Source: an uncultured Bacteroidales bacterium
GTDB lineage: Bacteria; Bacteroidota; Bacteroidia; Bacteroidales; UBA932
Length of the DNA: 64,000 bases
Direction: 5' to 3'
Assembly: GCA_944323505.1 (NCBI GenBank)
Contig: CALUST010000008.1
Coordinates: forward strand, 25,333 to 89,332
The notes under the pieces are model-generated. The model was not told the DNA's origin and searched no databases. It saw only the letters and a program-made list of their open reading frames with translations. Positions 1 to 64,000 of this stretch are shown here, piece after piece. The number at the start of each line of letters is the position of its first letter. Positions within the stretch are counted from its first letter, which is position 1. The position numbers were made by a program, and so were the translations under genes.

Positions 1-6
1 AATAAT

Positions 7-14
7 TATTTTTG
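7..14 (+). promoter_or_regulatory. -7 promoter element
   Basis: TATTTTTG matches the Bacteroidota -7 consensus TAnnTTTG and lies about 20 bases upstream of the first gene's ATG. The -33 element would fall outside the window. Promoter assignment is inference from the motif and position. Confidence 0.5.
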
Positions 15-34
15 GGAGATAAATAAAACCTCTA

Positions 35-964
35 ATGATGAAACCTACACTTTTGGTCTTGGCTGCCGGCATGGGCAGCCGTTACGGCGGATTGAAACAG
101 ATGGACGGTCTCGGTCCGAACGGAGAAACAATCATCGACTATTCAATTTACGATGCGGTACAGGCCGGCTTCGGCAAGGTTGTCTACATCGTAAGGGAAT
201 ATTTCAAACCTCAGTTCGAGGAACTTGTACAGAAGAAATACAGTCACGTGAAATGCACGGACGGCACTCCTCTCAAGTTTGAATTTGCCGTCCAGGAACT
301 TGACAAGATTCCTGCAGGAATGACATACAATCCTGAAAGGCAGAAGCCTTGGGGCACAGCCCATGCAGTACTCATGGCAAAGGACATTGTCAAGGAGCCG
401 TTTGCCGTCATCAACGGGGACGACTACTACGGCAAGGAGTCATTCGCCATCATCGCAGACTGGCTCAGGGCTCATGAGCATACAACAGGACATTACTGCA
501 TGGTAGGCTTCGAACTCGACCACACACTGTCCGAGTCCGGCGGAGTGTCAAGAGGTATCTGCTCGGCTGATGCAGGACATTTCCTCACCCATGTCGAGGA
601 ACATCACAACATCGCCAAGGCAGAGGACGGCAAAGTCTACGGGGACAACAGCAAGGGAGAGAAGGTAGAACTCGACGGAAAGGCCCTTGCCTCAATGAAC
701 ATGTGGGGCTTCACACCTGATTATTTCGAGAAGAGCGAAGCCATCTTCAGGGACTTCATCGAGAAGAACCGCAACGAACTCAAGGCTGAATTCTACATCC
801 CGTATGCAATCGACTGCATGATAAAGGACAATTCAGCCAGGACAGAACTCCTCTCGACCCCGTCACACTGGTTCGGAGTCACCTTCAAGGAGGACAGGCC
901 GGGAGTGGTAGCCAAGTTCCAGGAATTTGCCGACAAGGGCATCTATCCTTCCCCACTGTACTAG
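35..964 (+). CDS. NDP-sugar pyrophosphorylase-like nucleotidyltransferase
   Basis: This is a cytosolic nucleotidyltransferase of the sugar-1-phosphate uridylyl/guanylyltransferase fold, which joins an NTP to a sugar phosphate. The glycine-rich nucleotide-binding loop LVLAAGMGSRYGG lies at residues 6-18, followed by the conserved Lys-Gln and the metal-binding stretch VINGDDYYG near residue 130. At 309 aa it is a typical single-domain length. Two adjacent ATGs (35 and 38) are both possible starts. It is transcribed alone and closed by a strong terminator. The sugar substrate cannot be read from the sequence. It resembles the unassigned NDP-sugar pyrophosphorylases common in Bacteroidales rather than RmlA or GalU. 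Confidence 0.85.
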   Translation: MMKPTLLVLAAGMGSRYGGLKQMDGLGPNGETIIDYSIYDAVQAGFGKVVYIVREYFKPQFEELVQKKYSHVKCTDGTPLKFEFAVQELDKIPAGMTYNPERQKPWGTAHAVLMAKDIVKEPFAVINGDDYYGKESFAIIADWLRAHEHTTGHYCMVGFELDHTLSESGGVSRGICSADAGHFLTHVEEHHNIAKAEDGKVYGDNSKGEKVELDGKALASMNMWGFTPDYFEKSEAIFRDFIEKNRNELKAEFYIPYAIDCMIKDNSARTELLSTPSHWFGVTFKEDRPGVVAKFQEFADKGIYPSPLY

Positions 965-984
965 AATCACAAGAATCACATCAC

Positions 985-1023
985 GGGACTGACTGCGGCA
1001 CACCCCAGCCGGTCCCTTTTTTT
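985..1023 (+). terminator. Rho-independent terminator
   Basis: GGGACTG (985-991) pairs with CGGTCCC (1010-1016). An inner CTG/CAG extension strengthens the stem, and a run of seven T (1017-1023) follows. It closes the nucleotidyltransferase gene and leaves only 14 bases before the next ATG. Confidence 0.85.
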
Positions 1024-1037
1024 ATCCACGACAGCAG

Positions 1038-1958
1038 ATGGCACCTTTTTTTCAGAAGACAAGAAAGAAATCATACGACCTCTTTTCAGGCTACCAATAT
1101 TATCTGCCGGGAATATTGGGCACCATCATACTCATTCTCCTGCTGGCTGCAGGCAGTTTTCTGGGGGCGGCAGTGACAAGCGTCTTCACTATTTTCTTCG
1201 GGGCTGAGTCCGCCACGACCTACGGTATGCTGCTATCATATCCGGTGATGTTCGTTCCTCCTATGGTGTTCGCCTCATACATGAGCAGAAGAAATGAACT
1301 GTTCGACACGGGCTGCGCCCTGGACAGCACAAATTTCGGAAGAATCGGCGGATGGAAGATGGCCTTGATGGTCTCTGTGGTGACTTTGGCGGCAGGCTTT
1401 CTCATGGACCCTGTCAACGCAGCCATGCCTCCGATGCCCGAGAAACTCAAGGAACTGATGGACAACCTGGTATCAGACTCCCCAGTGTGGGTGTCACTGC
1501 TCTCTGTATCGGTCCTGGCTCCGATATTTGAGGAATGGCTGTGCAGAGGCATGATTCTCAGAGGGCTGCTGCAGAGGATGCACCCTGTATGGGCAATGGT
1601 CATCTCATCCTTCTGCTTTGCCGTCATCCACCTCAACCCGTGGCAGGCCGTCCCTGCGTTCGTCCTCGGGATGCTCTTCGCCTATGTCTATTACAAGACC
1701 GGCTCCCTCAGGCTCACAATGCTTATGCACTGCGTAAACAATACGTTTGCTGTCATTGCAGGACAGTCAGACAGGCTTAAGGACGTGGATTTCTACTTCC
1801 AGATAATGGAGAAGTGGCAGTACATCTCGCTCCTTGCCTGCTGTCTGATACTGATAGTCATCTTCGTGGACATCGTGTGGAAGAACATTCCGATGAATTC
1901 GGCAAGAGGCAATGCCGACCGTGTGGCTGCAGAAGACCTGCTCAGGAAGGAGGACTGA
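1038..1958 (+). CDS. CPBP family intramembrane metalloprotease
   Basis: A multi-pass inner-membrane protein of the CPBP/CAAX (Abi) protease family. The defining EExxxR motif is EEWLCR at residues 165-170. The second motif, FAVIHLNPW, and a third conserved histidine, MHCVNNTF, follow in order, as expected for the catalytic and metal ligands. Hydrophobic segments occur near residues 25-50, 65-80, 110-125, 150-165, 185-225 and 255-280. Members process prenylated or other membrane proteins, and in bacteria many are linked to bacteriocin maturation or immunity. No peptide-toxin gene is seen nearby, so the substrate is unknown. The ATG lies just after the upstream terminator, so its own promoter is not obvious. 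Confidence 0.85.
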   Translation: MAPFFQKTRKKSYDLFSGYQYYLPGILGTIILILLLAAGSFLGAAVTSVFTIFFGAESATTYGMLLSYPVMFVPPMVFASYMSRRNELFDTGCALDSTNFGRIGGWKMALMVSVVTLAAGFLMDPVNAAMPPMPEKLKELMDNLVSDSPVWVSLLSVSVLAPIFEEWLCRGMILRGLLQRMHPVWAMVISSFCFAVIHLNPWQAVPAFVLGMLFAYVYYKTGSLRLTMLMHCVNNTFAVIAGQSDRLKDVDFYFQIMEKWQYISLLACCLILIVIFVDIVWKNIPMNSARGNADRVAAEDLLRKED

Positions 1959-1970
1959 GTGCCTGAGGCA

Positions 1971-2762
1971 TCACAGCAGACTGCTGCACAATGCCTCGGC
2001 CTCCCGGAGTGACTGGAGTTTACCTACATCGACAAGATGCAGATTCCGGGCCTCCACTCCATATATGGGACAATCGGCGGCCACCTTGAGATAGAAGTCC
2101 ATTATCGGAAACCGCTCTCCGAGAGGGTCAATACCCAAGGCCTCCGCTTCCCTGTCATACCGGTCCATCACATCGAATATCCTGTCAGAGATGTGATGAA
2201 TCCCTGAAAATGCAAGCCTGCGGCAGGAGTCGGGATCAAGCCCGCGATAAGGTGTCCTCACCTCACCTGTCGATACATTCTGCCATCCGACAAGTCTCAT
2301 GTCCCTGTCAAAAAGCAGATAGCGGCTTGTCTTCCTGTCGCTTACAAGCAGGTTGGCGAGCGCGCCCTGACGACATTCTGAGGCAAACCACGCGAGGTCA
2401 AGATCAGAAATGATGTCTACGTTATGCACGAGGAAACTTCCATCTGCCATGCCGTGGCTCCCTTCCTCTTCAAGCCATTTTCTTGCATGGCGGATACCGC
2501 CTCCGGTCTCCCGCAGAAGATCCCTTTCGTCCGAAATGCTGACCTTCATACCGAAATTCCCTTCCTGCAAAAGATACTGCTCAATCATGTCGGCAAAATG
2601 ATGGACATTGACCACGATCTCGTCATAGCCGAAAGACTTCAGCCTCATCATCACGTGATACAGGAGCGGCTTCCCGCACAACGGGACAAGAGCCTTCGGA
2701 AGAGAGTCCGTAAGTGGTCTGAGTCTTGTGCCGAGACCTGCAGCGAATATCATTGCTTTCAT
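1971..2762 (-). CDS. MurU-like sugar-1-phosphate nucleotidyltransferase
   Basis: A nucleotidyltransferase of the NTP_transferase family with the full signature FAAGLGTRLRPLTDSLPKAL at residues 6-25 and a metal-binding acidic stretch VHNVDI near residue 112. The closest named type is MurU, which makes UDP-MurNAc from MurNAc-1-phosphate in cell-wall recycling. MurU works directly after the anomeric kinase AmgK, and an AmgK-like kinase gene lies 22 bases upstream in the same operon. At 263 aa it is somewhat longer than Pseudomonas MurU. The assignment rests on this pairing. A mannose- or glucose-1-phosphate transferase remains possible. It converges on the CPBP gene with a 12-base gap. Confidence 0.8.
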   Translation of the reverse strand: MKAMIFAAGLGTRLRPLTDSLPKALVPLCGKPLLYHVMMRLKSFGYDEIVVNVHHFADMIEQYLLQEGNFGMKVSISDERDLLRETGGGIRHARKWLEEEGSHGMADGSFLVHNVDIISDLDLAWFASECRQGALANLLVSDRKTSRYLLFDRDMRLVGWQNVSTGEVRTPYRGLDPDSCRRLAFSGIHHISDRIFDVMDRYDREAEALGIDPLGERFPIMDFYLKVAADCPIYGVEARNLHLVDVGKLQSLREAEALCSSLL

Positions 2763-2784
2763 AATGTACCCTTGTTGCCAATGT

Positions 2785-4266
2785 TCAAAGCTCCCTTGTC
2801 ACGCCCTGCTCCCTGTGCACCACAGTCACACGGACATCAAAGGCTGATGCTATATGCGCGGCTGTCCTCTCGGCGCAATATACCGAACGGTGCTGTCCTC
2901 CGGTACATCCGAAACATATCATCATGTGTGTGAAACCACGCTGCATAAATCTCTCCACATGGGCATCGGCAAGGTCCCATACATGTCCGAGAAATACAGG
3001 TACCTCCTCCTTGTCGGCAAAGAAATCAATCACTTCGGCATCCATGCCATTGTACTGCCGGTAATATTCGTATTTCCCCGGGTTCGGCAATGCCCTGCAG
3101 TCGAAGACATAACCGCCACCGTTCCCTGACGGGTCATCGGGGAGACCTTTCTTGTAGGAGAAACTGCACACAAGCACGTGAAGCCTGTGACTTTCATGAC
3201 CGTCGGAGGATTCAGTACCGGCAGGCGCCTGCTGTCCCTGATACTGCGGCAGCGAAGAGAGATCTCTCAGCAACGGCACAAGATAGGCATAACCGGCCGG
3301 AGGCTCTTCAAGAAGCCTGCGGAGATTGGCCATCGCATACGGTATGCTCTGCAGGAAATGCAGTTTCCTCTCGAAGTTGCCGCGGAATCCGTACGCCCCG
3401 AGCACCTGCAGCGTCCTGAACAGCACGAAAAGCCTGAGCCTCTCCTTGAACAGGCCCCTGTCAATCCGCGCATATTCTCCTGCGGCATCGAGCCACGCAT
3501 CAACAAGCCTGTCCTTCAGTCTTTCCGGATAACCCGCCTTCGCCTGCCAGACGAACGAGGCGACATCATAATACACCGGACCTTTTCTCCCCCCTTGGAA
3601 ATCTATGAAATACGGGACGCCGTCCTTGAGCATCACGTTGCGAGCCTGGAAGTCCCTGTACATGAACTGCCGGAAGTCTTCCGACATGAGGTCGGACGCG
3701 AAGAGTCCGAAATCCCTGTCAAGGGCGGACTCATTATATCCTATTCCTGACGGTTTCAGAAGACAGAATTTGAAATAATTGAGATCCGACATCACAAGCC
3801 TGCGGCCGAAAGCCGGTTCGGGATAGCAGAGGTTGAAATCAAGGCCTTCCGCTCCGGCATACTGGATCTCAGGCAGAGCAGAGACAGCCTCTGTCAGAAG
3901 AGATTCCTCGTCTTCGGAATACTCCCCTGCAGCCCGCCCCGATGACACTGCATCGAACAGGGAGATGTCTCCGAGGTCCTCCTGTATATATGACATCCCG
4001 TCCTGACTGACAGCGAACACTTCCGGGACATTCACACCCTTGCCCCTGAAATGTCTGTCCAAAGCAACAAACGCCGCATTCTCATTCCTGTCTGTCCCGG
4101 CGCAGCCAATATATGAGCCATGCCCGTCTGTCATACGGAAATACCTCCTGTTGCTGCCTGAAGTGGAGAGCGGTGTCATGCTTTCCGGCTCATGGCCGTA
4201 AAATGACTTGAAAAGGGATGCAAGGGCATCTTCTCCTGTCCTCAAAGTATCTTTATCAAATGTCAT
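2785..4266 (-). CDS. AmgK-like sugar kinase fused to RapZ C-terminal domain
   Basis: A two-domain protein. Residues 1 to about 335 form an aminoglycoside-phosphotransferase-like kinase: the catalytic loop reads YRDFQARN and the metal motif FIDFQGG, as in anomeric MurNAc/GlcNAc kinases of the AmgK type. Residues from about 360 to 493 match the C-terminal domain of RapZ, including SFSYKKGLP, FDCRALPNP and GCTGGQHRSVY near residue 453. In E. coli that domain binds glucosamine-6-phosphate and the GlmY/GlmZ RNAs. The RapZ P-loop kinase domain is absent. I chose the ATG at 4266, because the longer frame starts at a TTG (4293) that lies inside the gene's own -7 box. It sits directly upstream of the MurU-like gene. 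Function in amino-sugar recycling is inferred. Confidence 0.85.
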   Translation of the reverse strand: MTFDKDTLRTGEDALASLFKSFYGHEPESMTPLSTSGSNRRYFRMTDGHGSYIGCAGTDRNENAAFVALDRHFRGKGVNVPEVFAVSQDGMSYIQEDLGDISLFDAVSSGRAAGEYSEDEESLLTEAVSALPEIQYAGAEGLDFNLCYPEPAFGRRLVMSDLNYFKFCLLKPSGIGYNESALDRDFGLFASDLMSEDFRQFMYRDFQARNVMLKDGVPYFIDFQGGRKGPVYYDVASFVWQAKAGYPERLKDRLVDAWLDAAGEYARIDRGLFKERLRLFVLFRTLQVLGAYGFRGNFERKLHFLQSIPYAMANLRRLLEEPPAGYAYLVPLLRDLSSLPQYQGQQAPAGTESSDGHESHRLHVLVCSFSYKKGLPDDPSGNGGGYVFDCRALPNPGKYEYYRQYNGMDAEVIDFFADKEEVPVFLGHVWDLADAHVERFMQRGFTHMMICFGCTGGQHRSVYCAERTAAHIASAFDVRVTVVHREQGVTREL

Positions 4267-4290
4267 CTGTTTCAATTTTTGTCCGGAAGA

Positions 4291-4320
4291 CAAAATTACT
4301 AAGAAAAAAGACTACATTTG
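4291..4320. promoter_or_regulatory. divergent -7 boxes, kinase-RapZ / pncB
   Basis: TACATTTG (4313-4320, plus strand) faces pncB and would start RNA about 15 bases before its ATG at 4340. TAATTTTG on the minus strand (4298-4291) faces the kinase-RapZ gene and would start RNA about 19 bases before its ATG at 4266. Both match TAnnTTTG. The two cores are back to back, 14 bases apart. No clear -33 TTTG at the ideal distance was found for either. Confidence 0.6.
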
Positions 4321-4339
4321 TATAAATATATCTCTTATT

Positions 4340-5827
4340 ATGCTTGAAATCGCATATTGTTCCGACAAGTACCAATATACAATGGGAAAGTCATTCTATG
4401 AAAGCGGGATGAAAGACAAGACCGCCATCTTCAATCTTTTCTACAGGAAAGCCCCGGAGAACAACAACTGGGCAGTCGTGAGCGGCGTTGAGGAAGTGAT
4501 TGAAATGATAAGGAATCTGGGCACGATGCCTGAAGAGTTCTATGAGAAGTTCCTGCCTGGTGAGGAATATGCCGGATTCAGGAGGTATCTCTCGTCCATG
4601 AGATTCACCGGGAACGTCTACGCGATGAGAGAGGGAGAGATAGCGTTCCCTTCCCAACCTGTGATAATAGTAGAGGCCCCGATGATAGAGGCGCAGGTGC
4701 TTGAGACACCGATGCTCTGCATTATGAACCACCAGATGGCAGTGGCCACAAAGGCATCCAGAGTGTGCCGTGCCACCAACAGGCCGGTAAGCGAGTTCGG
4801 CTCCAGGCGGGCGCACGGGCCATGGGCGGCGACATACGGGGCCAAAGCAGCCATCATTGCCGGATGCAGCAACACATCAAACATCCTGACAGGAGTGATG
4901 TTCGGCTGCGGGTCCACAGGGACTATGGCCCACAGTTACGTGACATCTTTCGGATGCTCTGTCGAAGGCGAGTTCCATGCATTCGACACATACATCAAGA
5001 CCCATATAGGCGAGCCGCTGATTCTTCTGATAGATACATACGACTCCCTCAAATGCGGCATTCTGAATGCCATAAGGGCATACAAGGCCAACGGCATCGA
5101 CAATTCCTACGGGCCGGGGTACGGCATCAGGCTCGACAGCGGCGACCTCGCATACCTGTCATGCGAATGCCGGAAGATACTGGACAGGAACGGATTCGAC
5201 GGATGCCGGATCTTCGCGACCAACTCACTTGACGAGTATCTGATTTCAGACCTCGAACGGCAGGGCGCCTGCATTGACTCCTACGGTGTCGGGGACGCCA
5301 TCGCCACCAGCAAGGCCAACCCATGTTTCGGCAATGTCTACAAACTGGTGCAGATTGACGGCCAGCCTGTGCTCAAACGTTCTGAAGACAAGGCCAAACT
5401 GATCAATCCAGGGTTCCAGATTACATACAGGATCACGAAGAACAGCCCGGACAAAGGTGAAATCTTCAAGGCTGACGTCACCTGCCTGAGAGGAGATGAC
5501 CTTGCCCTCAAGATAGAGAACGGGGAGACATTCACCGTCTATGACGAGAACGACAGGTACAAGTTCAAGACCTTCGAGGCAGGGGAATATTCCGCCAAGC
5601 CTCTCCAGCACCAGGTCATCCGCAACGGGGAAAGATGCGTGCCGGAGCACACTCTCATGGAGAAGAAGGCCTACTACGACAACACTCTGAGGCATTTCAG
5701 CCCGAGCGAGAAAAGGCTCATCAATCCACATTATTATAAAGTGGACATATCGGACTCCCTTTATGACCTGAAGATGGAGATCATCAACAGGCTCACAAGG
5801 GAAATCAACGGATTCAATCTCAGATAA
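4340..5827 (+). CDS. pncB: nicotinate phosphoribosyltransferase
   Basis: This enzyme converts nicotinate, PRPP and ATP to nicotinate mononucleotide in the Preiss-Handler route of NAD salvage. The 495-aa protein begins LEIAYCSDKYQYTMGKSFYE, the usual NAPRTase opening with the Tyr-Gln-Tyr-Thr-Met pattern. It carries the PRPP/NaMN-binding stretches EFGSRRAHGP and the GIRLDSGDLAYLS loop typical of the family. I chose the ATG at 4340: it follows a -7 box by about 20 bases, and the longer frame to 4208 runs back across the divergent gene. It is followed after 2 bases by pncA, so the two steps from nicotinamide to NaMN are co-expressed. Confidence 0.95.
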   Translation: MLEIAYCSDKYQYTMGKSFYESGMKDKTAIFNLFYRKAPENNNWAVVSGVEEVIEMIRNLGTMPEEFYEKFLPGEEYAGFRRYLSSMRFTGNVYAMREGEIAFPSQPVIIVEAPMIEAQVLETPMLCIMNHQMAVATKASRVCRATNRPVSEFGSRRAHGPWAATYGAKAAIIAGCSNTSNILTGVMFGCGSTGTMAHSYVTSFGCSVEGEFHAFDTYIKTHIGEPLILLIDTYDSLKCGILNAIRAYKANGIDNSYGPGYGIRLDSGDLAYLSCECRKILDRNGFDGCRIFATNSLDEYLISDLERQGACIDSYGVGDAIATSKANPCFGNVYKLVQIDGQPVLKRSEDKAKLINPGFQITYRITKNSPDKGEIFKADVTCLRGDDLALKIENGETFTVYDENDRYKFKTFEAGEYSAKPLQHQVIRNGERCVPEHTLMEKKAYYDNTLRHFSPSEKRLINPHYYKVDISDSLYDLKMEIINRLTREINGFNLR

Positions 5828-5829
5828 CG

Positions 5830-6420
5830 ATGAAAAATTCTGCACTGGTAGTCGTGGACATGCTGTACGACTTCATTGACGGCTCCCTCGCATGTCACAA
5901 TTCAGAAAATGCTGTAAACGAGGCTGTCAGGTTCATCGACAGGATGACTTCAGGACAGGAGGGGGACGGAAATGAGGAGATACTTGACACATTCCCTATT
6001 CTTTTCGTATGTGACCATCACCCTTCAGATCATTCCTCATTCAGGGAATATGGAGGGACATGGCCTCCGCACTGCGTGGCAGGGACACATGGAGGGGCAA
6101 TCCATGAGGCGCTGCAGCCATACGCACAGGAGGAACTCACATTTCTGAAAGGATGTGACAGGGAGAGGGAGCAATACTCAGGTCTTGATGCAGTCAACGG
6201 TGCAGGACAGACTCTCGGGGACATCCTCTGCCTGCTCGATACCACCGATGTGTATGTGTGCGGGATAGCCACCGAATACTGCGTCCGGTCAACATGTGAG
6301 GACCTGATGAAGACAGGGATGAAAGTGCATCTCGTCTCTCCGGCTCTTGCCTACGTCGATGAGTCCGGACACCGCAAGGCTCTCAAGGAAATGGCTGCAG
6401 AAGGAATCTCCATAGAGTGA
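5830..6420 (+). CDS. pncA: nicotinamidase
   Basis: A cysteine hydrolase of the isochorismatase fold that deamidates nicotinamide to nicotinate, feeding the PncB reaction encoded 2 bases upstream. The catalytic triad is visible as Asp10 (VVDMLYDF), Lys107 (FLKGCD) and Cys151 (TEYCVRS). The metal-site cluster CDHHPSDHSSF and the GTWPPHCV segment are those of true nicotinamidases, not generic isochorismatases. The cis-peptide region GIATEYCV is intact. At 196 aa the length is normal. Translational coupling to pncB is likely from the 2-base gap. Confidence 0.93.
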   Translation: MKNSALVVVDMLYDFIDGSLACHNSENAVNEAVRFIDRMTSGQEGDGNEEILDTFPILFVCDHHPSDHSSFREYGGTWPPHCVAGTHGGAIHEALQPYAQEELTFLKGCDREREQYSGLDAVNGAGQTLGDILCLLDTTDVYVCGIATEYCVRSTCEDLMKTGMKVHLVSPALAYVDESGHRKALKEMAAEGISIE

Positions 6421-6483
6421 CATCCCGGCAGACCCGTGATGGCTGCCTATCAGCCTTGGCAATGCACTGGCGACACCCCTCAT

Positions 6484-6514
6484 TTTGAATTTTGCCTAAT
6501 TATCCGTACCTTTG
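6484..6514 (+). promoter_or_regulatory. consensus Bacteroidota promoter for the porin gene
   Basis: TTTG (6484-6487), a 19-base spacer, and TACCTTTG (6507-6514) give a full -33/-7 match, the best in the window. RNA would start near 6519-6521, only a few bases before the first usable ATG at 6524. The transcript would therefore be leaderless or nearly so, unless translation starts at the GTG at 6533. Confidence 0.75.
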
Positions 6515-6523
6515 CAGGTTCGT

Positions 6524-9301
6524 ATGAGAAACGTGTTATCCAAAATATGGATTCCTGCTCTGCTCATTGCCGCAGCAGCAGTCCAATCCTACGGGATAGA
6601 CGCCGGGAGAATGCGAAATTCTGCCGCATGGCCGTATTTCAGTGACAGCACATCTGCAGTCACCGATTCCACGTACCTTTCCATACCTGACACAGTGATA
6701 GCGGAAGACACACTCCCGCATGCCGTTGCCGATTCGGCACAAGAGACCGATTCCCTGACACTTGTCATGGCAGACTCACTCATGACTGCAGCGGATTCCG
6801 TCACATTCATCCCGGCACGGGACACCATCACCATCCCGGATTCTCTCAAGGACACGGATCCTTTCAGATACAGATATTACGTGGAACTGAAGGACTCGCT
6901 GACACGGCTCCATACCCGTGACTCGCTCAGAAACATAGGAGACTCCCTGGAACTGCACAAGTTGGACTCGCTGATCTTCAAGGACTCCTCCGAGACGGCA
7001 TACAGGGATTCAATTGCATGGTTCAATTCCCTGTCAAGACGTGAGAGGAAGAAATATCTTGCAGAAATCAACCTGCCGAAAATGATGGCGCGCGTTGACA
7101 GCATCCTGAACGCCAAGGACAGCATACGGGCATACAAAGACAGCGTCATCTCAGCGACTCCGAGAATCCTCGAGACATACGCCGTACCGGACTCCATGCA
7201 GTACAAGAGACTGATAACATGGACACACGACAGGTACTTCAACAATGTCGAACTGCATGAGCAGGACACATCGTACAACTACCATTTCAATGACTACCCT
7301 TTCTTCAAGACGGACATCAACGCATCCTACCTGGGTGTGATAGGCTCTCCTGTCCAGACGTACAATTTCTTCAGGAGGGATGATGAGGAAAACGTGGTAT
7401 TCTACACCCCTTACAGGATGTACAACTATTCCCCTGAGAGCCTGCCGATGTTCAATACCAAGACACCGTACACGGAACTGGCATATTGGGGTACATTGTT
7501 CGCAAATGACGAGAAAGAGGAGACTAACATCAAGGTACTGACGACTCAGAACATACTTCCTGAACTGAATATCACCCTCGAATATCACAGATACGGCTCA
7601 AACGGGATGCTCCAGAACGAGGCGACCGACAACAGGACGTTCGTGGCCGCAACCAATTATATGGGGAAAAGGTATCTGATGCACGCCGGATACATATACA
7701 ACAAGGTGGAAAGGAGCGAAAACGGAGGTATCATCGACAACATGTGGATCAGGGATACGACAGTGGATGCAAGGGAGATAGCAGTACACCTGACCAACGC
7801 CACCAACAAGATCAAGAAGAATACAGTGTTCCTGGACCAGTCATACAGGATTCCTTTTGACTTCATATATGATATAGGCAAAGGAAAGCGCAAGGCCCGC
7901 AAGGCCGAGGAGGCAAGGAGAGACAGCATACTGGCATCCGGGGACAGCACCGCAATCGCGGAAATGTACAGGCTCGATGCGGAGAAGGCTGCAAAGGCTG
8001 CTGCTGATGCCGGCTCGGATACGGTGGACAACAGGATAACCACCGCATTCATCGGGCACAGTTCAGAATATTCCGCATTCACAAAATACTATACGGATGA
8101 GATTGGCCTCAACGATGAGGCAGGACGTGGTTTCTACAATGACAGGTTCTACCTGCACCCTACCAACTCCGCTGACTCGATGCGTGTCATGAAACTGGAG
8201 AACAGGATATACCTGAGACTCCAACCATGGGCGGATGACGGCATTGTATCCAAACTCGATGTGGGCATAGGGGACAAGCTGCTCAACTACTATGACGTGG
8301 TGAATACCAACAGTTACCTCAACAGAGGCAAGAATGTGGTAAGGAACTCCATGTACCTCTACGCCGGAGCACAGGGACAATACAAGAAGTATCTGAACTG
8401 GGATGCCATGGGCAGATATACGTTCCTGGGCTCTGAAATCAACGATTTCGGGGTGAACGCCAACATCTCAATGAATTTCTACCCGTTCAGGAGGGACAGG
8501 AACAGCCCGCTGTCAATCATCGGGAGGTTCGAGACCACCCTTAAGGAGCCGGACTACTATCAGGAGCATTTCCACTCCAACCATCACTGGTGGGACAGCG
8601 ATTTCGGCAAGATTTCGACAACAAGAGTAGAGGCGGGGGTAAGCATCCCGAGATGGAGATTCAATGCCGGATTCGGATACTCGCTTCTCAGCAACAACAT
8701 ATATTATGATTATCAAGGCATAGCACGACAGAATGTCACTCCTATGAGTGTCATGTCGGCGTATGCAAGGAAAGACTTCAGGGTCTGGAAGTTCCATTTT
8801 GACAATATGGCACTTTTCCAGCTGTCATCAAACGGGTCTGTACTGCCGTTGCCTATGCTGGCACTCAATTTGAGATACTATCTGCAGTTTGACGTGGTGA
8901 AGAAAGTGATGCAGATGCAGATAGGCGCCAACGCGACCTATACGACCAAATGGTTTGCACCAGGCTACAGCCCTGACTCCGGAGTATTCCACAATCAGAA
9001 TGACGAACTCTACGGCAACAGCCCTTATATAGACGTATTCGTCAATATACAGTGGAAGCGTGCCTGCATATTCGTCAAGGCTGTCAACCTCGGAATGGGC
9101 TGGCCGGACAATGCGGTCGACTATTTCAGTGCAGACGGCTACATACGGTCGCAGAGAGCCATAAAATTCGGCATTTTCTGGCCTTTCTACGTCCAGTCAA
9201 AGAAAAATTCAAGCGTAGGAGGATCCTCAACGTCGGGAATTGACGGAGCGGGATCCCGAGGGCTCAGTCCCGGTACGGTGGCAAACACCGGCCTGCGCTA
9301 A
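6524..9301 (+). CDS. putative outer-membrane porin (Porin_10 type)
   Basis: A large outer-membrane protein with a signal peptide at residues 1-24 (RNVLSKIWIPALLIAAAAV). An unusual Asp/Ser/Thr-rich stretch with repeated DS and DT dipeptides follows over about 150 residues. After that comes a long beta-barrel region rich in alternating aromatic strands (for example FYTPYRMYNYSPESLPMFNT and AELAYWGT-like segments), as in the Bacteroidota putative porin family. The C-terminus has a Gly/Ser-rich tail after the last strand, so it does not end in an aromatic residue. I chose the ATG at 6524: an in-frame TTG at 6512 overlaps the -7 box. The lytic transglycosylase gene follows after 11 bases. The solute is unknown. 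Confidence 0.8.
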   Translation: MRNVLSKIWIPALLIAAAAVQSYGIDAGRMRNSAAWPYFSDSTSAVTDSTYLSIPDTVIAEDTLPHAVADSAQETDSLTLVMADSLMTAADSVTFIPARDTITIPDSLKDTDPFRYRYYVELKDSLTRLHTRDSLRNIGDSLELHKLDSLIFKDSSETAYRDSIAWFNSLSRRERKKYLAEINLPKMMARVDSILNAKDSIRAYKDSVISATPRILETYAVPDSMQYKRLITWTHDRYFNNVELHEQDTSYNYHFNDYPFFKTDINASYLGVIGSPVQTYNFFRRDDEENVVFYTPYRMYNYSPESLPMFNTKTPYTELAYWGTLFANDEKEETNIKVLTTQNILPELNITLEYHRYGSNGMLQNEATDNRTFVAATNYMGKRYLMHAGYIYNKVERSENGGIIDNMWIRDTTVDAREIAVHLTNATNKIKKNTVFLDQSYRIPFDFIYDIGKGKRKARKAEEARRDSILASGDSTAIAEMYRLDAEKAAKAAADAGSDTVDNRITTAFIGHSSEYSAFTKYYTDEIGLNDEAGRGFYNDRFYLHPTNSADSMRVMKLENRIYLRLQPWADDGIVSKLDVGIGDKLLNYYDVVNTNSYLNRGKNVVRNSMYLYAGAQGQYKKYLNWDAMGRYTFLGSEINDFGVNANISMNFYPFRRDRNSPLSIIGRFETTLKEPDYYQEHFHSNHHWWDSDFGKISTTRVEAGVSIPRWRFNAGFGYSLLSNNIYYDYQGIARQNVTPMSVMSAYARKDFRVWKFHFDNMALFQLSSNGSVLPLPMLALNLRYYLQFDVVKKVMQMQIGANATYTTKWFAPGYSPDSGVFHNQNDELYGNSPYIDVFVNIQWKRACIFVKAVNLGMGWPDNAVDYFSADGYIRSQRAIKFGIFWPFYVQSKKNSSVGGSSTSGIDGAGSRGLSPGTVANTGLR

Positions 9302-9312
9302 AAAACAATATT

Positions 9313-10428
9313 ATGGTTAGTTTAAAACAGATTTTTAGCAGTAAGAAAAAGAAAGACACCAGGACCCGAAATGAAAAAACTTTTACTATTCTCAGGTATC
9401 TGACCGCCACTGTCCTGGTATTTGCTGTCGTCACATTCTCACAACGTTCCATCGCTGTGGATGCAATTGACACGACAGGTGACACATTCGCCGGAGATTC
9501 AATAAGATGCGCTATCGCTACCGGCGATGACATGTACTCGAAAGACCTCATGACAGGGTTCAACTATGAACTGCTGGAGGCATTTGCAGGGACGGACAGA
9601 TGTTCAATGACAATTGTCCAGGCCCATGAGGGGGAGAACTATGTGGATTCCCTTCTGAACGGAAGCATTGACCTGGTCGTACTGCCGTACAGAGATACGG
9701 TCATCGCGGGAATCACTGTATCCAAGCCTGTGGAAGGCAACGTTTGGGCTGTCAGGTCAGGAAAATTCTCCCATATCAAGGAGATAAACCTGTGGCTCGG
9801 GCATTATATGAGCCTGCCGGAATACGACTCGCTGAAAGACAGGTTCTTCAGGTCATACAATCCCTACCCGAAAGCCGAGCATGGTATCAGGACCAGGAGA
9901 ATCAGCCCATACGACAGTCTGATTCGCAAATATGCGGCGACAATGGGATGGGACTGGAGAATGCTGGCTGCCGTCATATACCAGGAGTCCCGATTCTCAA
10001 TCAACTCGATGTCATCAAGAGGTGCGGCCGGACTCATGCAGGTAATGCCGTCCACGGCTTCACACTATGAAGTGTCCGACCTGCTTGACCCTGAACAGAA
10101 CATAATGGCAGGGACAGAACATCTGAAAAGGCTGCAGCGCAGATACAGGAACTCCGACATCAGCCCGGAAGAGCAGATAAAATTCGTCCTCGGAGCCTAT
10201 AATGCAGGCGAAGGCAGGATAGATGACTGCAGGTCCTTTGCCGCAGGAATCAATCTTGACAACACAAAATGGGACGACATCGTAAAGGCCATCCCTGAAA
10301 TGAGAAAACCTGAACTTGTACAATCCTCATCACTGCGGTTCGGCTGCTTCAACGGCACTGAGACAATCAGATACGTTGACAGCGTCCTTGACCACTACAA
10401 AGCGTTCTGCGAGATATGTCCGGCATGA
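9313..10428 (+). CDS. MltF-like membrane-bound lytic transglycosylase
   Basis: This enzyme cleaves the MurNAc-GlcNAc bond in peptidoglycan, leaving 1,6-anhydro ends. After a positively charged N-terminus there is one hydrophobic segment near residues 28-47. A shortened solute-binding-protein-like region covers about 70-170. The SLT domain then runs from about 205 to 340. The catalytic glutamate is Glu225 in YQESRFS, followed by SSRGAAGLMQVMPSTA and the LGAYNAGEGRI motif, all family hallmarks. It is probably anchored to the periplasmic side of a membrane. It lies 11 bases after the porin gene. Its stop codon abuts, with no gap, the stop codon of the convergent permease gene. Confidence 0.9.
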   Translation: MVSLKQIFSSKKKKDTRTRNEKTFTILRYLTATVLVFAVVTFSQRSIAVDAIDTTGDTFAGDSIRCAIATGDDMYSKDLMTGFNYELLEAFAGTDRCSMTIVQAHEGENYVDSLLNGSIDLVVLPYRDTVIAGITVSKPVEGNVWAVRSGKFSHIKEINLWLGHYMSLPEYDSLKDRFFRSYNPYPKAEHGIRTRRISPYDSLIRKYAATMGWDWRMLAAVIYQESRFSINSMSSRGAAGLMQVMPSTASHYEVSDLLDPEQNIMAGTEHLKRLQRRYRNSDISPEEQIKFVLGAYNAGEGRIDDCRSFAAGINLDNTKWDDIVKAIPEMRKPELVQSSSLRFGCFNGTETIRYVDSVLDHYKAFCEICPA

Positions 10429-11595
10429 CTATCCGACTCTGACAGTCCTGGCCGGATCAATCCCTGAGATGAACATCGAAGGGATGAGAAGAAGGAGCAT
10501 AATCACAAGATATGCAAGCAGATCAGCCAGCAGAATCGGCAGGATATCAACATGGACAGGCACGAATGAGACGAAATAATTCTGCGGATCCAGCCGCAGA
10601 ATCCTTGTCGTGCCCTGGACAAGACAGAAAAGAAGGGCAATGCCATTGCCTATAGCCATTCCTTTCAGCACCACTGAAGACGATGCTGAAAGGAATATTT
10701 TTGCTATCTGCCTGTCTTTCATTCCGAGAGATTTCAACGTGCCGATGACCGGGATATTCTCGAAAAGCACTATCAGCAGCCCCGAAATCATATTGAACCC
10801 GGCAACGACTGTCATCAGCACCAGCACGAAAAAGACATTGAAATCGATAAGGTTGAGCCAGTCGAACAGTTGGGGATACCTCGACACGGATGAAGAGGCG
10901 ACTACTGGAGGCTCGTCCTCCGTTGAATACAGCAGGGATATGTCCCCTGCCTCGTATGCAGCCTCCTCAAGCCCGGACACAGTCCTGCGTGAGGGCATGA
11001 GGCTTATCTCCAGTGCAGATGCGCTGCCGCTGTCCCAGCCGTTCACCCGCTGCATGTCTGACAGGGAGGCGTATATGACCGGGCTTTCACTTGCATCAAG
11101 CACCCCCTGGTACGTGGACACCAGGCGGAACTTGCGGACTTTTACCCTGTCTCCCACAAAATACGCCGTGACATCATCACCTTGGACTATGCCGAGCTGC
11201 CCAGCCATGCTTTCAGGCATGGATATGCCCAGTCCTGCCAATGATGTATCCCTGTCCGTGCCCTTGAACAGCACACCGTGGATGTTCTCACCGGCCTTGA
11301 TGATACCGGCGCGGTAGACGACAGGTTCTATGCCTCTAACATAAGGTATCCCTGCAAGCCTGTCATAATATGAAGGTCTGCATGGGACAGGAGAATCCTC
11401 CCCTGTCCAGTCCTGACCGACTGACACCAGCTGCACATCGCCTGCAGCATACGAAATGCCGTCGCGTATCTCATGCCGGAAACCGGAAGACACTGCAACG
11501 GCAATTATCATGACAAGGAAACTGATTGCGATGGAAACCATCGCAATGTTTCCTCTGAATCTTATCCTTCTGGCTATAAAATGCGATACATCCAT
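10429..11595 (-). CDS. LolC/LolE-like ABC transporter permease
   Basis: An inner-membrane permease of the FtsX/MacB family with one N-terminal membrane helix (residues 18-40), a large periplasmic domain, and three C-terminal helices (about 255-285, 300-325 and 345-375). The opening FIARRIRFRGNIAMVSIAIS and the 388-aa length fit the lipoprotein-release permeases LolC/LolE, which move lipoproteins to the outer membrane. No ATPase (LolD) gene is adjacent, so its partner must be encoded elsewhere. It lies 12 bases downstream of the M13 peptidase gene and probably shares its transcript. Confidence 0.82.
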   Translation of the reverse strand: MDVSHFIARRIRFRGNIAMVSIAISFLVMIIAVAVSSGFRHEIRDGISYAAGDVQLVSVGQDWTGEDSPVPCRPSYYDRLAGIPYVRGIEPVVYRAGIIKAGENIHGVLFKGTDRDTSLAGLGISMPESMAGQLGIVQGDDVTAYFVGDRVKVRKFRLVSTYQGVLDASESPVIYASLSDMQRVNGWDSGSASALEISLMPSRRTVSGLEEAAYEAGDISLLYSTEDEPPVVASSSVSRYPQLFDWLNLIDFNVFFVLVLMTVVAGFNMISGLLIVLFENIPVIGTLKSLGMKDRQIAKIFLSASSSVVLKGMAIGNGIALLFCLVQGTTRILRLDPQNYFVSFVPVHVDILPILLADLLAYLVIMLLLLIPSMFISGIDPARTVRVG

Positions 11596-11607
11596 CAGGC
11601 GGATGGG

Positions 11608-13617
11608 TTACCAGATCACCACCCTCTCGTTCTCAGGACGGAACATCGCATCTCCCTCCTCCACGTCAAATGCGGAGAAGAACGTGTCGATATTCCTGAG
11701 AGTGACATTGACCCTGTTCTCACCGAGAGAATGCACATCAAGCTTGGTAAGCCTTGCCTTCTCTTCATCAGTGATGTTCTGTGCCCAAAGGGTCGCATAG
11801 GAGAGATAGAAACGCTGCTCGGCAGTGAATCCGTCTACCGGCTCCGGATGTGTGTCCCCGAACGAATTCTGCATTGCCGTATATGAGATTCTCAGACCTC
11901 CCTGGTCTGCGATATTCTCTCCGAGGCACAATGCCCCGTTGGCATGAAGTCCAGGAAGAATCTCCACTTCGTCGAACTGCTCCACAAGACGCGCAGTCTT
12001 TGTCTTGAACGCCTCTGCATCGGCTTCTGTCCACCAGTTGTTCATATTGCCGTCCTTGTCAAAATTGCGTCCCTGGTCATCGAAACCGTGGGTCATCTCA
12101 TGACTTATGACCACGCCGATACCACCATAGTTGACAGCGTCATCGGCCTCAGGATTGTAGAACGGAGGCTGGAGAATGGCCGCAGGGAAACAGATCTCGT
12201 TTGTCGTAGGATTGTAGTAGGCATTGACAGTCTGCGGGCTCATGTGCCACTCCGTCCTGTCCACAGGCTTGCCGAGCCTGGAGAAATTGTCTGCCACATA
12301 CCATCTGGCGGCATTGCTGATATTCTCGAAATAACTGAGGGACGGATTGATGATAAGGGAGGAATAATCCTTCCATTTGTCAGGATAGCCTATCTTGACG
12401 ACAAAGGCATTGAGTTTCTCATGAGCCTTTGCCTTGGTGGAGTCGCTCATCCAGTCAAGGGCATCGACATGCTCCCCGAGAGCCTTCCTGATATTCCCGA
12501 CCATATTCAGTACCTTCTCCTTATCCTCATGGGAGAAATATTTCGCAACATACATTTTTCCCACGGCCTCGGAAAGAAGGTTGTCAGGTACAGCCATGGC
12601 ACGTTTCCAGCGAGGTTTCTGCTCCTGCACTCCTGACATCTGCCTCTCGAAGAAATCGAAATACGCCTGATAGAAATCATCGCTGAGCGAGCCGCAGGCT
12701 CCCTGTATGAACTGCCCGAGAATATAGTTCTTCATCATGCCCAGATCGGCGGTCGAGAACAATGTGTCCAAAGAGGAGAAATATGACGGCTGCCCGACTA
12801 CCAGCTTGTCCTGGTCACTTATGCCGAGAGCCCTGAAATATACAGAGAAATCAAGGTCCGGATACTGCTTCACAAGGTCGGCAGTGCTCATCGGATTGTA
12901 CAGTCTCTGCACATCCCTGAGCTCCACACTCGACCATGATGCTTCTGCGATGGCATCCTCAACTGCGAGCGCATCGGAAGCCGCCTTCTCAGGCGACTCA
13001 ATGCCTGACAGGGCGAATATCCTTGAGAGGAATTCCTTATATCCTGCCTTGAGTTCCGCATTCGCAGTATCGACATAATAGTCCCTGTCACCCATTCCGA
13101 GCCCCGACTGGGTGAGATAGAGTATCTGGTTATTGCTGTCAATCAGGTCAGAAGACACATAGGTGCCGAAAAACGGATAGTCCGAAGAAGAATGCAGGTC
13201 AGCAATCACTTCAACGAGCCCTCTCCTGTCCTTGGCTGCAAGAATCTTGGCGATGCCCGGCTTCAGAGGAGCGGCGCCTTCGTTGTTCAGCCTGACGGAA
13301 TCAAGTCCCATCTTGTACAGGTCGGAAATCTTCTGCTCGACACTGCCCGGCATCACGGTCTCATTGTCAAGACCCGCGAACAGGTCATTGAGACGTTTCT
13401 GGTTGTTCTCCCTCAGCACATCGAACGTCCCGAAACGGGAGAATTCCGGTTTCAGGGGATTGTTCTTCTGCCATCCTCCGGTAGCATACCGGTAGAAATC
13501 CTCAGCAGGAGATACGGTTGTGTCAAAATTCGCAGGATCTATCGCATGATAGGCCTGTGGTGTCTCATTGCAGGCCACCGCCAGCGCAGGAACCATAATC
13601 AGCAATAATTTTCTCAT
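11608..13617 (-). CDS. M13 family zinc metallopeptidase lipoprotein
   Basis: A neprilysin/PepO-type endopeptidase. The zinc motif HEMTH is at residues 506-510, with the third ligand in the downstream GENIADQGG motif and the substrate-binding NAYYNP motif upstream. These are the three M13 hallmarks in the right order, so it should be active. The N-terminus reads RKLLLIMVPALAVAC, a signal peptide ending at a lipidation cysteine near residue 16, so it is probably an exported lipoprotein. I chose the ATG at 13617: the longer frame (to 13668) starts upstream of the -7 box TAAATTTG at 13657-13650. Length and domain layout are complete. Confidence 0.92.
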   Translation of the reverse strand: MRKLLLIMVPALAVACNETPQAYHAIDPANFDTTVSPAEDFYRYATGGWQKNNPLKPEFSRFGTFDVLRENNQKRLNDLFAGLDNETVMPGSVEQKISDLYKMGLDSVRLNNEGAAPLKPGIAKILAAKDRRGLVEVIADLHSSSDYPFFGTYVSSDLIDSNNQILYLTQSGLGMGDRDYYVDTANAELKAGYKEFLSRIFALSGIESPEKAASDALAVEDAIAEASWSSVELRDVQRLYNPMSTADLVKQYPDLDFSVYFRALGISDQDKLVVGQPSYFSSLDTLFSTADLGMMKNYILGQFIQGACGSLSDDFYQAYFDFFERQMSGVQEQKPRWKRAMAVPDNLLSEAVGKMYVAKYFSHEDKEKVLNMVGNIRKALGEHVDALDWMSDSTKAKAHEKLNAFVVKIGYPDKWKDYSSLIINPSLSYFENISNAARWYVADNFSRLGKPVDRTEWHMSPQTVNAYYNPTTNEICFPAAILQPPFYNPEADDAVNYGGIGVVISHEMTHGFDDQGRNFDKDGNMNNWWTEADAEAFKTKTARLVEQFDEVEILPGLHANGALCLGENIADQGGLRISYTAMQNSFGDTHPEPVDGFTAEQRFYLSYATLWAQNITDEEKARLTKLDVHSLGENRVNVTLRNIDTFFSAFDVEEGDAMFRPENERVVIW

Positions 13618-13649
13618 CAGTCCTAAATTTATTCTAAACATATATCCTG

Positions 13650-13657
13650 CAAATTTA
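13650..13657 (-). promoter_or_regulatory. -7 promoter element of the M13 peptidase gene
   Basis: On the minus strand this reads TAAATTTG, matching TAnnTTTG. It predicts RNA starting about 27 bases before the ATG at 13617. No convincing -33 TTTG was found at 19-21 bases. Confidence 0.5.
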
Positions 13658-13739
13658 AGTAAATTCATCGGGAAAGCACCTCAGTTTAATGAAAAAATTG
13701 CATATTTGCAGTGATATGGATTTAAGAATACCTGATAAA

Positions 13740-14678
13740 ATGAGAATCTCATCACCATATATGCTGCCGGTTGCATTGGCAGCCTCTTTTTTCTGCACAG
13801 CCGAAGCACAGGAACCGTCAACGGAACGTTTTGCCGAAAGATACTCTCTCCTGGTCTCCAGACTGGGTGCCGACGGGGTCGGGATAGAGACGCTCCTTAA
13901 CGCATGGGAGGCTGAAGACTCGTCTGACGTGAGGCTCTATACGGCAAGATTCAATTACTACTTCGCCAAGTCAAGGTCATCATCCGTCGTGACAAAGCCG
14001 GAAAGAAAATATCTCGGCACCGATCCGGTGCTCCATCTCAAAGATTCAACCGGTGCCGATGTCTACTATTTCCAGGAATATTCCTATGATGACTCGCTGT
14101 TCTCGATGGCGGCAACTGCCATAGACAAGGCCATAAGGATGCACCCGGAAAGACTGGACATACGGCTTATGAAGGCCGACGGGCTGTATTGCTACGAGAA
14201 AGGCAGCCCTGACATGACGTATGCTCTGCTCGCAGGCCTAATCGATGAATACTATTCAGGGAAGACTGCATGGCAGTATCCTGACAACGAAGTCAATGAC
14301 GAATTCTTCAAGTCCCTGGTACAGCAATACTGCGCCATGTTCTTCAACCTCGGGACAGCAAATGCATACGACGCATTCCGGATGCTGTCTGAAAAGATGC
14401 TGGAGTATGAGAAGAACGACACCACTTTCATGGCCAATCTCGGCTCCTATATGCTTGTGGCAGAGAAAAACTACAAGGGCGCGCTGAAATGGTACAACAA
14501 GGTATTGAAAATCAATCCGTCTGACTATGCCGCCCTGAAAAACTGCATCATCACCTCAAGACAGTTCAGGAATACGAAACTGGAGAAGAAATACCTGTCA
14601 ATGATGGCATCAAACGGGCCTGAGAGCGAAAGGCAGAGCGCCCGTATCCGCCTCAATGCCCTGGAAAAGAACTATTGA
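13740..14678 (+). CDS. exported tetratricopeptide-repeat protein
   Basis: A secreted or periplasmic protein. From the ATG at 13740 it starts with a signal peptide (RISSPYMLPVALAASFF, cleavage likely after AEA). Helical repeat segments follow, including a clear TPR near the C-terminus (YKGALKWYNKVLKINPSDYAALKN). ATGs at 13689 and 13716 are alternative starts. They lie before or next to a near-consensus -7 box (CATATTTG, 13701-13708), which favours the ATG at 13740. Its function is not recognised. The last 26 bases overlap the end of the convergent dprA gene. Confidence 0.65.
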   Translation: MRISSPYMLPVALAASFFCTAEAQEPSTERFAERYSLLVSRLGADGVGIETLLNAWEAEDSSDVRLYTARFNYYFAKSRSSSVVTKPERKYLGTDPVLHLKDSTGADVYYFQEYSYDDSLFSMAATAIDKAIRMHPERLDIRLMKADGLYCYEKGSPDMTYALLAGLIDEYYSGKTAWQYPDNEVNDEFFKSLVQQYCAMFFNLGTANAYDAFRMLSEKMLEYEKNDTTFMANLGSYMLVAEKNYKGALKWYNKVLKINPSDYAALKNCIITSRQFRNTKLEKKYLSMMASNGPESERQSARIRLNALEKNY

Positions 14679-15822
14679 TGCTGCAGCGCTGGAGAAGGTC
14701 GACGGTGACGAGGCCGTCGCATTCCAGCATGGCGACATTCTCCCGGACCTCCCGCCACGGCAGCCCTGACAAGGAGGACAATTCATCCACTGTAATCCCC
14801 CTGTGCCTTCTTATCAATGATATGATTGAGGACAGCATCCCGATTCTGTCTACATCGACCCTGCCGGCAAAAGACGTCCTCACGGCTTCTTCCGGACTCC
14901 GTTTCCTTTTGGCGGCATAGCCTTTCATCCCAAGGCCGGACACAAGGTCTTCACATGAATAAATCGCCTCGGCCATCTTGCTCCTGATCAACCAGTTGCA
15001 TCCCGCTGACCGGATATCGTCAGCACGCCCCGGCAGAGCATACAGATCCCGTCCGTAAGACGATGCAAGCCCTGCAGTCACCATCCCCCCTCCCTTTCTC
15101 CTCGACTCCACGACAATCACAGCCTTGCACATCCCGGCTATAATCCTGTTCCTGCGCAGGAAATTGACTTTGACAGGAGATGTCCCGAGCGGGAAATCAG
15201 TCACGAGTGCCCCTTCTGCGGCAATCTCCTCCGCCAATGCCTTATGACGCCATGGATACACAGAGTCTATACCTGTCGCCATGACGGCGACTGTGACAAT
15301 GTCCTCGTCAAGAGCCTGCCGGTGTGCCGCACAGTCAACCCCGAATGCCAGTCCGCTCACTATAGGAGACGGAGAGTCCGTTGAAGAAATGGCAGTCACT
15401 ATACTCCCCGCCCATTCCCTGCCGTATGGAGAGACATCCCTCGTACCGACAACGGCTATCATATTGCCGGAAGACAGCACCTTCCTGACATCCTGCCCGG
15501 TCTTCACATAAAGACCTGCCGGGGCATCCTCGCACTCTTTCAGCAAGACAGGATAGTCTTCTCCGGTGAGCCCTATGAACCGGCATCCCATATCCGACAC
15601 ACGGGACAGTTCCCGCTCAGCCTCATCCAAAGCCCGTTCAGTTATTTTCGCAGCATGTCTTGAATACGGGCCGAAGACGGCATCCAGCCCTTCCTTGTCA
15701 AGCCCGAACACGGCAGATGCACTCCCCAGGGTGTCCAGAAGCGCCTTCGAAATCTTCGGTTCGTACCCGAATATCATATTCAGGGCACAACAGCACAGTG
15801 TCTCGTCATATTTTCCGTTCAT
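14653..15822 (-). CDS. dprA: DNA-processing protein DprA
   Basis: DprA binds incoming single-stranded DNA and loads RecA during natural transformation. The Rossmann-fold core is intact: VVGTRDVSPYGRE, SGLAFGVDCAAHRQAL, the GIDSVYP motif and NRIIAGMCKAVIVVE. The C-terminal winged-helix (DML1-like) domain covers about the last 70 residues. I chose the ATG at 15822, which follows a near -7 box (CATATTTG on the minus strand, 15849-15842). The longer frame to 15906 runs into the upstream terminator. It overlaps the convergent TPR gene by 26 bases. Confidence 0.93.
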   Translation of the reverse strand: MNGKYDETLCCCALNMIFGYEPKISKALLDTLGSASAVFGLDKEGLDAVFGPYSRHAAKITERALDEAERELSRVSDMGCRFIGLTGEDYPVLLKECEDAPAGLYVKTGQDVRKVLSSGNMIAVVGTRDVSPYGREWAGSIVTAISSTDSPSPIVSGLAFGVDCAAHRQALDEDIVTVAVMATGIDSVYPWRHKALAEEIAAEGALVTDFPLGTSPVKVNFLRRNRIIAGMCKAVIVVESRRKGGGMVTAGLASSYGRDLYALPGRADDIRSAGCNWLIRSKMAEAIYSCEDLVSGLGMKGYAAKRKRSPEEAVRTSFAGRVDVDRIGMLSSIISLIRRHRGITVDELSSLSGLPWREVRENVAMLECDGLVTVDLLQRCSINSSFPGH

Positions 15823-15871
15823 ACAGTCATCGCTTGTCCCGCAAATATGACTGAACGGTATGTGAATACAT

Positions 15872-15912
15872 AAAAAATGTGGCGAATCCGTAACAGAATC
15901 CGCCACATTTTT
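15872..15912 (-). terminator. bidirectional-looking terminator after queA
   Basis: AAAAAATGTGGCG (15872-15884) pairs with CGCCACATTTTT (15901-15912) around a loop of about 16 bases. Read on the minus strand the stem ends in a T run, so it terminates queA ahead of dprA. The plus-strand reading also ends in T-rich sequence. Confidence 0.8.
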
Positions 15913-15941
15913 CTCTTTTTATATGAAATTTCTTTTTCTTG

Positions 15942-16991
15942 TCAGATGATAAGGAGCGCATCTCCGTAAGGGCCGAACATATAGTCCTCCTTGAGAGCCG
16001 TCTCGTATGCTTTCATCACATTCTCATAGCCGCCGAACGCCGCCACCGACATGAGCATAGTGGAGCACGGCAGATGGAAGTTCGACACAATGGCATCAGG
16101 GACTGCAAACCTGTATGGCGGGAAAATGAACTTGTTTGTCCATCCGTCATAGGCATTCACCTCGTCATTGGTGGTGACATAGGTCTCAAGTCCGCGCATC
16201 ACCGTCACCCCCACGGCAAGTACCTTGTGCCTGTCCCGCTTTGTCCTGTTGATGATGTCCGCCGTCTCCTCAGTGATGATGAGCCGTTCAGAGTCCATCT
16301 TGTGCTTCGACAGGTCCTCGACATCCACCGACCGGAAATGGCCGATACCCATGTGAAGGGTGATGAAAGCCTTGTTGATATCCTTGAGAATCATCCTGTT
16401 GAAAAGTTCACGGCTGAAGTGGAGACCGGCAGCAGGCGCAGATACCGCACCTTCATGTGCGGCGAAGATGGTCTGGAAATTCTCCGTATCCTCCGGGGTC
16501 ACATGCTCCTTGACCCATTTTGGGACAGGTATCTCCCCGAGACTGAAAAGAGTGCTCTTGAAGTCCTCGTAACTCCCGTCATACAGGAATCTCAGCGTCC
16601 TTCCTCTGGAGGTGGTGTTGTCTATGACCTCGGCAACGAGACTGCCGTCCTCGCCGAAATACAGCTTGTTGCCTATCCTTATCTTCCTGGCAGGGTCCAC
16701 AATCACATCCCAAAGCCGCTGCTCCCTGTTCAGTTCCCTCAGCAGGAAGACCTCTATGTCTGCCCCTGTCTTCTCTTTCTTGCCGTAAAGCCTTGCAGGA
16801 AAGACCTTGGTGTCATTCAGCACAAAAGTGTCCCCTTTGCCGAAATAGTCTATGATATTCTTGAAAAGCTTATGTTCGATCTCGCCCGTCTTTCTGTCAA
16901 GGACCATCATCTTGCATTCATCGCGCCATCTCGGCGGCTCTGATGCGATCCTGTTCTTGGACAGGTTGAATTGGAATTGCGATAGTTTCAT
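15942..16991 (-). CDS. queA: S-adenosylmethionine:tRNA ribosyltransferase-isomerase
   Basis: QueA moves the ribosyl group of SAM to preQ1 in the anticodon loop of GUN tRNAs, giving epoxyqueuosine, the next-to-last step of queuosine synthesis. The 349-aa protein has the standard opening and the segments [24 protein letters not shown] and THVGIGHFR-like ([12 protein letters not shown]). The family's conserved ending [17 protein letters not shown] is present. It is a single gene; no other queuosine gene is in the window. Upstream (16992-17103) is A/T-rich and contains a short inverted repeat overlapping the end of the Nudix gene, possibly a weak terminator. No clear -7 box was found. Confidence 0.95.
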
Positions 16992-17103
16992 TTTCTCCGG
17001 TCTTCAGTTCATTTTACACACAGTCTATTATACGATTTCCGCAGGATTTTGTTTCACATCAAAAGAGATATTTTCTGAAAAATTTTTATTATATTGAAAA
17101 TTT

Positions 17104-17718
17104 TCAGATTATCCCGGCCGCACGGAACACTTCAACAATGGACGGATATGTATTCAGCAGGAACGGAGTAAGGCTTGATTTGGCCACCCACGCCGCCTTG
17201 GAGATATCCTCCTCTCTCTGCGGAGTGAGATCCAACGGATTGTCATAAAGCATATCGAACCACCAGGTGTGCTTCAGATGCCATTTCCCGTCTCTCCTGT
17301 AACAGTGGTCCGTGACACATATCAGATCCCGCAGCCGCAGGTCATCCACACCGGTCTCCTCTTGTACCTCCCGCAAAGATGTCGTCCTGATGTCCTCGCC
17401 CTTCTCCTGATGACCTTTCGGCAGATCCCAAAGCCCGTTCCTGTTGATGAGAAGGTAGTCCCCCCTCCTGTTCGACACGAGCCCGCCGCCCGCATTGACT
17501 TCCACGAATTCACCGCAGATGGCCTTGTAGGCGGCTTCGACATCATCGACAGGGATGTATATCCTGTGAAGCGAATCCGAACTTTCGAACATATTGATGA
17601 GGCTGTGCACGGATTCACTTCCCGCAAGCCTGAATCCTATGGCATTCGGGTCCGACAGGACCTCCTCGGTTGGAGGGCAGATGATTATACATCGCTTTTC
17701 AAGATATATCTTGTGCAT
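17104..17718 (-). CDS. Nudix hydrolase
   Basis: A Nudix-fold pyrophosphohydrolase with the complete box Gx5Ex7REVQEETG: it begins GHQEKGED and ends REVQEETGV, near residues 101-123. About 80 residues precede the Nudix domain, with no motif I recognise. The conserved LPKGH start of the box suggests nucleotide or dinucleotide polyphosphate substrates, but the substrate cannot be fixed. The gene is divergent from pyrE and shares an overlapping palindromic promoter region with it, so the two may be regulated together. Confidence 0.88.
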   Translation of the reverse strand: MHKIYLEKRCIIICPPTEEVLSDPNAIGFRLAGSESVHSLINMFESSDSLHRIYIPVDDVEAAYKAICGEFVEVNAGGGLVSNRRGDYLLINRNGLWDLPKGHQEKGEDIRTTSLREVQEETGVDDLRLRDLICVTDHCYRRDGKWHLKHTWWFDMLYDNPLDLTPQREEDISKAAWVAKSSLTPFLLNTYPSIVEVFRAAGII

Positions 17719-17734
17719 TTGGATGTTAATTTAT

Positions 17735-17765
17735 TATCTTTGCAAGATTGCAGCCTGCAAAGATA
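17735..17765. promoter_or_regulatory. palindromic face-to-face -7 boxes between Nudix gene and pyrE
   Basis: TATCTTTGCA (17735-17744) and TGCAAAGATA (17756-17765) form a perfect 10-base inverted repeat around 11 bases. Each arm contains a TAnnTTTG -7 box. The plus-strand box points to pyrE (ATG 17796). The minus-strand box points to the Nudix gene (ATG 17718). RNA polymerases at the two sites would point at each other and overlap. Confidence 0.6.
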
Positions 17766-17795
17766 CGCAGAACAAGTGAAATATTATAAGATAAA

Positions 17796-18443
17796 ATGAA
17801 CAGTATGGAATCTATTGACAGAAAAGTCGCGAAAGCCCTTCTTGACATCAAGGCGGTGATGCTGAGACCGGACGAGCCTTTCAAATGGGCGTCAGGATGG
17901 CTTTCACCTATCTATTGTGACAACAGGAGAATCCTCTCATACCCTGAACTCAGGGAGAACGTCTGCAGATGGATGGCAGACATCATATCCGAGAAATACC
18001 CGGAGGTCGAGACCATAGCCGGCGTAGCCACCGGGGCCATTGCACACGGGATGCTGATTGCCCACCTGCTCAAGAAGCCGTTCATCTATGTGCGTCCGAA
18101 GCCGAAGGATCACGGCACAGGCTCCCAGATTGAGGGCTATGCCGAGAAAGGGTCAAAGGTTGTCGTAGTGGAAGACCTCATCTCGACAGGGTCAAGCAGC
18201 CTTTCAGCCACTGATGCCCTCATACATTCAGGGCTCGACGTACTCGGCATGACAGCCATATTCTCATACAATTTCAATCAGGCAAGAAGAGCCTTCGAAG
18301 TAGCCGACATTGAACTCACCACCTTGACCAACTATGACACCCTCATAGAAGTGGCACACGACACAGGCTACATCAAGGACTCTGACATCGAGATGCTGAA
18401 AGAATGGAGATTCTCCCCATCCACATGGGGCAAAAATGAATAG
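17796..18443 (+). CDS. pyrE: orotate phosphoribosyltransferase
   Basis: PyrE joins orotate to PRPP to form OMP in de novo pyrimidine synthesis. The PRPP-binding motif is VVVVEDLISTGSSS, and the orotate-binding FKWASGWLSPIYCDNR segment lies near the N-terminus. The 215-aa length is usual. The start is the ATG at 17796, with a second in-frame ATG at 17805. The SRPBCC gene follows after 2 bases, a linkage I associate with Bacteroidales. Confidence 0.95.
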   Translation: MNSMESIDRKVAKALLDIKAVMLRPDEPFKWASGWLSPIYCDNRRILSYPELRENVCRWMADIISEKYPEVETIAGVATGAIAHGMLIAHLLKKPFIYVRPKPKDHGTGSQIEGYAEKGSKVVVVEDLISTGSSSLSATDALIHSGLDVLGMTAIFSYNFNQARRAFEVADIELTTLTNYDTLIEVAHDTGYIKDSDIEMLKEWRFSPSTWGKNE

Positions 18444-18445
18444 TC

Positions 18446-18916
18446 ATGGCCACAGTCATAAAAAGCAGGCACGCCACGGTATCAAAGCCGCCATATATGC
18501 TTTATATGGCTTTTACCGATATGAGCAATTTCGTCAGATTCCTGCCCGAGGACAAGAAAAAGGACGTGACGGCGGACTATGACTCGATAAAGGCGGTAGT
18601 ACAGGGATTCAACATCGGGATAAGAATCTCCGAACGGGTCCCGTACTCAAGGATAGAAATGAAGGATGACGGGGCGCCATTCTCATTTACCATAACCATG
18701 TTCTTCGATGCCGCAGGAGGAGACCCTGACAAGACGGACTTCCATATCGAACTGTCGGCAGAACTGAACATGGTGATGAAAATGATGCTCGGCTCCAAGA
18801 TTCAGGAGGCTCTCGACAAGATAGTGGATGCCCTTGCAGCAGTATCGGAGGGAAGAGTGCCCGAGGGGATTGACCCGGACATCCTGAAAAATGCCGGTCA
18901 AGGGAACTTCAACTGA
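18446..18916 (+). CDS. SRPBCC-like (START-fold) protein
   Basis: A 156-aa cytosolic protein with the look of the SRPBCC/polyketide-cyclase fold: an N-terminal KSRHATVSKPPYMLYMAFTD segment, central strands around YSRIEMKDDG and FSFTITMFFDAA, and a long C-terminal helix (AELNMVMKMMLGSKIQEALDKIVDALA). That layout matches a helix-grip ligand-binding fold. The ligand and role are unknown. Its position 2 bases after pyrE suggests co-expression with pyrimidine synthesis. Confidence 0.7.
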   Translation: MATVIKSRHATVSKPPYMLYMAFTDMSNFVRFLPEDKKKDVTADYDSIKAVVQGFNIGIRISERVPYSRIEMKDDGAPFSFTITMFFDAAGGDPDKTDFHIELSAELNMVMKMMLGSKIQEALDKIVDALAAVSEGRVPEGIDPDILKNAGQGNFN

Positions 18917-18931
18917 TTTCATATTGAGGAT

Positions 18932-20377
18932 ATGATTCCGGACAGGGTTTTCATGGGATATCTTGAAGAAGCGATCGGGAAAGACAATGCCCGTATCGCT
19001 TTTTCTGCATTTGAGGAAGAACCCGCCACATCTGTCAGGCTCAACCCGTTCAAGCCGGGGGCGGACTTCGGATGCGGCAGCACGCAGGTACCATGGAGCA
19101 GATACGGACTGATGCTGGACAGCCGGCCCAGATTCACCCTTGACCCGATGCTGCATGCCGGAGGGTACTATGTGCAGGACTCGTCGGCGATGTTTCCGGG
19201 ATATATTTTCAGGAAAATCCTGCAGAAGATGCAGTTGCCGGGAGACAGGCCGCTCAGGGTGCTGGACTTATGCGCAGCACCGGGAGGCAAGACAACAGAT
19301 CTCGCGGCATCGCTCAGGCTCGCGGCTGGAGAGAGGTTCCTGCTTGTGGCCAATGAGGTGATGAGGCAGCGGGCAGGCATCCTTGCAGACAATGTCAGGA
19401 TATGGGGCGACCCTAATGTGATGGTGACATCCTCCGACCCGGAAGCGTTCGGAAGGCTGAAAGGATTTTTCGACATCATCCTTGCCGATGTCCCGTGCTC
19501 TGGGGAAGGCATGTTCAGGAAAGACCCTGAGGCGGTGGCACAATGGTCAGAAGAGACCGTCAACCTGTGCCAGGCGAGGCAGAAACGAATCATTGCTGAT
19601 GTCTGGGATGCCCTTGCCGACGGAGGCATGATGATTTATTCCACCTGCACATTCAACCGGGCTGAAAACGACATGAACATAGACTGGCTCCTCGGGAACT
19701 TCGTCGGGACTGTATTCTCCGAACCGCTGCCTGAAAGCGAGATGCCGGGAGTGATGAGGACGGAATACGGATACCTGCTCGTACCGGGGCTTGTCAAAGG
19801 GGAAGGCCAATATTGCAGCGCCGTCATCAAATCCGGGAACAGGGATACACAACCTGCATCCCGCAGCAAGAGACGGGCTGAGAGCCGATCCGGCAATACC
19901 GCGGGCAGCGCGCTGAAGAAAATCATTCCGGAGAACATTTTCAACACCGGGGTCGTACTGAAAGAAAAGAACGGGGTCATAAAGGCCGTCCCGGCAGCGA
20001 TTGCCGGAGACGAGGAGAGCGTGGCTGCAGCGACGGCCGTCCTGGTATCCGGATGCGCAGCAGGCACGGTGAAAGGGAAGGATCTTGTACCTTCTCCGGA
20101 CCTGGCGTTGTCCCTGATACTCTCCGAGGGAGCATTCCCGTCAGCAGATGTCGACAGGCCGACTGCGCTCTCATATCTGCACAGGGACCAGATCAATCCG
20201 CCATGCCCAGCGAAAGGCCATAACATAGTCCGCTACGGCGGGCTGGCCCTGGGATTCATCAAGAACATAGGGAACAGATGTAACAACCTCCATCCCATGT
20301 CACGGAGAATCAGGATGGACATAGACAGCCACGAAGACACTCCCGTTTCTCCGGGAGGGACAGACAGCAGGAGATGA
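18932..20377 (+). CDS. rRNA m5C methyltransferase (RsmF/NOL1-NOP2-Sun family)
   Basis: A SAM-dependent RNA cytosine-C5 methyltransferase. Motif I is DLCAAPGGKTTDLA. The two catalytic cysteines sit in DVPCSGEGMFRKD (motif IV) and STCTFNRAEND (motif VI). A C-terminal RsmF-type domain follows, with the LGFIKNIGNRCNNLHP segment. RsmF methylates C1407 of 16S rRNA in E. coli; the exact target here is inferred. The stop overlaps the tatD start by 4 bases (ATGA), indicating coupling. Confidence 0.88.
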   Translation: MIPDRVFMGYLEEAIGKDNARIAFSAFEEEPATSVRLNPFKPGADFGCGSTQVPWSRYGLMLDSRPRFTLDPMLHAGGYYVQDSSAMFPGYIFRKILQKMQLPGDRPLRVLDLCAAPGGKTTDLAASLRLAAGERFLLVANEVMRQRAGILADNVRIWGDPNVMVTSSDPEAFGRLKGFFDIILADVPCSGEGMFRKDPEAVAQWSEETVNLCQARQKRIIADVWDALADGGMMIYSTCTFNRAENDMNIDWLLGNFVGTVFSEPLPESEMPGVMRTEYGYLLVPGLVKGEGQYCSAVIKSGNRDTQPASRSKRRAESRSGNTAGSALKKIIPENIFNTGVVLKEKNGVIKAVPAAIAGDEESVAAATAVLVSGCAAGTVKGKDLVPSPDLALSLILSEGAFPSADVDRPTALSYLHRDQINPPCPAKGHNIVRYGGLALGFIKNIGNRCNNLHPMSRRIRMDIDSHEDTPVSPGGTDSRR

Positions 20378-21153
20378 CGTTTATGACAGAATATACGGAT
20401 ACGCACACACATCTATATGATGAGGCTTTTGCCGGGGAATACGACAATACCATCGGAAGGGCGACGGATGCCGGGGTGACACGTATGGTCTTCCCTGACA
20501 TCGACAGCAACAGCAGGGAGGCGATGTTCGCACTTGCAGAGAGGCATGAGGGCACGGTATTCCCATGCCTCGGTCTGCACCCGACTTCCGTAGACGGCAA
20601 CTGGAAGACGGAATACGGGAAGATGGAGGCATGGACAGGGAAAAAGATCTGTGCCATCGGGGAAATCGGCATGGACTGCTACTGGTCAAAGGAGTTCGTC
20701 GAAGAGCAGAAGACGGTATTCAGAATGCAGCTGGAACTCGCACACGAAATGAACCTGCCTGTCATAATCCATTCCCGCGAATCCACATCACTCATCCTCG
20801 ACATACTGGAGCGATGCCGGCACCTCGGACTGAGGGGAGTATTCCACGCATTCAGCGGAAGCATCGAGACATTCAGGAGTCTCAGCCGCTACGGGGACTG
20901 GTATGTCGGCATCGGAGGAGTACTGACATACAAGAAGGCATCGATTGCAGAGACCGTCAAGGAAATCCCGCTGGAAAGGATAGTGCTCGAGACCGATTCG
21001 CCGTATCTGACACCCGTCCCGAAAAGAGGGACACGGAACGAAAGCGCGTATATCCCTCTTATTGCAGAGAAACTGGCATTGCAGAAAGGCGTGGACACAG
21101 AAGAAATCGCAGCAGTCACCACGACCAATGCGAGGTCGCTTTTCGGGATATAG
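20374..21153 (+). CDS. tatD: TatD family metal-dependent hydrolase
   Basis: A TIM-barrel deoxyribonuclease-like hydrolase. The family metal ligands are visible: DTHTHLYD at the start, GEIGMDCYW, the IHSRE histidine, FHAFSGS and the late ETDSPYLTP. At 259 aa it is full length. TatD proteins act as 3'-5' DNases in oxidative DNA repair, and the family also includes D-aminoacyl-tRNA deacylases, so the precise role is open. The start overlaps the methyltransferase stop; an alternative ATG lies at 20383. Confidence 0.9.
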   Translation: MTFMTEYTDTHTHLYDEAFAGEYDNTIGRATDAGVTRMVFPDIDSNSREAMFALAERHEGTVFPCLGLHPTSVDGNWKTEYGKMEAWTGKKICAIGEIGMDCYWSKEFVEEQKTVFRMQLELAHEMNLPVIIHSRESTSLILDILERCRHLGLRGVFHAFSGSIETFRSLSRYGDWYVGIGGVLTYKKASIAETVKEIPLERIVLETDSPYLTPVPKRGTRNESAYIPLIAEKLALQKGVDTEEIAAVTTTNARSLFGI

Positions 21154-21188
21154 GACATGAGGAGACAACACATCAAGCATACATATAT

Positions 21189-22238
21189 ATGGAAATGACA
21201 GATTGCACCAAGGCTTCGCTCCTGCTCATCTACACCGGAGGGACAATCGGCATGAAACAGGACCCGTCAGACATGACTCTCAAGCCGTTCAACTTCGGAC
21301 AGATATTGGAGGAGGTGCCGGAGCTTTCCAAATTCGCATACAGGATCGACTCCTTCTCTTTCGACCCTATCATCGACTCGTCAGACATCGAGCCTGAATC
21401 ATGGAAAGAACTCGCCACTCTCATATATGAGAAATACGATGAATATGACGGGTTCATAGTCCTGCACGGCACTGACACCATGTCATATTCGGCATCCGCC
21501 CTCAGTTTCATGCTTGAAGGCCTGACAAAACCTGTGATCTTCACAGGCAGCCAACTGCCGATCGGAGTCCCGAGGACCGACGGCAAGGAGAACCTCATCT
21601 CCGCCGTGGAAATCGCAGCCGCCAAAGACGCTGACGGCCATGCCAGAGTCCCCGAAGTCTGCATCTGCTTCGACAATATGCTGATGAGAGGCAACCGCAC
21701 CACCAAGGTGAACGCCGACAACTTCAGGGCATTCCGGTCAGAGAACCTTCCACCGCTTGCGGAAGCGGGCATCTACATCCGGTACAATGACGGACTCATC
21801 AGGAAGCCAGCCGACTGGGACAGGAAGCCCGTCCTGCATCTGGATTTGGACACAAGGGTGTCGATTCTCAAGATACACCCAGGCATCACCCCACAGGTAG
21901 TGGAGAACATCCTCTGCGGGAAAGAGACGAGGGCCGTTATCATCGAGACCTACGGCTCCGGCAACGCCCCGTCAAGGCCATGGTTCATAGAACTCATCGG
22001 CAAGGCCGTCAGAATGGGGAAGATACTCGTCAATGTGACGCAATGCCTGGCCGGCTCCGTGAACATGGACATCTACGCCAACGGGAAGACCCTGAAAAAA
22101 GCCGGTGTGGCAAGCGGGTATGACAGCACTACCGAGAGCGCGCTGGCGAAACTGTTCCACCTGATGGGAAAGACACAGGACAACGGCAAGGTGACAGAAA
22201 TGCTTGATGCCGACCTCTGCGGTGAAATATCAAAATAA
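21189..22238 (+). CDS. ansA: type I (cytosolic) L-asparaginase
   Basis: It hydrolyses L-asparagine to aspartate and ammonia. Both active-site threonine motifs are present: LLIYTGGTIGMKQ near residues 12-24 and VLHGTDTMSYSASAL further on, followed by FTGSQLPIG. There is no signal peptide and the length is 349 aa, so this is the cytosolic low-affinity AnsA type. The ATG at 21189 is the first that fits the family. An open frame continues upstream through tatD but is not coding. It follows tatD by 35 bases, probably on the same transcript. Confidence 0.93.
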   Translation: MEMTDCTKASLLLIYTGGTIGMKQDPSDMTLKPFNFGQILEEVPELSKFAYRIDSFSFDPIIDSSDIEPESWKELATLIYEKYDEYDGFIVLHGTDTMSYSASALSFMLEGLTKPVIFTGSQLPIGVPRTDGKENLISAVEIAAAKDADGHARVPEVCICFDNMLMRGNRTTKVNADNFRAFRSENLPPLAEAGIYIRYNDGLIRKPADWDRKPVLHLDLDTRVSILKIHPGITPQVVENILCGKETRAVIIETYGSGNAPSRPWFIELIGKAVRMGKILVNVTQCLAGSVNMDIYANGKTLKKAGVASGYDSTTESALAKLFHLMGKTQDNGKVTEMLDADLCGEISK

Positions 22239-22363
22239 TTTATTGTCAAATGAAAATTAATTGCTAAATTGCACCGGTTTTAGAATTGGAATCGAGGATA
22301 GACCAAGTTCTTTGATTAATATAACGATTTGATACATTATTAATTAAACACACAAAAACAATT

Positions 22364-23167
22364 ATGAAAAAAATTTTCATGTTTTTGGCAGTAATCGGCG
22401 TTATGGCCTTTACTGCACAATACGCAGCAGCACAGGATCAGGCTGCCGCTGAAGACACTACCGCTGCTGAGACAGTTGCTCCGGCAGAGGCCGGCTCACT
22501 CGCAGACCTCGTTGCTGCAACATCCCAGGATATTCCTCTTCACCAGCAGTTGAAGACCAAATTCATCGAAGGAGGTCCTGGCTTCATGGCCCTCATCGTT
22601 CTGTGTCTTATCCTCGGTCTTGCTGTCTGCGTAGAGAGAATCATCTACCTCAGCCTTTCCAAGACCAACACCAAGAAACTTCTCGCCAAAATCGAGGAAG
22701 CACTCAAGACTGGCGGTCCTGAGGCAGCGAAAGAAGTATGCCGCAATACCCGCGGACCTATCGCAAGCATCTTCTACCAGGGATTCCTCCGCATGGATCA
22801 GGGCGTTGAAGTCGTTGAGAAGACCATCGTATCCTACGGTTCAGTACAGATGAGCCTTATGGAAAACGGCCTCTCATGGATCGGCCTCTTCATCTCTGTA
22901 GGACCTTCTCTCGGATTCCTTGGAACAGTCGTCGGTATGGTGCAGGCATTCGATGCCATCCAGGTTGCAGGTGACATTTCACCTAACGTCGTTGCCGGCG
23001 GTATGAAAGTGGCCTTGATCACGACAGTCGGTGGTCTTATCGTCGCCATCATACTCCAGATTTTCTACAACTACATCGTATCAAGGATTGATGCCATCTC
23101 CATCGAAATGGAAGACACTTCAATCTCGCTTGTAGATATGTTGGCAAAATATCAGGAGAAAAAATAA
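22364..23167 (+). CDS. exbB: ExbB/TolQ family proton-channel subunit
   Basis: The proton-conducting subunit of a TonB-ExbB-ExbD type energy complex in the inner membrane. It has an N-terminal signal-like hydrophobic segment (residues 1-24), an Ala/Glu-rich linker, and then the three ExbB helices at about 72-95, 165-190 and 205-235. The conserved core includes GLFISVGPSLGFLGTVVGMVQAF and MKVALITTVGGLIVAI. The extra N-terminal segment is common in Bacteroidota. It starts a four-gene cassette with a four-helix protein and two ExbDs. The 125-base leader before it has no perfect -7 box. Confidence 0.93.
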   Translation: MKKIFMFLAVIGVMAFTAQYAAAQDQAAAEDTTAAETVAPAEAGSLADLVAATSQDIPLHQQLKTKFIEGGPGFMALIVLCLILGLAVCVERIIYLSLSKTNTKKLLAKIEEALKTGGPEAAKEVCRNTRGPIASIFYQGFLRMDQGVEVVEKTIVSYGSVQMSLMENGLSWIGLFISVGPSLGFLGTVVGMVQAFDAIQVAGDISPNVVAGGMKVALITTVGGLIVAIILQIFYNYIVSRIDAISIEMEDTSISLVDMLAKYQEKK

Positions 23168-23176
23168 TTTATCAAG

Positions 23177-23605
23177 ATGGGATACTCTAAATTAGTAAAA
23201 ATCATACTTTGGGTGCTGATGGTGATCGGCGTAGCCGTCGGAGTATGGGGATTTGTGGCAGATTTCAATGACGCATCTGTCAACGCCCTCCTCAGATGGG
23301 GCTATGTGATGGTTGTAGCCGGAGTTGCAGTGGCAGTCTTCCTTGGTCTTGCAATCGCCATCATCAACAACCCTAAGAGCCTTATCAAGATGCTTGCATA
23401 TCTTGTGGGCTGTGCTATTATCGTCGGGGCAGCATACTTTGCAGCCAGCGGAGATCCGGCAATGGGCTATGTAGGTGTCCAGCCTGCCGAGAGTACACTG
23501 AAGATGACCGATACGATTCTGAATCTTGCTTATGTAGCTTGTATTGCTGCTGTTGCCGCAATCATTTTCGGAGCCTGCTTCACTGCGTATCGTAACAGCA
23601 AATAA
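23177..23605 (+). CDS. four-helix membrane protein of the ExbB-ExbD cassette
   Basis: A 142-aa protein with about four membrane helices (residues 8-27, 41-64, 72-90 and 115-137) and short polar loops. It matches no family I can name. It lies 9 bases after exbB and 12 bases before exbD, so it is co-expressed with the energising complex. It may be an accessory subunit or assembly factor. That is inferred only from position and membrane topology. Confidence 0.75.
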   Translation: MGYSKLVKIILWVLMVIGVAVGVWGFVADFNDASVNALLRWGYVMVVAGVAVAVFLGLAIAIINNPKSLIKMLAYLVGCAIIVGAAYFAASGDPAMGYVGVQPAESTLKMTDTILNLAYVACIAAVAAIIFGACFTAYRNSK

Positions 23606-23617
23606 CAAAATATCAAT

Positions 23618-24193
23618 ATGGCAAAGAAATTACCAGAGATTAATTCAAGTTCAACAGCCGATATCGCGTTCCTGCTGCTGTCATTCTTCCTTATGACATC
23701 AAATATGGAGCAGAATTCGGGGTTGCAGCGTCGTCTGCCTCCTATGCCAGACGAAAACCAGAAAGTCCAGAATCAGAAGATCAACAGGCGTAACATCATC
23801 GTCGTGAAGATCAACTCTGCCGACAGACTTATGGCTGGGAATGAGCCTATTGATGTGAGCATGCTGAAATTCAAGATCAAGGAATTCCTTATCAACGCAA
23901 ACAATGATCCGAAACTCCCGGAAAAGGAGAACAAGACCATTGAAGGGTATGGTGATTATATGGTCTCCAAGGGAGTCATTTCCCTGCAGAACGACCGCGG
24001 TACAAGTTACCAGGCCTATATTGCAGTCCAGAACGAAATCGTGAAGGCCATTGACGAACTTCGCGACGACTTCTCGAAAGCAAACTACGGCAAGCCATAT
24101 CTCAGCCTTGATGAGGACCATCAGAAAATAGTTAGAGAGGCTATTCCGCAGAACATTTCTGAGGCCGAGCCTAAGGATGTAAGCAAAAATTAA
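23618..24193 (+). CDS. exbD: ExbD/TolR family protein, copy 1
   Basis: A single-pass subunit of the ExbB-ExbD motor. The N-terminal helix carries the essential proton-coupling aspartate, Asp15 in STADIAFLLLSFFLMTS. A periplasmic domain of about 155 residues follows, longer than the E. coli protein and with a charged C-terminal extension. It pairs with a second ExbD directly downstream. Two different ExbDs in one cassette suggest a mixed dimer, as has been proposed for other Bacteroidota systems. That is inference here. Confidence 0.9.
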   Translation: MAKKLPEINSSSTADIAFLLLSFFLMTSNMEQNSGLQRRLPPMPDENQKVQNQKINRRNIIVVKINSADRLMAGNEPIDVSMLKFKIKEFLINANNDPKLPEKENKTIEGYGDYMVSKGVISLQNDRGTSYQAYIAVQNEIVKAIDELRDDFSKANYGKPYLSLDEDHQKIVREAIPQNISEAEPKDVSKN

Positions 24194-24206
24194 ACGGAGG
24201 TAAGAA

Positions 24207-24677
24207 ATGGCTAAATTCGGAAGAAGCGGGAAAAAGGAAGTTCCAGGACTGACCACAGCGTCAATGTCTGATATTGTCTTCATGTTGCTGTTCTTCTTCA
24301 TGGTGACAACCCAGTTGAGGGAGACGGAAAACAAAGTCATGGTCAAACTTCCTGAGGCATCCCAGTCCGCAAAACTTGAGAGGAAAGACCTCGCTGCTTA
24401 TATCAACGTTGGTCCTCCTGTTCAGCACCTGCAGGCACAGTATGGTAACGACGCCCGTATACAGCTCAACGATTCATTCAGGACAGTAGATGACATCCGA
24501 GATTTCATCGCTACTGAAAGGGAGTCAAAGAGCGAGGCCGACAGACAGTTTATGACAGTGGCTATCAGAGCCGATGAAAATGTGAGAATGGGTATCATAA
24601 CAGATATCAAACAGGAGTTGAGACGATGCTCAGCACTGAAAATCATGTATTCGGCAAGAAAACCGTCAGCTGACTGA
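24207..24677 (+). CDS. ExbD/TolR family protein, copy 2
   Basis: The second ExbD of the cassette, 156 aa. The coupling aspartate is Asp22 in TASMSDIVFMLLFFFMVTTQL, followed by a periplasmic domain of about 110 residues. It differs clearly from copy 1 in sequence and length, so the two are old paralogues. Unusually for this genome it has a good Shine-Dalgarno, GGAGG at 24196-24200, six bases before the ATG. A strong terminator follows, closing the cassette. Confidence 0.9.
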   Translation: MAKFGRSGKKEVPGLTTASMSDIVFMLLFFFMVTTQLRETENKVMVKLPEASQSAKLERKDLAAYINVGPPVQHLQAQYGNDARIQLNDSFRTVDDIRDFIATERESKSEADRQFMTVAIRADENVRMGIITDIKQELRRCSALKIMYSARKPSAD

Positions 24678-24697
24678 CAAGACTGACATACAATTAG

Positions 24698-24728
24698 AAA
24701 AAAGCAACCCTGCATGGGTTGCTTTTTT
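24698..24728 (+). terminator. Rho-independent terminator of the ExbB-ExbD cassette
   Basis: AAAAAAGCAACCC (24698-24710) and GGGTTGCTTTTTT (24716-24728) form a perfect 13-base stem around a 5-base loop, with a T run. Confidence 0.95.
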
Positions 24729-24774
24729 TATGCTATTTAATATTCCAAGAGAGACAGATACAGGAAAAAATGAG

Positions 24775-24782
24775 TATTTTTG
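24775..24782 (+). promoter_or_regulatory. -7 promoter element of the alkaline phosphatase gene
   Basis: TATTTTTG matches TAnnTTTG and lies 24 bases before the ATG at 24807. An ATG at 24802 that overlaps this start encodes only Met-Lys before a stop. Confidence 0.55.
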
Positions 24783-24806
24783 CAGGTTGGATAATCAAGA
24801 TATGAA

Positions 24807-26033
24807 ATGAAAAGGAAACTTATCATCAAGGCACTCGCCGCATTTACGGCAATAGGCACATTAGTTGCATTCAACTCATGCTGCGGAAACAGAGCATCCG
24901 GAGACAACGGACGGGCAAAATACATCTTCGTATTCATCGGGGACGGAATGGGGGCTGGACATGCAGCAGTCGCAGAATCATACCTCTCTCACAAGGAAGG
25001 AAAACTCGGAGGAGAACAACTGTGCTTCACAGGATTTCCTGTACTCGGCCTGTGCACCACTTACTCGGCAGACCATCATGTGACCTGCTCATCAGCATCC
25101 GGTACCGCCATTGCCTGCGGGACAAAGACAAACAACGGTTTCCTCGGAATAGATCCGGAAGGGAACAGGCTGAAAAGCATTGCATACGACCTGAAGGAAG
25201 ACGGCTACAAGATTGGCATCATGTCATCAGTACCTGTCAATCATGCCACGCCTGCATCCTTCTACGCTCACAATACTGACAGGGAAGACTACTACAGCAT
25301 CAGCATGGAGATTCCGGAGACAGGATTTGACTTTTTCGGAGGCTCAGGATTCCTGCAGTACAACGGCAAGGACGGCAAGAGCGAGCCTACGCCACAGGTC
25401 CTTGAGGATGAAGGCTACAATGTATGCTTCGGAGAGGCCGAATTCAGGGATAAGATGGACTCGACCGCACATATCGTATTCATCCAGCCGAGCGGAAAGC
25501 AGGAAAACGCTGACAATTATGAGGTTGAAGGTCTTGAGGAAAACGACTCAAGGCTTGCAGAGATGCTGCAGATGAGCCTTGACTTCCTTGGAGACGAGAA
25601 TCCATTCTTCATAATGTGCGAAGGAGGCGAGATTGACTGGGCGGCCCACAGTAATATGACAATGCCGATGATAGATGCAATACTCAGGTTCGACGAGGCA
25701 GTTGCGACTGCATACGACTTTTACAAGGAACACCCTGATGAGACCCTGATCATCGTCACTGCAGACCATGAGACAGGAGGTATCACTCTTGGAAGCAAAG
25801 GCTCATATTCAGTGGACTGGGACATATATGAGAAGGCTTCAAAAGACGGCAAGAAGATGTCAGCCGCAGAGAACATCAAACTCAATGACGCAGGACACAT
25901 AGGATGGACAACCGACAACCATACAGGGGCCCCTGTGCCGGTCTACGCTATCGGTAAAGGTGCAGAAAGATTTGCCGGAAGAATCGACAACACCGAGATC
26001 AAAGGAAAGATTCTCGGCGAGGAGATCAGATAA
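24807..26033 (+). CDS. alkaline phosphatase
   Basis: An exported phosphomonoesterase of the alkaline phosphatase superfamily. The N-terminal signal (residues 1-24) ends at a cysteine pair (FNSCC), suggesting a lipoprotein. The metal site FIGDGMGAGH, the nucleophile region HHVTCSSASGTAIACG, EIDWAAHSN, VTADHETGGI and the late NHTGAPVPVYA are all present. The residue before the nucleophile serine is Cys, where E. coli PhoA has Asp. The serine itself is kept. At 408 aa it is full length. It is the first gene before asnS, 27 bases away. Confidence 0.92.
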   Translation: MKRKLIIKALAAFTAIGTLVAFNSCCGNRASGDNGRAKYIFVFIGDGMGAGHAAVAESYLSHKEGKLGGEQLCFTGFPVLGLCTTYSADHHVTCSSASGTAIACGTKTNNGFLGIDPEGNRLKSIAYDLKEDGYKIGIMSSVPVNHATPASFYAHNTDREDYYSISMEIPETGFDFFGGSGFLQYNGKDGKSEPTPQVLEDEGYNVCFGEAEFRDKMDSTAHIVFIQPSGKQENADNYEVEGLEENDSRLAEMLQMSLDFLGDENPFFIMCEGGEIDWAAHSNMTMPMIDAILRFDEAVATAYDFYKEHPDETLIIVTADHETGGITLGSKGSYSVDWDIYEKASKDGKKMSAAENIKLNDAGHIGWTTDNHTGAPVPVYAIGKGAERFAGRIDNTEIKGKILGEEIR

Positions 26034-26060
26034 ATAATTGAACAATAAAACAAGACAATA

Positions 26061-27455
26061 ATGGAACACGCAGGAAGAACCAAAGTAAAGGAGTTGCTGA
26101 AATGCGCTCCAGGACAGGAAGTTACAGCGAAAGGTTGGGTCAGGACAAGAAGAGGCAACAAGAACGTGTCTTTCATTGCCCTTAACGATGGTTCTACAAT
26201 AAACAACATACAGATAGTGGTGGACATGGGCTCGTTTGACGAAGAGATGCTCAAAAAAATCACCACAGGGGCCTGCATCTGTGTAAAAGGCTCACTTGTA
26301 GAATCAATGGGAAGCGGACAGGCTGTAGAAATCCAGGCAAAGGAAATCACCATATACGGTGAGGCGGATCCTGCCACCTATCCACTCCAGAAGAAAGGGC
26401 ACACTCTTGAATTTCTGAGAAGCATTGCGCATCTCAGACCGAGGACGAACACTTTCGGAGCCGTATTGAGAATCCGTCACGCAATGGCATTCGCAATACA
26501 CAAGTATTTCAATGACAAAGGTTTCGTATATCTGCACACCCCGCTTGTGACAGCATCCGACTGCGAAGGAGCAGGAGAGATGTTCCAGGTGACCACTCTC
26601 GATCTCAACAATCCGCCAAGAAAAGAGGACGGAAGCATCGACTACAGCCAGGATTTCTTCGGGAAGCAGACAAGCCTCACAGTCAGCGGACAATTGGAAG
26701 GCGAACTCGGCGCCATGGCTCTCGGCGAGATATACACTTTCGGACCGACATTCAGGGCTGAGAACTCCAACACTCCGAGACATCTTGCCGAATTCTGGAT
26801 GATAGAGCCTGAAATGGCATTCTACGAGATAGAAGACAATATGGACCTCGCCGAGGATTTCATCAAATATCTTGTCAGATACGCACTGGAGAACTGCGGG
26901 GATGACCTCAAATTCCTGAACGACATGTTCGACAAGGAATTGATCCAGAGACTTGAAAGTGTGGTCAACACGAAGTTCGTCCGGCTCACCTACACCGAGG
27001 GCATCAAGATACTTGAAGAATCCGGTGAGAAGTTCGAATTCCCTGTCAGCTGGGGAGTCGACCTTCAGAGCGAGCATGAAAGATACCTTGTCGAGAGACA
27101 TTTCGGCAAGCCGGTCATAATGACGGACTACCCTAAGGACATCAAAGCCTTCTACATGAAGCAGAATGATGACGGAAAGACCGTAAGAGGAATGGATGTA
27201 CTCTTCCCTAAGATAGGCGAGATCATCGGAGGCTCTGAAAGGGAATCCTCACTGGAGAAACTGGAGACCCGCATCAAGGAACTCGGGATGAAGAAAGACA
27301 CTCTTGAGTGGTATCTTGACACCAGAAGATTCGGGTCAGCCCCGCACAGCGGATTCGGGCTCGGGTTTGAAAGGCTTCTGCTTTTCGTGACCGGAATGGC
27401 GAATATCCGTGATGTCATCCCGTTCCCGAGGACTCCTAAGAATGCCGAATATTGA
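26061..27455 (+). CDS. asnS: asparaginyl-tRNA synthetase
   Basis: A class II aminoacyl-tRNA synthetase that charges tRNA-Asn. An N-terminal OB-fold anticodon domain (about residues 15-105) precedes the catalytic core. Motif 2 appears in [23 protein letters not shown]-like sequence, and motif 3 near the end is [15 protein letters not shown]. The segment [14 protein letters not shown] separates it from aspartyl-type enzymes. The start ATG at 26061 fits the family. It precedes udk by 23 bases. Confidence 0.96.
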
Positions 27456-27478
27456 TCTGACCATCAAACCAATCGACT

Positions 27479-28096
27479 ATGCTGGTAATAGGAATAGCCG
27501 GAGGCTCAGGTTCCGGAAAGACTACAGTGGTGAAAGCCCTGACAGAGCAACTGAAAGAAAAGGTAGTTGTCCTGCCTCAGGACTCATACTACAAGGATTC
27601 GAGCCATCTTCCGCTCGAAGAGAGGCAGAAAGTCAACTTCGACCATCCTGACTCGATTGACTTTCCGCTGCTCATCAGCCAATTGGAACAACTTAAGGCC
27701 GGCAGGACCGTCGAACAGCCGGTGTATTCCTATCTTACCTGTTCACGCTCAAAGACAGAGACAATAACTGTCACCCCGGCCGATGTCATCATTATAGAAG
27801 GGATATTGATCTTCACATGTGCAGAGCTGCGGAACCAGATGGACATCAAGATTTTCGTAGATGCGGATGATGATGACAGGCTTATGAGGGTGATGACAAG
27901 GGACATCAGGGAGCGAGGACGAGACATGATGGCTGTCATAGAACGGTACAACCGCATAGTCAAGCCCATGTACCTCCAGTTCATCGAGCCGAGCAAACGG
28001 TATGCTGACATCATCATTCCGCAAGGAGGACACAATAAGGTGGCTATAGAGATAATAGCGGCCACCATCGAAAAAGAACTGAAACAGAAACAATAG
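27479..28096 (+). CDS. udk: uridine kinase
   Basis: It phosphorylates uridine and cytidine in pyrimidine salvage. The P-loop GIAGGSGSGKTT is at residues 5-16. The conserved FDHPDSIDF motif, the QPVYSYLTCSRS substrate segment and the lid region RDIRERGRDM follow. The 205-aa length is typical. It sits between asnS and a TonB-like gene on the same strand. Confidence 0.95.
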   Translation: MLVIGIAGGSGSGKTTVVKALTEQLKEKVVVLPQDSYYKDSSHLPLEERQKVNFDHPDSIDFPLLISQLEQLKAGRTVEQPVYSYLTCSRSKTETITVTPADVIIIEGILIFTCAELRNQMDIKIFVDADDDDRLMRVMTRDIRERGRDMMAVIERYNRIVKPMYLQFIEPSKRYADIIIPQGGHNKVAIEIIAATIEKELKQKQ

Positions 28097-28110
28097 TCTG
28101 AAGTCTCGGT

Positions 28111-28953
28111 TTGGGGAAAAGGGAAATCATATCCTTTCTCAGGTTGATTGCCGGTTCCGCAGGCAGGATTGCCCGCAGGACCGGAAGGATAATCTGTATA
28201 TCAGCCGCACGGATAAAGTCCAGGACAAAAACCGAAGACAGGGCCGGCCTGTACGTCACAGTAATATTTCATCTTGTCATCATCATAGTTATGCTCGCCG
28301 GCACTGTAAGTTCGGCGATAAGCGGGGATTCCTCCTACCTGTTTGACTTTTCACATCAGGAGGAGGCAGAAAGGCTTGAGGAGGAAGAGGCATTCAAGGA
28401 TGAGATCAGCAGACGGCTTGACAGGCTGCTCAATGACGCGGGGGATGTGGATCTCCCGCCTGTCCCTGATGTAAGGAACATCGCGGTCGAGTCTTCTTCA
28501 CTCACTGACGACAGGAATACAGATGCCGAAAAACTGTATGCAGACGCGGCAAGACTGCAGGCGGAACTGCAGAACGGCTACAGGCAGGATTTCGCGGTAC
28601 AGGACATGAGTGACGAGACTGTTGATACAGGAGACACACAGGAGGACGCCTCCGAAAAGAAACCTGTCTACAAAGGCCCATCGGTGGCATCGTGGACACT
28701 TGACGGCAGAAAGCCCGTTACACTCAACATACCGGCATACAGATGCATCGGAGGAGGAGAAGTGTCTGTAATAATAACTGTCGACAATTCAGGCAGGGTG
28801 GTAAACGCCAGAATCATGGACGACATATCTTCTGATGATGAATGTCTCAGGAAATATGCCGTGCGGGCCGCAAGACTGTCAAGATTCACGGCATCCTCCT
28901 CGGCCCCGTCAAGACAGACAGGGGAAATCGTCTACAAGTTTATTGCGCAGTGA
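28111..28953 (+). CDS. TonB-like C-terminal domain protein, membrane anchored
   Basis: A 280-aa inner-membrane protein with a basic N-terminus, one membrane helix near residues 50-70 (VTVIFHLVIIIVMLAGTV), an acidic helical linker (EEAERLEEEEAFKDEI) and a C-terminal TonB-like domain (about 200-280: GGGEVSVIITVDNSGRVVNARIM). It lacks the Pro-Lys/Pro-Glu spacer of classical TonB. The only usable start is the TTG at 28111, because an in-frame TGA lies just upstream at 28099 and no ATG or GTG follows before the helix. It overlaps the convergent S41 protease gene by 14 bases. It may act in envelope energy transfer, but that is uncertain. Confidence 0.7.
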   Translation: MGKREIISFLRLIAGSAGRIARRTGRIICISAARIKSRTKTEDRAGLYVTVIFHLVIIIVMLAGTVSSAISGDSSYLFDFSHQEEAERLEEEEAFKDEISRRLDRLLNDAGDVDLPPVPDVRNIAVESSSLTDDRNTDAEKLYADAARLQAELQNGYRQDFAVQDMSDETVDTGDTQEDASEKKPVYKGPSVASWTLDGRKPVTLNIPAYRCIGGGEVSVIITVDNSGRVVNARIMDDISSDDECLRKYAVRAARLSRFTASSSAPSRQTGEIVYKFIAQ

Positions 28954-30538
28954 CCTGCCCGACAAATCCGGGGGCATCCAAGGCAGCCTTTACCGTCTCA
29001 TCTATCTCGATATAGAATCTGTAGAAAGCCTCGTCATCCAGCCTTGAATACCGGCCGACAAGAGCATATAACTGAGGCATAAGATACTCCTCAGTCTTCG
29101 CCCACTCCCCTTTTTCCGGTCTGATCCCGTCTACCTCTGCGGCATATTCAAGGAATTTCGCACCGAGATCCAGCGAATCAAGATAGCCTTCCAAAGCACG
29201 GAAATCATCTATCGGGGCAAGCGAATCCTTATACCGGTCGAACATCGCCGAAGCAAACCTCATCTGCGTCGCCTTGCGGTTGCATTTCAGATAGAACCCC
29301 GTAGCCTTTGTCGTATCCATAGGTACGAATATGTCAGGGATTATGCCGCCACCGCCATATACAACCCGGCCTGAGGCCGTATGGTACTCTATGCTCTTGT
29401 CAACCTTCATACTGTCGGCATCGGTAAACTCCCCATGCATATAACGCTCATAGATATCGTAGGCATAGTCTTCTGAATACGGCTTCTGGATACACCTGCC
29501 TGACGGAGTATAGAATCTTGCCACAGTAAGCCTGATGCCTGAGCCGTCAGTGAAATTGATCGGCTCCTGGACAAGCCCTTTTCCGAATGTACGCCTGCCT
29601 ATTATGACACCTCTGTCATTATCCTGTATTGCACCCGAGAATATCTCACTCGATGACGCAGTCGACTCGTCCGTGAGGACAGACACCTCTATATCCTTCA
29701 ATGAACCTCGCCCGTCAGCATTGTAGTCCTGACGCGCCCTGTGAAGCCCCTCCATATACACGATAGGCTCGCCTTTCTCAAGAAACTCGTTGCACAGCAG
29801 CAAAGCCTGGTCAAAATACCCGCCTGTATTGCCTCTCAGGTCGAATATCAGCCTGTTCATACCCTGGGAAAGGAGCCTGTCCCTCGCCTCTGTGAACTCC
29901 TTGAACGTCGTCCTGGTAAATTTAGACAGTCTGATATATCCCGTGGTATCATTAATCATGAACGCGGCATCCACACAATGGACAGGAATCTTGCCACGGG
30001 TGATCTCAAACGGGATATCTGTGCCGTCGCGACTGACCGTTATCATGACCTTGGTGCCCGACGGGCCTTTCATCAGGCCTACCATAGTATCCTGAGGTGT
30101 CTTGCTGCCGGCTATCACACGGTCATCCACCTTGATGATCCTGTCACCCTGCAGAAGCCCTGCCTTTTCTGACGGGCCCCCGGGAATGACACTGAGGACA
30201 ATAGCCGTATCGTTAGGCACATTGAACTGTATGCCTATCCCGTCAAAATTCCCGGCGAGTTCTGTCTCTGATGCCTCCAGATCCACAGGAGGAAGATACA
30301 TTGAATGTGGGTCGAGTTGCGACAATGCGGCTGTGACGGCAGCATCTGTCATTTTCTTCATGTCGATGGTATCGACATAGTTCTCCTGTACCTGTTCGAG
30401 GATAAGATTCAGCTTGCGCCATCTGTCATAATCCCCGTCGAACTGTCTGGATGTGCCCGACACTCTGTTCACGACCATCGTCACAAGCACACCTATGACA
30501 ATCCCGAATACCGCTATTACAAGATTCTCCCTTTTCAT
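28940..30538 (-). CDS. S41 family C-terminal processing protease
   Basis: A periplasmic or membrane-anchored serine protease of the CtpA/Tsp family. After an N-terminal helix (ENLVIAVFGIVIGVLVTMVV) come a PDZ domain (about residues 75-165, with GIGIQF and GDRIIKVDD) and the S41 core. The catalytic serine is in DESTASSSEIFSGA and the lysine in GRRTFGKGLVQ. The C-terminal extension of about 130 residues is usual for Bacteroidota members. The ATG at 30538 starts MKRENL; an in-frame ATG at 30559 is an alternative. It is the last gene of a ligase, deaminase, protease run. Confidence 0.92.
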   Translation of the reverse strand: MKRENLVIAVFGIVIGVLVTMVVNRVSGTSRQFDGDYDRWRKLNLILEQVQENYVDTIDMKKMTDAAVTAALSQLDPHSMYLPPVDLEASETELAGNFDGIGIQFNVPNDTAIVLSVIPGGPSEKAGLLQGDRIIKVDDRVIAGSKTPQDTMVGLMKGPSGTKVMITVSRDGTDIPFEITRGKIPVHCVDAAFMINDTTGYIRLSKFTRTTFKEFTEARDRLLSQGMNRLIFDLRGNTGGYFDQALLLCNEFLEKGEPIVYMEGLHRARQDYNADGRGSLKDIEVSVLTDESTASSSEIFSGAIQDNDRGVIIGRRTFGKGLVQEPINFTDGSGIRLTVARFYTPSGRCIQKPYSEDYAYDIYERYMHGEFTDADSMKVDKSIEYHTASGRVVYGGGGIIPDIFVPMDTTKATGFYLKCNRKATQMRFASAMFDRYKDSLAPIDDFRALEGYLDSLDLGAKFLEYAAEVDGIRPEKGEWAKTEEYLMPQLYALVGRYSRLDDEAFYRFYIEIDETVKAALDAPGFVGQVTAQ

Positions 30539-30574
30539 TCCGCACTGGACTACCGTCATTCCGACGGATTAATG

Positions 30575-30979
30575 TTAATCGACTTTCTCTACTTCAATCC
30601 CGGCAGCCTTGAGCAGGTCCACACCGTCAGTAAGCCGGTATTCATCCCTGTAGACAACCCTTGTTATGCCTGCCTGGATAATGAGTTTGGAGCACTCCAG
30701 ACATGGGGCGGCAGTCACATATAATGTGGCCCCGAGACTGCTGTTGCCTGACTTTGCCACTTTTGTGATGGCATTGGCCTCGGCGTGGAGAACATACGGC
30801 CGTGTGACCCCGTTCTCATCCTCGCAGATATTCTCAAACCCGGACGGCGTACCGTTGTACCCGTCAGAGATGATCATATTGTCCTTGACGAGAATCGCAC
30901 CGACCTGTCTGCGCTTGCAATATGAGTTTCTCGCCCATACCGAAGCCATCTCAATATAACTCTGATCGAATTTCTGCAT
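30575..30979 (-). CDS. dCMP deaminase (ComEB-like)
   Basis: A zinc enzyme of the cytidine/deoxycytidylate deaminase family that makes dUMP for thymidylate synthesis. The zinc and proton-shuttle motif HAEANAI and the PCLECSKLII motif supply His, Glu and two Cys. At 134 aa it has the length of the small bacterial type. Its ATG shares a base with the stop of the upstream ligase gene (TAATG), so translation is likely coupled. Confidence 0.92.
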   Translation of the reverse strand: MQKFDQSYIEMASVWARNSYCKRRQVGAILVKDNMIISDGYNGTPSGFENICEDENGVTRPYVLHAEANAITKVAKSGNSSLGATLYVTAAPCLECSKLIIQAGITRVVYRDEYRLTDGVDLLKAAGIEVEKVD

Positions 30980-32640
30980 TATGAATTTCTCTGGTAAAGA
31001 TACCTCTTTATGCTCCTCTTAGGAGTACGCTCAAAGTCTTCAGGCATGATTTCTATACCCTTGATTCTTGCGTAATTCGGAAGTTCATGGTTCGCTGCTA
31101 CAAGAGATTCCTCTATGTTGGCTTTCAGAGCCTCCGGTGACAGTCCGTCAAGTTCGCCCTGATGGAAGTCCGGATAGATCAGAGCGGTCAGTGCGCCCTT
31201 GTCCTCGATGACAAGAGAATCCACGACGTAAGGCATATTATTCAGGACTGACTCAATCTCCTCCGGATAGATGTTCTGGCCGGAAGGCCCGAGAATCATG
31301 CATTTGGATCTTCCGCGCAGATACAGATAGCCGTCCTTGTCCATCACACCCATATCTCCTGTCCTGAACCATCCGTCCTTGGTGAAGGCTGCCTCAGTGG
31401 CCTCCTCATTCTTATAGTAGCCGAGGAAAACGTTCATTCCTTTTACAAGGACCTCTCCAGGGACATTCTCAGGGTCATCGGAATCTATCTTGATCTCCAT
31501 GTTAGGGGCAACCTTGCCGCAAGAATAGAGCCTTGCCGTCTTCCAGTCGTCATAAGAGATGATAGGGGCGCATTCCGTCATCCCATATCCCACCGTGAAC
31601 GGGAAGCCTATCTTCTTGAAGAACGCCTCTACCTCCTTGTTGAATGCCGCTCCTCCGATTATAATCTCCTCAAACCTGCCACCGAATGCTGTGACAAGTT
31701 CATTGCATATCTTTTTCATGACCATGTGGTCAAGTACAGGCAATTTCATCAGGAACTTGATGCCGTTCTTCTCAAGAATCGGCTTCAGTTTGCTCTTGTA
31801 CACCTTCTCTATGATGAGAGGCACGGCTATCACCACATCCGGCTTCACCTCAGCAAGCGCCTGCATGATAATCTTCGGGCTCGGCACTCTCGTAAGGAAA
31901 TGCACATGCGTACCCACCGCCAGTTCGAAAAGCAGCTCGAACATCATCCCGTACATGTGGGCTGACGGCAGCATAGCCACGATATTGGATGTCTCGTTAA
32001 GCATCGGGAGCACCTTCTTCGCAAAGAAGATGTTTGAATACAGTGCCCTGTACGGAATCATCACACCCTTTGAGAATCCTGATGTCCCGGATGTATAGTT
32101 TATGAGAGCCAGTTCATCCGGCTTGTCCTCATAGTAACTGATGCTTTCCGGTGTGAAATTCATAGGATACTTCTTCCCGAACAGTTCATTGAGATGTTCA
32201 CGGACCTCAGTGATACGTCTTGTCCTGGCATAAAGAAGATGGAAAGTGTTTATCTGGACGACAGCCTGGAGATTAGGCATCTCACCTTCGGAAAGCCCTT
32301 CCCACACGACGTCATCGACAAAAAGTATCTTCGCCTCTGAATGGTTTACAAGATGGTGGATGTTCCCTGCCTTGAATTCATGAAGAATCGGCACAGGCAC
32401 TGCCCCGTATGTCAACGCCGACAGGAAAGCCACACCCCAGTTAGCCTGGTTCCTTGAACATATCGCCACCTTGTCCCCTCTGACCAGGCCGCACTGCTCA
32501 TACATGATGTGCATCTTGGCGATTCTTCTTGCCACATCCCTGAAATGAAGAGTGACTCCCTGATAATTGGACAATGCAGGCCTGTCCCAATTTTCCCTGA
32601 AACTTTTTTCGTAAAGTTTATTTACCGATTGAAATTCCAT
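30979..32640 (-). CDS. AMP-dependent acyl-CoA/ACP synthetase
   Basis: An adenylate-forming enzyme that activates a carboxylic acid, probably a fatty acid. The AMP-binding P-loop is LINYTSGTSGFSKGVMIPY, followed by VGYGMTECAPIISYD and the WFRTGDMGVMDKDGYLYLRGR motif. The lid-domain lysine region lies near the C-terminus. The 553-aa length and lack of signal fit a cytosolic or membrane-associated long-chain acyl ligase. Whether it makes acyl-CoA or acyl-ACP cannot be told. It heads the run with dCMP deaminase and the S41 protease. Confidence 0.9.
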   Translation of the reverse strand: MEFQSVNKLYEKSFRENWDRPALSNYQGVTLHFRDVARRIAKMHIMYEQCGLVRGDKVAICSRNQANWGVAFLSALTYGAVPVPILHEFKAGNIHHLVNHSEAKILFVDDVVWEGLSEGEMPNLQAVVQINTFHLLYARTRRITEVREHLNELFGKKYPMNFTPESISYYEDKPDELALINYTSGTSGFSKGVMIPYRALYSNIFFAKKVLPMLNETSNIVAMLPSAHMYGMMFELLFELAVGTHVHFLTRVPSPKIIMQALAEVKPDVVIAVPLIIEKVYKSKLKPILEKNGIKFLMKLPVLDHMVMKKICNELVTAFGGRFEEIIIGGAAFNKEVEAFFKKIGFPFTVGYGMTECAPIISYDDWKTARLYSCGKVAPNMEIKIDSDDPENVPGEVLVKGMNVFLGYYKNEEATEAAFTKDGWFRTGDMGVMDKDGYLYLRGRSKCMILGPSGQNIYPEEIESVLNNMPYVVDSLVIEDKGALTALIYPDFHQGELDGLSPEALKANIEESLVAANHELPNYARIKGIEIMPEDFERTPKRSIKRYLYQRNS

Positions 32641-32681
32641 AATTTTCTCAGTTAAAAATCCTTCGTCAATAGTATATTATA

Positions 32682-34940
32682 TTACAATTTAATACGATGC
32701 TCCTTCCCGTCATAACAGGTGACCGTGACGGAACTGCCGTCAGACGGGACAACCTTGCTGTCCGTCCTGATCATCTTGTCACCTGTGTCCGGAGTAAGAG
32801 ATTCCCCGCCGTAGAACGGGAAAATCAATGTCCGTATGGACGTCCTGACCACCCAGTATGTCCTGCCTCCGACCTTTACCGGCTCAGGCAGATTCTTGAT
32901 AGTCTCTTCCGCAGTGATTCCCTTCCATTGCAGAGGCTTCTGCCCCTGAAGATTGTACATGTCAATGGTATTGTCCGTATGCAATACCATCACATTGTAC
33001 CTCCTGCTGTCGTTGAAATCATATATGTCCGGACCCAGCAATATGTTCTTCCCGAGATCTATCGGGAACGGATTGACGAAGCGTCCGAGCCTGTCGATCA
33101 GATAAAGCTTGCGTCCTGAGGCAAACAATATCTGCAACTTGCCGTTTGCAAAATAGTCGATTGTGCCGGCACGTCCGCAGATCGGGGCATCGAACGGTGC
33201 GCCCCAGATACCTTTCCCGGACTCTTCCTGCAGACAGAGATACATATTGTCCTGCTGATAGAAGAGATTCATCCTGCCGGTGCCTGAATTCTTCACCCGG
33301 AACGGGCCTTTCGGTACCTCAATCAATGTATCACGTTCAAATACAGGAGGTTTGCTTTTTCTCACCGTCACCTTGTCAAGTTCAAGGGATATTTCCGCAG
33401 ATGACTTTACCGCCCCGACAGACAGGGTGACAGGCTCATAAGAGATGCCCTCCGCAGATGCGGACAACGATGCTGCAAAGTCGCTTGAGAAAATCCTTGC
33501 GAGTGCGTCATCGCTCTCGGTAACGGAGAAATATGAGACGAAAAGCCTGTCCTTGCCCGAGAGCCTGTCCGGAAGACCGGCATCCTGCATATATGCCTTC
33601 AACGTGTTCTCCAAGGCCCTGCCGGAGACGTATTCCCCTACAGCGACTGCGCTTCCGGAAATCACCCATCCGTCAATAAACGTAAAGCAGGTCTCGTCTT
33701 CAAGCGAATACATCGGACCGAAGAGCGAGGCCGCATAACCCTGGTACTTATATTCGTGTACTCTCGGAGCATACTGTCTCACAGAGAGAGAGTCGCCGAA
33801 CAGGAACTGGTATGCCTTTTTCGGCTCAGTGCGCACCATTATCACCTGCTCCAGATCGGTCCCGGCATAGAACGATGCCACAGACACCTCCCTAATATTC
33901 AGTGAGGCCGCCCAATCCTCCGGACTTGTCCCTGTACGCTTCCTGAGAGTATTCTGCCTTGACTCAAGCCTTGCAGTCCCGGAGCGGGCATCCAGAAACC
34001 TCTCATAGGCGGCTGCATACGCCTGCCAGTCAGACATGGGCACAGAGGCAGCGAACACCGTATAAGACGGAAGCACAGAAGACACCTCAGACGCTGCAGG
34101 CTGAAGCGAGGACAGCAGGTTCATGAAATCGGCATCCCCGTCCACACAGGATGATGCGCCTTTGAGATAGATATGCGACCCCCCGTAAGAATATATTGAA
34201 AATGCGTTCCAGTCAGCCACATCAGCCAGAAATGAGGAATATCTCCTGTACTTACGGCTCATGAGACGGTCTGTGATCTTGTCGATATTCTTGCCTGAGA
34301 CAAAAAGAAGATTGTCTCCTTCCACACTCTGAGCAGCCCTCTGGAATCCTTCAGAGCCGGTTATCGAGATATTTCTGGCAAGATGTCTCTGGGCAGACTT
34401 CGCGATAAGGTCAGACGGGGAAAGAATGAGGACGCTGCGCCTGTCAATCCGCGAGTTATGCGAGAGATTGTCCGAGCAGTCCACAAATACGGAATACATG
34501 TCCGTACTGTCCGCCATGTCCATGATCAAGTCGGCTTCTTCCGATATGCCGGAGCCGGCACGGCCGGCATCAATCACAAGCAGCGGTATCAGATTCCCGT
34601 TATAATGCAGGGACAAAGCGGTCCCGGATGACGACAAAGGCATCCTGGCGGACGACTTCAGCAGCATGATGAATCTTTTCAGGGGCTCTGCCGTGCCAGA
34701 CTCAAGAAACGGCGCGACAGGCATATCCGCTGACAGTATATCCGTCATCTTCTCCAGATCATCAAATCTCATCACCGCCACCGCATCGGACGGTACTGCA
34801 TGAAAAAGTGCATATCTCGAATCATCAATACTGCCCTTGCCTGCACCTGTGCCGGAATAAAGCACCGAGACAGCGGCGGCCACCCCAATAAGCAGGATGA
34901 CTATCACAGATACGCAGATGAGTATGGCTTTCTTACTCAT
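32682..34940 (-). CDS. large membrane-anchored protein of unknown function
   Basis: I do not recognise this 752-aa protein with confidence; parts resemble DUF3352-type exported proteins. It begins with one membrane helix (AILICVSVIVILLIGVAAAV). A region with YALFHAVPSDAVAVMRFDDLEKM follows, typical of proteins built from repeated alpha/beta modules. The last 200 residues look like beta-propeller-type strands (YFANGKLQILFASGRKLYLI, DLGKNILLGPDIYDFND). It contains few cysteines and no catalytic motif. It is probably anchored in the inner membrane facing the periplasm. It has its own -7 box and is a single gene. Confidence 0.7.
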   Translation of the reverse strand: MSKKAILICVSVIVILLIGVAAAVSVLYSGTGAGKGSIDDSRYALFHAVPSDAVAVMRFDDLEKMTDILSADMPVAPFLESGTAEPLKRFIMLLKSSARMPLSSSGTALSLHYNGNLIPLLVIDAGRAGSGISEEADLIMDMADSTDMYSVFVDCSDNLSHNSRIDRRSVLILSPSDLIAKSAQRHLARNISITGSEGFQRAAQSVEGDNLLFVSGKNIDKITDRLMSRKYRRYSSFLADVADWNAFSIYSYGGSHIYLKGASSCVDGDADFMNLLSSLQPAASEVSSVLPSYTVFAASVPMSDWQAYAAAYERFLDARSGTARLESRQNTLRKRTGTSPEDWAASLNIREVSVASFYAGTDLEQVIMVRTEPKKAYQFLFGDSLSVRQYAPRVHEYKYQGYAASLFGPMYSLEDETCFTFIDGWVISGSAVAVGEYVSGRALENTLKAYMQDAGLPDRLSGKDRLFVSYFSVTESDDALARIFSSDFAASLSASAEGISYEPVTLSVGAVKSSAEISLELDKVTVRKSKPPVFERDTLIEVPKGPFRVKNSGTGRMNLFYQQDNMYLCLQEESGKGIWGAPFDAPICGRAGTIDYFANGKLQILFASGRKLYLIDRLGRFVNPFPIDLGKNILLGPDIYDFNDSRRYNVMVLHTDNTIDMYNLQGQKPLQWKGITAEETIKNLPEPVKVGGRTYWVVRTSIRTLIFPFYGGESLTPDTGDKMIRTDSKVVPSDGSSVTVTCYDGKEHRIKL

Positions 34941-34968
34941 AATATCCTACGAAACTGACTTTAACGTA

Positions 34969-34976
34969 CAAAGATA
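34969..34976 (-). promoter_or_regulatory. -7 promoter element of the 752-aa protein gene
   Basis: The minus strand reads TATCTTTG, a full TAnnTTTG match, 29 bases before the ATG at 34940. Confidence 0.6.
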
Positions 34977-35003
34977 CGAAATTAATGCAGACCGGACAAA
35001 TAT

Positions 35004-35060
35004 GAAAAATATGACCGGGGCAATCCTGCCGGCCACATGCCGACCGTTGCTCCCGGTCAT
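35004..35060 (-). terminator. Rho-independent terminator after ridA
   Basis: ATGACCGGG (35011-35019) pairs with CCCGGTCAT (35052-35060), with further GC pairing in the long loop. Read leftward, the stem is followed by ATTTTTC. It ends the yceD-rpmF-tRNA-ridA transcript. Confidence 0.7.
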
Positions 35061-35093
35061 CCTTCCAAGTCTGATCCGACATCCGGACAGGCT

Positions 35094-35471
35094 TCACTTT
35101 CTTACTGCCACAGCCTCGATTTCCACCTTGACTCCCATTGGCAGGGCAGCAACCTGGAAACAGGCTCTTGCCGGCTTGTCCTCCGTGAAGAACTCGGCAT
35201 AGACAGAGTTCATTGCAGAGAAATCAGCAATATCATTCAGCAGGACAGTGGTCTTGACTACATCCGAATAGGACATGCCTGCCTCAGCAAGAATCGCCCC
35301 GACATTTTTAAAGGCCTGCCTTGACTGGTCTTCAATAGACTCCGGAACTGTCCCGTCAGCCGGATTGACCGGTATCTGACCTGATACATAAAGAGTCCCG
35401 TTGACCTCAATCGCCTGCGAATAAGGACCTACGGCCTTAGGCGCATTCTGTGTGGCTATTACTTTCTTCAT
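35094..35471 (-). CDS. ridA: RidA family enamine/imine deaminase
   Basis: A small trimeric enzyme that hydrolyses reactive enamine/imine intermediates such as 2-aminoacrylate made by PLP enzymes. The hallmark N-terminal segment APKAVGPYSQAI, the GQIPVNP motif and the Arg-containing end (KPARACFQVAALPMGVKVEIEAVA) are present. The length is 125 aa. It lies 17 bases downstream of the tRNA-Arg gene on the same strand. Confidence 0.93.
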   Translation of the reverse strand: MKKVIATQNAPKAVGPYSQAIEVNGTLYVSGQIPVNPADGTVPESIEDQSRQAFKNVGAILAEAGMSYSDVVKTTVLLNDIADFSAMNSVYAEFFTEDKPARACFQVAALPMGVKVEIEAVAVRK

Positions 35472-35487
35472 GATTGGAATTAAAGAG

Positions 35488-35559
35488 TAGTCCCGGGCAG
35501 AATCGAACTGCCATCTAAAGTTTAGGAAACTTCCATTCTATCCGTTGAACTACGGGACC
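35488..35559 (-). tRNA. tRNA-Arg (anticodon CCT)
   Basis: The minus strand folds as a cloverleaf: a 7-bp acceptor (GGTCCCG/CGGGACT with one G-T pair), D arm GTTC/GAAT, anticodon loop TTCCTAA giving CCT, and T arm GGCAG-TTCGATT-CTGCC. The 3' CCA is not encoded. It sits between rpmF and ridA with 15- and 16-base gaps, so it is probably cut from a protein-coding transcript. Confidence 0.95.
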
Positions 35560-35574
35560 ATGTGCAGAAAAGAC

Positions 35575-35757
35575 CTACTCGGCGCTTTTCTGGATAATCT
35601 GACGGCCTCTGTAATATCCGCACTCAGGGCATACCCTATGGTACATTACAGTAGCACCACAATTTGAGCATGTTGCCAATGTCGGAACCACAGCCTTGTC
35701 ATGTGTTCTTCTCTTGTCTCTTCTCTGTTTTGAGACTCTGTGTTTCGGATGTGCCAT
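35575..35757 (-). CDS. rpmF: 50S ribosomal protein L32
   Basis: A 60-aa component of the large ribosomal subunit. It opens AHPKHRVSKQRRDKRRTH and carries a zinc-ribbon of the Cys4 type (CSNCGA and CPECGYYRG), so it is the zinc-binding form. It follows yceD, the usual bacterial neighbour. Confidence 0.97.
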   Translation of the reverse strand: MAHPKHRVSKQRRDKRRTHDKAVVPTLATCSNCGATVMYHRVCPECGYYRGRQIIQKSAE

Positions 35758-35819
35758 TGTTCAATTATTTTTAATTATTTATTGTCAAATCCATTTCCCC
35801 GTCATAGACGGGAGCCGTT

Positions 35820-36350
35820 TCAGTCTCCTGAAAAAACATCCTTCAATGCCGAAAAAGGATTCCCTTGCACCTCTGTCCCTTCTACCCTTATCCCGTCCTT
35901 CAGCCTGGTCATAGCGACCGGATTGCATTTGCCGTCCTCGTGGAACCTCTGCATCGGCAGAGACAGACATACATAGTCGTACACAATCTGCCCCATGTCA
36001 AGACAGGATTCAACCGGATCTACATATAATGTCTCCCTTTCCCCGCCATCATCTTCCGTCTCATCCTGAGGAGCCTCTCCATACCTGACATCAAACCCGG
36101 CTTCAACGTCCACAGGCATCACGAGTTCGTCCATGCATCTGTCACACAGGACCGTCACCGAGCCTGACATGTGACAGTCAACCTTCAGATCATGTCCTGA
36201 CTTCTCGACTGTCGCACTGACGTCAATATCAGCATCAAGTATTTCAGTATTGCCGAAACTGCCAAAGAACTTCCCGTCGGCTCCCCATCGGAATTCCGTC
36301 CTGCCGGAAGCCAATCCATTTAAAGGTATCAAAAACCCGACATCCTCCAT
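35820..36350 (-). CDS. YceD/DUF177 family protein
   Basis: A DUF177 protein of the YceD type, usually encoded directly before rpmF as here; members are linked to 23S rRNA handling or ribosome assembly. The CDRCMDEL motif matches the family's conserved CxRC element. The acidic C-terminal part contains VESCLDMGQIVYDYVCLSLP. I chose the ATG at 36350 over a TTG two codons upstream. A -7 box lies about 30 bases before it. Confidence 0.88.
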   Translation of the reverse strand: MEDVGFLIPLNGLASGRTEFRWGADGKFFGSFGNTEILDADIDVSATVEKSGHDLKVDCHMSGSVTVLCDRCMDELVMPVDVEAGFDVRYGEAPQDETEDDGGERETLYVDPVESCLDMGQIVYDYVCLSLPMQRFHEDGKCNPVAMTRLKDGIRVEGTEVQGNPFSALKDVFSGD

Positions 36351-36378
36351 AAACAACCTATAAACAGATTTGAGCCTG

Positions 36379-36386
36379 CAAAGGTA
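36379..36386 (-). promoter_or_regulatory. -7 promoter element of yceD-rpmF
   Basis: The minus strand reads TACCTTTG (TAnnTTTG). A TTG lies 19 bases upstream as a possible -33 element. That -33 overlaps the end of typA. Confidence 0.6.
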
Positions 36387-36404
36387 TAAAAAACTTTTGT
36401 AAAA

Positions 36405-38210
36405 TCAATCCAAATTGCCACTTTTTCTTTTACGTTCTATTTCGTCAAGAATTATTTTCCTGATTCTCATAGACTTAGGTGTAACCTCAACAAGTTCGTC
36501 CTCCTGGATATATTCCAGAGCCTCTTCAAGAGAGAACTTGATCGGAGGAGGAAGCATGACCTTGTCGTCACTTCCGGATGCCCTCATATTGGTCAGTTTC
36601 TTTGTCTTGCATATATTGATGTTGAGATCCCTCTCCCTCGTATGCTCTCCCACGACCTGTCCGGCATATATCTCATCTCCCGGCTCTACAAAGAAACGCC
36701 CCCTGTCCTGAAGTTTGTCCATAGAATATGCAACGGCGACCCCTGTCTCCAGTGAGACCAGAGAACCGTTCGTCCTGCGCTCGATATCCCCCTTATACGG
36801 TTCATAGCCCTTGAACCTGTGGGCTACAACAGCCTCTCCCTGGGTGGCGGTAAGGAGATTGCTCCTCAACCCCATAAGTCCCCTTGCCGGGATATCGAAG
36901 TCGAGATGCGTCCTGTCTCCCCGGCTCTCCATGTGGATCAGCGCACCCTTGCGCCTGGTGGTAATCTCAATCGCCTTCCCCACAAACTCTTCCGGAGCCT
37001 CTATGGTAAGGTTCTCTATTGGCTCGCAGCGTTCGCCGTTGATGGTCTTGTCAAGGACCTTAGGCTGTCCGACCTGGAGTTCGAACCCTTCCCTTCTCAT
37101 GGTCTCAATAAGCACCGACAGGTGAAGGACTCCCCTTCCGTATACAATGAAGGAATCCGCATTCGGACCCGGCTTGACCCTCAATGCCAGATTCTTCTCC
37201 AGTTCCTTTTCAAGACGCTCTTTCAGATGGCGGGAAGTGACGAACTTGCCTTCCCTGCCGAAGAACGGCGAATTGTTGATGCAGAAAAGCATGCTCATCG
37301 TCGGCTCGTCAACTGATATCGGAGGCAGCGGCTCAGGATTCTCGAAGTCTGCGACAGTGTCCCCGATTTCAAAGCCCTCAAGCCCCACAACTGCACAGAT
37401 GTCTCCGCACTGCACGCTGTCGACCTTGGTCTTGCCGAGACCGTCAAACACCATGAGTTCCTTTATCTTCTGCTTCTGTACGATATCATACCGTTTGCAC
37501 AGGCTTATGTTCATGCCGGACTCAAGCTGCCCCCTTGTCACTCTGCCGACAGCAATACGGCCGACATACGGAGAGTATTCAAGCGAAGATATGAGCATCT
37601 GCGGAGTCCCCGGATTGTGCTCCGGCGCAGGTATCACCTCCAGTATCGTATCCAGAAGAGCCGTGATGTCATTTGTCGGCTTCCTCCAGTCCAGAGACAT
37701 CCATCCCTGCTTCGCGCTACCGTACACAGTGCGGAAATCCAACTGGTCCTCTGTCGCATTGAGCGAGAACATGAGGTCGAACACCTCTTCCTGCACCTCG
37801 TCCGGACGGCAGTTCTGCTTGTCAACCTTGTTTATCACGACAACGGGCTTCTTTCCCATCTCAATCGCTTTCTGCAGGACAAATCTCGTCTGAGGCATAC
37901 ACCCTTCAAAAGCATCCACAAGCAGGAGAACCCCGTCGGCCATATTGAGCACACGCTCCACTTCTCCACCGAAATCGCTATGGCCCGGAGTATCTATTAT
38001 ATTGATTTTAACCCCTTTATAGATAACCGAGACATTTTTTGCAAGTATTGTGATACCTCTTTCTCTCTCAAGGTCATTATTGTCCAGAATCAATTCTCCC
38101 AATTTCTCCTGGTCCCTGACCAGCCGCGCCTGATAGATCATCCTGTCGACAAGTGTCGTCTTCCCGTGGTCGACGTGCGCGATAATTGCAATATTCCTAA
38201 TTTCCTGCAT
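36405..38210 (-). CDS. typA: ribosome-associated GTPase TypA/BipA
   Basis: A translational GTPase related to EF-G and LepA that binds the ribosome and aids 50S assembly and stress adaptation. The G-domain motifs are [10 protein letters not shown] (G1), [13 protein letters not shown] (G3) and NKVDK (G4), followed by the EF-G-like domains and the TypA-specific C-terminus. I chose the ATG at 38210: the frame can be extended to 38246, but that lies inside the -7 box. The length of 601 aa is typical. Confidence 0.96.
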
Positions 38211-38243
38211 AATCCGTCTGTAATATTCTCTCGAAATGCGCTG

Positions 38244-38292
38244 CAAAAATATACAATTCTCCCGTCATTATAAAGTTTTTATATTATTTTTG
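38244..38292. promoter_or_regulatory. divergent -7 boxes, typA / guaA
   Basis: The minus strand reads TATTTTTG at 38251-38244, facing typA with a predicted leader of about 28 bases. The plus strand reads TATTTTTG at 38285-38292, facing guaA about 23 bases before its ATG. Both match TAnnTTTG. No perfect -33 was seen. Confidence 0.55.
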
Positions 38293-38314
38293 CCGAAATT
38301 ATAAAATTCGGAAT

Positions 38315-39937
38315 ATGACAGAAAAAATTATCATTCTGGATTTCGGATCCCAGGTGACTCAACTTATCGGTCGCAGACTCAGAGAATTGAATGTCTACTG
38401 CGAAATCTGGCCGTTCAACAGGATTCCTGAAATCGGGGATGACGTCAAGGGAATCATTCTTTCGGGCAGCCCGTTCTCGGTAAGGGACAAGAATGCCCCG
38501 CAGGTGGACCTTTCAGGGATAAAGGGAAGGCTGCCGCTGCTCGGGATATGTTATGGGGCACAATACATCGCCTATAGATACGGAGGAGACGTGAATGCCT
38601 CGATAGCGAGGGAATACGGAAGGGCCATGCTCGATGTCACGGCTCCGGACTCCCCGCTGTTCAAGGATGTGCCTGCCCATTCACAGGTATGGATGTCCCA
38701 TGGGGACACGATAGCGGCCTTGCCGGATGGTGGAGAAGTCATAGCCTCAACCGGGGATGTGAGATTCGCCGCATACCATATAAAGGGAGAAGCCACTTAT
38801 GCCGTACAGTTCCATCCTGAAGTGTACCACACCAAGGAGGGCAGCAGGATTCTTGCAAATTTCGCCTACGGGATATGCGGATGCAAAGGGGACTGGACCC
38901 CGGCATCATTCATAGAGACCACAATTGCCGAACTCAAGAGCAGGCTCGGCAACGACAAGGTGATTCTCGGTCTAAGCGGAGGAGTGGACTCCACCGTGGC
39001 ATCCGTGCTGCTGCTCAAGGCCATAGGACACAATCTCACCTGCATATTCGTCAATAACGGACTGCTCAGGAAGAACGAATTCGAGGACGTGCTCGCATCA
39101 TATCAGGACATGGGACTGAATGTGATAGGGGCTGACGCATCAAAGGAGTTCATTGCCGGGCTTGCCGGTGTGACCGAGCCTGAACAGAAGAGAAAAATCA
39201 TCGGAAGGCTTTTCATCGAGACTTTCGACAAATATGCAAAGCAGATAGAGAATGCCAGATGGCTTGCCCAGGGCACAATCTATCCGGATGTGATAGAATC
39301 AGCATCGGTAAACGGGCCTTCGTCAACCATCAAGTCGCATCACAATGTCGGTGGCCTGCCTGAAAAGATGAATCTGAAAATTGTAGAGCCACTCAGATCC
39401 CTTTTCAAGGATGAGGTCCGCCGCGTAGGGCGCGCCCTCGGGATAAAGGACGAACTCATCAACAGGCATCCTTTCCCGGGACCGTCTCTCGGCATAAGGA
39501 TTCTCGGAGATGTGACCGAGGAGAAACTGAGGATACTCAGGGATGCTGACGACATATTCATCAGAGGGCTGAAGGAATACAGTCTTGAAGGGAACAAGGC
39601 TGCGATAGAGGCTGTAGCAGGCCCGGGAGCGACAGAGGTACGCTCGGCGTCAGACCCTACAATGACAGCAAGGAATCTCTATGAAGCCATCTGGCAGGCC
39701 GGGACCATCCTGCTGCCGGTACGCAGTGTAGGCGTCATGGGAGACGAAAGGACATACGAGAACACCATCGCCCTGAGGGCCGTGATATCCACGGACGGCA
39801 TGACAGCCGACTGGGTGCACCTGCCATACGACTTTCTCGCAAAAGTCAGCAATGACATCATAAACAAGGTACGCGGCGTCAACAGGGTGGTCTACGATGT
39901 CAGTTCAAAACCGCCTGCCACAATAGAATGGGAATGA
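38315..39937 (+). CDS. guaA: GMP synthase (glutamine-hydrolysing)
   Basis: It converts XMP to GMP using glutamine ammonia. The class I amidotransferase domain has Cys79 in GICYGAQY and the His/Glu pair in VQFHPEVYH. The ATP-pyrophosphatase domain has the P-loop [12 protein letters not shown], and the C-terminal dimerisation domain ends KPPATIEWE. At 540 aa it is a complete two-domain enzyme. One base separates it from the carbonic-anhydrase-like gene. Confidence 0.97.
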
Positions 39938-39938
39938 T

Positions 39939-40439
39939 ATGACTATAAAGGAAATCAATGGGAAGTCCCCTGCTGTCGGCAAGGGGACTTTTGTCGCTGA
40001 GAATGCAGTATTGACAGGAGATGTGACTGTCGGGGACAACTGCAGCATCTGGTATGGGGCAGTACTCCGCGGAGACGTGGGTGCAATCCGCATAGGGGAC
40101 AACAGCAATGTCCAGGACGGCGCCGTCCTGCACGGGACATACGGGGTCTCAGAGACAGTCCTCGGCGAATATGTGTCAGTCGGACACAATGCTGTAGTCC
40201 ATGGGGCAAGAATAGGGAATGATGTCCTTATAGGGATGGGCTCTGTAATCATGGACAATGCCGTGGTCCCTGACGGGACAATAATTGCAGCCGGGGCCGT
40301 GGTTCTTGCGAACAGCATCCTTGAACCGGGAATCTATGCCGGCATACCTGCAAAGAAGGTCAAGGAAGGTTCTGAGAAAATAACGAAGATGGCCCACGAC
40401 AATGCAGCAGGCTATCTTGAATACAAGGACTGGCACTGA
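39939..40439 (+). CDS. gamma-class carbonic anhydrase family protein
   Basis: A left-handed beta-helix trimer built from hexapeptide repeats (VGDNCSIWYGAVLRGDVG, IGDNSNVQDGAVLHG, VGHNAVVHG). Histidines in VLHG, VGHN and VVHG occupy the positions of the metal ligands of gamma carbonic anhydrases. Many members (YrdA/PaaY type) have little or no carbonic anhydrase activity, so the reaction is uncertain. It follows guaA by 1 base. It ends with a 1-base gap before the convergent dehydrogenase gene. Confidence 0.9.
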   Translation: MTIKEINGKSPAVGKGTFVAENAVLTGDVTVGDNCSIWYGAVLRGDVGAIRIGDNSNVQDGAVLHGTYGVSETVLGEYVSVGHNAVVHGARIGNDVLIGMGSVIMDNAVVPDGTIIAAGAVVLANSILEPGIYAGIPAKKVKEGSEKITKMAHDNAAGYLEYKDWH

Positions 40440-40440
40440 G

Positions 40441-41367
40441 TCACCATCCCTTGGCGATGTTGGCGGCAATCAGATCCGTAAGGCGCTGACGGGCCTCCAC
40501 TGAAGCCCATGCTACATGCGGGGAGAATGACATGCGTTCAGGATGCTTCATAGTCAGCAGCGGGCTGCCGTCCGGCAGCGGCTCCGCAGCGAAGACGTCT
40601 GTCCCGGCACCTGATATCACACCATTGTCAACAGCGTCTGCAAGGGCTTTCTCATCCACAATACCTCCTCTGCCGAGATTGACTATAAAGGCCGACGGTT
40701 TCATCATGGCAAGTTCTCTTGCCCCTATCAGACCGGCCGTCCTCTCGTTATACGGAGCATGGATGGAGACTATGTCAGACTCGCTGAGCAGCCTTTCAAG
40801 CGGCAGGCTCGGATACATGGTGCAATGCGATGTCCCTGATGTGGAGTAATAGCAGACTTTCATACCGAATGCTTCAGCCACCTTTGCCACCCGGCTGCCG
40901 ATGTTCCCCATGCCGATGATTCCGATTGTCTTCCCGGAAAGCTCGTGGTAGGGTACAGTAACGTCCGTGAAAATACCGCTTCGGGCATATCTGCCGTCCT
41001 TAACGTATGAATCAAAGTATGCAGCCTTTCCCACCAGCGCAAGAATATGCATGAATGTACACTGTACCACGGCATCTGTCGAATAGCCGGCCACATTCCG
41101 CACAGGGATGCCCTTCGCGGCGGCATATTCAAGGTCGATGTTGTTCACTCCAGTAGCAGCCTCACAGATAAGCCTCAGCCTCGGAGCCGCATCAATCAGA
41201 GCCTGCGTCACCTTCACTTTATTGACAATCAGCACATCACAGTCACCGACTCTCTCCAGTGCCTCCTCCGATGATGAAACAGGATAGAGAACTAATTCCC
41301 CGAATTTTTCGATTTCGCTGAAAGAGACATCGCCCATAGTGGCGGCATCAAGAAACACAATTTTCAT
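40441..41367 (-). CDS. D-2-hydroxyacid dehydrogenase (hydroxypyruvate reductase-like)
   Basis: An NAD(P)-dependent dehydrogenase of the D-isomer family. The Rossmann motif is GIIGMGNIGSRVAKVAEAFG. The catalytic Arg, Glu and His lie in the NLGRGGIVDE region, the downstream GTDVFAAEPLP and the SPHVAWAS segment. The nearest named types are glycerate dehydrogenase/hydroxypyruvate reductase. I chose the ATG at 41367 (KIVFLDAATMGD); the longer frame runs into the terminator of the upstream tRNA. No -7 box of its own was found. Confidence 0.9.
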   Translation of the reverse strand: MKIVFLDAATMGDVSFSEIEKFGELVLYPVSSSEEALERVGDCDVLIVNKVKVTQALIDAAPRLRLICEAATGVNNIDLEYAAAKGIPVRNVAGYSTDAVVQCTFMHILALVGKAAYFDSYVKDGRYARSGIFTDVTVPYHELSGKTIGIIGMGNIGSRVAKVAEAFGMKVCYYSTSGTSHCTMYPSLPLERLLSESDIVSIHAPYNERTAGLIGARELAMMKPSAFIVNLGRGGIVDEKALADAVDNGVISGAGTDVFAAEPLPDGSPLLTMKHPERMSFSPHVAWASVEARQRLTDLIAANIAKGW

Positions 41368-41388
41368 ATTCGCTCCGGTTTGAAATAC

Positions 41389-41419
41389 AAAAGGCGGCAC
41401 GCTCTTCGCGGCCGCCCTT
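41389..41419 (-). terminator. Rho-independent terminator after tRNA-Leu
   Basis: Read leftward, AAGGGCGGC-CGC-loop-GCG-T-GCCGCCTTTT forms a 9-bp outer stem with a 3-bp inner stem and a T-rich tail. It lies 5 bases past the tRNA-Leu 3' end. Confidence 0.8.
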
Positions 41420-41423
41420 GGAG

Positions 41424-41507
41424 TGCGCAGGATCAGAGTCGAACTGACACGCCATTTCTGGCACTACCTCCTGAGAGTAGCGCGTCTACCAATTTCGCCA
41501 CCTGCGC
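41424..41507 (-). tRNA. tRNA-Leu (anticodon CAG)
   Basis: A class II tRNA with a perfect acceptor stem (GCGCAGG/CCTGCGC), anticodon loop CTCAGGA giving CAG, a long variable arm (GTGCCAGAAATGGCGT) and T loop TTCGACT. The length is 84 nt without encoded CCA. It has its own near-consensus promoter and terminator. Confidence 0.95.
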
Positions 41508-41523
41508 CTCAGTAAAGTGGGTG

Positions 41524-41553
41524 CAAAGATATAAAGATTTTTTCAATTTCAAA
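41524..41553 (-). promoter_or_regulatory. promoter of tRNA-Leu
   Basis: On the minus strand TTTG (41553-41550), an 18-base spacer, and TATCTTTG (41531-41524) give a near-ideal Bacteroidota promoter. The tRNA starts 16 bases after the -7 box. Confidence 0.7.
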
Positions 41554-41603
41554 AATAAATCATTTAATGGGTTTAAATTCCGACATGAAAGTCTTGCAGC
41601 AGA

Positions 41604-42395
41604 TCATATAGTCACATCAAACGACATTTCCTTGTCCCACCCGTCTACTGAGAATATTATGTCTGATTTGGAGTAATCTATGTCAACCTCTATGTCCTGC
41701 AGATCCGGTGCTGTCCAGTCATACCCGCTGTCAATAATCAGGTGACCCAGGGCGAATTGCCTGATGACTGAATCATCCTCCACAATCTCAAGTACCAGAG
41801 AGGCATCGGTCTGACGCGGCAGCCGCACGGAGCAACTGCCTCCGCTATCCATTTCCGGGCTGTAGATGAAATCCCCAGACAAAGGAGAGCCTGACACATC
41901 ATAGCCTGATACATTCCCTGCGATTCTGACCAGGAAAGGGAAACTTCCGTCCTCGTATCTGAAATTCAGAGTCACTCTGCAATAATTCTTATGCAGTACG
42001 GGGGCACATTCGCAATATTCAGTCCTGGCATCAACCTCTGCACTGAAGATATGAATTGCGGGACATTGCTCCCCTTCGGGAATAATCAGACCTTCTGCGG
42101 GGCGATAGAATCCCCCGTCACCTGTATGCACGTTCACATCAAGGACTTTTCTCGGGACATCAACCGCATATTCCCTCTCCCTAAGCCCTGCGGCGTCCAT
42201 ACTGTCATGAAACAGATAGCCGTCCGCCGATGTCACATCCACAGATATTATCTGCGTGTCATCGCAACCTGCCCCGCTGAAATCAATCACCAGCCTGCAC
42301 GGGCAATCACCCCTGTCCTCTTTCACCGAACATCCCGCAACCGGAATGATGAGAGAAATCAATACCGCCACTACGGACGACAATCCATGTTTCAT
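41604..42395 (-). CDS. FimB/Mfa2 family fimbrial anchor lipoprotein
   Basis: The last gene of the fimbrial operon. The N-terminus is a lipoprotein signal (SSVVAVLISLIIPVAGC), and the mature protein starts CSVKEDRGDCPCRLVIDFSG, the hallmark opening of FimB/Mfa2-type proteins. In Porphyromonas such proteins anchor the fimbria to the outer membrane and control its length. Two Ig-like beta domains are expected over the rest of the 263 residues. I chose the ATG at 42395 because it gives a proper lipoprotein signal; the longer frame overlaps the upstream fimbrillin gene. It follows that gene by 28 bases. Confidence 0.85.
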   Translation of the reverse strand: MKHGLSSVVAVLISLIIPVAGCSVKEDRGDCPCRLVIDFSGAGCDDTQIISVDVTSADGYLFHDSMDAAGLREREYAVDVPRKVLDVNVHTGDGGFYRPAEGLIIPEGEQCPAIHIFSAEVDARTEYCECAPVLHKNYCRVTLNFRYEDGSFPFLVRIAGNVSGYDVSGSPLSGDFIYSPEMDSGGSCSVRLPRQTDASLVLEIVEDDSVIRQFALGHLIIDSGYDWTAPDLQDIEVDIDYSKSDIIFSVDGWDKEMSFDVTI

Positions 42396-42423
42396 AACAA
42401 CAACCTTTTCCAATCCTATATTA

Positions 42424-43401
42424 TCATATTTCAAATGCTCCGGCAAAACCCTCCTCCCAATCAAGTACCTCGATGGCGAATGTAGCATTGCTGTATTCCA
42501 CAGGAAACTCCGGATACAATGCCCCAGGTCCGGTAATCTTCAGTTCTGTCACCACATAGATATGGTTGGCCTCTATCACAGGCAGCGTCACCGGATAATA
42601 ATATGTCTTGCCGGCAAGTTCTGCCTCGACCACAAGCCTGGTATGGCGGGGGCACCAGTCCACACTGAACGAATCTTCCGCATCATTCTCATAACAATAG
42701 AAATAATGTACAGTATTGTATGGTACTCCCGGTTCCAGGACTTCCGACAGCTGTCCGCTGTATGTCAGTTCCTCAAAACGTCCGTCAAGCCGCATCGAAT
42801 TGTGCCATATCCACGTTTCGCCATCCACAATGAGCGGGGCATCCCCGGCCACATTGGTCAGATATATGCCTTTAAGGACAAAATCGCTCTCCTTGAACTG
42901 GTCAAGTGTGAAATCCGTGACAATCTTTTCTATCGAAACCCTTGCGACTTTGCGGGACACAGGCACGGTCACACTGGACGATGCCTTGAGCGAGACCTTC
43001 TTCCTCCCTACCATGGAGAACTCACCGAGGGATTCGAACTGCAGAGATGCCCTCTCCTCCTCAAGATCTTCAATGTCATAGATATTGGAAATGGCAAGAG
43101 TGTTGGCCAGCACGAATATCTCCCGTTCTCCGACAGAGCATTCAATCGTGTGATAATCCTCTTCGGAATATCCCCAGGAATCAAGGCTGCCGTCCTCCCT
43201 GAACACGAACACATAGAAATGATCTATGTTCCCCTCTCCTGTGATGTCCGTCACTTTCGTATGTCCCGAATCAACAGGCGAGATATCCAATTTTATCTTC
43301 TCCCCCTGTTCCGGTTCAGACACTGGCGGAATGATGGCTTCCTTGGCGCACGAGCATAATAGCGATGCCGCTGCGAGGACAGTAAAAACAGTTTTTCTCA
43401 T
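42424..43401 (-). CDS. fimbrillin-like major subunit (FimA/Mfa1 type)
   Basis: A predicted fimbrial subunit exported as a lipoprotein: the signal RKTVFTVLAAASLLCSC ends in a lipobox-like LCSC. The 325-aa protein is beta-rich. Segments such as GEGNIDHFYVFVFREDGSLDSW and REIFVLANT are typical of the fimbrillin fold, where strand exchange follows proteolytic removal of the first strand. I chose the ATG at 43401; the longer frame to 43449 overlaps the upstream gene. It lies directly before the FimB-type anchor gene. Fimbrillin identity rests on fold-like features and operon context. Confidence 0.78.
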   Translation of the reverse strand: MRKTVFTVLAAASLLCSCAKEAIIPPVSEPEQGEKIKLDISPVDSGHTKVTDITGEGNIDHFYVFVFREDGSLDSWGYSEEDYHTIECSVGEREIFVLANTLAISNIYDIEDLEEERASLQFESLGEFSMVGRKKVSLKASSSVTVPVSRKVARVSIEKIVTDFTLDQFKESDFVLKGIYLTNVAGDAPLIVDGETWIWHNSMRLDGRFEELTYSGQLSEVLEPGVPYNTVHYFYCYENDAEDSFSVDWCPRHTRLVVEAELAGKTYYYPVTLPVIEANHIYVVTELKITGPGALYPEFPVEYSNATFAIEVLDWEEGFAGAFEI

Positions 43402-43411
43402 AATGTTGATT

Positions 43412-45313
43412 TTAATTGCAATATTCATGTTCATTGTGTAATTCCTCATATTTTCTTGCTATGTCCGAGAGTTCAGGGTCAAGATTGGCCCTGTGTCTCA
43501 TTCGCGGGTCAATGGCAATGCATCTGCCGTATACATCCTCCGCATCTTTCTCCCTGTCCATTCTCGACAACGCTATTGCCGTCAGATACCATGAGGCTGC
43601 CGTCTGCGGTTTCAGTGCCGACAGAATCTCCAGGGAAGCCTCAACATAACCGGCGGAAAGGCAGGCAAGTGCGCTGTTATAATCCGCGTAAGGCTTCAAT
43701 ATCGCCACCGCTCTCCTGTAGTCCAGCATCTTCAAGGATTCGATGCCTCTCATATACATGGTATCCTGTTCGGTGGTATGCACAGTATCCTTGTCCATAT
43801 CTTTCCTGTGAAGCCAGAACTCGAATTTCACACTCCGGAGTTTCGGATAGATCCTTTCCCTCATATAGCGGTATTCCTGCATCGTGGAATACATCCTCTC
43901 CGCCTCATCCTTGTCATCTCTCCGCGCTATCTCGAGTATCTTTCTTTTGGCACTGTCAGACAGGAGCGTATCCGCAGATACGAGGAGGCTGAACTGGCTC
44001 CAGTTCTCAGGGACGGATGCAGATACGAGACGTCCCCTCAGACTGTCAGGGAACTCATCCCTGAAATAATCCAGCACAGATCCGGCTCTTGCGGCCGCCA
44101 AGCCTGCATTGTAGGAATAAAGACCCTCCGGCGAGCATGATGCGGACACTTTCATCGAGTCCAGCACAAGACCGGAAACAGAAGATATATTCCGGATATT
44201 CTCCCTTATCCGCCTCAGTTCAGAGGCATTGTTATCAAGGGCCGTATCCACTTCAAAACTGTCTTTCCCGAAATCAATGAAAGCCCTGGTGTTGTCATAG
44301 ACTGTCCTGTAAAGTATCTTCTTCCTGTATTTTGGGGTTTCATCAACGAGTGATGAAAGCGAACTCACATAAAACGTCAACGGAGACGGTGACGGTATCC
44401 TGCCTATCTTCTCCCCATCCTCGATTATCTCCCCGTCCATTGAGATGATTATCTTCCTGAGCCCGGGAAAACTCTTCAATGTCTGCACATACCTGTATGT
44501 CACCCCACCGTCCGACGAGTTAAGGACCGTATCAAGTCTGAAACCGTCATGAAGGAAGGGATCCTTCACAAACTTCCTGAACATCATGTCAGAATTGCGT
44601 CTTTTCTCTTCATTTCTGGCTATCAAGCCATGCCTCGTATAATGTTCAAGAGCCTCCCGCTGTGTCACCCCGAATATGTTCTCCGCTTCCGGGACCGAGA
44701 TGAATGACGAGTCTGTCTTCATGGAGTATGTCTCAGGATAATAGCGGCAGAGAAACTTCTCCAACTGGCCAATCCGCACGAAATCTGTGCTGTCGGTAAT
44801 AATAGAGGCAATGAATGCCCGGTATCTCTCGTATCCTCTCATCTGCCTCTCCCTGTATCTGCTGCCTGATATGTACAGAGGCTCCAAGCGTGAGACCTTC
44901 CCCATCAGGTCCATATTCGGGGTGAACTTGAGTTTCAGCCTCGAATCTATCACGGACGGCGGGATCTCAATATCGAATTCCACCGTGACCTTCCCGTCCC
45001 TCTCGGCGATGTTCCTGAATCTTGCCGTCACCTTCGATGCCCTGATGACATCCGTCGCCACCATCTCCCCAGTCTCGGAGTCCCTGACCGCATTCATGAT
45101 CAGAGGACCTTCAGACCCTGTCTCAGGGGCATCTCCGGCAACCGCAATCCCGCTGATGTCATTCCGGGCCGTAGCCTCTTCCTTTTCTGCCGGGATGGAT
45201 ATTCCCACAGCAGCCGTACCGTCCGCTATCCCGGACAGCCTCCTGTTCATGGAGCAGGAACAGACCGGAATGACACTCAATATTATCAATGTCTTTATAA
45301 ATTCAGAACACAT
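43412..45313 (-). CDS. OmpA/TPR-type protein of the fimbrial operon (DUF3868-like)
   Basis: A 633-aa exported protein. The N-terminus (EFIKTLIILSVIPVCSCS) looks like a lipoprotein signal. A C-terminal-half segment, VSASCSPEGLYSYNAGLAAARA, matches the OmpA-like peptidoglycan-binding pattern seen in DUF3868 proteins of Bacteroides fimbrial loci. The last 110 residues are TPR-like helices (DYRRAVAILKPYADYNSALACLSAGY). It is preceded by a DUF3575 gene whose end it overlaps by 11 bases, the standard pairing. It may link the fimbrial base to the cell wall. The DUF3868 name is a moderate call. Confidence 0.72.
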   Translation of the reverse strand: MCSEFIKTLIILSVIPVCSCSMNRRLSGIADGTAAVGISIPAEKEEATARNDISGIAVAGDAPETGSEGPLIMNAVRDSETGEMVATDVIRASKVTARFRNIAERDGKVTVEFDIEIPPSVIDSRLKLKFTPNMDLMGKVSRLEPLYISGSRYRERQMRGYERYRAFIASIITDSTDFVRIGQLEKFLCRYYPETYSMKTDSSFISVPEAENIFGVTQREALEHYTRHGLIARNEEKRRNSDMMFRKFVKDPFLHDGFRLDTVLNSSDGGVTYRYVQTLKSFPGLRKIIISMDGEIIEDGEKIGRIPSPSPLTFYVSSLSSLVDETPKYRKKILYRTVYDNTRAFIDFGKDSFEVDTALDNNASELRRIRENIRNISSVSGLVLDSMKVSASCSPEGLYSYNAGLAAARAGSVLDYFRDEFPDSLRGRLVSASVPENWSQFSLLVSADTLLSDSAKRKILEIARRDDKDEAERMYSTMQEYRYMRERIYPKLRSVKFEFWLHRKDMDKDTVHTTEQDTMYMRGIESLKMLDYRRAVAILKPYADYNSALACLSAGYVEASLEILSALKPQTAASWYLTAIALSRMDREKDAEDVYGRCIAIDPRMRHRANLDPELSDIARKYEELHNEHEYCN

Positions 45314-45872
45314 AGGATATAGATATTGTCAGATTGTCAGGAAGTATAAAGCCTTTTCTTCCTGCATCAAGAGTACGCCCGCAGGCCTGGCACGAATATT
45401 CCCTGTACCATTTGACACCGCCCCAAAGGCCAAGGCCGAATTCAATATTCAGATTATGCCTTAGCATATATGTGTATCCGGCCGATATGCCAGCCCCGGC
45501 GCGATCTCCCTCCTCTGTCCTGCGGGACACTATGCCTCCGATGTTATATTCCTGATACTTCATCTTCCCGGCAATCCACCATCCTGAATAGACGTGCCAT
45601 GGCCAGAACCTGACTCCTGCCGAACAGGCCAGCTGTCTGTACTGGAACTGTCTGGACACATCGGAGGAATTGAATGTCCACGGATTGTATTCCACTCCGG
45701 CCGTCACCGACCACTTCCTGTCGAATGCATAGGAACCTTCCGCATTCAGCGTCCCAAGCCAGGCATAGCCGACCAGATTGGTCGAGACCGAAAAGCCGTC
45801 GGCCATTGCTGCAGTGCAGCACATCAGCAAGATGGCAGACACCGCCAGTTTCCTGAATCCTCTCATTTTCAT
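45303..45872 (-). CDS. DUF3575 family outer-membrane protein
   Basis: A 189-aa beta-barrel-like protein with a signal peptide (residues 1-24, ILLMCCTAAMADG). Amphipathic strands such as NLVGYAWLGTLNAEGSYAFD and the aromatic-ending C-terminus TISISYVF follow. DUF3575 proteins accompany fimbrial subunit genes in Bacteroides. The start is the ATG at 45872, which shares a base with the stop of the upstream metallopeptidase gene (TGATG), so the two are coupled. Confidence 0.85.
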   Translation of the reverse strand: MKMRGFRKLAVSAILLMCCTAAMADGFSVSTNLVGYAWLGTLNAEGSYAFDRKWSVTAGVEYNPWTFNSSDVSRQFQYRQLACSAGVRFWPWHVYSGWWIAGKMKYQEYNIGGIVSRRTEEGDRAGAGISAGYTYMLRHNLNIEFGLGLWGGVKWYREYSCQACGRTLDAGRKGFILPDNLTISISYVF

Positions 45873-47449
45873 CAATAATATCTGCTGAATGCCTGATCTA
45901 TGACCGTGCTCTTGCCGGGACAGACGGACATGAGCCTGACCTTGAGGGCGTATCTGTCAGACACACCTGAAGCGACAGCCCTGAAAATCTCCGCCCTGGA
46001 AATGCCCCTCTCATCAAGGTATCTGAATACCTGCGGTCTGAACCAATATGATGTCCCGAATGACGGCACAGGTCCACCGTATCGTTCCTGATACATGAGG
46101 CTCTCAAGATAATAGGCCCACATCTCCCCCACTTCACAATATCCGGCATCGGCTTCCTTGCCTGTCCCGTAAGTGGAGCCTCCCGTGGAAATGTAGGAAC
46201 TGAGGATGAAATAGATGTACTTGTTCCAGTATGCGTTGCCCACCATCGAATAATGGCTCGCATGAGACAGTTCGTGACAGACTTTGCTGTACAGGAGATT
46301 GTAACTCCCGGACCATTTCGTGCCGATGGTGATATCAGGTGCGAAAAACTTCACTATAGAACAGAATACCCCGAGATATTTTGAGAGCAGGTCATTGTCG
46401 ACGACTGCTCCGTGGTGTATCATCACCGCACTGCTTGAAGTCAAGTCAGGGAACAGCCATATCCTGAGATCCGATGGCGGCAACGCTATATCCATGTCAT
46501 CCGATGAACATCTTGAGATATAGTCGTAGGCTGCATTGTTGACCACACTCCTGTTGAACAGTTTGCTGTCCGCATTTTTCGTTATGGTCACTGACAATCC
46601 TTGCGGGGAGGTCTTCCCCAGTGCCGACGTCGAAGCAGGCACAATGACACGGTTAAATCCTATCGAAAACCCTTTCTCATTCTTGAATACGAGCCTGTAC
46701 CTGACATTTGCCGAAAACTTCTTCGGTATGGTATAGTAGCCGTCCCTGTCGGTAAAGGTATAGGAAATCTTGACAAATGTATTGCATCGCACCCTGACAC
46801 CGGACACTCCGAACGGCTTGCCCCCATTGGCCTGTTCGTCAACTATGGTTATCCTTCCCGAAGGATGCACCCGTGGCTTCTTCGTATCCACTGCAAGCAT
46901 ATCGCCGTTCCCGGTGATGCGGTAGGCTTCCGACTCAAGTGCCAGCCAGTCTATGGTCTCCCCTGACCGTGTGGTGATATCATCGTCAGCGATAAAACAC
47001 TCATCGAGGATCTCATACTTCACAGACGGGAACTCAAAATCCTTCGGCACCACGGCATACTGCCATGTGATCATGTCCTCATCAATCTCGGGATCGTGAT
47101 AATAGTCCCCGTCCGTCACAATCTCATAATCGACAGGATGGTCCGTAAGTTCCAGCCCCATGTCGTACAGCAGATGGAGCTGCTCCGGAGTCTCGGGCAG
47201 GAAGCGCACATAAAGATTAGTAGTCTCTATATCAGACCTGGACCGTGTCGGATATAGTGACGTGTAGGCTTTCCTCACATTCTCCGTCGTATACGGATTA
47301 TCCAGTTTGCCGCCAAGGACAATCATCTCATGTGCGACAGCATAATCAGTTCCGGACATCATCATGCCCGCATCGGATCCTTCCGAACCCACCTTGCTGC
47401 AGGACAACACCATTGTCACAAGCAGCACCAATTCCGTAACTCTTTTCAT
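45872..47449 (-). CDS. putative zinc metallopeptidase lipoprotein heading the fimbrial operon
   Basis: A 525-aa exported protein. The signal RVTELVLLVTMVLSC ends in a lipidation cysteine. A carboxypeptidase-regulatory-like beta domain lies near residues 205-255 (GRITIVDEQANGG). The motif HELSHASH at 392-399 fits HExxHxxH zinc peptidases, and a possible further ligand is Glu in GEMWAYYLE downstream. I cannot assign a peptidase family. Bacteroidota fimbrillins need a cut after the first strand to polymerise (done by Rgp proteases in Porphyromonas). A protease coupled to the operon could do this job, but that is inference. A -7 box sits about 25 bases before its ATG. Confidence 0.7.
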   Translation of the reverse strand: MKRVTELVLLVTMVLSCSKVGSEGSDAGMMMSGTDYAVAHEMIVLGGKLDNPYTTENVRKAYTSLYPTRSRSDIETTNLYVRFLPETPEQLHLLYDMGLELTDHPVDYEIVTDGDYYHDPEIDEDMITWQYAVVPKDFEFPSVKYEILDECFIADDDITTRSGETIDWLALESEAYRITGNGDMLAVDTKKPRVHPSGRITIVDEQANGGKPFGVSGVRVRCNTFVKISYTFTDRDGYYTIPKKFSANVRYRLVFKNEKGFSIGFNRVIVPASTSALGKTSPQGLSVTITKNADSKLFNRSVVNNAAYDYISRCSSDDMDIALPPSDLRIWLFPDLTSSSAVMIHHGAVVDNDLLSKYLGVFCSIVKFFAPDITIGTKWSGSYNLLYSKVCHELSHASHYSMVGNAYWNKYIYFILSSYISTGGSTYGTGKEADAGYCEVGEMWAYYLESLMYQERYGGPVPSFGTSYWFRPQVFRYLDERGISRAEIFRAVASGVSDRYALKVRLMSVCPGKSTVIDQAFSRYY

Positions 47450-47475
47450 GGCATCCGTTCTTATTGATTCTGTGG

Positions 47476-47483
47476 CAAAGGTA
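47476..47483 (-). promoter_or_regulatory. -7 promoter element of the fimbrial operon
   Basis: The minus strand reads TACCTTTG (TAnnTTTG), 27 bases before the ATG at 47449. It excludes the longer frame to 47491. No invertible repeats flank it, so I see no sign of phase variation. Confidence 0.6.
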
Positions 47484-47580
47484 TTCTGCATTATCCGTGT
47501 TCGTAAAAAACAAACGTTTAAATGCAGAAACGGCCTCAGAACGCCATGGGAAAGGGGTTTTCAGATAAAATCCGAGACAA

Positions 47581-47636
47581 AAAACAAAAAAGAGGGTGAC
47601 TCCAATGCCTTATGGCTTTCGGGTCACCCTCCTTTA
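47581..47636 (-). terminator. Rho-independent terminator before the fimbrial operon
   Basis: GAGGGTGAC (47592-47600) pairs with GTCACCCTC (47623-47631), with a small inner GCC/GGC stem. Read leftward it ends in CTCTTTTTTGTTTTTTG. It closes the ftsY-to-porin-like gene run. Confidence 0.9.
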
Positions 47637-47639
47637 TAA

Positions 47640-48158
47640 TCAATAGAATGTGTATCTGAATCCTACCGAGATGCTTTGTGGCAGGAAACGTATATCTTTC
47701 AGGAACCTGACTTTCGGAGACCATTCAAGACAGAACAGTACCGGTGAGTTCCTGAGTTTGTATTCAACGCCTAACGGGATGTCCGCAGACAGGAAGAAAC
47801 TCCTCGAAGCCCTGAGGGAACGGTTCCTGTCCCCGAATTGCAAGCCTGTTGACAGGCCGGCCCCTATATAAGGGATAAGACCGGAGGTATGCCTGGTAAG
47901 ATGCAGATTGTACGCTCCGGACAACAGAAGGAACTGATACTCTGGAGTGAACGGATTCATAAGACCGAATGAGATATCCATTGCGCTGGTCATCGAAAAG
48001 AAGAACTTGCCCTCGGCGGCAAAATAATTCCCGAGCCTTATACCCAATGAATAGTCATACGGCCTTGATTCTGCCTCCTTCTCCACCAGCGGGACAAGGG
48101 ACAAGACAGCGACCGTCGTCATCAGCAGCCTTTTCAGGCTATGTCTTCGGGTACCCAT
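47640..48158 (-). CDS. small outer-membrane beta-barrel protein
   Basis: A 172-aa protein with a signal-like N-terminus (LKRLLMTTVAVLSLVPLV). Alternating strands of an eight-strand-type barrel follow (GIRLGNYFAAEGKFFFSM, HTSGLIPYIGAGLSTGLQFG), ending with the C-terminal aromatic YTFY typical of barrel proteins. Its role is unknown. It follows deoC by 12 bases and is terminated by a strong hairpin. Confidence 0.7.
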   Translation of the reverse strand: MGTRRHSLKRLLMTTVAVLSLVPLVEKEAESRPYDYSLGIRLGNYFAAEGKFFFSMTSAMDISFGLMNPFTPEYQFLLLSGAYNLHLTRHTSGLIPYIGAGLSTGLQFGDRNRSLRASRSFFLSADIPLGVEYKLRNSPVLFCLEWSPKVRFLKDIRFLPQSISVGFRYTFY

Positions 48159-48170
48159 GTGACTTCGGCA

Positions 48171-49064
48171 TCAGAAATATGACACTGTCTTCTGCTCTAT
48201 TGCAGACAGGATGCTGTTGGCAAGACGGCTCACGCCCAAACGGAAAAGACTCTTGTCAAGCCAGTCCTTTCCAAGCACAGACGAGACAATCAGATAATAA
48301 CTGACGGCGTCCATTGCCGACGATATGCCTCCTGCAGGCTTGAAGCCGATCTTGCGTCCGGTAGCCTTATGATATGCCGCAATACATTCGCACATGACGT
48401 AAGCAGCAGCCGGCGTCGCATTCACGCTCACTTTCCCTGTAGATGTCTTGATGAAATCCGCCCCTGCTTCCATTGCCAGGAACGACGCCTCGGCAATCAG
48501 GTCCATATTCATGATGACCCCTGTCTCAAGAATGACCTTCAGATGAACCTCGCGACCCTGACGTGCGGCCACCTTGTCTATACATTCGCGTATCAGCCTG
48601 ATTCCGTCCGATGCAGCCTTCTCATCTCCGTCAAGAAAATCACTGAGGGACAACACGATGTCCACTTCATCAGCCCCGTTCTCCACGGCCATCTCGCACT
48701 CTTTCAACTTGACTTCAACAAAACTCTGTGACGATGGAAAACAACCCGCCACCACTGTCACCTTTATCTCGTCCGAACAGCGTGTCTCGCATACTGTACG
48801 GGCAAAATTCGGATAGACGCAGATTGAAGCCGGATATGGATAGCCCGGATATGTCTTCTTCAGGTCGTTGACCTTTTCCACCAGCCGCCTTACTGAAGAT
48901 ACCGTATCATCTGTCTTCAATGTAGTGAGGTCCATCATTGAAAAGCAGTCCATAAGCACCTTTTCAGAAACTGCATTGTCAAGATTGGAGGCAATCAGTT
49001 CCAATTTTCTTTCAATGTCCTCCTTGTCCGGTGCATAACCGTATTTTTTCAGCAAACTGTCCAT
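48171..49064 (-). CDS. deoC: deoxyribose-phosphate aldolase
   Basis: It cleaves 2-deoxyribose-5-phosphate to glyceraldehyde-3-phosphate and acetaldehyde in deoxynucleoside breakdown. The Schiff-base lysine lies in DFIKTSTGK. The conserved CVYPNFARTV, NGADEVDIV and KVILETGVI strands and the final GFKPAGGIS phosphate site are all present. The 297-aa length includes an N-terminal helical extension. It follows dtd by 11 bases. Confidence 0.95.
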   Translation of the reverse strand: MDSLLKKYGYAPDKEDIERKLELIASNLDNAVSEKVLMDCFSMMDLTTLKTDDTVSSVRRLVEKVNDLKKTYPGYPYPASICVYPNFARTVCETRCSDEIKVTVVAGCFPSSQSFVEVKLKECEMAVENGADEVDIVLSLSDFLDGDEKAASDGIRLIRECIDKVAARQGREVHLKVILETGVIMNMDLIAEASFLAMEAGADFIKTSTGKVSVNATPAAAYVMCECIAAYHKATGRKIGFKPAGGISSAMDAVSYYLIVSSVLGKDWLDKSLFRLGVSRLANSILSAIEQKTVSYF

Positions 49065-49075
49065 GATCTTATTAT

Positions 49076-49531
49076 TTATTCTCTGTTTTTGGAATCAATG
49101 ATTATAGTTACAGGCCCGTCATTCAGCAGCGACACCTTCATATCCGCCCCGAAAATACCTCTGGTCACATCTTTTCCCGACTTGTCCGAGAGGATCCTGC
49201 AGAAATCCTCATACAACGGTATGGCAATCCCTGGTCTTGCAGCCTTAATATATGAAGGCCTGTTCCCTTTTACTGTGGAAGCATAGAGGGTAAACTGGCT
49301 GACTACCATTATTTCTGCCCCGACATCACCGACAGAAAGATTCATCACCCCGTCCGCATCATCAAAAATGCGCAAGGCGGTGATTTTCCTTGACATCCAT
49401 TCCAGGTCCTCAGCTCCGTCACCTTCGGTAAACGCAGCCAGGACGAGCAGACCATGCCCGATTGACGCCTCATAACCCTCCTCAGGGACACTGACGGTCG
49501 CATATCCGACTCTTTGTATAACTGTCCTCAT
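49076..49531 (-). CDS. dtd: D-aminoacyl-tRNA deacylase
   Basis: A proofreading enzyme that removes D-amino acids and glycine from mischarged tRNA. It has the family motifs VVSQFTLYAST and GNRPSY, and the cross-subunit Gly-cis-Pro motif in NDGPVTIIIDSK near the C-terminus. The length, 151 aa, is typical. It sits between the radical SAM gene and deoC. Confidence 0.95.
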   Translation of the reverse strand: MRTVIQRVGYATVSVPEEGYEASIGHGLLVLAAFTEGDGAEDLEWMSRKITALRIFDDADGVMNLSVGDVGAEIMVVSQFTLYASTVKGNRPSYIKAARPGIAIPLYEDFCRILSDKSGKDVTRGIFGADMKVSLLNDGPVTIIIDSKNRE

Positions 49532-49545
49532 TCCGTTCCTGTCTT

Positions 49546-50307
49546 TTATCCGCGTATCTGTATCCTGAATCCCTCGTCAAGCAGAGGTCTGACCATTTCC
49601 TCCATATCAGCGGCAGAGAATTTCACCAGATTCTTCTGAGGTGTCTCCCTGTCTATCGTATATACCATGACCTCCCTGGGATGCAGTTTCCTCACGATGT
49701 CCATCCATCTGCCGAGATTGCATTGCGACGAAGAATCATAGTCCGGAGATTTCAGGAACATTGTCTGGAGGATGAAATTCCCGTCAAATGACTGAAGGGC
49801 TGACACGACATCCGACAACGAATATCGCCCGGCGGGCCTGTTGACCTTCATGACACCGTCATCATCAGGGGCGTCAATCTTCAATATCGGATTGTCCACT
49901 TTCTTCATCGCCTCAAGCACACGCGGTCTCAGGAGAGTGGTGGCATTGGACAGGACTGAAATCTTCGCTTCCGGATAATACCTGTCCCTCAACTCAGCCG
50001 TGATTTCCGCTATCTCAGGGAACTCCGGATTGAGCGTAGGCTCCCCGTTGCCGGAAAATGTGATTGAATCAATCTTCACCCCTGCCTCGAGACAAGATGA
50101 AAGCTTAGCCGACAAGGCTTCCCGCACTTCATCACAAGTCGGGAAATGACGGTCAGGCGTCATACCGTCCCTGTTCCATCCGCATTCACAATAAATGCAG
50201 TCGAAATTGCACAATTTCCCTTTTACAGGCAGGATATTGACTCCGAGAGACGAACCCAGCCGCCTGCTTTTTATCGGGCCGAACGCTATTTCATCAAAAT
50301 GCAGCAT
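49546..50307 (-). CDS. radical SAM protein
   Basis: A 253-aa radical SAM enzyme with the cluster motif CNFDCIYC (CxxxCxxC) near residues 33-40, GNGEPTLNPEFPE for SAM binding, and a compact barrel. No second iron-sulfur domain is visible. It resembles the COG0731-type radical SAM proteins (related to wyosine and NADH-like families) of unassigned role. It lies between the amidohydrolase gene and dtd with 14-15-base gaps. Confidence 0.88.
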   Translation of the reverse strand: MLHFDEIAFGPIKSRRLGSSLGVNILPVKGKLCNFDCIYCECGWNRDGMTPDRHFPTCDEVREALSAKLSSCLEAGVKIDSITFSGNGEPTLNPEFPEIAEITAELRDRYYPEAKISVLSNATTLLRPRVLEAMKKVDNPILKIDAPDDDGVMKVNRPAGRYSLSDVVSALQSFDGNFILQTMFLKSPDYDSSSQCNLGRWMDIVRKLHPREVMVYTIDRETPQKNLVKFSAADMEEMVRPLLDEGFRIQIRG

Positions 50308-50322
50308 CTTTTCAAAGGATTG

Positions 50323-51516
50323 TCAGACAAGTCTTTTTGAGACACTGTCTTTTGTCAGCCGTCCTTCCGCATCGACATTCTCCACCAGCACCAGTCCTGG
50401 ACGCATACCAGGCACCACTGCTCCGTATTCATGCTCCTTCGAAAGGAACTCAGCCCCGTTCAGGCAGGCCCAGGTCAGCAATTCCTCCATCGGGACATCC
50501 CCGAATGCAGCCTGGAGACAATAGAGTTCCTTCACCATATCCAGAGTGTCATTGCTCGACAACGAATCCGTCCCTACGGTGATTTTAAGCCCGTTCCTGC
50601 GCATAAGCCCTATTGGAGGCAAGGCATCATGAATGAATATGTTGGAGAGCGGGCAGACAGCCCAATATACATTTTTCATCACTCCGAGCGCAGCATCTAT
50701 TGCCTCCTGGGTCAGACATACATTGTGGACCAGAAGAATATGCTCCTCAAACGGGGCAGGATGCGCCGCCTCAAGCCTGTCAATAAAATACATCAATGAA
50801 GGCTTCCCCGTAACAGGAGGCGTACTCATGCCAGCCCGTCTCCTGTTGTCCCACATGGCTCCGCGTCCGTACATTATCATCTCCTCCTCTTCATGACTCT
50901 CCTGGGAATGATATGAAAGGTACCCGGATTTCAGGCCGTCAGCTGCGGCAGCAGTCAGCAGCACGGGACTCATCGTATAGCATGAATGTGGTACAGGGGC
51001 CGCATCAAGTCCGTATCCCAAGGCCTCTGCCTGCAATGCACGGACAGAACGCATCACGTTCTCGCAGTCCTCCGGCTCAGTCCCGAATACCTCAAGAAAT
51101 GTACGGGTATACATCGGGGAGCGGGACTTGACATCGAAACTGTCGTCGCAGTTGCTGATATCGGCCATGGCAGACACACCATGCCTCCAGAGAATGTCCA
51201 TCCACCTGCGTATATAACTTATCTTGTCCTCTCTTGTGGAACTGTCCCGCAATTCATTGATCTGGTCGATAAAACCAGCCATACCCGTCCCCTTGCGGAA
51301 CTTCCCCTGCAGATGGGACAATTCGATATGGCAATGCGTATTGACAAAGCCCGGAACAACAGCCCCGTCATAGAAGACCGTTTCCGATGACGGATTGTCA
51401 CACTGTCCTGTCCTTATGACCGTACCGTCATCATCATATTCGACAAATCCGTTCCTTATCGTCCCTTCGGGACCGAGAGTGTATATAAACGATGCTGCTA
51501 TCCTCTTAGTGGCCAT
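50323..51516 (-). CDS. amidohydrolase / nucleoside deaminase-like
   Basis: A metal-dependent hydrolase of the ATZ/TRZ amidohydrolase group. The HxH metal motif is in PGFVNTHCHIELSHL, further ligands lie in VPHSCYT and the SYHSQES segment, and the final Asp is in VGTDSLSSND. Such proteins deaminate adenosine-like compounds such as S-adenosylhomocysteine or aminofutalosine (in the futalosine route to menaquinone). No other menaquinone gene is in the window, so the substrate is open. It precedes the radical SAM gene. Confidence 0.85.
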   Translation of the reverse strand: MATKRIAASFIYTLGPEGTIRNGFVEYDDDGTVIRTGQCDNPSSETVFYDGAVVPGFVNTHCHIELSHLQGKFRKGTGMAGFIDQINELRDSSTREDKISYIRRWMDILWRHGVSAMADISNCDDSFDVKSRSPMYTRTFLEVFGTEPEDCENVMRSVRALQAEALGYGLDAAPVPHSCYTMSPVLLTAAAADGLKSGYLSYHSQESHEEEEMIMYGRGAMWDNRRRAGMSTPPVTGKPSLMYFIDRLEAAHPAPFEEHILLVHNVCLTQEAIDAALGVMKNVYWAVCPLSNIFIHDALPPIGLMRRNGLKITVGTDSLSSNDTLDMVKELYCLQAAFGDVPMEELLTWACLNGAEFLSKEHEYGAVVPGMRPGLVLVENVDAEGRLTKDSVSKRLV

Positions 51517-51519
51517 ACA

Positions 51520-52200
51520 TCAATATGATTTTAACATCTTTTTGGACATGAGGCTCTGTGCTGCCGGGACAGAGACTGCATTCTCCGCGTCAGGCTCCGG
51601 CTCTGCAACAAGGGCAGATGCCGAATCGGATACCGCTGTCCGGAGACTGTCTGCAATATGGATGACCGGACCTGAAAACAGGGTATCCTCCCATTGCAGA
51701 GGATTGAAATCATACCGTCCGCCGCAACTGTCCACATAGAAGACAAGACTGTCGGCGACAGACAATCCCGGATTGCCCAGACCGGTAAGATAATATATCC
51801 TGTCCGGAGCATGACGGTCTATGCCGCTGAGCAGCAGAGTCATCTGCTCATCAAGTTCCTTTTCTTTGCGGAGTTCCCTTATCCTGGTGTCAAGGATGAC
51901 AGATGTCTCCCTCAGTATCCTGGCATATCTGTCAGGGTCCTTGAGATAATAGTCAACACTTGCCCTGTAATCATCCGAGTCATAACCGTATTTCTCAAAA
52001 ATAGGCTCATACACCCAGGAAGTGTCCGCCGTCCTTTTTGACTGCGGATGTGAACTTATCCACTGGTCCGTGACAAACATCTCGGCATATATCTCCGCCA
52101 TCTTGTCGCGAGGAATCACATTGTCGTATCCCTTATTGCAGGCGACAAGAGAAAGAACGGCACAGACAGCGCAGGCAATATGAAAAATACTGTTTCTCAT
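51520..52200 (-). CDS. DUF4296 lipoprotein
   Basis: A Bacteroidota-specific exported lipoprotein: the signal IFHIACAVCAVLSLVAC ends in a lipobox. The DUF4296 domain follows directly (VIPRDKMAEIYAEMFVTDQW and the EKYGYDSDDYRASVDYYL pattern). The C-terminal part is Asp/Ser/Ala-rich and probably disordered. The role is unknown. The ATG at 52200 is preferred over a TTG one codon upstream. It lies between pheT and the amidohydrolase gene. Confidence 0.85.
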   Translation of the reverse strand: MRNSIFHIACAVCAVLSLVACNKGYDNVIPRDKMAEIYAEMFVTDQWISSHPQSKRTADTSWVYEPIFEKYGYDSDDYRASVDYYLKDPDRYARILRETSVILDTRIRELRKEKELDEQMTLLLSGIDRHAPDRIYYLTGLGNPGLSVADSLVFYVDSCGGRYDFNPLQWEDTLFSGPVIHIADSLRTAVSDSASALVAEPEPDAENAVSVPAAQSLMSKKMLKSY

Positions 52201-52211
52201 CAAGAACGGAA

Positions 52212-54701
52212 TTATCTCAGGACAGCGCCGTATTCATTGGTGAATGTGGAAAGCAGTTTGGACATGAGTCTTTCCACATCTGCATCAGTCAATGTCTTCT
52301 CCGGATCCTGGAGCACGAAACTCATGGCGTACTGCTTCTTGCCTTCAGGTATCTTGTCCCCGCGATAGACATCGAAGAGGGATACACTCTTGAGCAGTTT
52401 CTTTCCGACACGGAGCGCGCTCTTCCTGAGATCGGCATAAGTGACATTCTCGTCAATAAGCAATGCGAGATCCCTCCTTACTTCGGGGAACTTAGGGAGT
52501 TCCCTGTATCTGATCCTGTCCCTCTTGACAAGAGTGAAGAATGCAGGCCAGTTGATCTCCGCAGCAAACACCGGCTGACGGATACCGAACTGCCTGAGCC
52601 TTGCAGGAGATACAGTTCCCATGACGGCCAATGACTCGCCGGTCCCCGGCAGCATGTACTTAAGCCCCTCGGAGAAGATGTCGGCAGGAGCAGGTTCGCA
52701 GTCCATAGAATACAGATCCGCACCGAAGCGTCTGAAAAGGAGCTCCAGATACCCCTTCATCTGGAAATAACTGCCTTTGCGCTGCTCTGAGCACCATGAT
52801 TTCTCTCCGGGACCGGTGATGAACATGGCATACATCGGCTTCTCATCGTATGAGCCGACCGTGCTTCCGTCCGTCCCTGGCTTCAACGAATAGACCGAGC
52901 CATACTCGAAAGTCCTCATCGTGGTGACCTGCCTGTTGATGTTGTATGCTATCACCTCCAGACCGTTAAGTATCAGAGTCTGTCTCATGACATTGAGGTC
53001 TGAACTCAACGGATTGAGTATATGCACGCATTTCTCTGCAGGGAAAGTCTTGAGATGCGAATAATATTCCGCCTTTGTCAATGAATTGTTCATTGTCTCC
53101 ACAAAGCCGTTCGCAGCGAGAAAATCCGATATGACATTCCTCACCTGCTCCGGCTCCGGCTGTTCCTCCGCATTGACAGAACCGTGCACTGATGACGGGA
53201 GTTCGATATTATTGTAGCCGTAGATTCTCAATATCTCCTCAACGACATCGCACTCGCGATATACGTCGACCATATAGGACGGGACAGCGACTTCCGCCCC
53301 GGACGGTGTGCCGTCAGGTGCAGTCCGCTTCTCTATGAACTCATACGAAAGCCCTGTCAGTATATTCTCTATGGTGTCGTGACCTATCTTCTTGCCGATG
53401 AATCTCTCTATCCTGTCATAGTCAAGGCTGACGCGCTTTTTCACGAATTTCTCAGGACAGGACACCTGTACCTTGCCTGTCACATGCCCGCCGGTGAGTT
53501 CACATATCAGAAGTGCAGCCCTACGCCCCGCATATTCCGTGACCAGAGGGTCGGCCCCTCTCTCGTATCTGAATGAGGCATCCGTCTTCAGTCCATGCCT
53601 CTTGGAACTCTTCCTTATGGACACCGGATTGAACCACGCGCTCTCAAGGAAGACATCCGCAGTCCCTTCAGTGACACCGGACTCCTCCCCGCCGAACACG
53701 CCTGCGAGACACATCGCCTTCTCGGTATTGGCTATCATCAGGTCTTCCGATGACATCGTCCTCTCCACACCGTCAAGGGTCACGAACTTCTCCCCCTCCA
53801 CGGCACGTCTCACAATGACCTTGTTCCCCGTTATCCGGCCTGCATCAAAGGCATGCAGAGGCTGACCTATCTCCATCAGGACAAAGTTGGTGACATCAAC
53901 GACATTGTTTATAGGCCTCAAGCCTACTGAAAGCAATTTCTTCTGCAGCCATTCAGGCGATGGAGCCACTTTCACCCCGGTAATGGTAATCCCTGTATAT
54001 TCCGGTGCCCCGTCAGAAGCAATGACCTCTACAGGAATCGCCCCGTCAATCCTCCCTGATGATGAACACAGCCCCTCTTTCCCTTCCTCAAAAGCAGACA
54101 CATCAGGAATGTTCAACCTGCACGGGATATTGTTGTGCCTCATCCAGGCATAAAGGTCCCTTGCCACCCCGATATGCGATGCCGCATCAACCCTGTTGGC
54201 TGTCAGGCCTATCTCAATCACCTGATCCGTCTCCAGGTGCAGATAGTCCTTTGCAGGAGTCCCCGGCACGGCCGACGGTTCAAGTACCATGATACCGTCA
54301 TGTGAGGCACCTATCCCGAGTTCATCCTCGGCACATATCATTCCGAAAGATTCCACTCCGCGGATCTTTGATTTCTTGATCTTGAAATCTTCTCCGAGCC
54401 TTGTCCCGACAGTTGCGAGCAGGACTTTCTGCCCGGCCGCGACATTAGGGGCCCCGCATACCACCTGCAGAAGATCTCCCTCCCCGGTATTAAGCATTGT
54501 CACATGAAGATGATCCGAATCCGGGTGAGCCGTACATTCCACCACCTCCGCCACGATGACTCCGGCAAGCCCTCCCGGGACTGCCTCTACAGTCTCCATT
54601 GAATCGACTTCAAGCCCTATGGAAGTCAGAGCCTCTGCTATCTGTTCCGCAGAAAGATCGCATTCGATATAATCTTTCAGCCAATTGTATGAAATCTTCA
54701 T
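52212..54701 (-). CDS. pheT: phenylalanyl-tRNA synthetase beta subunit
   Basis: The beta subunit of the alpha2-beta2 PheRS. The N-terminal EMAP-II/OB domain (about residues 40-150, HPDSDHLHVTMLN), the B3/B4 editing region (ESAWFNPVSIRKSSKRHGLKTDA-type), the B5 domain and the C-terminal anticodon-binding FDX-ACB domain (FPEVRRDLALLID) are all present. The length, 829 aa, is normal. The alpha subunit gene is not in this window. It lies 39 bases after ftsY. Confidence 0.97.
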   Translation of the reverse strand: MKISYNWLKDYIECDLSAEQIAEALTSIGLEVDSMETVEAVPGGLAGVIVAEVVECTAHPDSDHLHVTMLNTGEGDLLQVVCGAPNVAAGQKVLLATVGTRLGEDFKIKKSKIRGVESFGMICAEDELGIGASHDGIMVLEPSAVPGTPAKDYLHLETDQVIEIGLTANRVDAASHIGVARDLYAWMRHNNIPCRLNIPDVSAFEEGKEGLCSSSGRIDGAIPVEVIASDGAPEYTGITITGVKVAPSPEWLQKKLLSVGLRPINNVVDVTNFVLMEIGQPLHAFDAGRITGNKVIVRRAVEGEKFVTLDGVERTMSSEDLMIANTEKAMCLAGVFGGEESGVTEGTADVFLESAWFNPVSIRKSSKRHGLKTDASFRYERGADPLVTEYAGRRAALLICELTGGHVTGKVQVSCPEKFVKKRVSLDYDRIERFIGKKIGHDTIENILTGLSYEFIEKRTAPDGTPSGAEVAVPSYMVDVYRECDVVEEILRIYGYNNIELPSSVHGSVNAEEQPEPEQVRNVISDFLAANGFVETMNNSLTKAEYYSHLKTFPAEKCVHILNPLSSDLNVMRQTLILNGLEVIAYNINRQVTTMRTFEYGSVYSLKPGTDGSTVGSYDEKPMYAMFITGPGEKSWCSEQRKGSYFQMKGYLELLFRRFGADLYSMDCEPAPADIFSEGLKYMLPGTGESLAVMGTVSPARLRQFGIRQPVFAAEINWPAFFTLVKRDRIRYRELPKFPEVRRDLALLIDENVTYADLRKSALRVGKKLLKSVSLFDVYRGDKIPEGKKQYAMSFVLQDPEKTLTDADVERLMSKLLSTFTNEYGAVLR

Positions 54702-54740
54702 ATCTGATATTAATTTTTTCTGTTCCTTTCAGTATATGCC

Positions 54741-55676
54741 CTAACGGATATCATCCGTAGAGAAGAGAGAACTTACAAATTCTTTCTTGTCGAACACCTT
54801 GAGATCGTCTATCCCCTCGCCGATTCCGATGAATTTGACCGGCACCTTGAACTGGTCAACAATGCCTATCACCACACCGCCCTTTGCCGTGCCGTCAAGT
54901 TTCGTGACGGCAAGGGAAGTGACATCGGTGGCTTTGGAGAACTCCTTTGCCTGATGGAAAGCATTCTGCCCTGTGGAGCCGTCCAGAACGAGCAGGACCT
55001 CATGAGGGGCGTCAGGGATGACCTTCCTCATGACATTCCTGATCTTCGTGAGCTCATTCATCAGGTCTATCCTGTTATGCAGCCTCCCTGCAGTATCTAT
55101 AAGCACCAGGTCGGCATCCTTGGCGACGGCTGACTTGACAGTATCGTATGCCACCGAGGCCGGATCCGCCCCCATCTCCTGTTTCACAATATCCGCCCCT
55201 GCACGTTCAGCCCAGATGGTCAGCTGCTCCACGGCAGCGGCACGGAATGTATCTGCAGCCCCGAGGACGACCTTCTTGCCGGCAGCCCTGTATTTGCTTG
55301 CAAGCTTCCCTATCGTGGTCGTCTTTCCTACACCGTTGACACCCACTACCATCACCACATAAGGCTTCTTCGAGAAATCAAAAGGCTCTGCAGCCACGGC
55401 ATCCTGCCCTTCCGATACATTCAGCAGCGCGGCTATCTCATCCCTCAACATGCCCACAAGTTCATCCAGCGAGACATATTTGTCGCGACTGACCCGTTCC
55501 TCGAGATTGTCGATGATCTTCAATGTCGTATCAACACCCATATCGGTTGCGACGAGAGCCTCCTCAATCGCATCAAGGATGCCGTCATCGACCTTTGACT
55601 TGCCGACCACCGCCCTTGAAATACGCTCGAAGAAACTGCGTTTCGTCTTCTGGACGCCTTTATCAAAAATCCCCAT
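54741..55676 (-). CDS. ftsY: signal recognition particle receptor FtsY
   Basis: The SRP receptor that brings ribosomes making membrane proteins to the membrane. The NG domain is intact: the P-loop GVNGVGKTTTIGKLA, the DTFRAAAVEQL motif, DTAGRLHNR and TKLDGTAKGG. The N-terminal acidic domain is very short (about 15 residues), as in Bacteroidota. A -7 box (TACTTTTG, minus strand 55709-55702) lies about 26 bases before the ATG. The gene heads a leftward run through pheT. Confidence 0.97.
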   Translation of the reverse strand: MGIFDKGVQKTKRSFFERISRAVVGKSKVDDGILDAIEEALVATDMGVDTTLKIIDNLEERVSRDKYVSLDELVGMLRDEIAALLNVSEGQDAVAAEPFDFSKKPYVVMVVGVNGVGKTTTIGKLASKYRAAGKKVVLGAADTFRAAAVEQLTIWAERAGADIVKQEMGADPASVAYDTVKSAVAKDADLVLIDTAGRLHNRIDLMNELTKIRNVMRKVIPDAPHEVLLVLDGSTGQNAFHQAKEFSKATDVTSLAVTKLDGTAKGGVVIGIVDQFKVPVKFIGIGEGIDDLKVFDKKEFVSSLFSTDDIR

Positions 55677-55701
55677 CAGTCAGTTGTTTTAATACATCTT
55701 A

Positions 55702-55709
55702 CAAAAGTA
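55702..55709 (-). promoter_or_regulatory. -7 promoter element of ftsY
   Basis: The minus strand reads TACTTTTG (TAnnTTTG), about 26 bases before the ftsY ATG. The terminator of the rpmB operon lies just upstream. Confidence 0.55.
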
Positions 55710-55747
55710 CATAAAAACAGCGGAATATGCGAATAATTCTTGGACAG

Positions 55748-55781
55748 AAAAAGGGAGGATGACCGTGTCAGGTCTCCTCCC
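55748..55781 (-). terminator. Rho-independent terminator of rpmB-rpmG-DUF4295
   Basis: GGGAGGA (55753-55759) pairs with TCCTCCC (55775-55781). Read leftward the stem is followed by CTTTTTC. Confidence 0.85.
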
Positions 55782-55820
55782 TTGTCCTATTCAGGCTTTC
55801 TCCTGCGAAAGAGTTGCGAA

Positions 55821-55979
55821 TTAATTCTTTGCGAAGAAATCCTTTACTTTGTCAGCCTCGACAAGTTCCTCCTTGAAGACATAAGCCCCGGTCTTGGAAG
55901 ACTTGTCCATACGGATGCACTTCACCATGCTCTTAGCACCTGATTTCGCGCTGAAGGTTGCGACTGCTTTCTTTGCCAT
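55821..55979 (-). CDS. DUF4295 small basic protein
   Basis: A 52-aa protein beginning AKKAVATFSAKSG and ending DKVKDFFAKN. It is the DUF4295 family, found only in Bacteroidota, and it lies directly after rpmG, as usual. The small size, high Lys content and place among ribosomal protein genes suggest a ribosome-associated role. No function is known to me. The stop is TAA at 55823-55821. Confidence 0.9.
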   Translation of the reverse strand: MAKKAVATFSAKSGAKSMVKCIRMDKSSKTGAYVFKEELVEADKVKDFFAKN

Positions 55980-55993
55980 AAATCAATTCCTCC

Positions 55994-56182
55994 TTATTTG
56001 ATCTCGCGATGAAGTGTGACCTTCTTAAGGAACGGATTGTATTTCTTACGTTCCAGACGCTGAGTAGTATTTTTCTTGTTCTTTGTAGTGATGTATCTTG
56101 AAATTCCAGGTACACCGCTTTCTCTCTGTTCAGTGCATTCCAATATGACCTGAACCCTGTTGCCTTTTGCTTTCTTTGCCAT
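55994..56182 (-). CDS. rpmG: 50S ribosomal protein L33
   Basis: A 62-aa large-subunit protein beginning [18 protein letters not shown], with the family ending [16 protein letters not shown]. The four-cysteine zinc site is absent: only one Cys is seen, so this is the zinc-free form. It lies between rpmB and the DUF4295 gene. Confidence 0.96.
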
Positions 56183-56193
56183 AACTCACTGAA

Positions 56194-56436
56194 TTAAACA
56201 AGATTGATGTAACCTTTCTCCTGGGCTTTCTTTACGACTGCATCAAGTCCGTTCTTCTCGATAGTCCTGATACCTTTGCAAGAAACCTTCAATGTAATGA
56301 ATCTCTGCTCTGCCTCCGACCAGAACTTCTTAGTCTTGAGATTCAGGGCAAAAATACGCTTGGTGCGTCTTTTGGAATGGGAAACATTGTTTCCTACCAT
56401 TCTTTTTCTTCCTGTTACTTGACAAACCTTTGCCAT
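56194..56436 (-). CDS. rpmB: 50S ribosomal protein L28
   Basis: An 80-aa large-subunit protein beginning AKVCQVTGRKRMVGNNVSHS, the typical L28 opening with a Thr-Gly-Lys/Arg motif. It starts the rpmB-rpmG-DUF4295 operon, whose -7 box lies about 45 bases upstream. Confidence 0.97.
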   Translation of the reverse strand: MAKVCQVTGRKRMVGNNVSHSKRRTKRIFALNLKTKKFWSEAEQRFITLKVSCKGIRTIEKNGLDAVVKKAQEKGYINLV

Positions 56437-56480
56437 TGTATCTACTTTTTAATTATTATCACTTGTAAATCCGTGTCTTC

Positions 56481-56488
56481 CAAAGATA
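56481..56488 (-). promoter_or_regulatory. -7 promoter element of rpmB
   Basis: The minus strand reads TATCTTTG (TAnnTTTG), 44 bases before the rpmB ATG. It gives a leader of about 40 bases, long for this window, which could hold control by a ribosomal protein. Confidence 0.6.
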
Positions 56489-56553
56489 TTCAGGCTCACG
56501 CCCATTACGGAGGGCTGCAAATATCGTATAAAATTTTCTAAATAACAAGAATT

Positions 56554-57906
56554 CTATACAAATTTGAACAACCTGCCCCATCTGATGTTCTTCGGAAAAC
56601 TCTTGTTCCTGTCTGATGAGAACCATATCAACGCGGGCTTTCCCACAATATGGTCTTCAGGTACAAAGCCCCAATATCTCGAATCGAGAGAATTGTGCCT
56701 GTTGTCTCCCATCATGAAATAATAATCCTGTCTGAAGGTATAACTGTCGGCCTTATCTCCATTGATATAGATTGTCCCGTCCTCTGCCGTCCTGAGTTCG
56801 TTCCCCTCATAGACCGTTATCAGTCTTGAATAAAGCGGAAGATTCTCAATATCCAGCGGCACGGTAGCCCCTTTCGCCGGTATCCATATCGGCCCGTAGT
56901 TGTCACGGGTCCACCTGAACTGCTCCGCAAACGGGAAAAGTGTCAGATAGGAATCCGGATAGTCAGGCGGATACACATCTATATTCTCCTCTACCGAAAC
57001 CACATTAGGGTAGTCTCTGATCTCTTCAAGCATCGAAGAGGTAAGAGGTATCGCAGGGTAACCCGGGAGATTGCCGTCATACCAGAGTTCCGAGGTGTTC
57101 AGCCCCAGACGCTCAAGGTTCTTCGGATTGATCCTCTGTCCGTCAGTCACGACAGTATATGTATTCTGGACACCGGGATATATCTCCTGCATCTCCGAAT
57201 TGACATATACGACACCGTCCCTGATTTCAAGAGTATCGCCTGCAACGGCCACACATCTTTTGACATAATGGTCTTTCTTGTCCATCGGACGGACAATCAC
57301 AGGCCCGAGGTTCGCAATCGCATAATCCCGGCCTACTGTCCTGGCCATCATGTAATAATCATCGGCAGGAGCCTTGGCAAGCACCGTATCCCCGTCCGGG
57401 AATCCGAACACCACGTAATCGCCTCTCCTGACATGACCGAAACCTTTCAGCCTCCTGTATTCACTCTGGATAAGGGTCGAGTATGACTCTTTCCCGTTCG
57501 GGAGCACATTGTGGGTAAAAGGCACTGTCAGCGGAGTCTGCGGCACACGCGGGCCATAGGCGAGCTTGCTGACAAAAAGATGATCCCCGGTAAGGAGGGA
57601 ACTCTCCATGGAGGATGAAGGAATCTTGAATGCCTGGAAAAAGAAGATATTGATGAACGTGACTACCACCACTGCAAAGATGATGGCATCAAGCCAGTCA
57701 AGTATCCAGTTGCGTTTCTCCCCTTCCTTGTAGTATTTCTTCCAGAAAAGCCATTTCACCTTCCTGGTGATATGATGGTCGAAAATGACGACAAGTCCGA
57801 AGAGCCACCACCAGTTCCCAAGCCATATCACCCACAGGAGATAGAGCAAGGCCCAGAATGAGAACCTCACCCACCTGTTATGATATAATTCCTTCAGGCC
57901 TGGCAT
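56554..57906 (-). CDS. lepB: signal peptidase I
   Basis: It removes signal peptides from exported proteins. The protein has N-terminal membrane helices (about residues 12-35 and 70-90). The catalytic serine is Ser99 in PSSSMESSLLTGD and the lysine is Lys216 in VKRCVAVAGD. The last conserved box is MMGDNRHNSLDSRYWG. At 450 aa it has the long insertion between boxes that is common in Bacteroidota LepB. It follows rplT by 7 bases, so it may be expressed with the thrS-infC translation operon. Confidence 0.95.
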   Translation of the reverse strand: MPGLKELYHNRWVRFSFWALLYLLWVIWLGNWWWLFGLVVIFDHHITRKVKWLFWKKYYKEGEKRNWILDWLDAIIFAVVVVTFINIFFFQAFKIPSSSMESSLLTGDHLFVSKLAYGPRVPQTPLTVPFTHNVLPNGKESYSTLIQSEYRRLKGFGHVRRGDYVVFGFPDGDTVLAKAPADDYYMMARTVGRDYAIANLGPVIVRPMDKKDHYVKRCVAVAGDTLEIRDGVVYVNSEMQEIYPGVQNTYTVVTDGQRINPKNLERLGLNTSELWYDGNLPGYPAIPLTSSMLEEIRDYPNVVSVEENIDVYPPDYPDSYLTLFPFAEQFRWTRDNYGPIWIPAKGATVPLDIENLPLYSRLITVYEGNELRTAEDGTIYINGDKADSYTFRQDYYFMMGDNRHNSLDSRYWGFVPEDHIVGKPALIWFSSDRNKSFPKNIRWGRLFKFV

Positions 57907-57913
57907 CTGTAAC

Positions 57914-58258
57914 CTATTTTACAGAATTGATTATGGCTTCAAAAGCCTGAGGATTGTTCATGGCAAGGTCTGCAAGCACCTTACGGTTCAGACCGATGTT
58001 CTGTTTTGACAGTCTGCCCATAAACTGAGAATATGTCATACCGTACTGACGTGCGGCTGCATTGATTCTCTGAATCCAGAGAGCGCGGAAACTGCGTTTC
58101 TTTGCTTTGCGGTCACGGTAGGCGTATGTGAGACCTTTCTCATAAGTGTTCTTTGCTACCGTCCAAACATTCTTTCTTGCAAGAAAATTACCACGGGTTC
58201 TTTTAAGAATCTTCTTGCGGCGTGCCCTTGAGGCAACAGCATTTACCGATCTTGGCAT
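57914..58258 (-). CDS. rplT: 50S ribosomal protein L20
   Basis: A 114-aa large-subunit assembly protein ([20 protein letters not shown]), with the conserved [23 protein letters not shown] end. It follows rpmI by 80 bases. In other bacteria L20 represses its operon by binding a leader or intergenic RNA, and this unusually long gap could hold such a site. No specific structure was recognised. Confidence 0.97.
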
Positions 58259-58338
58259 AAATTCAACTGTTTTATGGATACAGTGTCCCTTTCAATAAGG
58301 AGCTTTCCGACTGTATTCCAAGTTCTACATAAAATGAC

Positions 58339-58533
58339 TCAGATTACCAACAAAGCTTTGACCCTCTTCTCATCAGCAGGAGCGATGAGTCCGAAATGAG
58401 TCAAATTCCTTTTCTGCTTTTTGGTCTTTTTGGTGAGAATGTGGCTTTTGTAAGCATGCTTTCTCTTGATTTTTCCCGTTCCGGTAAGCGCAAAACGCTT
58501 TTTTGAACCGGAGTTGGTCTTCATTTTTGGCAT
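58339..58533 (-). CDS. rpmI: 50S ribosomal protein L35
   Basis: A 64-aa large-subunit protein beginning [23 protein letters not shown]. It lies in the universal infC-rpmI-rplT order. Confidence 0.97.
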
Positions 58534-58572
58534 AATTGAATTATTTGACTGTTAATAATGTATGATAAAATG

Positions 58573-59193
58573 TCATTTCTTCTTCAACGGGGCAATCATC
58601 ATTATCATACGCTTGCCCTCAAGCTTTGGCATCTGCTCGGCTCTCCCGTACTCCTCCAGCTCAACCGCAAAGCGCAGCAGAAGCTTTTCTCCCTGATCGG
58701 AATAAAGGATGGAGCGCCCTTTGAAAAATACCGAGGCCTTCACCTTGGACCCTTCCTGAAGGAACTCCATGGCATGCTTCAGTTTGAACTGGAAATCATG
58801 CTCGTCCGTATTCGGGCCGAAGCGTATTTCCTTGATGACTATCTTGGCCGAATTGGACTTCATCTCCTTCGCCTTCTTCTTCTGCTGATAGAGATATTTC
58901 TGATAGTCAATAATCTTGCACACCGGAGGGTCTGCCTTTGCACTTATCTCTACCAGATCAAGTCCGAGCTCTTCGGCCATCTTCATGGCCTGCGCAATAG
59001 GATAGATTCCCTGCTCCTCTATATTGTCGCCGACAAGACGAACTCTTGGAGCTGTAATCTCTTCATTGATTCTCAATCCGTTCTCGTCCTTGGCCGGCTT
59101 TCTCGGGCCATTTCTGTCAGGACGGCCTGCTCCCGGTCCGGATGGCTTTGGGCCACTGAAGCGAGGTGCAGATGGTCTGAATGGTGCTGCGAT
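58573..59193 (-). CDS. infC: translation initiation factor IF-3, AUC start
   Basis: IF-3 binds the 30S subunit and rejects wrong initiator codons and tRNAs. The 206-aa protein has a Pro/Gly-rich basic N-terminal extension ([18 protein letters not shown]), then the N domain ([15 protein letters not shown]), linker helix and C domain ([21 protein letters not shown]). No ATG, GTG or TTG lies between an in-frame TAG just upstream (59208-59206) and a TTG at 59076 (NGL-RINEE). The strong Shine-Dalgarno AGGAGGA ends 7 bases before ATC at 59193, so that codon is the likely start. E. coli infC starts at AUU for the same autoregulatory reason. The gene follows thrS by 52 bases. Confidence 0.92.
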
Positions 59194-59207
59194 AAATGTG
59201 TCCTCCT
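59191..59207 (-). promoter_or_regulatory. strong Shine-Dalgarno with AUC start codon of infC
   Basis: On the minus strand AGGAGGA (59207-59201), a 7-base spacer, and ATC (59193-59191) form an initiation site. Most genes here lack a Shine-Dalgarno, so this strong one decides the start. An in-frame TAG overlaps the Shine-Dalgarno. Confidence 0.8.
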
Positions 59208-59245
59208 AAAATTTTAGTTAATACTATCTCATATGCAGTGAAGGT

Positions 59246-61204
<1,959 letters not shown>

Positions 61205-61241
61205 AGCTGTATATTTTTATTCACGCTTTTTTAAGAGACTG

Positions 61242-61249
61242 CAAATGTA
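61242..61249 (-). promoter_or_regulatory. -7 promoter element of thrS operon
   Basis: The minus strand reads TACATTTG (TAnnTTTG), 37 bases before the thrS ATG. It predicts a leader of about 30 bases, too short for a large riboswitch. Confidence 0.55.
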
Positions 61250-61333
61250 TAAATTTTTCGCTATTTAACATGCAGGATTCGGCAAAAGTCGCCAAATCCT
61301 GCCGGGCGCGGTAAATTGTTTGTCATTTCTTCC

Positions 61334-61341
61334 TATCTTTG
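61334..61341 (+). promoter_or_regulatory. -7 promoter element of the DUF4199 gene
   Basis: TATCTTTG matches TAnnTTTG and lies 26 bases before the ATG at 61368. It rules out the longer frame that begins at 61320. Confidence 0.6.
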
Positions 61342-61367
61342 TCTTCCAAATGCGTTTTACTGTCAAT

Positions 61368-61976
61368 ATGGAAAGAAAACTGAACAGAAGACTTGTCTGG
61401 AACTACGCCGGTCAGAGCGGAGCCGTACTTGGCCTCGCAACGGCTGTGATAATGTTCGCCAACCAATATTCGGCGCAATTCATGTCATCCCACAATCTGC
61501 CGGCAGCAGGGCTTGCTGTCAGTGCCCTTCTCTGGATAATCAAATTCGGAGGCTGCATCTGGCTCATGCGATTTTTCATGCTCCGCCTGTGCAGGCAACA
61601 CCCTGAGGCGACCAACTCCGACACCATGGTATTCGGCACAATCACAGCCCTCCTCTCAGCCCTCATATTCGCCACCTTCAGCCTGGCCAACATCCTGTTC
61701 ATCTCCCCGGACCTGATGGAACAGGAATTTGACATGGTCCTGCAGTCTTATTCCAAATTCCTGGACTACAATACTCTTTCTCAAGTGGAAGACATGAAGA
61801 GGATTTACCCGCAGACAGCATTCATCAGCACCCTCGGGTACTGTTATCTCTACGGCACCGCCCTCTCAGCCATCCTTTCACGCCATATCCCGAAAATTGA
61901 CCCGTTCGCCGATTTCAAGAAATCCGGACAGGATGACACCGGCAGTAAAGGCGACAAAAACCAGCTGCAAGATTGA
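61368..61976 (+). CDS. DUF4199 family membrane protein
   Basis: A 202-aa inner-membrane protein with about four helices (residues 15-35, 45-65, 85-115 and 150-170), matching the Bacteroidota DUF4199 family. The function is unknown. It usually lies beside a glycosyltransferase-2 gene, as here, where the next gene starts very close to or overlapping its end. The ATG at 61368 is preferred from the -7 box; an in-frame ATG at 61350 is an alternative. Confidence 0.85.
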   Translation: MERKLNRRLVWNYAGQSGAVLGLATAVIMFANQYSAQFMSSHNLPAAGLAVSALLWIIKFGGCIWLMRFFMLRLCRQHPEATNSDTMVFGTITALLSALIFATFSLANILFISPDLMEQEFDMVLQSYSKFLDYNTLSQVEDMKRIYPQTAFISTLGYCYLYGTALSAILSRHIPKIDPFADFKKSGQDDTGSKGDKNQLQD

Positions 61977-62035
61977 CGATAAAGGCCCACAGCAAAGACA
62001 ACAAAAACATACAGCGACCACAAATGTACAGAAAT

Positions 62036-63109
62036 ATGAATCCTGCCGACCAGTCAATAACCGGAAGATCCAGCAAAGACATCTCCGTCGTCATTTCGCT
62101 TCTCAACGAAAAGGAATCCCTGCCGGAGCTCGTCAGCTGGATTAGGAAAGTCATGAAAGACAATGGATTCAGCTATGAAATAATAATGGTCGACGACGGC
62201 AGCAGCGACGGTTCCTGGGAAATCATCAAAGAACTTGCATCTGCCGGACACGGCCTGACATCCGCCGGACACGAGAAAGTCCAGACGGAGAGAGACAAAG
62301 TTCAGGGAGAGAATGACAAGGCCCAGGCGGGAAGAGATATCAGAGGCATCTCATTCAGACGCAACTATGGCAAATCCGCCGCTCTATACTGGGGCTTCAA
62401 GGCTGCTGAGGGGAATGTAGTCATCACCATGGACGCCGACCTTCAGGATTCTCCGGATGAAATCCCTGCCATGTACAAGATGGTCACGGAAGAAGGATAC
62501 GACATCGTATCCGGATGGAAACAGCACAGAAAAGACAACAAGCTCACAAAGAATATTCCTTCAAAAATATACAATGCTGCCGCACGATGGATTACAGGCA
62601 TCCGCCTGCATGACATGAACTGCGGTCTGAAGGCTTACCGCAACGAAGTCGTGAAAAACATCGAGGTGTACGGCGAAATGCACCGCTTCATCCCATATCT
62701 GGCAAAGAACGCCGGATTCACAAGAATCGGAGAGAAGCCTGTCCATCATCAGAAGCGCAAATACGGCAAAAGCAAGTTCGGCATAAGCCGCTTCGTAAAC
62801 GGCTTCCTGGATCTCATGTCAATCTGGTTCCTCTGCACATTCGGGAAAAATCCGATGCACTTCTTCGGCATGACCGGCATCCTCATGTTTCTCGCCGGAG
62901 GCATCATTGCAGTCTGGCTTATCATAAGCAAGGTAATCCATCAGCTGAACGGGCTTGATTTCCGCCCTGTCACAGACCAGCCACTCTTCTACCTCGCCCT
63001 CGTCGCCGTCCTCATGGGCGTCATGCTCTTCCTGGCCGGCTTCATCTGCGAACTCATTTCCCGCAACAGCCCAAGCCGCAACAATTACAATATCAAGGCC
63101 CGATTCTGA
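62036..63109 (+). CDS. GT2 family glycosyltransferase (DPM/GtrB-like) with inserted heptad repeats
   Basis: An inverting family 2 glycosyltransferase of the polyprenyl-phosphate sugar transferase type. It has DISVVISLLNEKESL, the acidic motif MVDDGSSDGS, MDADLQDSPDEIP, the QHRKD-like WKQHRKDNK, and two C-terminal membrane helices (about 275-305 and 318-345). Between the first two halves of the catalytic domain is an insert of about 30 residues made of 7-residue units (SAGHGLT, then EKVQTER, DKVQGEN, DKAQAGR). Starts at 62036, 62024 or a TTG at 61973 are all possible; the TTG overlaps the DUF4199 stop. The sugar donor is unknown. Confidence 0.85.
   Translation: MNPADQSITGRSSKDISVVISLLNEKESLPELVSWIRKVMKDNGFSYEIIMVDDGSSDGSWEIIKELASAGHGLTSAGHEKVQTERDKVQGENDKAQAGRDIRGISFRRNYGKSAALYWGFKAAEGNVVITMDADLQDSPDEIPAMYKMVTEEGYDIVSGWKQHRKDNKLTKNIPSKIYNAAARWITGIRLHDMNCGLKAYRNEVVKNIEVYGEMHRFIPYLAKNAGFTRIGEKPVHHQKRKYGKSKFGISRFVNGFLDLMSIWFLCTFGKNPMHFFGMTGILMFLAGGIIAVWLIISKVIHQLNGLDFRPVTDQPLFYLALVAVLMGVMLFLAGFICELISRNSPSRNNYNIKARF
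62240..62335 (+). repeat. 21-base tandem repeat inside the glycosyltransferase gene
   Basis: Three 21-base units (62273-62293, 62294-62314, 62315-62335) encode EKVQTER, DKVQGEN and DKAQAGR. Two SAGH-encoding blocks (62240-62251, 62261-62272), also 21 bases apart, precede them. The repeat stays in frame and lies in a loop of the catalytic domain. Confidence 0.75.
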
Positions 63110-63450
63110 CTGAAGGCAGAGGCGAAACTTTTCGTGAAGTGAAGGCGGGTGCATTTCATAATAGCAGAGGCAGTGCATTTCCTGGTGCCTAATAGCTGAG
63201 TCGATGCATTTCTTTGGGCGCGCCCGGTGGATATATAAAATGTCCTCCGACGGCCGCGATTTTGCCGGGAAAGTGTGCCCGATGGCATTTTCAAAATGCC
63301 GACGGCCGCGAAAAGGCCGCAATATCGCGCCCGGTGGACAGGTGTTTTGCATTCCACCGGGCGCGGTTCATTCTGACGGTGCCGCCTCTGGGGAACTGGA
63401 TATGTACCGCCTCCGCGGATGAGGATGCCACGCCTCAGCCTCTCACATAA
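63110..63450. repeat. repeat- and hairpin-rich intergenic block beside the rRNA operon
   Basis: No convincing gene was found in these 340 bases. The block holds [A/G]TGCATTTC three times (63149, 63173, 63204); GCAGAGGC twice (63116, 63164); CCGACGGCCGCGA twice (63247-63259, 63299-63311); the palindrome GGCATTTT-C-AAAATGCC (63284-63300); and CGCGCCCGGTGGA twice in direct (63219-63231, 63326-63338) and once in inverted orientation (63353-63365). Frames of 60-130 codons exist on both strands but look like by-products of the GC-rich repeats. It may be a dispersed repeat family or a structured RNA. Confidence 0.6.
63326..63365. repeat. perfect 13-bp inverted repeat (strong hairpin)
   Basis: CGCGCCCGGTGGA (63326-63338) and TCCACCGGGCGCG (63353-63365) flank a 14-base loop. 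No T run follows on either strand, so it is not a standard terminator. Confidence 0.8.
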
Positions 63451-63455
63451 CGAAA

Positions 63456-63491
63456 GAGTCCCGGGGACGACTTCCGTCATCTCCGGGACTC
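63456..63491 (-). terminator. terminator of the rRNA operon
   Basis: GAGTCCCGG (63456-63464) and CCGGGACTC (63483-63491) form a 9-bp stem. Read leftward it is followed by TTTCGTTAT. It lies 24 bases past the 5S 3' end. Confidence 0.85.
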
Positions 63492-63515
63492 CCGGCCATC
63501 CCTGGCCATTTAAAA

Positions 63516-63625
63516 GCGGCAGCGACCTACTCTCCCACCTGGTGGGGCAGTACCATCGGCGCGCGCGGGCTTAACTTCTCTGTTCGGTATGGGTAGAGGT
63601 GGGTCCCCGCGGCTCTAGCCGCCGC
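63516..63625 (-). rRNA. rrf: 5S ribosomal RNA
   Basis: The minus strand carries the canonical 5S core (CCCATACCGAACAGAGAAG, TTAAGCCC, GGGAGAGTAGG), and its ends pair as GCGGC/GCCGC. The length is about 110 nt; the ends could be off by a few bases. It is the last gene of a leftward rRNA operon. Confidence 0.95.
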
Positions 63626-63781
63626 AGTATATCACAATGAGAGAGAATCACGCGGAATTCCGCAGTCGAATGTCTGACCTTATTTCCCGGCGTCTTTTCC
63701 CATTCCGGGATTATGTGTCCTGCGCGGAGGATGCCCGGCCCGCGGGATACGCTCCCGCATTCCATCGCACCTCCGCTCAAG

Positions 63782-64000
<219 letters not shown>

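Follow-up and report, generated by a model that had tools for sequence, protein, structure and literature searches.

Bacteria of the phylum Bacteroidota salvage the sugars of their cell wall, and in T. forsythia, a member of the phylum that lacks MurA and MurB, UDP-MurNAc is reported to be made via AmgK and MurU, a route on which this species is said to depend (PMC7670621, PMC5790795). AmgK is the anomeric kinase for N-acetylmuramic acid (MurNAc) and GlcNAc known from Pseudomonas, and MurU is the MurNAc-1-phosphate uridylyltransferase that acts with it. The MurNAc-6P phosphatase of Pseudomonas, MupP, was sought as a gene accompanying amgK and not murQ, and E. coli K-12 without murQ is reported to accumulate MurNAc-6P (PMC5371407). 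RapZ of E. coli is known from other work: its C-terminal domain (RapZ_C) is reported to bind GlcN6P with a KD of 10 nM, and intact GlcN6P co-purifies with the protein, whose RNA-binding tail is confined to Enterobacteriaceae according to the authors (PMC7073468). The RNA contacts of E. coli RapZ are made by this same domain (PMC9841335). Sulphate or malonate occupies its phosphate site, the substitutions C247A, C247S and R253A are reported to abolish function, and a crystal soaked with GlcN6P is described as holding a “likely chemically transformed product” (PMC9841335, PMC5737377).

The window analysed here is a stretch of 64,000 nucleotides from an uncultured Bacteroidales bacterium, in which the initial annotation had recognized an AmgK-like kinase of the APH type fused to RapZ_C without the RapZ P-loop domain, followed after 22 bases by a MurU-like gene. 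These assignments were borne out by the domain search that it had proposed (Table 1). In the 493-aa fusion, the APH and RapZ_C profiles both scored above their Pfam cut-offs (57.1 bits against 23.2 for PF01636 and 110.4 bits against 27 for PF22740), and no third Pfam family was matched at E ≤ 0.001, hence the RapZ N-terminal P-loop domain is unmatched. The motifs YRDFQARN, FIDFQGG and GCTGGQHRSVY (the last at residues 453–463) do lie in one protein. The listing of open reading frames offers an alternative start, a TTG at 4293, 9 aa upstream of the ATG. The MurU-like gene is downstream of the fusion, across a gap at positions 2763–2784, and its product carries a nucleotidyltransferase signature (PF00483, 62.3 bits).

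Table 1. Features of the kinase–RapZ_C fusion and its partner gene (positions in the window).
Feature	Position	Strand	Basis or remark
AmgK-like kinase / RapZ_C fusion, 493 aa	2785..4266, stop codon included	(-)	ATG at 4266
APH-type kinase domain, about residues 31-320	3307..4176	(-)	PF01636 31-267; AmgK NF045759 33-318; model, best fold match 3csv
Catalytic loop YRDFQARN, residues 203-210	3637..3660	(-)	R204, D205, F206, R209, N210 invariant in 29 fusions
Metal-binding motif FIDFQGG, residues 220-226	3589..3609	(-)	I221, D222, Q224, G226 invariant in 29 fusions
Inter-domain linker, low confidence, residues 346-358	3193..3231	(-)	pLDDT <50, whole-protein model
RapZ C-terminal domain, residues 363-487	2806..3180	(-)	PF22740; model; Foldseek match to E. 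coli RapZ
NGGG insert, residues 382-385	3112..3123	(-)	RapZ_C alignment; absent in 9 canonical RapZ
NPGK, residues 395-398; Gly at pocket His190, Lys/Arg at Trp191	3073..3084	(-)	Alignment
Arg443, at the position of E. coli Asn236	2938..2940	(-)	Arg in 112/115 domains
CTGGQHRS phosphate-binding loop, C-X5-R-S, residues 454-461	2884..2907	(-)	C, T, G, G, H, R, S each 115/115
MurU-like sugar-1-phosphate nucleotidyltransferase, 263 aa	1971..2762	(-)	PF00483, NF045761

Among NCBIfam models, the kinase family that the fusion matches best is AmgK (NF045759; 63 bits, E 2.5e-17, cut-off 550), and the best match of its partner is MurU (NF045761; residues 1–130, 111 bits, cut-off 250); the RapZ model NF003828 gives 98 bits against a cut-off of 244. 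The equivalog cut-offs are thus missed by both enzymes, which counts against the explanation preferred below. The catalytic residues of APH kinases (R204, D205, N210 and D222) are intact, invariant in 29 fusions and alignable with 3csv.

In a sample of 395 Bacteroidota genomes, RapZ_C was found in 49, as part of a frame of 476–524 aa in 37 (fused) and as a separate gene of 134–169 aa in 12; none of the 395 holds it in a frame of the size of full-length RapZ. These genomes share ancestry, and genome counts are therefore not independent. Each of the 37 long frames was verified to contain the kinase, 29 of them by blastp and 8 by profile. The survey of co-occurrence across Bacteroidota that had been suggested at the outset found a MurU-like gene adjoining RapZ_C in 39 of the 49 genomes, namely 30/37 with the fusion (26/29 in the blastp set and 4/8 in the profile set) and 9/12 with the separate gene. 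Eight of the 12 separate genes have kinase and MurU-like genes as neighbours (L111, L117–L122, G095), one has MurU alone beside it (G331), two adjoin an MFS transporter gene (G271, G306) and one has neither kinase nor MurU beside it (G180). In the last four genomes the kinase is encoded elsewhere, so that all 12 hold it; this separation of RapZ_C from the kinase is awkward for, and fits poorly with, an allosteric domain. A further scan of named collections, restricted to the best 80 of 591 confirmed RapZ_C matches, returned titles of Bacteroidales-type, wider Bacteroidota or unclassified organisms, and tblastn placed MurU within 1.5 kb downstream in 72 of these 80 loci. Among 74 named loci, any other neighbour was shared by 15 at most.

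The partnership between kinase and RapZ_C was strict in the genomes tested. In a comparison of 56 genomes, a profile of the kinase (A2) gave strong matches (E ≤ 4.5e-78) in 7/7 genomes with RapZ_C and in 0/49 without it, the latter chosen by handle number; rows from G000 and G031 had entered the profile, and five of the seven strong matches are independent of it. RapZ_C without the kinase was not encountered in the phylum sample. Weaker matches (4e-27 to 5e-43) occurred in 8 of the 49 RapZ_C-free genomes, all of one family (f19), in which the kinase and MurU genes are followed by a gene for the exo-muramidase NamZ (by Pfam at locus L135; in G010 and G110, PF07075 adjoins the kinase). The run also includes a gene for a sodium-solute symporter (L137). 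Since this family has an AmgK-like kinase and MurU without RapZ_C, the domain is dispensable for that chemistry, a point against the explanation preferred below.

The distribution of MurQ, the catabolic MurNAc-6P etherase, was compared in 80 genomes that also served for NamZ and BadF, comprising the 49 with RapZ_C and 31 of the 49 without it (2 of the 8 f19 genomes included), these 31 having been selected after their AnmK result was in hand. MurQ, counted as present at E<1e-70 (49/80 genomes, of which 45 reach the curated cut-off), occurs in 20/49 genomes with RapZ_C vs 29/31 without it (Fisher p 1e-6, uncorrected for kinship), and the two RapZ_C-free genomes that lack it both belong to f19. 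Indeed, all 31 MurQ-free genomes hold an AmgK-type kinase (Fisher p 6e-9, again uncorrected for kinship). Weaker MurQ matches fell mostly in frames of about 610–650 aa and were taken as GlmS. This mutual exclusion supports an anabolic salvage of MurNAc and, together with the co-occurrence described above, upholds the place in MurNAc recycling first proposed for the gene pair. Two other candidates were set aside: AnmK shows no association with RapZ_C (31/49 with it vs 39/49 without, Fisher p 0.12, a contig-end fragment in G216 being scored as present), and NamZ is near-universal (77/80 genomes). AnmK is absent from 18 of the 49 RapZ_C genomes, 17 of them with the fusion, including G000, a genome 90% complete that lacks both AnmK and MurQ. 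A BadF-type frame of 284–331 aa was found in 17 of these 18, some of the matches being weak, and such frames might be putative makers of MurNAc-6P. In G141, of family f19, four BcrA/D-like matches were read as other than sugar kinases.

The RapZ_C domain was examined in an alignment of 115 distinct Bacteroidota domains with E. coli RapZ, whose numbering is used here. Residues F181, D182, R184, C247, T248, G249, G250, H252, R253 and S254 are invariant (115/115). Thus five of the six pocket positions of RapZ (H190, C247, T248, G249, H252, R253) are kept throughout, and the sixth, H190, is Gly in 115/115. Around the pocket, W191 is replaced by Lys or Arg in 114/115 domains, N236 by Arg in 112/115 and R238 by Phe, Trp or Tyr in 115/115, and an insert at fusion residues 382–385 reads NGGG in 116 of 117 Bacteroidota domains and HGGG in one. 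In nine canonical RapZ proteins, one from E. coli and the others from eight further genera, position 190 is His (7) or Tyr (2), position 191 is Trp or Tyr, position 236 is Glu (7/9) or Asn and position 238 is Lys or Arg. Because the pocket wall differs in this way from that of a GlcN6P-binding RapZ, the ligand may be something other than GlcN6P; the gain of two basic residues and the loss of a His by the phosphate site suggest, by inference from sequence, a larger or more acidic one such as MurNAc-6P.

The structure predictions that had been advised agree with these assignments. A model of the domain (pLDDT 93.2, pTM 0.89) yielded 16 Foldseek matches to the PDB at E ≤ 0.001, all of them RapZ (E. 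coli RapZ at E 7.6e-10), and phosphofructokinases at E ~1.4, above the range of significance. The model of the whole protein (pLDDT 90.1, pTM 0.70) has 3csv, matched by its kinase part, as its top fold match; owing to this pTM and the low-confidence linker, the effect of RapZ_C on the kinase cannot be read from it.

Taken together, these observations are best explained if the gene pair carries out the last steps of MurNAc salvage and RapZ_C is a sugar-6-phosphate module that gates the kinase, an explanation to which we give about an even chance. The AmgK-like domain would phosphorylate C1 of MurNAc, and perhaps that of GlcNAc; from the 1-phosphate the MurU-like enzyme would make a UDP-sugar, bypassing de novo synthesis. 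RapZ_C would be a dimerising module descended from the RapZ domain with a rebuilt pocket, its ligand a 6-phosphorylated amino sugar, either GlcN6P or, more likely, muramyl-6-phosphate, and in the bound state it would switch the kinase to match the amino-sugar supply. That such a phosphate is coupled to kinase activity is plausible from the conserved loop; the replacement by Gly of the pocket H190, needed in E. coli RapZ, counts against it. The reloading of a used cell-wall sugar for reuse is probably what this gene pair, common in Bacteroidota, does, and if RapZ_C is indeed a sensor, the fusion would show how amino-sugar supply gates salvage.

C-X5-R-S/T is the loop pattern of cysteine phosphatases of the PTP type, which raises the alternative that RapZ_C is a cysteine-dependent MurNAc-6P phosphatase standing in for MupP, so that the fusion would convert MurNAc-6P into MurNAc-1P, recycled MurNAc having its phosphate shifted from C6 to C1 by a single protein. 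The C-T-G-G-x-H-R-S loop fits this pattern and, in the RapZ_C model, sits between a strand that terminates at the Cys and a helix that begins at the Arg; D182, R184, D202 and H276 are kept along with it in 117 Bacteroidota and nine canonical RapZ domains (D202 in 116/117). In E. coli RapZ, C247 is essential, Ser is no substitute and the ligand is described as likely altered in the crystal (PMC9841335), and RapZ_C shares the gene profile by which MupP was sought (PMC5371407). Moreover, 11 of the 12 separate RapZ_C genes, but only 4 of the 37 fused ones, are in genomes with AnmK and without MurQ, where MurNAc-6P would have no other known exit, and the eight f19 genomes with an AmgK-like kinase and no RapZ_C all lack AnmK. 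Against these points, the 11 come mainly from one family (f6, 8 genomes), and the fused domain also occurs in 17 AnmK-free genomes, although 17/18 of the AnmK-free RapZ_C genomes have a BadF-type frame of suitable length, a putative kinase. Nor did any phosphatase fold reach significance in the Foldseek search of the PDB (DUSP26, E 2.4, probability 0.03), and when solved structures were searched by profile for PTP homology, with E ≤ 10 allowed, only RapZ and phage RNA polymerases (E 1.2) came back. The nanomolar binding of GlcN6P and its intact co-purification with E. coli RapZ (PMC7073468) speak for the sensor reading, which was ranked ahead, and we consider the phosphatase rather unlikely. 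A wider and less probable version is that RapZ_C is an enzyme domain at root, a MurNAc-6-phosphate phosphatase of Bacteroidota non-orthologous to MupP, from which the riboregulator of E. coli would derive; if true, it would account for the puzzling essential cysteine and altered ligand of E. coli RapZ.

The remaining alternatives concern the substrate and RNA. The kinase and transferase may serve a different sugar, either GlcNAc alone or one of a surface glycan, the link to MurNAc being by homology only: the scores fall short of the AmgK and MurU cut-offs, substrates vary among APH-type kinases, and NamZ does not discriminate (47/49 genomes with RapZ_C, 30/31 without). However, the exclusion of MurQ, the NamZ gene inside the f19 operon and the absence of glycan-synthesis genes as recurrent neighbours among 74 named loci weigh against this idea, which we regard as improbable. 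Far less credible is the proposal that RapZ_C lends the kinase RNA binding, as raised in the initial annotation, for a moonlighting regulation after the manner of E. coli RapZ with GlmY/GlmZ. The domain is the RNA-contacting one in E. coli RapZ, and four contact positions are still basic in most of the 115 domains (K170 in 107, R184 in 115, R196 in 98, R268 in 97), but the other nine are so in 0–44: K194 in 44, R211 in 9, R238 in 0, K251 in 6, R266 in 29 and, towards the tail, K270 in 0, K281 in 11, R282 in 18 and K283 in 28. The last four are V, V, T and R in the fusion. H190, which E. coli RapZ requires to bind RNA, is lost as noted, and the Enterobacteriaceae-restricted tail (PMC7073468) points the same way. 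Binding of RNA in the E. coli manner is not supported here. In RefSeq, Bacteroides finegoldii and Parabacteroides distasonis each have a 476-aa protein labelled “RNase adapter RapZ”; with the phosphate pocket kept and the E. coli RNA-binding tail lost, this name is probably misleading for relatives of the fusion. As the initial annotation had surmised, the fusion is thus catalogued without a worked-out function: neither a description of it nor any experiment on such a protein was found in the open-licence PMC literature. A conserved and unstudied protein, the predicted centre of MurNAc salvage, accordingly goes under the name of an RNA adaptor in two or more RefSeq records.

Among known systems, AmgK resembles the kinase most closely, being of the APH type, partnered by a MurU-like gene and associated with the absence of MurQ, but the kinase described here bears RapZ_C and, at 63 bits vs 550, forms a subfamily of its own common to 29/29 aligned fusions. 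Like MurU, its partner is a nucleotidyltransferase of the GxGTRxxPxTxxxPKxL type encoded beside the kinase gene; it differs in scoring 111 bits vs 250. Separate RapZ_C genes, like that of MupP, go with amgK and mostly without murQ, whereas MupP is an enzyme of the HAD family and the fusion matches RapZ_C and APH only. With RapZ of E. coli and YvcJ, finally, the fusion shares a C-terminal domain with a phosphate pocket and a predicted fold that matches the RapZ crystal structures; unlike them, it lacks the P-loop N-terminal domain and the basic C-terminal tail, and it has Gly for His190, Lys/Arg for Trp191, Arg for Asn236 and Phe/Trp/Tyr for Arg238, as well as the NGGG insert.

Two forward-strand genes converge on the MurU-like gene, with 12 bases between them and it; one codes for another nucleotidyltransferase-like protein, the other for a membrane protease of the CPBP/Rce1 type. 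On the other side, the nicotinate phosphoribosyltransferase gene that is divergent from the kinase/RapZ_C fusion was seen again upstream in relatives.

At L112 and L114 a stand-alone RapZ_C gene is directly adjoined by an MFS transporter gene, a possible importer of MurNAc or muropeptide, and the kinase gene lies elsewhere in the genome. The RapZ_C-free family f19 carries a compact salvage cluster in which the AmgK-like kinase and the MurU-like enzyme (~313 aa, its C-terminus hexapeptide-type in L137) are accompanied by NamZ and symporter genes.

Coordinates of neighbouring and comparable genes
Feature	Location	Strand	Remark
Second nucleotidyltransferase-like protein; CPBP/Rce1-type protease	window 35-964, 1038-1958	+	
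Nicotinate phosphoribosyltransferase, isochorismatase-family	window 4340-6420	+	divergent from fusion
Stand-alone RapZ_C, MFS transporter	L112:6627-8441		
Stand-alone RapZ_C, MFS transporter	L114:6773-8493		
f19 salvage cluster	L135:6515-9677		
f19 salvage cluster	L137:7287-11886		
Stand-alone RapZ_C	L156:2495-2881		Streptomyces linear plasmid; 'RNase adapter RapZ'
Stand-alone RapZ_C	L157:2486-2881		Streptomyces linear plasmid; 'RNase adapter RapZ'

Stand-alone RapZ_C proteins (128-131 aa) are also encoded on Streptomyces linear plasmids, beside hypothetical proteins (L156, L157) and a transfer protein (L156). Their phosphate-binding loop retains the Cys, Gly-Gly, His and Arg, and E. coli RapZ has matches in 26 Streptomyces plasmid records.
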